This document shows, piece by piece, positions 1 through 25,871 of a DNA stretch of 25,871 nucleotides (the first letter of the stretch is position 1; each line of letters opens with the position of its first letter). The stretch is from a virus, in IMG/VR virus record IMGVR_UViG_3300046517_001519, positions 1 to 25,871 of that record. One strand, given 5' to 3'. A model generated the notes under the pieces. That model was not told the DNA's origin and searched no databases. It saw nothing but the letters and a program-made list of their open reading frames with translations. Position numbers and translations under genes: made by a program.

Positions 1-236
1 GCCGGATCAACGGCGAGGACATTTTGAGCGAGTTCATCGACGCCGGAATCATCACGCGGCCGCTCGAGGGCTCGCCGTTCCTGTTCAAGTACAAGATAGG
101 GGCTCTGCAACGCCTCTATGGCGACTACCTCGGCGTCCCCTTGCATTCTCGCTGGCGGCTCGATATCAACGACGACATGCCCAACGATTATCATTACGGC
201 GATCCGATCACGGCGTGGAAGGGACGCGACAAATGA
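1..236 (+). CDS. Unrecognised phage protein, C-terminal part (5' end cut)
   Basis: The frame is open from the first bases of the window and stops at TGA 234-236, so the gene begins upstream; a TTG at 24 is in frame but nothing shows it is the real start. The visible 78 residues form an ordinary globular-looking sequence rich in Tyr, Asp and Gly, ending WKGRDK. No motif, membrane segment or signal is visible and I do not recognise the family. Its stop overlaps the ATG of the next gene (ATGA), so it belongs to the same transcript as the small exported protein that follows. Confidence 0.6.
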   Translation, partial: RINGEDILSEFIDAGIITRPLEGSPFLFKYKIGALQRLYGDYLGVPLHSRWRLDINDDMPNDYHYGDPITAWKGRDK

Positions 237-523
237 AATCAGCTTGTGCGATCGTTTTGATGGCGCTGGCCGTAACGCCGGCCGAGGCGCACTGCTTCAA
301 GATCTGGCATTATCACACGCCGCAAACGTGCACCCAAGGACGAATCGCGTACAAAGTGTGGCATGTGTCAGCTTTGCCCCAGCGTGTGTCAGCGTCTGTC
401 AACGTTGCTCCGGAACAAAAAGTGATTGTCCCGACGCTCGAAGTTATCGATTGGGGCGAGCCGGGCGATGAGCGATTCAAGGGCATTGTGCTTTTGCGCG
501 CGTTAGGCGATGGTCTGCGGTGA
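233..523 (+). CDS. Small exported protein with Sec signal peptide
   Basis: This is a 96-residue protein. ATG 233 is chosen over an earlier in-frame start because it makes an ATGA overlap with the previous stop and gives a clean signal peptide: a Lys at position 2, a hydrophobic stretch over residues 4-16, and a likely cleavage site after the AEA at residues 17-19. The mature part is about 77 residues, begins HCFKIWHYHTPQTC, and holds two Cys that could form a disulfide. Small periplasmic proteins of this look are common in phages and prophages of Alphaproteobacteria, but the role is unknown. A lysis accessory or envelope-modifying protein would fit; neither is shown. Confidence 0.6.
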   Translation: MKSACAIVLMALAVTPAEAHCFKIWHYHTPQTCTQGRIAYKVWHVSALPQRVSASVNVAPEQKVIVPTLEVIDWGEPGDERFKGIVLLRALGDGLR

Positions 524-543
524 TTTCGACTAGGAGTCGTCTC

Positions 544-921
544 ATGGCCCAGCCTCCGCACAAAGCTCCCCCGCCGCCCCCGCCTTTGCGCACGCGCGCC
601 GACGACCATCCGCCGCCCGCGGTTCGCGGCGGTCATGTCGAGCCGCGCGTCGATCCGCAACACCATCCCGAAGAGCATCTGCCAATCATCGGCGTCAAAG
701 GTCTGCCGATCGAGGACGGCTCGCGCGATCCCGACACCATCGCGGAGATTCAGCGCCGAGAGTCGGCCGAGATGGAGAAGATGGGCGTGGAAGCCTGGAA
801 GGAAGCGCGCGACGGCCGCGCGCCGGAAGACCGCCCCGGCGGCCGACCAGTCCCTGGCCTTCATGCCGAGCGCGAGGAAGACAAGCAGAAGCAGCTCGAG
901 GGCCAGCGGCGTCATGAGTAA
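544..921 (+). CDS. Proline-rich, charged low-complexity protein
   Basis: This is a 125-residue protein. ATG 544 is chosen because AGGAG at 532-536 lies about seven bases upstream; an in-frame GTG at 520 overlaps the previous gene but lacks such a site. The N-terminal 30 residues contain a run of six prolines (residues 12-17), then a His/Pro-rich stretch. The C-terminal half is highly charged (Glu, Arg, Lys) and likely helical, as in a disordered or coiled linker. There are no enzymatic motifs. The polyproline run would be expected to depend on EF-P for efficient translation. The function is unknown; an extended virion or scaffold-like protein is possible. Confidence 0.55.
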   Translation: MAQPPHKAPPPPPPLRTRADDHPPPAVRGGHVEPRVDPQHHPEEHLPIIGVKGLPIEDGSRDPDTIAEIQRRESAEMEKMGVEAWKEARDGRAPEDRPGGRPVPGLHAEREEDKQKQLEGQRRHE

Positions 922-1582
922 CGCCTACGGCTCGGGATCTCCCGGCGGCGGCATGCCGGACTGGATGGCGGCGTTGGGGGCGCCGTTCCAGGGGGCGTTC
1001 CAGAACATCTATAACTACATCAATCCGGCGGGTCAGGCTTCGCAGGCCGCGCCGAACGCGCAAGGAACGCCGACCACTCCGCTTGGCCAAGCCGGTGCTG
1101 CGGCGGCCTCGCAGCCTTCGGTGACCGGCAACAGCCTGACAGCTCGTCCCGCCACGCCGGCGATGATGGCCTCGATGGTCGCGCGCGGCCCGGGCGGCGG
1201 CGGCGCGGGCGCCAGCGGAAGATGGGATCCCGGCATCAACGCTGCTCTGCATCCTGCGGCGGCGCCTATCGTGCCACCAGCGGTCGCGGCCTACGCCGGT
1301 GGCGGTATCGGCAGCGGCTATCCGACGCCTACCAGCCCACTACCAGCGCCAATTACTCCTTACGATCGACGCGCGCCGACTGGAACGCCTTCTGCCACGC
1401 CAAGACCCGATCCTCACGCGCGCCAGAAAGCCCAGGTCGCCGCGGCCGCGCCGCAAGTGCCCTGGATCACCACCGCCAACGATCGACAGAATCTGCCCGC
1501 TGGCAACGGCCCGCTCGGCCGCAACGCTCAACGGACGATGGGCATGCTCGACCTGTCGAAATTATTTAGCAGAACGGGTTGA
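914..1582 (+). CDS. Ala/Pro/Gly-rich low-complexity protein
   Basis: This is a 222-residue protein starting at ATG 914, which overlaps the previous stop by eight bases and fits translational coupling; no strong ribosome binding site is visible. The start MSNAYGSGSPGGGMPDWMAA is followed by a predicted amphipathic segment with Tyr/Asn (residues 15-38) and then a long Ala/Pro/Gly/Thr-rich, probably disordered region. A conserved-looking end, MGMLDLSKLF, closes the protein. This composition resembles the virion and ejection proteins of the - strand arm (for example 12660-13517), yet the gene lies on the + strand. The function is unknown. The stop codon overlaps the TTGACA of the next promoter. 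Confidence 0.55.
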   Translation: MSNAYGSGSPGGGMPDWMAALGAPFQGAFQNIYNYINPAGQASQAAPNAQGTPTTPLGQAGAAAASQPSVTGNSLTARPATPAMMASMVARGPGGGGAGASGRWDPGINAALHPAAAPIVPPAVAAYAGGGIGSGYPTPTSPLPAPITPYDRRAPTGTPSATPRPDPHARQKAQVAAAAPQVPWITTANDRQNLPAGNGPLGRNAQRTMGMLDLSKLFSRTG

Positions 1583-1607
1583 CATAGTTTTATCGAGTGT
1601 CTATTTC
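1579..1607 (+). promoter_or_regulatory. Sigma70-type promoter P1
   Basis: A perfect TTGACA (-35) at 1579-1584 is followed by a 17-base spacer and TATTTC (-10, 3 of 6 consensus bases) at 1602-1607, 55 bases before the start of the 1662 gene. The -35 hexamer overlaps the TGA stop of the previous gene. This is the only non-coding gap of any size before the DNA-metabolism block, so it is the natural start of that transcript. The weak -10 suggests an activator or regulation. Confidence 0.55.
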
Positions 1608-1651
1608 GTTGCTTAGCGAGTTCGTGAAAGCCGAACAAGCAAAAGCAACGA
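1606..1651. promoter_or_regulatory. Inverted repeat overlapping P1 (possible operator)
   Basis: TCGTTGCTT at 1606-1614 is matched perfectly by AAGCAACGA at 1643-1651. Nested inside is a second pair, GTTCG (1620-1624) and CGAAC (1632-1636), around a seven-base loop. The left arm touches the -10 and the expected transcription start of P1, so it may act as a DNA operator rather than an RNA hairpin. The right arm ends at the GAGGA ribosome binding site (1650-1654), so pairing in a longer transcript would also mask translation initiation. Confidence 0.4.
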
Positions 1652-1661
1652 GGACACAACG

Positions 1662-2156
1662 ATGAAACCGGACACGATGGCCGCTTGCGAAGCGGTCAAA
1701 CAAGCGCTCGAAACCGCGAAAGCCCTCCTGCAGGCCGAAGTGCAGGACTCCATCGCCAAAGACGATCCCGCCGACCTAGTCCGCGCTTACGCCGATCTGC
1801 GCGAGGAAGGCGAGGCGTTCCGCGCTTCGGTCGCGGACATCTCCAAGCTGGAGCAGGATCTTTCCTACACCAAAATCCCAGAGATCTTCGACGCGCATGG
1901 AATCCAGAATGTCCGCGTCGTCGGCTACGGCTTGGTCAGTCTGACCCGCAAGTGGAATTGCTCGATGGTCGATAAGCAGAAGGGCTTCGACTATCTGCGC
2001 GAGCACGGCCAGGGCGGCATGATCATCGAAACCGTGCCGGCGCCGACATTGGGCGCGTGGGCGCGCAAAGAGGTCGAGGAAACCGGCCGCGAGCTTCCGG
2101 ACGATGTCTTCACCACGTCGGTCGTCCGCTCAGTATCGCTGCGACGCTCGCGATGA
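1662..2156 (+). CDS. Conserved phage protein of the replication/recombination module
   Basis: This is a 164-residue protein with GAGGA at 1650-1654, seven bases upstream of the ATG. Residues 1-75 are helical and acidic, resembling a coiled coil. Residues 76-164 look like a compact domain (a Val/Gly-rich strand around VRVVGYGLVSLTRKW, then ETVPAPTLGAWARKE, then ELPDDVFTTSVVRSVSLRR). That C-terminal pattern, ending in a polar beta strand after ELPDD.F, is one I associate with small phage proteins encoded next to ssDNA-binding or recombination genes, but I cannot name a Pfam family. It is the first gene after promoter P1 and shares an ATGA with a possible upstream start of the next gene. The function is unknown. 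Confidence 0.6.
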   Translation: MKPDTMAACEAVKQALETAKALLQAEVQDSIAKDDPADLVRAYADLREEGEAFRASVADISKLEQDLSYTKIPEIFDAHGIQNVRVVGYGLVSLTRKWNCSMVDKQKGFDYLREHGQGGMIIETVPAPTLGAWARKEVEETGRELPDDVFTTSVVRSVSLRRSR

Positions 2157-2191
2157 AACCCCGCTACACCTTGAAAGAAGGCAAACCCGTC

Positions 2192-3085
2192 ATGGCCACT
2201 GACATCATTCCGGCGAGCAAGTCCGCTCTGCCGGCCCACCTCCAAGGAAAGCCGAAAAACGTGAACTGGGGCGACATCGATCCCAGGCAGCGGATGCTGC
2301 CGCGCATCAAGCTTCTGCAGGCGACCTCGCCCGAGTGCGCCGACTATCCCGGGCAGGCCAAGGCCGGCGAGTTCTGGCACACCACGCTCACCGAGAGCTT
2401 GGGGCCCGAGATCCTGGCGGTGCCGATCATGCGCCGCCAGACCTATAACCTCTGGGCGCCGCGCGTCCCCGGCGAAGATCGCGGCATCCTTGCCCGCGCG
2501 CGGGACTTCATCCACTGGGATCCGCCCGACGGCGTGTTCCAGGTTCGCTTCCCGATGAACCCGAAGACCTACACCTGGAAAACAGCGCGCACGGTGCGCG
2601 AGTCTGGCCTGGCGGAGTTCGGCACCAGCCGCGACGACGATCCGAAATCGCCGCCGGCCGCAACGCTGACCTTCGAAGTTCTCTGGTTCCTGCCGGATTA
2701 CAACACGCTCGCGCTGAGCCTCAACACTCGCTCCGGCGTGAAAGAGGCGCGCAAGCTGTTCGCCATGGTCGACGCCAAGCCGACCAATCCGTTCTTCCAG
2801 CGCTACAAAATCTGCTCGGTGCGCAACCAGGGCCCGACCGGCGAGGTCTACTACGGCTACAAATACCGTGGCGACGGCTACACCGACGAGGCGCTCAGCG
2901 CGATCACCGAGCCGATGTTTGCGGCCTGGAAGGACGTCGCGTTCGCGAGCGCCGACGAAGAGGAGGAAGTCGACGCCAGCGAGACGCACCGCGCGCCACG
3001 CCGCTACGAGGCTTCGTCCGACCGTGGCGCAACGCCGATGATGCAGAAGGATAGCGCTGTCATAGACGACGACATTCCATTTTGA
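2192..3085 (+). CDS. Putative phage ssDNA-binding protein with SSB-like C-terminal tip
   Basis: This is a 297-residue protein. ATG 2192 has a GAAGG-type site at 2177-2181; an ATG at 2153 in the same frame (ATGA overlap with the previous stop) would give 310 residues and cannot be excluded. The N-terminus (residues 15-45, LPRIKLLQATSPE) and the GEFWHTTLTESLG segment match a widespread phage family that I recall without an assigned function. The striking feature is the end: an acidic linker, then IDDDIPF as the last seven residues. The same tip closes E. coli SSB (DFDDDIPF) and recruits PriA, RecQ, exonuclease I and other partners. The protein is too long to be a plain SSB. A role in ssDNA binding or in recruiting host SSB partners is inference, supported by the helicase downstream. 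Confidence 0.6.
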   Translation: MATDIIPASKSALPAHLQGKPKNVNWGDIDPRQRMLPRIKLLQATSPECADYPGQAKAGEFWHTTLTESLGPEILAVPIMRRQTYNLWAPRVPGEDRGILARARDFIHWDPPDGVFQVRFPMNPKTYTWKTARTVRESGLAEFGTSRDDDPKSPPAATLTFEVLWFLPDYNTLALSLNTRSGVKEARKLFAMVDAKPTNPFFQRYKICSVRNQGPTGEVYYGYKYRGDGYTDEALSAITEPMFAAWKDVAFASADEEEEVDASETHRAPRRYEASSDRGATPMMQKDSAVIDDDIPF

Positions 3086-3095
3086 GGGGCGGCAA

Positions 3096-3473
3096 ATGTA
3101 TACGAATCATAAGCTATACGTAATAGTCGATATCGATAAGCTATCGACCGACTTAAAAGAAGTGAAAAAGATAATCATGGTCGCTTTGGAAAGACCAATA
3201 CTATTCGAAGACGAGCGGCCCATCTTTGATAGCCAAGGAAAGGAAGTCGGATACATTGGGACAGAACTACGCAATCGCGAGGAAACGGATGCGGAAAGAA
3301 ATTATCGCGCCGAGAGCGCGCGTTGTTCTGTCTTAAGAGCCGAAAACAAAGGTCTGCGCGAGGCCGTCAAGGAAGCCTCTATTCCCGCCGACGAGCGTCT
3401 TGCGGCTATGCAGGAACGTATCGACAAAGCTGAGGCGCTCGCGCGCCAGACAGCGGAAATTCTGCGCCAATGA
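3096..3473 (+). CDS. Small protein with C-terminal coiled coil
   Basis: This is a 125-residue protein; GAGGGG at 3084-3089 sits six bases before the ATG. Residues 1-45 are beta-like and rich in Val/Ile/Lys. Residues 60-125 are strongly helical with heptad-like Leu/Ala spacing, consistent with a coiled coil. The first 150 bases are clearly more AT-rich than the surrounding genes (runs such as cgtaatagtcgatatcgata), which suggests recent acquisition of the N-terminal part. The last codons overlap the next ATG (ATGA). No family is recognised. Confidence 0.55.
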   Translation: MYTNHKLYVIVDIDKLSTDLKEVKKIIMVALERPILFEDERPIFDSQGKEVGYIGTELRNREETDAERNYRAESARCSVLRAENKGLREAVKEASIPADERLAAMQERIDKAEALARQTAEILRQ

Positions 3474-3661
3474 GCCTCGAGCCCCCGGAGCAACCGACTA
3501 TCTCTCGGCTGCGCAAGCTGATCGCCCTGGCTGAGGACCGTCGGGGGGATTCCAAGATCCGCAAGGTCGCGCAGGCCAAGCTTGCGCTCTACGCCCGATT
3601 TTACCCTGGCCTCATCCGCGAGAAGAAGCCCCATGATACTGCCCGCAAAGATCGACTTTGA
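3470..3661 (+). CDS. Small basic protein, unrecognised
   Basis: This is a 63-residue protein translated from an ATGA overlap with the preceding gene. It is helical and basic, with a Pro-rich start (EPPEQPTISRLRKLIALAE), and the last 29 bases overlap the next gene. The pattern of two short amphipathic helices could suit a nucleic-acid or protein adaptor, but there is no diagnostic motif. It is kept because the frame is open and the start is coupled; the function is unknown. Confidence 0.45.
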   Translation: MSLEPPEQPTISRLRKLIALAEDRRGDSKIRKVAQAKLALYARFYPGLIREKKPHDTARKDRL

Positions 3662-4223
3662 GCGCTTCCTTATCCTCGTCGCTTTTGAACCGCTGATCGC
3701 CTTCCAGCGGCTTGAATTCGGCTGGGCGGTTGCAAACCCGAGCGAGGCTTATTACGCGCCGGCGACTCATCCTGGCGGCGGCAATTTAACCAACGACTTT
3801 GTCGAGCATCTCGGCCGCTCCTTCCTTACGCGGATGGGGAAGCCCGCGCTGCGTACGCTCCGGCCGACGGCGAAGCCGATCATGACCACAGCGCTTATTC
3901 GCCACATAGAGGCCAGTTTCGGCCACGTTGATCCGCAAGCAGGGTTCGCCAAGGTCGCCGGCGATCATCCCGCCATGATCGAATTCGCAACCCAAGTCGT
4001 TATCCAGGCGATGGATGAGCACGGGCGGCCCGATCTGCAGGCGGCGATGAGCACGCTCAAGCTCGAGTTGATGAGCGACGCGCTCGACCTGGTGATCCAG
4101 CATGCTGAGTCCGCGCGCGAGCTCTGCGGGGTAAACACTCCACCGGCGATGCAAATCCGGATGCACCTCATGCAATCGGTCCAGGCGATGAAGACCGCCC
4201 TCGAAATGCTGCTGAAGCCATGA
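3633..4223 (+). CDS. Conserved-looking phage protein, unrecognised
   Basis: This is a 196-residue protein. ATG 3633 was chosen over earlier in-frame codons because it limits overlap with the previous gene to 29 bases and has AGAAG just upstream. Residues 1-70 look globular (a hydrophobic ILVAFEPLIAF stretch is too short and mixed to be a membrane segment). Residues 85-196 are mainly helical, with Met-rich helices near the end. The gene ends in an ATGA overlap with the zinc-ribbon-like gene. No family is recognised and no catalytic motif is visible. Confidence 0.5.
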   Translation: MILPAKIDFERFLILVAFEPLIAFQRLEFGWAVANPSEAYYAPATHPGGGNLTNDFVEHLGRSFLTRMGKPALRTLRPTAKPIMTTALIRHIEASFGHVDPQAGFAKVAGDHPAMIEFATQVVIQAMDEHGRPDLQAAMSTLKLELMSDALDLVIQHAESARELCGVNTPPAMQIRMHLMQSVQAMKTALEMLLKP

Positions 4224-4420
4224 ACGTCCCCTGCGAAGTCGAAGAGGTTGAACTCGAGAACGACGAGGGACGCACGGTCGATGGCGTTGAGGTCGTCTGT
4301 AGCCGTTGCGGGCATATCACCGAAAGCTTCGGAACCGGCGAGGCTTCGATCCGGCGATGCCTCGCTCTTCTGCGCGAGGAATGTCCCAAGAAAGAGCGCA
4401 ACTTCTACGAGGAAGCATGA
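4220..4420 (+). CDS. Small Cys-containing (zinc-ribbon-like) phage protein
   Basis: This is a 66-residue protein coupled to its neighbours by ATGA at both ends. It has CxxC at residues 27-30 (VCSRCGHITESFGTG), then Cys 47 and Cys 55 in a helix (RRCLALLREECP). Four cysteines in this arrangement could bind one zinc ion. The segment CGH.TESFGT...S..RCL..LREECP is a pattern I recognise from small uncharacterised proteins of many phages of Proteobacteria. The role is unknown; nucleic-acid or protein binding is the usual guess for such ribbons. Confidence 0.65.
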   Translation: MNVPCEVEEVELENDEGRTVDGVEVVCSRCGHITESFGTGEASIRRCLALLREECPKKERNFYEEA

Positions 4421-4632
4421 AGGACATTAAATTCGAAAAAGGGATTCCGATTCCGCGCGCGAGGAATCAAGCCCCAACTCAATTCGAGCACATGGAGGTG
4501 GGGGACAGCTTTGTCGGCGGCGCCAATGAAGCCGCCGCCCTGCAGCGCCACTGCGAGCGCGAGGGCTGGAGGTACTGCCGCCGAATGCTTGAAGGCGAGC
4601 CTCGTATGTGGCGGCTCTGGAGGATTGAGTGA
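4417..4632 (+). CDS. Small phage protein, DUF7303-like
   Basis: This is a 71-residue protein. ATG 4417 makes the ATGA overlap with the preceding stop, which fits the compact style of the cluster. The order GIPIP, then a middle EHMEVGDSF, then a helix with RHCEREGWRYCRRM and a final MWRLWRIE strand resembles the small phage domain DUF7303 (a helix and sheet after a PIP-type start), from memory only. It contains two Cys and several Trp. The function is not known for the family. It ends in a GTGA overlap with the next gene. Confidence 0.5.
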   Translation: MKDIKFEKGIPIPRARNQAPTQFEHMEVGDSFVGGANEAAALQRHCEREGWRYCRRMLEGEPRMWRLWRIE

Positions 4633-4826
4633 AAAAGAAAACGAAAGAAATGGACGAATTCATCGGGGCGCTCGAAACAATCCTGGAGATCCTTCCCGAC
4701 GCCGCGACGGTGCGACGCTACGCCGGAGACGAGCTCGATGACGCTCCGATGACGCCGGAAGAATTCATCGACTTCACGCGCGAGCTGCTCGATGCAAGCA
4801 AGCGAGTCCGAAAGAAATACGAATGA
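4629..4826 (+). CDS. Small acidic helical protein, unrecognised (GTG start)
   Basis: This is a 65-residue protein starting at GTG 4629, which overlaps the preceding stop (GTGA). GGAGG at 4619-4623 lies five bases upstream and decides for the GTG over an ATG at 4650. The sequence is helical and acidic (Asp/Glu-rich middle, LDDAPMTPEEFIDF) with a basic C-terminus (SKRVRKKYE). It is coupled by ATGA to the next gene. No motif or family is recognised. Confidence 0.5.
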   Translation: MKKKTKEMDEFIGALETILEILPDAATVRRYAGDELDDAPMTPEEFIDFTRELLDASKRVRKKYE

Positions 4827-5242
4827 ACCTCGAGTCTCGCTACAAAGCAGAGCTCGTCAGCGACTGCAAGGAGCTCGGCGCTTACGCGCGGCGGCACGAG
4901 GATAAGTACGCGCTTGGGCTCTTGGATATGTCGATCAAGTTTCCCGATCATCCGCACCTCCTGGCCGAGGGCAAGCTCGCTCACTATCAAAAGTTCGCTC
5001 CGACGCTGCGGCAGTGGGTTGAGGGCAATAACTACCAGGCTGCAGGCGGCCTCTGCTGCCTCATCGGATGGGATCCGAAGACCAAGCTCATGTTCATCCA
5101 CGAATGGGCCAGGGAGGCGTCCAAGGGCGGCTCCTGGCCTCCTGGCGGCGGGGAGCCGTGCGCTCAAACTCTGAAGGATTGGCTCGAATGGCGACTGACA
5201 AAACAGCAACCCACGGAAACTTTAACGAAGTCGCCGCTCTAG
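4823..5242 (+). CDS. Unrecognised phage protein
   Basis: This is a 139-residue protein coupled by ATGA to the gene before it. It has a helical N-terminal half (residues 1-60, several Lys/Glu/His) and a compact middle with adjacent cysteines (AGGLCCLIGWDP). A Gly/Pro-rich loop (SWPPGGGEPC) precedes a last helix. The last 55 bases overlap the following gene in another frame. No known domain could be named and no catalytic triad or metal site is evident beyond the Cys pair. Confidence 0.5.
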   Translation: MNLESRYKAELVSDCKELGAYARRHEDKYALGLLDMSIKFPDHPHLLAEGKLAHYQKFAPTLRQWVEGNNYQAAGGLCCLIGWDPKTKLMFIHEWAREASKGGSWPPGGGEPCAQTLKDWLEWRLTKQQPTETLTKSPL

Positions 5243-5508
5243 CGCAGACGCTCAAGCACAGCATCAAAAGTGAGCGCGCCGCCAGTCTCGACACGGCGAG
5301 CGCGGAAGCGATTAGCCAGATTCTGACCCGCATCGCCCGCATCATTTACGGCGACGAGAATCACGCCAAGCACTGGCGTGACATCCAGGGCTTCTGCCAA
5401 GCCAAGCTCGACGCTGCGCCGCCGACTACCGAGATCGAAAGCGACATTAAAAAACTAGTTCGCTCGCTTCCGACCGTTCGGATGGAGAAGGCTAATGGAA
5501 CTCCCTGA
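5188..5508 (+). CDS. MazG-like / DUF6378-type phage protein
   Basis: This is a 106-residue protein. ATG 5188 was chosen because the residues that follow (ATHGNFNEVAAL) match the start of the DUF6378 family, which typically opens with an [H/Y]GD-type motif followed by a helix. The rest fits too: a long helix pair, then ISQILTRIARI and HWRDIQGF, which parallel the family's L.L.KiaRi and DhwvDiaGY. DUF6378 is related to all-alpha MazG-like NTP pyrophosphatases. Here the acidic metal ligands are not clearly complete, so catalysis is uncertain. A role in nucleotide-pool control is inference. The gene overlaps both neighbours. Confidence 0.5.
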   Translation: MATDKTATHGNFNEVAALAQTLKHSIKSERAASLDTASAEAISQILTRIARIIYGDENHAKHWRDIQGFCQAKLDAAPPTTEIESDIKKLVRSLPTVRMEKANGTP

Positions 5509-5674
5509 AGTCTTGGAACAGGTCGAAATCGCGTTCGACGCCCTGGCTGTGCTGCGCAGCAATCTACCGGAGGTATTGTCAGACAGCGCCGCGCTCGCGC
5601 TGGGGCAGGCGTTCGGGGCAATCGCAGTGGCGAGGCTTCTGATCGAGCGCGAGATGACGAAGAGGCCGCACTGA
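5495..5674 (+). CDS. 59-residue helical protein, unrecognised
   Basis: A short gene lies between the MazG-like protein and the helicase. ATG 5495 has GGAG at 5484-5487 with seven bases of spacing, a good ribosome binding site. The stop TGA (5672-5674) overlaps the helicase ATG (TGATG), so the helicase is probably translated by coupling to it. The protein is almost entirely helical and hydrophobic-acidic (LEQVEIAFDALAVL, then ALGQAFGAIAVARLLIERE), ending in a basic tail. The Ala-rich second helix is amphipathic rather than membrane-spanning. The function is unknown. Confidence 0.55.
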   Translation: MELPEVLEQVEIAFDALAVLRSNLPEVLSDSAALALGQAFGAIAVARLLIEREMTKRPH

Positions 5675-7071
5675 TGCAACTCGATCCGGTCCAGGTCGAA
5701 GCGCTGAAGTTCGCCAAAGGCAAGCGCGGCGTCGGTTACTTCATGGAGATGGGCTTGGGAAAAACCCTGACCGCGCTCGAGGAGTTCCGCCGGACGGTCG
5801 AGGCGCGGATCGCCACTCGCATGATCGTCGTGGCGCCAAATTCTTTTAAGGCCGGGTGGGCCGACGAGGTCGAGAAGCATGGCCTCAACTTCGACGTCCA
5901 CGTCTTCGTCTCCGGCGCGAAGGCAAACGAGAAGTGGCTGTCGATCGTCAAATACGAGAAGCCGCCGATCCTGGTCATCAATTACGAGGCGATCCGCGCG
6001 CCGGCGGTTCTCCTGCGCCTCATGGCCTGGATGCGGATCAAGCCGACGACGGTCGTGTTCGATGAGTCGATCCAGATCAAGACGCACGACAGCCAGCAAA
6101 CCAAGGCGGCGCTCGCGCTCGCCCACGAAGCCACGATAGTGCGCTGCCTGACTGGCTTGCCGCAAACGCAGGGGCCGCACGACCTCTACCCGCAGCTGCA
6201 GTCGATCGGCCTGTTCCGCGGCATGAAATTCTGGGCGTTCCGCAACACGTTTTGCCAGATGGGCGGCTGGCAGAACAAGCAAGTCGTCGGGGTTAAGAAC
6301 GCCGAGGATTTGGCCGCGGCGATGGCGCCGTCGGTGTTCCAGGCCAAAAAATCCGACTGGCTTCCGGATCTGCCGCGCAAGGACTATTCGATCCGGACCT
6401 ACGAGATGTCCGGCGAGCAACGGTTTCAGTATCAGCAGATGCACGACGAATTCGTGCTCGAGCTCTCGACCGGAACCGTCGCGGTCGACATCGCAGTGAC
6501 GAAATACGAAAAACTCGCCCAGATTCAGTGCGGATTCATCATCGATGAAGGCCAGGTGGTGCGCGAGCTCGTCCAGCCGACGCAGAATCCGCGGCTAATC
6601 GTCCTGTGGGAGCTTCTCGAACAGGTCACTGGCAAGGCGATCGTGATCTATCGCCACCGGGCGGTGTTCGACCTCCTCTATCTCTTCGGCAACCTGGATG
6701 AGCCGGCCTACATCAAGGGCGGCATGAAGCCCGAGGAGATCGCGGAGCAGAAGGAGCGCTTCAACACCGATCCGGACTGTCGGGTTCTTCTCGGCCAGGC
6801 CGAAGCGACCAAGTACGGCCATACCTTGCTCGGCGGCGAGGACGATCGCGACCATTGCTCGACCATGATTTTCTTCGAGAACAGCTACTCGCTCGACACT
6901 CGGACCCAGGTCGAGGACCGGATCCACCGGCGCGGGCAGCGCGGCGAGAACGTGCTTTACATCGACCTGGCCGGCACCGAGCTCGACCGGCGTGTGGTCC
7001 GCGCGCTGCAGAAGAAGGAAGATCTCTATGACGCGGTGTTTTCTAAGCTGAAGGCAGTCGCACCTGCTTGA
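5674..7071 (+). CDS. SNF2-like superfamily 2 helicase/ATPase
   Basis: This is a 465-residue protein, the size of compact phage SNF2-type helicases. The motifs appear in order: a Q-like N-terminus (DPVQVEAL), Walker A MEMGLGKT (residues 24-31), motif Ia around IVVAPNSFKAGW, motif II VFDESIQIK (DES at 130-132), motif III LTGLPQTQGPHDLYPQL (159-175), and motif VI DRIHRRGQRG (415-424) in the second RecA-like lobe. The motif VI wording, close to DRIHRIGQ, is the SNF2 signature. The protein should translocate on DNA using ATP and likely serves phage replication or recombination. It starts at a TGATG overlap and ends just where the next promoter begins. Confidence in the family is high; the precise role is inferred. 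Confidence 0.9.
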   Translation: MQLDPVQVEALKFAKGKRGVGYFMEMGLGKTLTALEEFRRTVEARIATRMIVVAPNSFKAGWADEVEKHGLNFDVHVFVSGAKANEKWLSIVKYEKPPILVINYEAIRAPAVLLRLMAWMRIKPTTVVFDESIQIKTHDSQQTKAALALAHEATIVRCLTGLPQTQGPHDLYPQLQSIGLFRGMKFWAFRNTFCQMGGWQNKQVVGVKNAEDLAAAMAPSVFQAKKSDWLPDLPRKDYSIRTYEMSGEQRFQYQQMHDEFVLELSTGTVAVDIAVTKYEKLAQIQCGFIIDEGQVVRELVQPTQNPRLIVLWELLEQVTGKAIVIYRHRAVFDLLYLFGNLDEPAYIKGGMKPEEIAEQKERFNTDPDCRVLLGQAEATKYGHTLLGGEDDRDHCSTMIFFENSYSLDTRTQVEDRIHRRGQRGENVLYIDLAGTELDRRVVRALQKKEDLYDAVFSKLKAVAPA

Positions 7072-7096
7072 CATGCGTTCTGACACATATTACATT
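7068..7096 (+). promoter_or_regulatory. Sigma70-type promoter P2
   Basis: A perfect TTGACA at 7068-7073 is followed by a 17-base spacer and TACATT (-10, 4 of 6 consensus) at 7091-7096. It lies about 30 bases before the ribosome binding site of the ribbon-helix-helix gene. As in P1, the -35 hexamer overlaps the stop codon of the gene before it (TGA 7069-7071). It separates the helicase unit from the regulator unit and suggests differently timed expression. Confidence 0.6.
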
Positions 7097-7126
7097 GATG
7101 TTCGTCGGACAAGAAAGGGAAAGGAC

Positions 7127-7345
7127 ATGGCCGATGGTAGCAAGATAAGTGTGCAACTTATGGTCGACCGCGATCTTCATGCTTGGCTGGTACAGGAAGC
7201 CAAGCAGCGTCGAAGCTCGCTGGCCTACGTGATTAGAATGCTAATCGTTGACGCCATGAAGGCGTCAGGAGGAGAACGTTATGGTAAAGACAGTAGTGAA
7301 TCTCAAAGACTTCATGCCTCCTTTGCCGGAGACGATAAGCGCTAG
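7127..7345 (+). CDS. Ribbon-helix-helix-like (CopG/Arc-type) DNA-binding protein
   Basis: This is a 72-residue protein. ATG 7127 has AAAGGGA at 7114-7120; an ATG at 7073 in the same frame lies inside promoter P2 and is unlikely. The sequence KISVQLMVDRDLHAWLVQEA follows the RHH plan: a beta strand with alternating residues (residues 5-11), then helix A (13-25), a turn (RRSSLAY) and helix B (YVIRMLIVDAMK). RHH proteins bind operators as dimers. As the first gene after P2 it could autoregulate that promoter. The last 65 bases overlap the next gene, and that tail is probably non-structural. Confidence 0.6.
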   Translation: MADGSKISVQLMVDRDLHAWLVQEAKQRRSSLAYVIRMLIVDAMKASGGERYGKDSSESQRLHASFAGDDKR

Positions 7346-7667
7346 GGGGTCTTTGACTCTCGGCATTATCGTTCGTCAGGCGTGTTGCGAGCTTTGGAAT
7401 AATAAGCAGCAACCGTTCTATAACGCCGCAGTGAGCGTCGACGTTTCGACTTCGCCTAGCGGTGCGGTTTGGTACGACAAATCGACGGTTGTCGATCAGA
7501 TCATCGAGCACGTTCAAAGCAGCGACAGCCATCACGGGATCGAGCTTCCCGTGGCGCTTGTCTATGCGCGGTTCGCTGACTGGGCTCGCGCCAACAACAT
7601 CAGCCGGCGGGCGCTCAAGCTCCAGGCCAAGGCTCGGATGATCGAAGCCGCAAAGGCAGCGGAGTAA
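7281..7667 (+). CDS. Unrecognised phage protein
   Basis: This is a 128-residue protein starting at ATG 7281 with a strong ribosome binding site (AGGAGGAG, 7267-7274). Residues 1-60 are mixed with two Cys (RQACCELW). The middle contains a beta-like segment (VSVDVSTSPSGAVWYDKST) and the C-terminal 40 residues are helical and basic (RRALKLQAKARMIEAAKAAE). The start region is identical over 17 bases to that of the gene at 7947. No domain family could be assigned. Confidence 0.5.
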   Translation: MVKTVVNLKDFMPPLPETISARGSLTLGIIVRQACCELWNNKQQPFYNAAVSVDVSTSPSGAVWYDKSTVVDQIIEHVQSSDSHHGIELPVALVYARFADWARANNISRRALKLQAKARMIEAAKAAE

Positions 7668-7670
7668 AAC

Positions 7671-7898
7671 ATGAAAACCTATCGCGTAACGCTGAGCTGC
7701 ACGGCTCGCTTGAGCACCGCCGTCGAAATCGAAGCCGAGAACGAGGACGACGCCCGCGAGGAGGCGGAGACTGAGGCGCTAAACCTTGGCGCGGATGAGT
7801 GGGAAATCGAATCCTTGGATTCCGATGATCCCGACGTTGATAAAGTTGAAGAACTCACCGACTCCGAGGAGGAAGAGGAAGTCGAAGCCACGGAATAA
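7671..7898 (+). CDS. Small highly acidic protein (DpnD/PcfM-like N-terminus)
   Basis: This is a 75-residue protein with GGAG at 7661-7664, six bases upstream. Residues 1-40 resemble the DpnD/PcfM-type fold as I recall it: a strand (KTYRVTLSCTARLSTAVEIEA), then a helix with acidic residues (ENEDDAREEAETEAL). Residues 41-75 are an acidic run of Asp/Glu with Ser, including EEEEE. The net charge is strongly negative. Such acidic small phage proteins sometimes mimic DNA or bind cationic host proteins, but that is speculation here. The gene ends 7 bases before the strong terminator hairpin. Confidence 0.55.
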   Translation: MKTYRVTLSCTARLSTAVEIEAENEDDAREEAETEALNLGADEWEIESLDSDDPDVDKVEELTDSEEEEEVEATE

Positions 7899-7904
7899 AA
7901 AAGA

Positions 7905-7935
7905 GGGGCTGGGTTACAGGCCCAGCCCCGTCTTT
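7905..7935. terminator. Strong GC hairpin terminator, stronger on the - strand
   Basis: GGGGCTGGG (7905-7913) pairs perfectly with CCCAGCCCC (7921-7929) around a 7-base loop. On the + strand it is followed by GTCTTT, a weak U-tract. On the - strand the complement ends in TCTTTTTT, a good U-tract formed by the A-run at 7897-7902. It therefore looks bidirectional but better for transcripts coming from the right arm. It sits between the acidic protein and the HTH protein, whose AGGAG site starts 7 bases after the stem. Confidence 0.65.
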
Positions 7936-7946
7936 AGGAGAACGTT

Positions 7947-8897
7947 ATGGTAGAGATCTACGATGTAGACGAAAACGCGCCTTGGCGCAATGACCCGCTC
8001 GCCAAAAGAGCGGTCATGGCGGCGCGAGAATGGAACGTCCACCGTCGCAAAGGAAAGGAAGCGCTAAAGCCTCAACAGAAGGCCGTGGTCGATTACGGCA
8101 TGGTTTTGCTGGAAGTGCGAAAACTACACAAATCTAACAAGAAATACAATGAAGAGGTGCTCGCGCGGAGGTTAGATATCCGTCCGTTTGATGATTTTCG
8201 TCAACGTAGCGCCGCACTAGCTATCGCGAAAGCTGTTATCCCCTTGGGGGATAACGATCGTGAGCATGGATTTGATGATTGTGACTCCGGAACCGCAAAG
8301 CACATGGAAGCATGGGCAAAGCGGACTGGCCTTATCCCGCGCAAGCAACGCAATCCGGAAGCTACGCCTAAAGCACGAGAACAAATTCGCGTCGCCGTCG
8401 AAAATGGGCAACCCGTTAAACGCGACGATGTCTCTCAGAACACTGGCCTCTCCGACGGCGCCGTTGGGCGAGCTCACGCTATGGAGCAAGCGCGCCTCGA
8501 AGGCGTGATCGAAGGCGAGGCCGTTGCGCTCAACGAACAGGGAAAATTCACCAAGGCGCAAGCCAAGCACGTCGAGGCGCTGATCAAGAAGCTTTCACGC
8601 GATTTAAAAGCGCAATTCAACGACGCTATCGAAAAGCAAGTGGCCAAGCTCGTGGCGGCGCGAAAGATCGCGCTCGAAGCCGCGCGCGAAGCCTGCCTGA
8701 AGCAGCGCAACGACGCGTTTCGGGATCAGCAGCATTGGAAGCAACTGATCAATGGGCACAAGCCGCCGTTCAGCCTCGAGGAGTTCCGAGCGATCGTGAT
8801 GGCGCTCCACCCCGACAATTCGGCCAGCGAGGAAACGCGCGCCCGGGCGATGCAGAGCGTCAACGACAAAAAGCTTCAGCTGACCGGCAAGCCATGA
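7947..8897 (+). CDS. HTH-containing protein with C-terminal J-domain-like HPD motif
   Basis: This is a 316-residue protein; AGGAG at 7936-7940 sits six bases before the ATG. Residues 1-100 are basic and helical (LKPQQKAVVDYGMVLLEVRKLHK). Residues 156-182 (QPVKRDDVSQNTGLSDGAVGRAHAMEQ) look like a helix-turn-helix. Residues 190-260 are a Lys/Ala/Glu-rich coiled coil. The C-terminus has HPD at 288-290 between two helices (EEFRAIVMAL and ETRARAMQSVNDKK), the order of the J-domain core, but it lacks an obvious first helix. Together this suggests a DNA-binding phage protein that may contact a Hsp70-type chaperone, or simply a structural HPD. The function is unknown. Confidence 0.5.
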   Translation: MVEIYDVDENAPWRNDPLAKRAVMAAREWNVHRRKGKEALKPQQKAVVDYGMVLLEVRKLHKSNKKYNEEVLARRLDIRPFDDFRQRSAALAIAKAVIPLGDNDREHGFDDCDSGTAKHMEAWAKRTGLIPRKQRNPEATPKAREQIRVAVENGQPVKRDDVSQNTGLSDGAVGRAHAMEQARLEGVIEGEAVALNEQGKFTKAQAKHVEALIKKLSRDLKAQFNDAIEKQVAKLVAARKIALEAAREACLKQRNDAFRDQQHWKQLINGHKPPFSLEEFRAIVMALHPDNSASEETRARAMQSVNDKKLQLTGKP

Positions 8898-8900
8898 TGG

Positions 8901-8915
8901 GTTGGACGATCCAAC
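8901..8915. other. Small perfect palindrome
   Basis: GTTGGA (8901-8906) and TCCAAC (8910-8915) pair around CGA. There is no U-tract, so it is not a convincing terminator. It lies just after the stop codon of the HTH protein and could be a weak RNA 3' hairpin or a protein-binding site. Confidence 0.3.
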
Positions 8916-8926
8916 TCATTAGGGTC

Positions 8927-8955
8927 TTGCAATCCGCCTCGATAGCGCCTAGATA
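8927..8955 (+). promoter_or_regulatory. Weak candidate promoter before the 8977 gene
   Basis: TTGCAA (8927-8932, 4 of 6) is separated by 17 bases from TAGATA (8950-8955, 3 of 6). The spacing is right and it stands in the 79-base gap before the 8977 gene, but the hexamers are poor matches, so chance is a real possibility. Confidence 0.25.
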
Positions 8956-8976
8956 GCTACTCGAAAGGACAACGCA

Positions 8977-9174
8977 ATGCTATTCGGAATCGGACTGATT
9001 GTCGTCGTGGCCCTGCTTGGCGCCAGAAGCGAGTGGCGCAAGGCGCACAGGTATCAAAGGCCGCTGCAACAAGACATCCCAGAGGAAGGCCTGGGCGTCA
9101 TCGGAACGGCGGTTTTCCTCGACCTAATCCTCAAGGACTCCCGGAAAGACTGTGGAGGAGGGAAACAGTCTTGA
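8977..9174 (+). CDS. Small single-pass membrane protein
   Basis: This is a 65-residue protein; AAAGGA lies about eight bases upstream of ATG 8977. The N-terminus MLFGIGLIVVVALLGA is one membrane helix, followed by a charged segment (RSEWRKAHRYQRPLQQDIPEE) and a short hydrophobic stretch (LGVIGTAVFLDLIL). By the positive-inside rule the polar part faces the cytoplasm. Its last 44 bases run opposite to the end of the - strand gene at 9131-10345, the point where the two arms meet. A lysis or superinfection role is possible but not shown. Confidence 0.4.
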   Translation: MLFGIGLIVVVALLGARSEWRKAHRYQRPLQQDIPEEGLGVIGTAVFLDLILKDSRKDCGGGKQS

Positions 9175-10345
9175 TCCTGTCTATGGCCGGCTTGATCGCG
9201 CCTCTGTAAATCGAACCCAAGTCGCCGGCGGCGCTGCGCGCGAGCGCCCCGCCGAATTGGCCGTAATTCTCTGGATTGACGGCTGTTTTTACATAACTGC
9301 TGACCAGGGGATAAGCGGCGTCGATCGAGTGCTGAATGTCGGCCTTCTTCATTGCGGAACCGGCCCAATCGAGGCCCGTCTTTCCCATCTGATAGGCCGT
9401 GTAGGCCGCGGGTAAACTGCCGGAAAGCGCGTGCGTGGCATAACCCAAAGCGCCGCTTGCCGCTTGCTTTGCCAATTGCGGAATGACGCCCGAAGGGCTA
9501 GCCGCGTTGACAATGCCTTGATAGGCGTCCTTGGCCGCCCCCGTAGCGGAAGAAGCATACTGCTTCGCTAAGGCCGCGGCGCCTGTGCCGGCGTCGCTCA
9601 GCTTTTGAAGGTTGGTTATGCTAGCCATGTCGCGGAGGCTTTTCGTATACGCCGCCATATCGCCTCGATTAAGAGCGCTCTGGGCCGCTCTCGTGGCCGC
9701 TTCGAGGAGGTCTTCCGGGTTTTTGTCAGTAGCTGATTTCACCCAGCCAGAGAAATATTTTCCCGCCCCAGCGCCGGCATAGGAAAGGCCAGCCTCCTCT
9801 GCAGCCTGCTTGGCGATATCGAAGGGGCTGAAATCGCCCGCCATTATCTCCCGGCCGGCGCCCGATATCGCTCCCACGACGGCGGGATTGCGGCCAGCAT
9901 AAGGAATGAGGCGAGCGACTTGGGCATACTGACCCGCCGTCTTGGCGGCAAGAGCCTCCGGGAGGCCCATATTCTGTTCTGCTTGGACGGTTTTCGCATG
10001 CTGGGTGGCGAAGTCGGTTCCGCTAGCCGTCGCCAAGACTCGATCTAACGTATTAGGAATGAACGCCTCATTCCCTCCGACACGCAGATAATCCGACCAG
10101 CTGCTCCCCGAGGGCGGGGTCTGGGTCGTTGTCTGGGTCGTCTTAGGCGTTGTCTGGCCGCCCGAAGTCGATACGGGACTCCCGGAGCTATAATCATAGG
10201 GGAGATCGAGCTTTTGTGGAGCGGGCTGGGACGGGGTCTGAGTCACAACCGGGGCCGCGGCCGGCGCTTGCCCCGTCGGTACAGCTTTCCCGGTGCTATA
10301 ATCATAGGGAAGATTCAGCTTAATGGAGGGGGCATCGTCAGCCAT
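9131..10345 (-). CDS. Putative internal virion/ejection protein with a repeated N-terminal motif
   Basis: This is a 404-residue protein, the last gene of the - arm. The first 60 residues hold two copies of a motif (LNLPYDYSTG at residues 10-19 and LDLPYDYSSG at 46-55) within a Pro/Thr/Gln-rich linker; at the DNA level the two copies match at 26 of 30 bases. The rest is Ala/Gly/Ser-rich and helical (long helices from about residue 90), similar in character to ejection proteins of podoviruses. It starts by a TGATG overlap with the previous gene. Its last 44 bases overlap the + strand gene at 8977-9174. There is no enzymatic motif. The ejection role is inferred from position and composition. Confidence 0.6.
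   Translation of the reverse strand: MADDAPSIKLNLPYDYSTGKAVPTGQAPAAAPVVTQTPSQPAPQKLDLPYDYSSGSPVSTSGGQTTPKTTQTTTQTPPSGSSWSDYLRVGGNEAFIPNTLDRVLATASGTDFATQHAKTVQAEQNMGLPEALAAKTAGQYAQVARLIPYAGRNPAVVGAISGAGREIMAGDFSPFDIAKQAAEEAGLSYAGAGAGKYFSGWVKSATDKNPEDLLEAATRAAQSALNRGDMAAYTKSLRDMASITNLQKLSDAGTGAAALAKQYASSATGAAKDAYQGIVNAASPSGVIPQLAKQAASGALGYATHALSGSLPAAYTAYQMGKTGLDWAGSAMKKADIQHSIDAAYPLVSSYVKTAVNPENYGQFGGALARSAAGDLGSIYRGAIKPAIDRIKTVSLLHSLSGSP
9146..9172. terminator. Possible bidirectional terminator at the point of convergence
   Basis: AAGACTGT (9146-9153) pairs with ACAGTCTT (9165-9172) around an 11-base loop. It lies at the very end of both converging transcripts, within the coding overlap. The U-tracts are poor on both sides (TTGATCC and TTTCC), so it may be a weak or factor-assisted terminator. 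Confidence 0.35.
10184..10321 (-). repeat. Pair of 30-bp direct repeats encoding the LPYDYS motif
   Basis: Two copies, 10184-10213 and 10292-10321, match at 26 of 30 bases, with a perfect 15-base core (gctataatcataggg). Both encode the peptide LPYDYS in the N-terminus of the 9131-10345 protein. The pair is 108 bases apart. It looks like a duplicated coding module. Confidence 0.7.
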
Positions 10346-11961
10346 CAGAATTCAACCCGGTATCCCTGTCGACGCAGCTGATCGCGAATGTGGAAAGCGT
10401 TTTGTGGCTGCTTCCGCACCTGATCTTCCCAGTATTTAGCGTCAGCTGCCGGCAACGGTTTATTCACTTCCTTCTCCCAGTCCAACGGCGTTGAGCCGTC
10501 ATCCAGGTGCATAGTCCCGCCGTGCAAATACGCCGGATCAAAGAACGACCTCACTCTTTCGGGGGCGTTTTCAATATCTCCGCGGTCGCCGTAAAGCTTG
10601 GCCTGCGCCTCGTCCACGTAGCTAAGCAGAGGATCGATGGCCTGCGCCTTAAAGTCATCCATGTTGCCGAAGTAGCCAACCCTGTTCGTCTGGCCAAAGC
10701 CGGAACGCACCGCGGTGACTTCCTGAGTTGAAGGCCGCATCCCGTGTCCAAGTATGCTCTCGATAGCGCCCCTATATTCCTTGCCGTTGATCTCCTTAAG
10801 TTCCGAGAGCACTTGCATTGCGCCTGGATCGGTCAATCCTTGAGTAATGGCGTACCTCTTCCAGTCGTCGCCATTGTATTCAAGAGCGGCCTGAAACGCG
10901 GTCTTTTCAATGGAGTCTCCAGGCAGTGATATGATCCTCTTCAAATCGGCGTTGTTTGTCAGGTCGCTAAGCTTCTGACGTAACGTATTTGTCGAGGCTA
11001 GCTGGCCCGCGGCTGTCGAAGCGGTGTCAACTTGATTGGCCTTGATCGCTCTTTGCGTCGATGACCACTGATCGTAAGCGGCTACGTTGACGCCATCCGG
11101 CCCGACCCAAGGCGCAGCCTTGCCGCCGTGCGAAGCGCGATAAGAGCCAGCGTCTTGAATCGCCTTCTGGGCAAAGTCGGGGCCAACGGCTGCAATCAAA
11201 GACGGCGTCAGCAGATTGACCTCGCTGTCGTTGGCGCCGCTAGCCTTGAGCTTTCCTTGCAAATTGGTGACTTGCTGCAGGCTCTTAACGGGCTGAGTCT
11301 GCTGATTGTAATCCATAACGATCTTGCCGATGTTGGCCGGATCCGCTTGGAAGGCGGCCTTCAACTGCTCCCATGATCCGAAATTAAGCGACGTCGCCAG
11401 CGCCGGCCCGCGCTGCGGATCCATGATCATCTGGCCGATCGCGTTCATCCGGTCCTGGCCCTGCGTCTGGCTCGACATCGCCATCAGCTGCTGGCCGAGC
11501 CCCATCGCATTGGTCGGCGCCCCAGGAGAGAGCGCTTTGAACGACCGCTCGCGATTCTCGGGCCGACTGATCGCCGCGCCGGCGAGGGCGAGCGATTGCT
11601 GCAGCCCCGCCGCGGCTTCCTCGCGCCCGCTCATCGCCATCAGAAGAGCGCCGAGACTGTGCGGCGTCTTGAGGTTGTTCGGCTCCTGACCGGGCTTCAT
11701 CATTCCAGAGACCTGCGCCATCGCCGCAGTCGGATCTTGCGGCGGCCCGGTGATCTGGCCCGAACCGACGCCCGGAGCCGTTCCCGGCGCGGGCGCGGGC
11801 AGAAGGTTTCCGTTGACGTCCAGGCCGACAGCGGTGCGATTGCGGAGCAGATTCTCGTCAGCCCAGTTTGCTACGTCCTGCCGCGGATTGTCCCCCCATA
11901 TGCCGTTGAGGAGGAAGTTGCCCAGGTTTCCTGCGGGTTGAGGAGTGTTGGCGTCAGGCAT
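10345..11961 (-). CDS. Large internal virion/ejection-type protein
   Basis: This is a 538-residue protein. The N-terminal 100 residues are Pro/Gly/Asn-rich and look disordered. From about residue 100 it is helical with Gln, Ala and Met (LGQQLMAMSSQTQGQDRMN and others), then a more globular region (WVGPDGVNVAAYDQW). The C-terminal quarter is charged and helical, ending RRQGYRVEF. The makeup fits the large ejection proteins of podoviruses, which form a channel across the envelope after infection. It starts with an 8-base overlap of its neighbour and ends by TGATG. No specific family is claimed. Confidence 0.6.
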   Translation of the reverse strand: MPDANTPQPAGNLGNFLLNGIWGDNPRQDVANWADENLLRNRTAVGLDVNGNLLPAPAPGTAPGVGSGQITGPPQDPTAAMAQVSGMMKPGQEPNNLKTPHSLGALLMAMSGREEAAAGLQQSLALAGAAISRPENRERSFKALSPGAPTNAMGLGQQLMAMSSQTQGQDRMNAIGQMIMDPQRGPALATSLNFGSWEQLKAAFQADPANIGKIVMDYNQQTQPVKSLQQVTNLQGKLKASGANDSEVNLLTPSLIAAVGPDFAQKAIQDAGSYRASHGGKAAPWVGPDGVNVAAYDQWSSTQRAIKANQVDTASTAAGQLASTNTLRQKLSDLTNNADLKRIISLPGDSIEKTAFQAALEYNGDDWKRYAITQGLTDPGAMQVLSELKEINGKEYRGAIESILGHGMRPSTQEVTAVRSGFGQTNRVGYFGNMDDFKAQAIDPLLSYVDEAQAKLYGDRGDIENAPERVRSFFDPAYLHGGTMHLDDGSTPLDWEKEVNKPLPAADAKYWEDQVRKQPQNAFHIRDQLRRQGYRVEF

Positions 11962-12304
11962 CTCGGGTCGTCCTTCCGATCGTGTCCAAGAAGCTCTGCA
12001 GGGCCGAGGTTGGAGGGGCCTTCAGCTTGATCCGCGGCTTGGCTTTCTTCGCTTTCGGCTTGACCTTCGGCTTCGACGGCGGGGTCAAGAGCTTGATGCG
12101 CGGCTTCCCCGGCGGCGGCGCGAGCGCGGCGAGCGGTCCTGGCACGTTAGGCGAGGGCCCCTGCATCGGCATGCCGGTCGGAGTTCCGGGAGGTTGGGGA
12201 GCGCCAGCGAGGTTTGCGCCCTGGCCCTGAGCCAGCTGCATGCGCAGGAGGTCGTCGGGGTCTTCGTCGGTCTTCAGGGACAGGATATCAGCGGGGCTGG
12301 GCAT
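11954..12304 (-). CDS. Small basic protein with H1-like Lys/Pro tract
   Basis: This is a 116-residue protein. The N-terminal 30 residues are acidic to neutral and helical (ILSLKTDEDPDDLLRMQL), and residues 32-66 are Pro/Gly-rich. Residues 67-97 are a Lys/Pro tract with KPRIKL repeated (69-ish and again at 90), resembling the tail of histone H1-like proteins. A short helix (residues 100-112) closes it. Such a tract would bind DNA or another acidic surface. It sits between two ejection-type genes, so packing or delivery of DNA is conceivable but unproven. Confidence 0.55.
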   Translation of the reverse strand: MPSPADILSLKTDEDPDDLLRMQLAQGQGANLAGAPQPPGTPTGMPMQGPSPNVPGPLAALAPPPGKPRIKLLTPPSKPKVKPKAKKAKPRIKLKAPPTSALQSFLDTIGRTTRDA

Positions 12305-12663
12305 CAGGAGCGCCCTTTCTTGGTTTTGGCTACCCTGGTAGCGGGCGGGTCAGACTTGGGCGTCCTGGCCGGGAGGGGGGTGGCGGGAAACGGCTTCCAT
12401 TTGGCGAAGATCGGAGATTGCGTATCGTCTTCCCGCACTTTCCGGTCGGCAAGCCAGCCCGCCTGGCCGCGAAGGGCCGGATCGTCGCCGCGATAGAACT
12501 GCAGCGTGTCCTCTCGCTCCGCCTTCCCATTGTCGATCAGCCACCTCGCCGCCGACGGCTCCGGATCCTTCCAGACGCCAATCTCGGCGCCATGAAGAAA
12601 AACCCGCTGCCGAGACTCGCTCGAACGAAGATCAAGTTGGAGCTGAAGGCGGTGCTCCATCAC
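12304..12663 (-). CDS. Small phage protein of the virion cluster
   Basis: This is a 119-residue protein starting at ATG 12663 with an ATGA overlap. The N-terminal half is mixed alpha/beta (MEHRLQLQLDLRSSESRQR, then GVWKDPEPSAARWLIDNG). The middle has a conserved-looking LQFYRGDDPALRGQAGWLAD. The C-terminal 25 residues are Pro/Lys-rich and basic, ending in KKGRS. The DDPALRG stretch suggests a compact fold but no domain is recognised. Position implies a virion or ejection accessory. Confidence 0.5.
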   Translation of the reverse strand: MMEHRLQLQLDLRSSESRQRVFLHGAEIGVWKDPEPSAARWLIDNGKAEREDTLQFYRGDDPALRGQAGWLADRKVREDDTQSPIFAKWKPFPATPLPARTPKSDPPATRVAKTKKGRS

Positions 12664-13517
12664 ACGTTCCCCGCCAAACCATTGAAGAACCCCTTGTTAT
12701 TGTAGTTCCCCGCCCCCTGCGTGTTGCCGCCGCCCTGCTGCCAGTTGGCCAGGAACTGCTGCAAGACGTTCGACTGCTGCGACGGCGGCTGAGCTTGCGC
12801 CACGTTAGCGCCTGGCGTCACGACATAGTTGGGTTTCTGCAACGCGCTGATATAGGCCTGGGTCATGTTTGGAGGCGTCGGAGCCGTCGGAGGCGCGGGG
12901 CCAGTGGGCGCGGCGCCGCCGCCCTGCGCCTGCAGCTGCTGGATCTGCATGGCGTTATTGGTCATCATGTCGCGCTGGGCCGCGCTCAGCGGGCCGCTGT
13001 TGCCCGACCCGTAGCCGCCAGCGTTACCCTGCGGATACGCCTGGATGTTTTGGTCCTGCCCCTGAATGTAATTCATCAGGGCGGCGTTGGGATTATTAGC
13101 CATCGCCTGGCCTTCTGGCGAAGCCTGGTAGTTGGCCGTGAGCTCGCTGATCGCCGGCCCCCATTGCCCCAGGGCGTCTTGTTGCGCCTGCGGCAACCCG
13201 CTCGCCGCCGAGCTCCCGCCGGTGTTGTTGATCGTAGTGCCCGGCGTCGAGGAGCCGCCCCCGCCGGCGTTGTAGGCGGCGAGCGCCGCCTGATAGGCCG
13301 CCTGCTGCTGCTGATAGTTCGACTGCGCCGTGGCGTTGGCGTCGACGTAGCTCTGGATCGGCTGACCCATCGCATCGGTCGGAACCTGGTTGCCGTAGGT
13401 GCCGCTCGAATCGATGGTCGAGCCGTACCAGGGCATCCCAACGCCAGCCCACTGGGTGTAGGGGTTCTTCATCTGGCTCGGATCGAACTGCAGCGGATAA
13501 GGAAGATTAGCTGGCAT
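12660..13517 (-). CDS. Gln/Asn/Ala-rich virion protein
   Basis: This is a 285-residue protein, low complexity with many Gln, Asn, Gly and Ala and repeated QQQ segments. It holds a Tyr/Pro-rich start (MPANLPYPLQFDPSQ) and a middle helix (AAYQAALAAYNAGG). The 11-base overlap with the gene before it and the ATGA with the gene after show strict coupling. Such Q/N-rich proteins are often ejected or glue-like virion parts; no domain is recognised. The C-terminus is Gly/Asn-rich (GAGNYNNKGFFNGLAGN). Confidence 0.55.
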   Translation of the reverse strand: MPANLPYPLQFDPSQMKNPYTQWAGVGMPWYGSTIDSSGTYGNQVPTDAMGQPIQSYVDANATAQSNYQQQQAAYQAALAAYNAGGGGSSTPGTTINNTGGSSAASGLPQAQQDALGQWGPAISELTANYQASPEGQAMANNPNAALMNYIQGQDQNIQAYPQGNAGGYGSGNSGPLSAAQRDMMTNNAMQIQQLQAQGGGAAPTGPAPPTAPTPPNMTQAYISALQKPNYVVTPGANVAQAQPPSQQSNVLQQFLANWQQGGGNTQGAGNYNNKGFFNGLAGNV

Positions 13518-15123
13518 AACCGGCTCCTGAGTATCCGTACTCGTCCAGCGTCAGCGGCCGGATCTGCCCCCGGAGGTCCGGAAGGCTGTTTATTGACACG
13601 CCGGGGGCCCACCCGCCGCCAGGTCCGAATCCCTGGCTCTGAGCCCCGTACCCGCCCTGAAGGCCGGCAGCGGCCATCTGTGGGGCCTGGGGAGGGGCCG
13701 CGTTGTAAGTCAAGGGACGCGAGAACGAATTCAGCGTTTGCCCGTAGGTCTGGGGGACGTTCGGCAGCATGGCGCCGCCCATCGGGCTCACATTGCGCGC
13801 CATCGGCGCCGGCATATCCGACAGCGCCGTCCGCTCGGGCCCCGCGGCCTCGACCTTAGCTTGGGTGTTCTTGGTGTTGTTGAGCACCGCCTCCGCGATC
13901 TGCGCCATCGGGGTCGTGGCGCCGGGCGTCGGCTTGCCCGTCGCCGGATCGATCGGCCCCTGGGTGAAGCGGCCGAATAGCGACTGGTTATCGGCGGCGG
14001 CCTGGTTTGCCGCGGCGGGCGTGCCTGGCACGGCGATGTCGTCCCTCGCGCCGCCGGCCGTGACGCCCGCTGGTCGAGAAGCCAGGCTCGGAGCCGAACC
14101 AAGCACTAGGTTGCCGCTGTCGTCCAAGGTCGCGACTTGCGAGCCGCCCTTAATCCGATCCGCCGAATTGTCGACCTTCGGCCGCTCAAATCCGCCCGTC
14201 CAAACCCGCGTCGATTCTTCCGGCGTCTTGGCGGCCTGCAGCGCGCTAAGCACGCCAGGCTGATAGGTCGCGTAGTTCTTGTTGGTGAGTTCGTTGTAGA
14301 GGTGGTCGGCCTGGACGTAAGGATCGCTCCAGGTCTTGTCCTGCGTCTGAGCCAGGTCTTCGAGCGCCTTTCGTCGTTCGCGGTTCCATTGTCCGTAACC
14401 GATCGAGCCGCCGGGATCGTTGGCGTTGTAGGAGCGAGGATCGAGCCCTTTGCCGCCCTCGCCGCCGAGCCCCCAGAGCACGCCGAGCGCCTGGTAGGGC
14501 TTGAGGAGCCCGTTGCTGGTCAGCCGATTGAAGACGATCTGGCGCGGATCGAGCGGCCCTTCGGACGCCGTCTTCCCGCCGCCGGCGTTCGATGCTTCAG
14601 GCCCGGTCTCAGCCAGCGCGCCAGGAGTCGGAGCCCCGCCGCCGATCGTGATCGTGGTGCCGGGGATCGCGAAACCGCCGCCGCCCGCCGGCGCGCTCGC
14701 GTTCATCGCATACGAACTAGGGACGTTCGGGACATCCTTCCACGGCGTCGCCGCTGGCTGAAGGGCTGCCTCCTTCTGCCAGTTCGCCAACTCGACGTGA
14801 TTCGGGTCGCCCGAAATGGTGTTCAATCCCACTTGCGGAGCTAGGCGCTCGAGCTCGGATTGCGGAATCCCCGTCACGTCGCCGCCGAGGCCGTAATTAT
14901 GCGCAGAATAACCGGGCGGCGCCGCCTTCCTCGGGCCGCCTGGCTTGCCCAGCTGGTTGTAAAGATCCTCTTGCGACTGGCCTTTCATCCCCGGCCAGGC
15001 ATAAGCCGCGCGCGTGCCCGAGATGAGCTTAGGAGTGTACCCCTCCTTCTTGGCGAGCGCGATCAGCTGATCCAGCCGGCTGCCGAATTCAGGATCGAAG
15101 CCCGTGTAGACGACATTAGCCAC
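13507..15123 (-). CDS. Bifunctional virion peptidoglycan hydrolase (M15 peptidase plus phage lysozyme)
   Basis: This is a 538-residue protein with two cell-wall domains. Residues 1-115 match peptidase M15 (D-Ala-D-Ala carboxypeptidase/VanY type): SAHNYGLGGD carries the zinc ligands His75 and Asp82 (SxHxxGxxxD), and HVEL supplies His109. Residues 195-320 match the phage tail lysozyme type (Phage_lysozyme2-like): VLWGLGGEGGKGLD with a candidate catalytic Glu222, then SIGYGQWNRERRKAL. The two are joined by a Pro/Gly-rich linker, and a low-complexity C-terminus (340-538) probably serves assembly. The likely role is local opening of the murein during infection, cutting both peptide and glycan. Coupled overlaps on both sides place it in the virion operon. 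Confidence 0.75.
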   Translation of the reverse strand: MANVVYTGFDPEFGSRLDQLIALAKKEGYTPKLISGTRAAYAWPGMKGQSQEDLYNQLGKPGGPRKAAPPGYSAHNYGLGGDVTGIPQSELERLAPQVGLNTISGDPNHVELANWQKEAALQPAATPWKDVPNVPSSYAMNASAPAGGGGFAIPGTTITIGGGAPTPGALAETGPEASNAGGGKTASEGPLDPRQIVFNRLTSNGLLKPYQALGVLWGLGGEGGKGLDPRSYNANDPGGSIGYGQWNRERRKALEDLAQTQDKTWSDPYVQADHLYNELTNKNYATYQPGVLSALQAAKTPEESTRVWTGGFERPKVDNSADRIKGGSQVATLDDSGNLVLGSAPSLASRPAGVTAGGARDDIAVPGTPAAANQAAADNQSLFGRFTQGPIDPATGKPTPGATTPMAQIAEAVLNNTKNTQAKVEAAGPERTALSDMPAPMARNVSPMGGAMLPNVPQTYGQTLNSFSRPLTYNAAPPQAPQMAAAGLQGGYGAQSQGFGPGGGWAPGVSINSLPDLRGQIRPLTLDEYGYSGAGYAS

Positions 15124-16393
15124 TGAGCGCCCCTCGAATCTGAGGCGGCCTCATCCGACGGCGATGCTGGGTTTTCGAGCTTACCGGATGACCCGTCGCC
15201 ATCGCGCCGATCGTGCCGGCCGGCGCCGGTCGAGCCAGCGCGCCGAGCACCGCCGGATGGACGTGGAGCACGCCAGTCGTCGGATGCTTGGCGACCGAGC
15301 CGGGGATTGTCTTCTGCAGATCCTGCGCCATTGGGCCGAGCGACTTCGGAGCGCCAGGAGGTTCGCCCTTCCAGTTGTAGGCGTAGATCGGCGTCTTGGT
15401 TGGCTTGTGCTCGCCGACCTTCTGTAGATTCTTCTTCAAGCGCCGGTCAGACGGTGGCTTGCCGGCGAACACCGAGCCCAGCGCGCCAATGCCCGCGGTC
15501 GCGAGCGAGCCCCAGTCGAACGGCGTCGTGGTCTGAGTCTGGCCGGTCCCAGTGGTCGAGGTGCCGTAGGGCGTCATGCCGAGCGCGCTCTGCAGGATGC
15601 CCATCTGCGTTTGCGGATAATTGACGGCCTGAGTGAACTTCTGCTGGTCGGCGTTGATCTGCGACTGCGCCTGACCCATTTGCTCGGCGCCGGCTTGATT
15701 TTGCATAGTGTAAGCGTTGTTGGCGGCCTGCGCCAAGTCGGTGCCGGTCGAAGCTAAGCCCGAACTCGCCAAGATGTCGGAGTTGATCTTCGCCTGCTGC
15801 GCCGCCTGGTTGTTCTGCTGCGAAGTCAGGTTGTTGCCGATATCGTACTCGGCTCCCTGCACCGCCTGGGTGTAATTGGCCTGATTCAATTGCGCTGCCA
15901 TCTGGGCCATGCCCTGCGCCCCCTGAGCCTGGGTCACGCCTTGCTGAATCGCTTGGCGCGACCCGCCGAAAGCGTTAGCGGAATTCGCCGCGTTCTGCTG
16001 CGCATCCTGGTTTAACCCCAATTGTTGCTGGTAAATTGGCAAGGTCGTGTTGATCACGTCCTGAGTATACGGATTCATGTAAGCAGAAAGATTGGTCCCA
16101 GAGAGCGTCTGCGGCGTTACCGACATCGGCGTCTGGCCAAGCGCGCCTGCGTAGCCGGCCGTCGCAGCGTTGAACTGCGGGATGCCGGCGTTGGCTGACG
16201 TCGCCGCCGTGTTCCAAGCCTGCTGCATCTGCGGCGATACGTCGGGCACCATCTGGCCCTGGTATTGCTGCAGCGGCTGCATCGCGACGTTCTGAGCGAA
16301 AGCGTAGTTTTGTTGCGCCGCGTCATTGATCCACGGCGGCAGCTGTGTCGTCGATTGCTGCTGGGTGTCCTGGGTTGTGGTCGACCCGCCCAT
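15116..16393 (-). CDS. Gln-rich virion protein with C-terminal S74-like segment
   Basis: This is a 425-residue protein starting at ATG 16393, with AAAGGA about eight bases before it; an in-frame start further upstream would overlap the neighbouring gene by 86 bases. Residues 1-300 are Gln/Asn/Ala-rich helices (WINDAAQQNYAFAQNVAMQ, QDAQQNAANSANAFGGSRQ). Residues 315-385 resemble the intramolecular chaperone peptidase S74: SDRRLKKNLQKVG and LGPMAQDLQKTIPGSV match the usual SDRRLKENI and G.IAQE.....P motifs. Typical S74 domains are longer and more complete, so this may be degenerate. A role as an ejection or fibre protein is likely. Confidence 0.65.
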   Translation of the reverse strand: MGGSTTTQDTQQQSTTQLPPWINDAAQQNYAFAQNVAMQPLQQYQGQMVPDVSPQMQQAWNTAATSANAGIPQFNAATAGYAGALGQTPMSVTPQTLSGTNLSAYMNPYTQDVINTTLPIYQQQLGLNQDAQQNAANSANAFGGSRQAIQQGVTQAQGAQGMAQMAAQLNQANYTQAVQGAEYDIGNNLTSQQNNQAAQQAKINSDILASSGLASTGTDLAQAANNAYTMQNQAGAEQMGQAQSQINADQQKFTQAVNYPQTQMGILQSALGMTPYGTSTTGTGQTQTTTPFDWGSLATAGIGALGSVFAGKPPSDRRLKKNLQKVGEHKPTKTPIYAYNWKGEPPGAPKSLGPMAQDLQKTIPGSVAKHPTTGVLHVHPAVLGALARPAPAGTIGAMATGHPVSSKTQHRRRMRPPQIRGALSG

Positions 16394-16394
16394 C

Positions 16395-16754
16395 TCACAA
16401 TTCCTTTGTAAATAGGTAGTTTGACGCCTTGACCTTCCAGCCCAGCGCCGTTCCGAAAGGCTTCCACCCCCGGCGACCATAAGCTGAAACCAGGTCGATG
16501 TTCATCTCGCTGGCGAACTTCACTAGCTTTTCGTCCAAGGCCTGATGGTCGCTTAGATCGCCCACCAGCGCGATGACCTCGAGCACCCGACGCTGCGGGA
16601 AAACCGAGATCTGAGTGATCATCCAGGAATTGTTCTGGACGAATGATTGCATCCGCCCGTCCGCCAGACGCTCAAGGATATCGTGCAGCGTGAACAGATC
16701 GCCCTGGCGCTCGAGCGCGCGGGCGAGCTTGGCGTGATAGAGCGCCGCGGTCAT
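16395..16754 (-). CDS. GNAT-like small phage protein
   Basis: This is a 119-residue protein; it ends one base before the next ATG. The order is an N-terminal helix (TAALYHAKLARALERQGDLF), strands with a hydrophobic core (RRVLEVIALVGD), then a helix and a final segment with GRRGWKPFGTALGWKV. That last pattern (GRRGW followed by a strand) is one I recognise from small GNAT-fold-like phage proteins encoded near tail genes. Acetyltransferase activity is not evident: the usual Q/RxxGxG/A loop is not clear. The function is unknown. Confidence 0.55.
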   Translation of the reverse strand: MTAALYHAKLARALERQGDLFTLHDILERLADGRMQSFVQNNSWMITQISVFPQRRVLEVIALVGDLSDHQALDEKLVKFASEMNIDLVSAYGRRGWKPFGTALGWKVKASNYLFTKEL

Positions 16755-17038
16755 GCGACGCTCCCCGCTCGTCCGACGCCAATCGCCGTCGGCGTTGTCA
16801 CCACAGTCCCGTCAGTCTTGACCTGAAGCATGAATACCGCCGGCGTCGTTCCCGCTGGCGCGTCATTGGCCTGCAGCAGGATCCCCGGCAGCGCCGTGCC
16901 CGTCTTCATTTGAGCGGCGAAACCATGCCGACACCACAACGCGAAGGTACGCAGATAATTGGTCAGCGTCGAACTCACGTCCGGCATGTTTGGTAATTCA
17001 GGCGGCGGCTGGGGTGTGACCGGCGTCGGTTGGGGCAT
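16751..17038 (-). CDS. Small virion-cluster protein
   Basis: This is a 95-residue protein starting at ATG 17038, overlapping the previous stop (TAATG). It has a Pro-rich first 20 residues, then a mixed segment (LTNYLRTFALWCRHGFAAQ) and a beta-rich C-terminal half (TTPAVFMLQVKTDGTVVTTP). No family is recognised. Its place next to the nozzle-like protein suggests a small tail or completion protein. Confidence 0.5.
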   Translation of the reverse strand: MPQPTPVTPQPPPELPNMPDVSSTLTNYLRTFALWCRHGFAAQMKTGTALPGILLQANDAPAGTTPAVFMLQVKTDGTVVTTPTAIGVGRAGSVA

Positions 17039-18606
17039 TAGCGATCTCCCCGCGGAACGCCGTCAAATAAATGCTGCCCCAAAGTGAAGTTCAGAACCGG
17101 CTGAGCGGCGACCTCGAGCCGCAAGCGAATATCACGCCCGGTGGTGCGGAAGTCGACGTAGCCGTCGCTGCGCACCTGGCGCGGCGTCGTCTGCAATTCG
17201 GGGGCGCCAGTCGAACGGGAATTACGATAGAACAGCGAGTACAGAAGATTCGTCGTGTCGCCATCAATGTCGGGAAGCATTTGCTTGATGGTGATCAGCT
17301 GCGCACCCGACGTCAGGTTCAAGTCGAATGTCTCGGCCCAGGGCAACTGCGCATTGCCATAATGATTGCCGAGTTCATGCTCGAACGCAGCCGTCCCGTC
17401 AGCCATGATCGTCTGCGCGGTGTACGAGGCCGTGATCCCAGCCGAGCGCGACATGTTGCCCTGGCCCCACCAGCCATCGCGATAGGAATAAATGATGCAA
17501 CGCGTGTTGTAAGGCTGACCGAGTTGCGGGAAGAACCACCAGAATTCGTTGAATGGCGCAACGTGAACCGCGCACGCCACCTCGCGCACATTGACGAGAT
17601 CGATGTCGTCGTCGACCCAAGGCCGCACCTTGCAAACGATCGGCAAAATCGAAGTGCCGTCGTAAGACCACATGCCCTGCTGCGACATCCACAGCGTCAT
17701 TGATGACGTGGCAACCACGCTTTCGGGCGACCAAGGCGTGCAGTTCTCGGCAAGCTCGATGTAATTATAGACGTATGGGATGCCGATGAAAGTCGACAAG
17801 TAAGCTTTGTGCGCCGTCCAGAAGAGAGTGCCGTTGCGCATCGCCGCCGCAGCGACGATCGGACTCGCCGGCTCGATATCGAGAAAGCCCGCCTGCGATG
17901 TCACGTCGCTGAAATTCCAGCGATGATAATTCTCCTGGTCGCACCAACCGAAGCGCCGCATCGAACCTTCATCGGCCGACCCGTCGTTAACCATGCCGAA
18001 AATCTGAACGAAGCGCTCCTGAGTGACAACGAACAAGCGCCCATGCGGGGCGACGCCGGTGCCGGTGTCGTCGCTGGTGACTTCGGTCATCGCCGCCGGC
18101 GCGACGCCAGTCCCGCCGCCGCTCGGATCCCACTCGAGAAGCCGACCATCGGGCGACGTCATCGCGAGCAAAATCTGGCCGAAGTTGCTTAGGCTCCAGG
18201 CATTCGGCAGAACGTCGATCGGAATTAGGCTCGAGGGCCGCTCGGTCGAATATGTCCCGTCGGAATAAAGGCCATCGCTGTAGCCGCCAGTCCCAGGTCC
18301 GATCGGCGCGACCATGCCGTCGACTGGAGTGATGTCGGTGAGCACGCCGCCAGTGTCGACGTAGATGTTGGTTTCGCAGAGATAGGCAATGTAGTGGATG
18401 CCATCGAGTCCATACCAGCTGTGGATGGCGCGGCAGCGCGAGGCGAAGGGTGGATAGGCATACTGCGATTGACCGCCGACCGGGGCGAGTTGGCCCTCGA
18501 TCCATCTCACTAAGTTGACTTCCGCCCACGCGCTCGAAAGCATTTTCTTAGTCGCCGTGGCGACGACGCCGGGAGGAATTTCGAGTGGGCGGAACTGGGT
18601 ACTCAT
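17038..18606 (-). CDS. Beta-rich tail nozzle/DNA-stabilisation-like structural protein
   Basis: This is a 522-residue protein. It is rich in beta strands with Trp/Tyr/Gly repeats (AIHSWYGLDGIHYIAYLCE, WMSQQGMWSYDGTS, CIIYSYRDGWWGQGN), the look of a beta-propeller. Proteins of this size and position in P22-like phages are gp10-type packaged-DNA stabilisation or nozzle proteins. The N-terminal PLEIPPGVVA is typical of that family as I recall it. It follows the receptor-binding cassette and precedes the ejection genes. The assignment is by pattern and position, so moderate. Confidence 0.6.
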   Translation of the reverse strand: MSTQFRPLEIPPGVVATATKKMLSSAWAEVNLVRWIEGQLAPVGGQSQYAYPPFASRCRAIHSWYGLDGIHYIAYLCETNIYVDTGGVLTDITPVDGMVAPIGPGTGGYSDGLYSDGTYSTERPSSLIPIDVLPNAWSLSNFGQILLAMTSPDGRLLEWDPSGGGTGVAPAAMTEVTSDDTGTGVAPHGRLFVVTQERFVQIFGMVNDGSADEGSMRRFGWCDQENYHRWNFSDVTSQAGFLDIEPASPIVAAAAMRNGTLFWTAHKAYLSTFIGIPYVYNYIELAENCTPWSPESVVATSSMTLWMSQQGMWSYDGTSILPIVCKVRPWVDDDIDLVNVREVACAVHVAPFNEFWWFFPQLGQPYNTRCIIYSYRDGWWGQGNMSRSAGITASYTAQTIMADGTAAFEHELGNHYGNAQLPWAETFDLNLTSGAQLITIKQMLPDIDGDTTNLLYSLFYRNSRSTGAPELQTTPRQVRSDGYVDFRTTGRDIRLRLEVAAQPVLNFTLGQHLFDGVPRGDR

Positions 18607-19286
18607 TGATATTTGATGATAAAATTTAACCGGACGTAGGGCGGCATATTGTTGTGTGCGCCGCCGCCGCCGGTGTTGGCGTTCGCGACGGTAAGGCCTG
18701 TTGGCGCGGCGTTAGTGTTTCCTCCATATGTGAAAACATTACTCGCGCCCGTACCTTCTGGATAAACAGCGCCAAACTGAAACACATTGGGAATGCCATG
18801 AACGTGACCCGGATCGGTCACGGTAGGCGTATGCGTGTGCGACGGCATCTCAGCGGCGGTTAAAAGATGCGTCGCCTCTCCGCCCGTTTGGCCGATATGA
18901 GTGGTTACATGATCATTGCCGAGCGGGAAGGCGATGGTCAAATCGGGCACGGCATTCGATGTGCCGGGAACACCGCCGAAAGCGTTGTTCAGAATGGGCG
19001 CAAGCAAGGGAATATCGGTGTTGTTGTAAACCGTGCCGTCACAAAGCAGCCAGTTCGCCGGTACGAGTAAATGGCCTCCACCGAACATCTTGATTTCGCC
19101 AATGACGATATTCGGGGCCAAAGCTGAAACCGCAGCCGAAGCAGCGTTCGCCGTGGTTGTCGTCGTGAACAGCTGCGCGTCGATCAGGTCGAGATCGGCG
19201 TTGAGCTTCACGCCCCACGTCGTCGGCGAGCCGCTGATCTCGGGCTTAACCCAATGATAATTCGGGGTGATTGTATCCGCGCACAT
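18603..19286 (-). CDS. Phage tail collar protein
   Basis: This is a 227-residue protein. The N-terminus (NYHWVKPEISGSPTTWGVKL, then LNADLDLIDAQ) is the common start of collar-type tail proteins. GEIKMFGG and NWLLCDG (residues 63-84) match the phage tail collar domain. Residues 135-165 hold GGEATHLLTAAEMPSH and a His-rich stretch (HTHTPTVTDPGHVHG), which in such proteins often holds a metal ion near the trimer axis. The closing MPPYVRLNFIIKY is typical. It lies directly after the tailspike and is likely a fibre tip or adaptor, with receptor contact possible. Confidence 0.8.
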   Translation of the reverse strand: MCADTITPNYHWVKPEISGSPTTWGVKLNADLDLIDAQLFTTTTTANAASAAVSALAPNIVIGEIKMFGGGHLLVPANWLLCDGTVYNNTDIPLLAPILNNAFGGVPGTSNAVPDLTIAFPLGNDHVTTHIGQTGGEATHLLTAAEMPSHTHTPTVTDPGHVHGIPNVFQFGAVYPEGTGASNVFTYGGNTNAAPTGLTVANANTGGGGAHNNMPPYVRLNFIIKYQ

Positions 19287-22093
19287 CAGTGGTATGTCCA
19301 GCTTGTGCCGTCGCAGAAAACAGGCCGCGTCGACGACCCGGCCGCACTCACCGCCGTGCCGTAGCCAGCCGTCCCAACCGCTACACCATTGTTGACGACG
19401 CCGAACCCAACTGTAGTTGCCCGGCAGGCTACCAAGTCAGAAATGTCCGTCACAGCTGCAACCGGGAAACTCGTTCCCGCCGGATCGTTGGCGACCGGCG
19501 CTACGGGACGCCATTGTAGGAACTGAATTGGGGTTCCGCTGGCGCTATTGTAGGTCGAGGCGGCGTTGAGCGTGAGTGTCGTCCCAACGCAAGAGGCAAG
19601 CGTGCCTAGAACCTGATCCAAAAGGATGGGCGGCGCATTGATATTCGAGATTGCTGCAATGTTCGTCCCGGCAGGTAGCGCAGGCGACGGGCAAGCGGCG
19701 ACAGCGACCGAGGTCGTCGTTCCGGCCGTCACGGCGGCGGCAAGCGTCGTCGCAAACGCTTGCGTATTCATCCAGCCCAAATTCTTATTGAGGTCTGGAC
19801 GGGTGTTCAAACGGACATCACCAAATAGGCGCGGCAGGCCAGAGGGCGCGCTGCCATGGTCAAGCAATCGCTCCTGGCCGACGTAATCGCCGGAATTGCC
19901 TATCTCTAGGCCTTGGGGGAAGGAGACGCCTGCGGTATTGAACGCTGGGAAATAGCCGAGATAGTTGTCGCTAAACTGGCGCATCGACACATCACCCTCG
20001 CCTGCCAACGCCCAACTAAAGGCGCTGATTGTGGGCTCCCAACCCAGGCCCATCGTACTAAGCGTACCGCAACCAGCGTAAGAAACCCCGAATATGAACC
20101 ACACACCAGTGGGCGTCAGCGCCGCGCAGTTCTGCCCAGTAGCCCCCCCCTTGAAGCTCCAACCCCCCACCATTTCTCCCGGCCCTATGGTCGGCGTCCC
20201 CGTTGGGAGTGGCCCAGCCTGAAGTCCGACATTTAGCCACGGACTGCCGGGAGTAGGGGGGAAAAACCCTGACGGATTGGCGCAGCCGTTGCTACCGGTG
20301 CCGCCCGCAATATACCCGCCGAGCATTACCGAGTAATTCTGGTTGCCGCAGTTGCCCATGATCGAGTAGTACGCCGATCCGCTCTCGCCACTGTTAGAGT
20401 TGAAATTGACGTCAACCTCGCCCAGCGTCGCGCCGTTAATGAAGTCGGTCATAAAATTGCGAGCGCCCTTCTCGTTGATCGACGACGACGCGCTGGTGTT
20501 GTTGCCCGCCGTCCAGCGACCAATCAGATCGAGTTGATAATAATTCTCTTTGTCATAGCTGCCGGTGCAGTTGAGCCCAGCTCCCGAATTGCAAGCCATC
20601 TGCAATCCGACGGGAAACTGGGTGAAGACGTTGTTGCTGGAGTTCGAAACAATGTCCCGCTTCAGGGCTGCGGGCATGACCCACATCTGGCCTGGCGAGC
20701 CAGAACCATGCGTCATCGAGGCATTCTGACCGGCGTTCAAGAACCCCGTCGCCATCCCCACTGTCTGCGCGCCCAGCGTCCCGCTCACGCCGAGAACCAT
20801 CGTCCCAAACGGGAAAGCGTCGGACCAGATCGCCTCACCCGGCACTAGCAGGCGCGGACCACCCGTCACCAAGACGCTGTTGCTTCCGGCGGTCGTCTGC
20901 ACAGTGAATTTGAGCGCCGCCGGAAGCTGGTGGATGATCAGACTTTGGGTGGAATTGAGAGCGGCGTTGGTCGTGAACCCGGACGCCAGGGTCAAGGTCG
21001 AGCCAGACACTCCACTGACGTAAGCGCCCGGAGGAACCGCAAGCAGCGCCGCCTCTGCCGAGAACCCGGTCAGCCCCGGTACAGCAATAATCCCGTCGCC
21101 GACATGCCATGTCGAAACCGGAATGGTCCCGCCGAAATCGCTGCGCATTGCGACGCTGGTGATTGTCGAGGAACTCGGCGTCGTCGATGCGGTCCCCATG
21201 CCCATTGAAATAATGGTGCAGCCATCGACTGCCCCTTGCCCGTATTGTCCATCAGAAGTGTGCGCGCCGTCTTCCTGGACGACGCCCTGCACGCCTGCGG
21301 CGAATACCAGTTCGACGGCATTAGCGCCCTGACGCCCTGAACCGCAGCGATAACGCGCATTGCGGCTGATGACGAACGAATTGGAGAAGTAATACGGTAC
21401 GTAGTCTTTGTTTATCGCGCCGGGGAACACGACTTCAGGACCGCCGCCGTTTTGGCTGACCGGGCCGAGAGTATTCATCAACGTCGAAAGAAGGGGCGAA
21501 TTGTCCGCGCCGCCGATCTGCATGCCGACTTGCCTCACGTCGATGCCGCCAGAGGTTTGCAAGAGATAACGGCCTGCCACAGATGGGGCTTGGCCAATGG
21601 GCAGGACACAATTGATGCCGTCCGCTGTGACGGGAGCGCCCGAAGTGCCGCCGCAATATGAGGTCAAGTTCCACTGATAAGTGGCCCCGCCGCCGTCGCC
21701 GGGAGCATAGAAGCCCTGCTGAATGACGGTCCATGCCTCAGTCGGCGTCGTAACGTTCGCCACCAAACCAGAGTGGTTGGTGTAGATCGTAAGTTGATTG
21801 GCCGGGTGCGCGCCGCCCGTGACACTGTTGCAGGCCGCCCCTGCGCTGGTCAGGCCCGGCCCCCACTTCACACAATCGTTGGGAGCTATCGCACCGTTCG
21901 TGGCCGGAACGTAAATGTGGGTCGACGGATCGACCGAGCCGAACGGCGTCCAAGCGTTGTCCTGGCCCTTCAGCTTGAAGACGTCGGGCCTTCCCTTGGA
22001 GATGCCGACGTCGGCGGGTGACGGCGCGGTTTGGGCGTAGGCGCAGCTCGTCGCCAATCCCAGGACAAGGCCGAGTAGGACTTTTCGCATCAT
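19286..22093 (-). CDS. Large tailspike/receptor-binding protein with signal-peptide-like N-terminus
   Basis: This is a 935-residue protein. Residues 1-20 look like a Sec signal peptide: basic RK, a hydrophobic VLLGLVLGL core and AYA before Gln. The FYAPGDGGGATYQW segment (residues 128-141) and the Gly/Asn/Thr-rich region after it resemble the entry of pectate-lyase-like beta-helix tailspikes. A depolymerase activity is therefore possible but unproven. The C-terminus (FCDGTSWTYH) fits a trimerising end. The gene contains a G8 tract (20143-20150, - strand) and two further homopolymers nearby. It is coupled on both sides and forms the heart of the receptor cassette. Confidence 0.7.
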   Translation of the reverse strand: MMRKVLLGLVLGLATSCAYAQTAPSPADVGISKGRPDVFKLKGQDNAWTPFGSVDPSTHIYVPATNGAIAPNDCVKWGPGLTSAGAACNSVTGGAHPANQLTIYTNHSGLVANVTTPTEAWTVIQQGFYAPGDGGGATYQWNLTSYCGGTSGAPVTADGINCVLPIGQAPSVAGRYLLQTSGGIDVRQVGMQIGGADNSPLLSTLMNTLGPVSQNGGGPEVVFPGAINKDYVPYYFSNSFVISRNARYRCGSGRQGANAVELVFAAGVQGVVQEDGAHTSDGQYGQGAVDGCTIISMGMGTASTTPSSSTITSVAMRSDFGGTIPVSTWHVGDGIIAVPGLTGFSAEAALLAVPPGAYVSGVSGSTLTLASGFTTNAALNSTQSLIIHQLPAALKFTVQTTAGSNSVLVTGGPRLLVPGEAIWSDAFPFGTMVLGVSGTLGAQTVGMATGFLNAGQNASMTHGSGSPGQMWVMPAALKRDIVSNSSNNVFTQFPVGLQMACNSGAGLNCTGSYDKENYYQLDLIGRWTAGNNTSASSSINEKGARNFMTDFINGATLGEVDVNFNSNSGESGSAYYSIMGNCGNQNYSVMLGGYIAGGTGSNGCANPSGFFPPTPGSPWLNVGLQAGPLPTGTPTIGPGEMVGGWSFKGGATGQNCAALTPTGVWFIFGVSYAGCGTLSTMGLGWEPTISAFSWALAGEGDVSMRQFSDNYLGYFPAFNTAGVSFPQGLEIGNSGDYVGQERLLDHGSAPSGLPRLFGDVRLNTRPDLNKNLGWMNTQAFATTLAAAVTAGTTTSVAVAACPSPALPAGTNIAAISNINAPPILLDQVLGTLASCVGTTLTLNAASTYNSASGTPIQFLQWRPVAPVANDPAGTSFPVAAVTDISDLVACRATTVGFGVVNNGVAVGTAGYGTAVSAAGSSTRPVFCDGTSWTYH
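20143..20266 (-). repeat. Homopolymer tracts in the tailspike gene
   Basis: As read on the + strand: C8 at 20143-20150, C6 at 20163-20168, and G6 plus A5 at 20256-20266. On the coding strand the first two are G8 and G6, encoding parts of VGGWSFKGG. Tracts of eight identical bases can slip during replication, so this part of the receptor-binding gene could vary in frame. Confidence 0.7.
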
Positions 22094-22410
22094 ACCGGCC
22101 CCACGTAGAAGTAGATCGCCACGACATCGTCGCCGGGCGAAACCGAGTATTCCGTACTGAGCCAGTTGATGACGTTGCCCGAAACCGAGAAGTCGGGAGG
22201 TGACGCCGTATTCAAGAACCCGCGCCCATTGACCATGAGCGTGATGGGCGAGGTCGGGCTAGGCCACGGCGTCTGCGACAGCGGCGCGAGCGCATTCACG
22301 TTGGTCACTGAGACAGGCTCAGAAAAAGGCAACAAGGTATCTCCTCCTGGCCCCCCAGCCGAGCACCCATCGACGGGTATCCATAGATTAAAAACGACAA
22401 GACCGCTCAT
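22090..22410 (-). CDS. Small tail-cassette protein, beta-rich
   Basis: This is a 106-residue protein starting at ATG 22410, which makes an ATGA with the stop of the SPRY-like gene. The protein is rich in Ser/Pro/Gly with strands (SGLVVFNLWIPVDGC, ITLMVNGRGFLNTASPPDF, NVINWLSTEYSVSPGDDVV). It looks like a small beta-sandwich, possibly a domain of fibre or a chaperone for the neighbours. There is no signal peptide. The function is unknown. Confidence 0.5.
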   Translation of the reverse strand: MSGLVVFNLWIPVDGCSAGGPGGDTLLPFSEPVSVTNVNALAPLSQTPWPSPTSPITLMVNGRGFLNTASPPDFSVSGNVINWLSTEYSVSPGDDVVAIYFYVGPV

Positions 22411-23138
22411 GGCCCATCCCATGCGGTGAACCCCGCTGGCGCGGCGTAGGTCTGCGAGGCGGCGGTGGCTTTCAGCGTCGTAACATCGCCCACATCGCCA
22501 ATTGAAACAGCCGGAAACAAAGCGCCCACCGTTGCCGGAACAAACGAAATGATCGGGAGCGTTCCTGCCGCCGGATCGCTGCCATTGATCCAAACGCCGT
22601 TAGCAGCCGCCCATATTTTTCCCGCCGTGAAATCAATCGCAAATCCCCAGGTGTAGCCACTGGCCGGGAATAACACCGTCGTATAATTGGATGTAAACCC
22701 AGTAGAAATAACATTTGTACCATACCATACTGAGGCGGCATAAGGAGTGGTAAAACCAACCGCCGTATTTGCAAACCCCAGTTGAGCGTTCGTCCCTGAT
22801 ACATTGAACAAATATTCTACATAATACTTACCGCTATTATGGCTAATCGTTCCCCGAACCATTTTATAAGTGCTATTAGCCGTAATCGTCAGCCCACCAT
22901 TGGAAATTGTGTAATTCCCAGCCGCCGCATCGGTCGCATTCCACGCCGAAACCCCGCCGCCAATGCCGACGAGACAAAGATACCCCTGCGTATCCATCGT
23001 CAGATTCGTCAACGGCCCGGTCGCCAGCGCTTGGCCGCCGCACGAAGCGACGACCGTCGCTGTTGACAGACCCTGCCCCTGCTGCGCCTGCGCGGGCAGG
23101 GCAACCAACAAAAGTAGGATGGCGAGCCAAACCCTCAT
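22407..23138 (-). CDS. Tail protein with signal peptide and SPRY-like domain
   Basis: This is a 243-residue protein starting at ATG 23138 (ATGA with the gene before). Residues 1-18 form a Sec signal peptide (MRVWLAILLLLVALPAQA). Residues 29-56 carry a module shared with the previous gene: CGG...L.NLTMDTQGYLC. Residues 70-243 match a SPRY-like beta-sandwich of phage tail proteins: SGKYYVEYLF, GFAIDFTAGKIWAAANGVWING, and the end APAGFTAWDG. The SPRY part is visibly AT-richer than its surroundings, so it may have come in as a module. The role is a probable adhesin or tail tip; sugar or protein binding is inferred from the fold. Confidence 0.6.
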   Translation of the reverse strand: MRVWLAILLLLVALPAQAQQGQGLSTATVVASCGGQALATGPLTNLTMDTQGYLCLVGIGGGVSAWNATDAAAGNYTISNGGLTITANSTYKMVRGTISHNSGKYYVEYLFNVSGTNAQLGFANTAVGFTTPYAASVWYGTNVISTGFTSNYTTVLFPASGYTWGFAIDFTAGKIWAAANGVWINGSDPAAGTLPIISFVPATVGALFPAVSIGDVGDVTTLKATAASQTYAAPAGFTAWDGP

Positions 23139-23425
23139 TTCTTGGGCTCTGGGAGGGCCGTAGGCGGCTTTGGCGGCTCCGGTGGAGTCCTGGGCTGCAA
23201 AACGCCAGGCGGGGCTTCTAGGGCGGCCGGCAGAGCTTCTCCCACGCCCCCTATCCTGGTCGCCGCCGTCGTCACGCACAGATAACCCGACGTATTCATG
23301 GTCAATTGATGCAATTGTCCAATCGCGGCGGTGTAATTGACCGAGCCGCAGGGGCTGACGACGATCGCTTGGCCGTGCACGGATGTAACAAACAGGGCCG
23401 CCGAAACGAATAAGAGCCATCTCAT
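23135..23425 (-). CDS. Small signal-peptide protein, paralogous to the N-terminus of the next gene
   Basis: This is a 96-residue protein starting at ATG 23425 (TGATG). Residues 1-18 are a Sec signal peptide (MRWLLFVSAALFVTSVHG). Residues 22-52 (VVSPCGSVNYTAAIGQLHQL and then TMNTSGYLCVT) align with the same region of the 22407-23138 protein: both have CG, a short spacer, L-x-x-LTM-x-T-x-GYLC. The two Cys may form a disulfide. The C-terminal 30 residues are Pro-rich (PPEPPKPPTALPEPKK). It looks like an exported small protein made from a duplicated module. The function is unknown. Confidence 0.55.
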   Translation of the reverse strand: MRWLLFVSAALFVTSVHGQAIVVSPCGSVNYTAAIGQLHQLTMNTSGYLCVTTAATRIGGVGEALPAALEAPPGVLQPRTPPEPPKPPTALPEPKK

Positions 23426-24051
23426 CAGCCGAAACTCCTTCTCATCGTCCGCGTCAGCCGCGAGCCACTCGCCTTGGCGTAGGCCCACTCGGCGTTGAGC
23501 TTCGCTATTCCATCCTCGACCAGTTGCTTCGCCATCGCCGCGGACTGCTCCTCGCCAACCGCGTGCATGTACGCGTGCATCATCGCCGCCGAGAGATAGA
23601 GGCTCGGGTACTTGGTGTAGATCCAAGATGGATTCGTATCGGAGAAAACCGGAACCTCGCCGTAGTATGAGATCCTAACTGTCTGGCCGTTGACAGCGTC
23701 CGGCGGGCCGCCGAAGAAAGCCTCACGGCCCTCGATGGTGTAAAAGCCGTTCGACCATTTATCCGGCAGTTTGAAAAACTCGTCGCGCGGCCGGTAATGG
23801 ATCGGATAAAGGCCGCCCGGCACACCGGTGTTGGCGATTTGAACCAAGCTCATCTCGAGCCAGTCGTCGGGTAGCGCAATGCAGCGCCCGTTGATCAGCG
23901 CCTCTTGAGTCTCGATCATCCGGCCGACGCGGAGCTCCTGGTTCAGCTTCTGCTCCGCCATCCGAACGAAAGACGTAACGAGATTATCGCTCCAGTCCTC
24001 GCGATTCTGCCACTCCGCAATCTGAGCTTTGAAGTCCGAGAAGTCGGTCAT
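23425..24051 (-). CDS. Head-tail adaptor protein (SU10 adaptor/gp4-like)
   Basis: This is a 208-residue protein. The N-terminal helix (FSDFKAQIAEWQNREDWSDN, then LVTSFVRMAEQKLNQELRVGRM) and the later WIYTKYPSLYLSAAMMHAYM with a final long helix ending in a basic TRTMRRSFG match the adaptor family typified by the SU10 adaptor. P22 gp4 fills the same role. Such proteins form a ring under the portal and connect it to the tail. It starts by ATGA from the DUF3309-like gene and overlaps the next gene by TGATG. The assignment rests on pattern only, but the motifs are strong. Confidence 0.65.
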   Translation of the reverse strand: MTDFSDFKAQIAEWQNREDWSDNLVTSFVRMAEQKLNQELRVGRMIETQEALINGRCIALPDDWLEMSLVQIANTGVPGGLYPIHYRPRDEFFKLPDKWSNGFYTIEGREAFFGGPPDAVNGQTVRISYYGEVPVFSDTNPSWIYTKYPSLYLSAAMMHAYMHAVGEEQSAAMAKQLVEDGIAKLNAEWAYAKASGSRLTRTMRRSFG

Positions 24052-24230
24052 ACCCGCCCCACGACTGCGAGGATGACGATGATGATCAGAATAATGCCTA
24101 TGATCCCAATGCCGCCGTGGCTGTAGCCGTAGCCATAAGGCCAGGGCGATCCGGGATAGATCGCTGGCCCGATGCCGCCAAGCAGGATCAGAATCAGGAT
24201 GACGACCAGGACCAGACCAAGCGTGCTCAT
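24048..24230 (-). CDS. DUF3309-like small membrane protein
   Basis: This is a 60-residue protein starting at ATG 24230 (ATGA with the neighbour). It has two hydrophobic helices (residues 4-22 and 41-58) on each side of a Gly/Pro/Tyr-rich loop (YPGSPWPYGYGYSHGG). Its overall pattern matches the DUF3309 family, common in Rhizobiales. The role is unknown; in a phage it may affect the envelope or lysis. Confidence 0.6.
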   Translation of the reverse strand: MSTLGLVLVVILILILLGGIGPAIYPGSPWPYGYGYSHGGIGIIGIILIIIVILAVVGRV

Positions 24231-24478
24231 GCGACCCCCAACGGAGTCAGCCCGACGTGTCCAACTACGCCAGCACACTCAGCCAGCCGCCACAGGAATA
24301 GCAAGATCAGGATCGCGACCACGCCGCCGATGACGATCTGAATGATGTTCCAGTAAGGCGCGCTGGTAATGTTCTCAAACCAGCCGCCGAGCAGGACGCG
24401 AAGCAGCGCAAGAACCACCAGGACAACGATGACGAAGATCGCTACCTGAAAGATAGTGCCGATCCCGAATCCGCACAT
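24227..24478 (-). CDS. Two-helix membrane protein, holin candidate
   Basis: This is an 83-residue protein with two membrane helices (residues 9-30 and 46-65) joined by a short loop containing Trp and Asn, and a polar C-terminus. Small two-helix proteins of this type are class II holin-like, though the basic C-terminus usual in holins is weak here. It lies one base after the 57-residue gene and is coupled to the DUF3309-like gene. Lysis function is inferred only. Confidence 0.5.
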   Translation of the reverse strand: MCGFGIGTIFQVAIFVIVVLVVLALLRVLLGGWFENITSAPYWNIIQIVIGGVVAILILLFLWRLAECAGVVGHVGLTPLGVA

Positions 24479-24479
24479 G

Positions 24480-24653
24480 TCATGGCGCCTTTCCGCAATC
24501 GATCAGCATCCGCGTCAGCGTCTGCCGTTCATCTCGCTGCACATTAGCGACCCACAGCAGCGCAAAAATCATCCCGGCGTTGAGAACCACGACGACGAGC
24601 AACAAAGGGGAGGACTTGAGCGCGCCTATCGTCTCAACGCCGAGCTGAGTCAT
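24480..24653 (-). CDS. 57-residue single-pass membrane protein
   Basis: This short gene was found by reading the - strand between the two neighbours. ATG 24653 (TGATG with the previous stop) has GGGAG about six bases upstream. The protein has a short polar start (MTQLGVETIGALKSS), one membrane helix (PLLLVVVVLNAGMIFALLWV) and a polar tail with a Cys (TLTRMLIDCGKAP). The pattern of LKSSPLLL followed by a helix is one I recall from small phage membrane proteins near lysis genes. The role is unknown, possibly a holin partner or spanin-like protein. Confidence 0.55.
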   Translation of the reverse strand: MTQLGVETIGALKSSPLLLVVVVLNAGMIFALLWVANVQRDERQTLTRMLIDCGKAP

Positions 24654-25132
24654 CACAAACTCCCCGGTGGAGCGTAGTTAAGCGTCGTGCCGATCGCTTG
24701 CGGCCCTCGCTGGCTTCCGTCGGGCAACTCTGGGCCCTGCCAGCCAGGCGGATAGGCTCGAAACATCCGATCCTGCCACGCCTTCACGTTCGCCATGACG
24801 CTCGGATCGAGCGAAGAATTCGGATCCTGCAGCGGCGCCGTCGACAAAGTCTGCGGCATATTGGCGTTCGCCCACTTACGCGCCTCCTGCTCAGCATCAA
24901 ACTGTCTACTGAATGAGCCTGGATCAAACTTGTTGTAATTGTTGGTGGAATTCCAATTCAGATCGTGAGGCCTTGACGGCAGATAACCAAGGTCGGGGGT
25001 TGAACGCCGATCTTCGATGTTCGTAGACGCGGGCATGCCTTGGTAGCCCGCCCCAAAGGTCGCCCCTCGCGACGTCGGACGCGCCGGCGCCGGCGTCGGA
25101 CCTCCGAACAACCAATCGAGGGGACCGGCCAT
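24653..25132 (-). CDS. Unrecognised virion-cluster protein
   Basis: This is a 159-residue protein joined by TGATG on both sides. It begins with a helical hydrophobic start (MAGPLDWLFGG), then a Pro/Gly/Arg-rich stretch, a polar middle (LGYLPSRPHDLNWNSTNNYN), and a helical part (residues 70-95 and 105-125), ending in a Pro/Gly-rich loop. No domain is recognised. Placement between an Ig-like protein and membrane proteins suggests a structural or assembly role. Confidence 0.5.
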   Translation of the reverse strand: MAGPLDWLFGGPTPAPARPTSRGATFGAGYQGMPASTNIEDRRSTPDLGYLPSRPHDLNWNSTNNYNKFDPGSFSRQFDAEQEARKWANANMPQTLSTAPLQDPNSSLDPSVMANVKAWQDRMFRAYPPGWQGPELPDGSQRGPQAIGTTLNYAPPGSL

Positions 25133-25731
25133 CAGGGTATCCTTACCCCGTTAGATGCCGGCGCGGTCGTTGACCCCTGGCCGTTCGTCGCCACGACCAC
25201 ACAAGAGATGGTGTGGCCAGAATCCGACGCAGTCACGATCGTGTAGGTCGCCGTGCTCGTCGCGGATCCGAAGTTCGTCCCGTCGCGCAGGAACTGGTAG
25301 GTGTAGCCGCTCGGCGTGCCGACCCAGTTGCCGCTGGTGCAAGTAAGCACCGAACCGTTGCCATAAGGCGGGACGCCGTAGAGGAAGGGAACATCGACCA
25401 CGCCCGGCTTAGCCAGAGCCCCGGTGACGCCGTCGATCGCCTGGGCCATCGTGGCGTTGCTGAGATTTCCGGCCTTGCCCTTGTTGACATGATAGAGAAT
25501 TAGATCGGTGAAGTCAGTGTTCACGACATCGCCAAACCGCAGCGCGGCCGAAGCCGGATTCTCGATCGTCTCGTCGTGCGTTGTCGTATCGCTCGCCAAC
25601 GCCGTCGCGATGGCGTTGAGCTCGGCGTTGACCGCCGCCGGGGGAGTCGGATTGGCGACCGTGGAATACCAACGGAACTTCAACACCTGGAGAGCGACCT
25701 CCTGCTGGAATTGGCTGTAGTTCACACTCAT
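25132..25731 (-). CDS. Virion protein with C-terminal Ig-like domain
   Basis: This is a 199-residue protein. ATG 25731 has a GGGAGAG site just upstream and makes a TGATG overlap. The N-terminal half is helical (residues 1-110, NYSQFQQEVALQVLKFRWYS). From about residue 117 it is an Ig-like domain: VLTCTSGNWVGTP, YTYQFLRDGTNFG, ATYTIVTASDSGHTISC and VVVATNGQGSTT follow the usual strand order, with the pattern C..GNW..TP...YQ..RDG....T...Y....D.G....C.V.ATN. Such domains sit on phage surfaces and bind carbohydrates weakly. The gene is likely structural, near the head or tail. Confidence 0.7.
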   Translation of the reverse strand: MSVNYSQFQQEVALQVLKFRWYSTVANPTPPAAVNAELNAIATALASDTTTHDETIENPASAALRFGDVVNTDFTDLILYHVNKGKAGNLSNATMAQAIDGVTGALAKPGVVDVPFLYGVPPYGNGSVLTCTSGNWVGTPSGYTYQFLRDGTNFGSATSTATYTIVTASDSGHTISCVVVATNGQGSTTAPASNGVRIP

Positions 25732-25871
25732 CAGACTCTCCCTCGCCACACGCGCCACGGCGCCCCTTCGTCGGAATTGAGCCAGCGCGTCCAGTCGTCC
25801 TCGTCCCATTGCTGGTGGATCGCGCGCTCGTAAATCGATACCGGAATACGAGCGGCGAGCTTGTTGACGCC
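25731..25871 (-). CDS. Phage protein, C-terminal part (5' end cut)
   Basis: The last 46 residues are seen on the - strand before TGA 25733-25731, so the gene begins beyond the window. The end is recognisable in style: IPVSIYERAIHQQWDEDDWT and RWLNSDEGAPWRVWRGRV, with a pattern of Trp-rich acidic and basic segments that I have seen in small phage proteins but cannot name. It couples to the Ig-like gene by TGATG. The function is unknown. Confidence 0.5.
   Translation of the reverse strand, partial: GVNKLAARIPVSIYERAIHQQWDEDDWTRWLNSDEGAPWRVWRGRV

Follow-up and report, generated by a model that had tools for sequence, protein, structure and literature searches.

Predicted Sec Signal Peptides and Paired Cysteines in Tail-Spike- and Fibre-Like Proteins of a Tailed-Phage Operon

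The Tail Locus and Its Signal-Bearing Genes

The window analyzed here, a 25,871-nucleotide stretch of viral DNA (positions 1 to 25,871 of IMG/VR record IMGVR_UViG_3300046517_001519), contains a translationally coupled structural operon in which three genes, designated P0002, P0003 and P0004, are embedded (Table 1). A sequence-only reading had assigned Sec-type signal peptides to the products of these genes and to a small protein, P0001, encoded elsewhere in the window. The three open reading frames are present as described and all lie on the minus strand, which that reading had left unstated; when the same intervals are read on the plus strand, stops occur in the frames for all three.

Table 1. 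Features of the tail locus and early region, by position in the window; a slash marks predicted cleavage.
Feature	Position	Strand	Description
P0001	233..523	+	96 aa, 2 Cys; small predicted exported protein; early region, separate from the tail cassette
Tail-collar short fibre	18603..19286	-	No signal peptide; next gene after P0002; Pfam Collar E 3e-11; tail PHROGs
P0002	19286..22093	-	935 aa, predicted exported, tailspike-like; conserved N-terminal domain (residues 21-130), variable body, 16 Cys in mature part
P0002 signal peptide	22034..22093	-	MMRKVLLGLVLGLATSCAYA/Q, predicted; loose lipobox at Cys17
106-aa protein (MSGLVVFNLWIPVDGC...)	22090..22410	-	No signal peptide; candidate docking partner
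P0003	22407..23138	-	243 aa, predicted exported; Cys-pair domain (CG...LTMDT.G.LC), then SPRY/B30.2-like beta-sandwich (residues 64-242)
P0003 signal peptide	23085..23138	-	MRVWLAILLLLVALPAQA/Q, predicted
P0004	23135..23425	-	96 aa, predicted exported; stand-alone Cys-pair domain and proline-rich, basic tail
P0004 signal peptide	23372..23425	-	MRWLLFVSAALFVTSVHG/Q, predicted
SU10-like adaptor (tail tubular A type)	23425..24051	-	Anchor gene of comparison; Pfam SU10_adaptor E 7.7e-26; phrog_2941; 79 viral relatives

The starts of P0002, P0003 and P0004 are secure because their ATGs overlap the upstream stops by 1-4 nt (1, 4 and 4), and an AGGAG site precedes the start of P0004. The possibility that the real starts lie downstream of the hydrophobic segment is not borne out: no in-frame downstream start with a Shine-Dalgarno match exists in P0002 or P0003, and a GTG at residue 61 of P0004, which has a partial match, lies past the Cys-pair domain.

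Signal peptides were predicted with a rule-based Sec/SPI predictor that looks for a basic n-region, an uncharged h-region, small residues at -3 and -1, and cleavage at about residues 17-30, and that accepted 7/7 E. coli controls while rejecting 2/2 cytoplasmic ones. All four proteins display these properties, with scores of 4.6-6.1 falling within or above the E. coli control range of 4.45-5.46, and all four signals are short and of Gram-negative type. Cleavage is predicted before QTA in P0002, QQG in P0003 and QAI in P0004, and between MKSACAIVLMALAVTPAEA and HCF in P0001. Of the AxA-like or VHG site before Gln that had been described for the cassette, one point is corrected: the site of P0004 is V-x-G. 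No twin-arginine (Tat) motif was found in P0002, P0003 or P0004; the relative L004_10 does carry one (RRRDIL).

Distribution and Divergence of the Signals

Comparison was made across 80 loci, comprising the window and 79 related viral loci, anchored on the SU10-like adaptor gene; the signal-bearing phages belong to a group of uncultured soil viruses. Just after this gene, 25/80 loci encode one to three signal-bearing proteins, in runs of up to three; such genes sit at adaptor positions +1 to +4 (51/256 genes) and are rare elsewhere. When counted by family, signals are found in 15/41 families at +1 to +4 vs 8/103 elsewhere (p=6.5e-5), and the clustering of signal-bearing genes near the adaptor thus exceeds chance. 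That the signals might nonetheless be chance or residual features, functionless in ordinary cytoplasmic fibres, draws on two observations: by composition alone 16% of shuffled N-termini pass the Sec/SPI rule, and one homologue has no signal. Against such an origin, already disfavoured and in our judgement highly improbable, stand the positional clustering, conservation across families and the independent cysteine signature detailed below.

The signal peptides of the cassette diverge faster than the mature proteins, yet remain signals. A similar pattern is seen for P0001: its homologue in locus L124 differs across almost the entire signal peptide, while the mature parts are nearly identical. 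Cleavage is also predicted to fall at a module boundary, and the homologue lacking a signal, L034_6, has its Met start at exactly the mature residue. Inspection of the other reading frames found no frameshift concealing a signal in L034_6; a viral scan for its relatives returned L034_6 alone, so the signal-less form rests on a single contig.

These data bear upon the earlier proposal that the hydrophobic start anchors the proteins in the virion, and upon an uncleaved membrane anchor. The cassette proteins do carry hydrophobic segments, 10-14 residues long and with cleavage predicted, but these are shorter than a transmembrane anchor would typically require, diverge freely, and are followed by a consistent -3/-1 motif with Gln at +1 in 48/54 sequences. 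An anchor is further disfavoured because L034_6 lacks precisely this segment, its own start coinciding with the mature residue, and we consider this reading very unlikely.

Cysteine Content of the Mature Proteins

Independent of the signals, mature signal-bearing cassette representatives contain 1.71% Cys, with an even count in 25/26 and an odd count in one. Cassette proteins without a signal contain 0.81% Cys, and among those that have Cys the count is even in 22/61 and odd in 39/61 (p=6.6e-8); signal-lacking proteins elsewhere contain 0.51%. Rhizobial exported proteins, analyzed as a positive control, have an even count in 13/14 cases and an odd count in one. Within the P0002 family, Cys columns are mostly gained or lost in pairs, and the domain-1 pair is invariant in 18/18 sequences. 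The cassette cysteines are therefore enriched, even-numbered and conserved pairwise, as would be looked for in oxidised exported proteins.

Taken together, cysteine parity and density, retention of the signal despite its divergence, and coincidence of the cleavage site with a module boundary strongly support export of P0002, P0003 and P0004 as judged from sequence, and export followed by cleavage of the cassette proteins is very probable. Of the earlier proposal that these proteins are exported and act at the envelope, the first part is consequently upheld, while action at the envelope finds no positive support.

A role at the host envelope during infection, whether in superinfection exclusion, in receptor masking or as lipoprotein-anchored decoys, would account for the signal peptides, and it has a precedent in lambda Lom, a signal-peptide outer-membrane protein whose gene lies between those for spike and fibre (PMC12309495). 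Both P0002 and L061_13 loosely match a lipobox pattern, P0002 at Cys17 (PS51257), but P0002 does not match the strict form, the lipobox is disrupted in its L022 homologue, and domain-2 relatives do not have that Cys; the sole match in P0003, at Cys33, lies inside the mature domain, and P0004 has none. P0003, moreover, has a soluble SPRY-like domain and no outer-membrane barrel. Rather than pointing to early or lysogenic expression, the genes lie in a coupled late structural operon, in a phiM5-like position, and share modules with signal-lacking fibres. Finally, searches of 84,980 bacterial and archaeal genomes with adaptor and Cys-domain alignments confirmed no relatives and hence no prophage relatives, so protecting a long-lived infected cell would serve little purpose. 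An envelope role is accordingly unlikely.

Spike- and Fibre-Like Organization

Several features connect the cassette with tail spikes and fibres. Firstly, it is encoded among structural genes, in the position of fibres found in particles of the cultured relative phiM5. Secondly, P0002 has the conserved N-terminal region and variable C-terminal body of a tailspike: among close homologues, identity is 83-90% over residues 21-130 and mostly 29-42% over the body (residues 201-700), and from residue 201 onward it is 28-42%, apart from 50% for the last part of L007. P0002 itself had no match in PDB, Pfam, NCBIfam or PHROG searches, its hits to MeaB, photosystem and chondroitin entries being weak and below cut-off, although one homologue weakly matches a PHROG annotated "tail spike" (E 0.008). 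As the structure model of P0002 is of low confidence (pLDDT 33), its tailspike nature rests on the sequence pattern. Thirdly, cassette proteins have modules in common with signal-lacking tail fibres. The C-terminal domain of P0003 is SPRY/B30.2-like (Foldseek probability 1.00, E 1e-8, about 20% identity) and occurs without a signal in tail loci; a signal-bearing L096 protein matches tail-fibre PHROGs (E 1.6e-7), and one from L055 is similar to the N-terminal portion of the solved chain 7v6m and, less strongly, to a lacto-N-biosidase. In cultured phages, homologues of the signal-bearing proteins were either absent or limited to short domain matches, with no full-length counterpart.

The same N-terminal domain recurs on consecutive genes, and in several relatives the 106-aa protein lies directly upstream of a domain-2 protein. 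The 106-aa protein was also considered as a split-off N-terminus of the large signal-lacking fibres, whose N-termini it did not match in profile comparison. We conclude that P0002, P0003 and P0004 are probably exported, disulphide-bonded proteins of tail-spike or fibre type.

A Possible Two-Compartment Route to the Virion

The explanation we prefer is that the host exports the cassette proteins by Sec, that signal peptidase I trims them at A-x-A or V-x-G before Gln, and that the periplasm oxidises them, forming disulphides. They would be made late, alongside the structural proteins, because the genes share one coupled operon. At lysis, folded and disulphide-stabilised spikes and lectin-like accessories would meet particles assembled in the cytoplasm, to which the conserved N-terminal domains would bind, possibly via the signal-lacking 106-aa protein. 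While the signal peptides and their conservation, the cysteine signature, module sharing and operon structure are evident in the sequences, this explanation as a whole is about evenly balanced between being right and wrong; its final step, in which the proteins join the virion at lysis, is a weaker inference, unproven if preferred, to which we would give an even chance. In its broadest form, it describes a two-compartment virion, with heads and tails built in the reducing cytoplasm and Sec-exported, periplasm-oxidised spikes and lectin-like fibres snapped on at lysis, the signal-plus-docking module being traded among unrelated soil phages; this proposal is tentative and falls somewhat short of even likelihood.

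The exported proteins might instead never join the virion, remaining periplasmic until lysis and then acting as free proteins that degrade or bind polysaccharides, clearing away slime or debris for the progeny. The signal and cysteine evidence would fit such a role, and a glycosidase-like N-terminal match of one signal-bearing protein would favour it, as would the signal-lacking collar or W-P-G-C fibres that many signal-bearing loci additionally encode and that remain as receptor-binding proteins. Docking is the better fit to a conserved N-terminal domain beside a variable body, to the recurrence of one N-domain across several successive proteins and to modules shared with virion fibres, and free action is the less probable outcome, albeit one of real weight. 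With respect to docking at lysis, those signal-lacking fibres could perform receptor binding alone, which counts against it.

The usual view places tail fibres and spikes in the cytoplasm; we know of no tailed-phage precedent for their export, and a literature search turned up no publication describing it for tail fibres. If receptor-binding parts are indeed exported and disulphide-bonded, tailed-phage assembly would extend beyond the cytoplasm, the stability of fibres in soil would have a simple chemical explanation, and producing such depolymerases or lectins would call for periplasmic expression or an oxidising host. A signal peptide together with an even Cys count provides a sequence test with which to find such proteins in other phages.

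Comparison with Known Systems

Lambda Lom resembles the cassette as a signal-peptide protein encoded in the tail region, but forms a beta-barrel in the outer membrane and is expressed in lysogeny, whereas the cassette comprises a SPRY-like domain and spike-like proteins and has no prophage relatives among the genomes searched. SPRY/B30.2 domains share the fold of the P0003 C-terminal domain at about 20% identity; their eukaryotic functions do not carry over.

The virion proteins pIII and pVIII of filamentous phages are made with Sec signal peptides. Hijacking of host secretion is the subject of PMC4823517. The Sec signal is common to both, though virion membership is only proposed for the cassette. 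Filamentous particles form at the inner membrane and their release involves no lysis; in the present case, because the phage is of the adaptor-bearing tailed type, any such step would need to fall at or after lysis. The PblA and PblB proteins of Streptococcus mitis phage SM1 are tail-type proteins found outside the particle, but PblB reaches the surface by lysis and without a signal peptide.

Podophage tailspikes and fibres, such as P22-type spikes and the tail loci of phiM5 and Ochrobactrum phage OH, share with the cassette a position after the adaptor in the same operon, a conserved N-terminus joined to a variable body, and modules held in common with signal-lacking fibres of the same phage group. 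In phiM5 and OH, those tail proteins that are annotated lack signal peptides and contain few Cys; the cassette, in contrast, carries predicted Sec signals and paired cysteines.

Gene layout and predicted signal peptides

The three tail-locus reading frames noticed in the sequence-only reading are real, and all lie on the minus strand. Specifically, transcription runs from the adaptor through P0004, P0003, the 106-aa protein and P0002 to the tail-collar and 522-aa structural proteins, and from the adaptor on each gene starts within the preceding stop (overlap of 1 or 4 nt), so that the start sites of this cassette (the genes just after the SU10-like adaptor) are secure and its genes translationally coupled. 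An AGGAG site precedes P0004, and the possibility that the real starts lie downstream of the hydrophobic segment found no support, as downstream in-frame starts of P0002 and P0003 have no Shine-Dalgarno match.

Features of the window, a 25,871-base stretch of an uncultured phage recorded in IMG/VR, with coordinates where available
Feature	Position	Strand	Remarks
P0001, 96 aa	233-523	+	ORF, early region
465-aa protein	5674-7071	+	early region; helicase-like MGLGKT motif
Tail lysozyme	13507-15123	-	Phage_lysozyme2; weak VanY match at its start
Endosialidase-chaperone domain protein	15116-16480	-	Peptidase_S74; DNA-ejection PHROG match
522-aa structural protein		-	after tail-collar gene; phrog_3287, E 2.3e-53
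Tail-collar protein		-	next gene after P0002; Pfam
P0002, 935 aa	19286-22093	-	ORF
106-aa protein	22410-22090	-	between P0003 and P0002
P0003, 243 aa	22407-23138	-	ORF
P0004, 96 aa	23135-23425	-	ORF
SU10-type adaptor		-	upstream of P0004; Pfam E 7.7e-26
Membrane protein	24048-24230	-	small; directly before adaptor
Membrane protein	24227-24478	-	small; adjacent to the last
Membrane protein	24480-24653	-	small; adjacent to the last

Signal peptides were called by a purpose-written rule-based Sec/SPI predictor that accepted OmpA, PhoA, MalE, Bla, DsbA, PelB and LamB and rejected LacZ and RecA. All four proteins suspected of carrying such signals were accepted: P0002 (score 5.48), P0003 (6.13), P0004 (4.62) and P0001 (5.39). 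Among shuffled N-termini of signal-bearing (SP+) proteins 16% pass, and composition alone is thus no explanation for the signals, whose mean length in the SP+ set (20 residues) we take to be of Gram-negative type. Two cassette proteins of related loci (L055:11575-12747 and L061:12854-13990), adjoining SPI-type proteins, have signals ending in AAG before C and are probably lipoproteins. The strongly hydrophobic proteins encoded before the adaptor, with close look-alikes in loci L092, L095, L097, L102 and L105, possibly serve as holin or in other lysis functions.

Signal-bearing genes in related loci

A search with the adaptor yielded 79 related viral loci (80 with the window), whose genes were called by a simple caller checked on the window. 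The pattern extends to these relatives: SP+ genes recur after the adaptor, at positions +1 to +4 in 16/80, 17/67, 8/57 and 10/52 cases, and are rare elsewhere. They occur in 25 of the 80 loci (counting two genes with corrected starts), with two or three per locus in 20 and a run of three in 8. By protein family, 15/41 in the cassette are SP+ versus 8/103 elsewhere (p=6.5e-5, a statistic on related sequences), and several of these 8 resemble small membrane proteins.

Two domains are found repeatedly at the mature N-termini: domain 1 (VVxxCG...LTMDT.G.LC) in P0003, P0004 and others, and domain 2 (P.V..V.D...W.P.GSVD..TH) in P0002 and others, including SP+ proteins of L093, L094/L096 and L097, amid different neighbouring genes. 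In another gene neighbourhood (L002:4665-8322), a run of three SP+ genes has a different N-terminal domain (WTDLGxGP); one of them encodes the SPRY-like domain of P0003. A fourth type of small SP+ protein (NCS...LQNLDT.E.LW.S), resembling phage surface decoration proteins, is encoded after the adaptor in L025, L031, L032 and L033 and upstream in L019, L048 and L092.

Resemblance to tail proteins

The C-terminal part of P0003 is an SPRY/B30.2-like sandwich: parts of residues 70-240 were modelled with a pLDDT of about 70-90, and Foldseek matched the fold at prob 1.00 and an E of about 1e-8. The domain is found signal-free in L031/L032, which are tail loci, and close to the adaptor in L068/L070. 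Protein L013_11 and many fibres lacking a signal have in common a recurrent segment whose consensus resembles ARKSLGWSHLTHNDITDW. The L096 SP+ protein matches tail-fibre PHROGs (E 1.6e-7 and 1.9e-6), and the second SP+ protein of L055 is similar to PDB 7v6m over the N-terminal region of that chain (E 8e-16), with a weak likeness to a lacto-N-biosidase. For P0002, Pfam, PHROG and further family searches found no match, and its model (pLDDT 33) has no confident fold; across three close homologues, identity is 83-90% over residues 21-130 and mostly 28-42% from residue 201 on, a profile usually seen in virion-docked spikes whose receptor-binding part is exchangeable.

Evidence that the signals are used

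Cysteines were counted on mature proteins, one SP+ cassette representative per 60%-identity cluster. These contain 1.71% Cys, none lacks Cys, and 25/26 have an even count. Cassette proteins lacking a signal contain 0.81% (22 even and 39 odd among those with Cys), and signal-lacking proteins outside the cassette 0.51%, with 100/168 free of Cys. For parity, Fisher's test gave p=6.6e-8, an optimistic value because clusters have domains in common. As a positive control, 300 kb of Sinorhizobium and Bradyrhizobium plasmid sequence supplied 23 proteins predicted to be exported, a few of them entered twice where chunks met; 13 had an even count and 1 an odd one. The Cys pair of domain 1 is invariant in 18/18 sequences, and P0002-family Cys columns are mostly gained and lost pairwise.

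Homologues within the P0002 and P0004 families are 40-65% identical in the signal and 44-89% in the mature N-terminus, and all of them retain a signal, versus 26-47% of neutral-change trials per pair (matched for replacement number; pairs are not independent). Selection thus appears to act on being a signal, not on its letters. Similarly, the P0001 homologue has a nearly identical mature part and a signal, MLPRSLLALLLIAASAPTEA (before HCY), with few residues in common. Domain-2 proteins are alignable from the predicted +1 Gln onward, and one, L034_6 (L034:3616-6252), a form known from a single contig, has no signal, none hidden in its other frames, and a Met-Gln start exactly at the mature residue, with 16 Cys retained; it may represent natural signal loss or the ancestral state. 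The predicted +1 residue is Gln in 48/54 cassette proteins and 24/26 representatives, versus 7/23 in the rhizobial control (p=1.3e-5), and is present in L034_6 despite the absent signal; it may be part of the docking domain, undergo cyclisation to pyro-Glu, or be inherited from a common ancestor. Taken together, cysteine signature, selection for the signal and module boundary argue that the signals of cassette proteins are used.

Proposed route and alternatives

The best-supported part of the proposed route, which we consider very probable from these sequence patterns, is that cassette proteins would be exported and trimmed by host Sec/SPI and then oxidised. Coupling of these genes to structural ones leads us to expect late production. 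Since tailed-phage particles form in the cytoplasm, exported parts would meet them only at lysis, where attachment would be feasible because P22 tailspike joins finished heads in vitro. Whether they then dock is evenly balanced in our estimation; the N-terminal domains, being conserved and used again and again, speak for docking rather than free action after lysis, which we rate as a less probable alternative.

Of what was proposed from sequence, export gained support and action at the envelope lost ground. Cys17 of P0002 is a loose lipobox fit, as an envelope role might have it, but such a role is less likely, since a search able to confirm only fairly close relatives turned up none in prophages and the sole modelled domain is soluble.

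Comparison with known systems

Gene order is the same in Sinorhizobium phage phiM5 and Ochrobactrum phage OH; by analogy, the host may belong to the Rhizobiales. In phiM5, proteins encoded directly after the adaptor, among them a tail fibre, carry notes of detection in particles; unlike here, none of the annotated proteins tested from either phage has a signal. Full-text searching of open papers found no report of Sec-exported tail fibres of tailed phages, which is weak evidence that none exists. The known neighbours of the present case are lambda Lom and the coat proteins of filamentous phages; assembly split between compartments would, if demonstrated, be new in kind.
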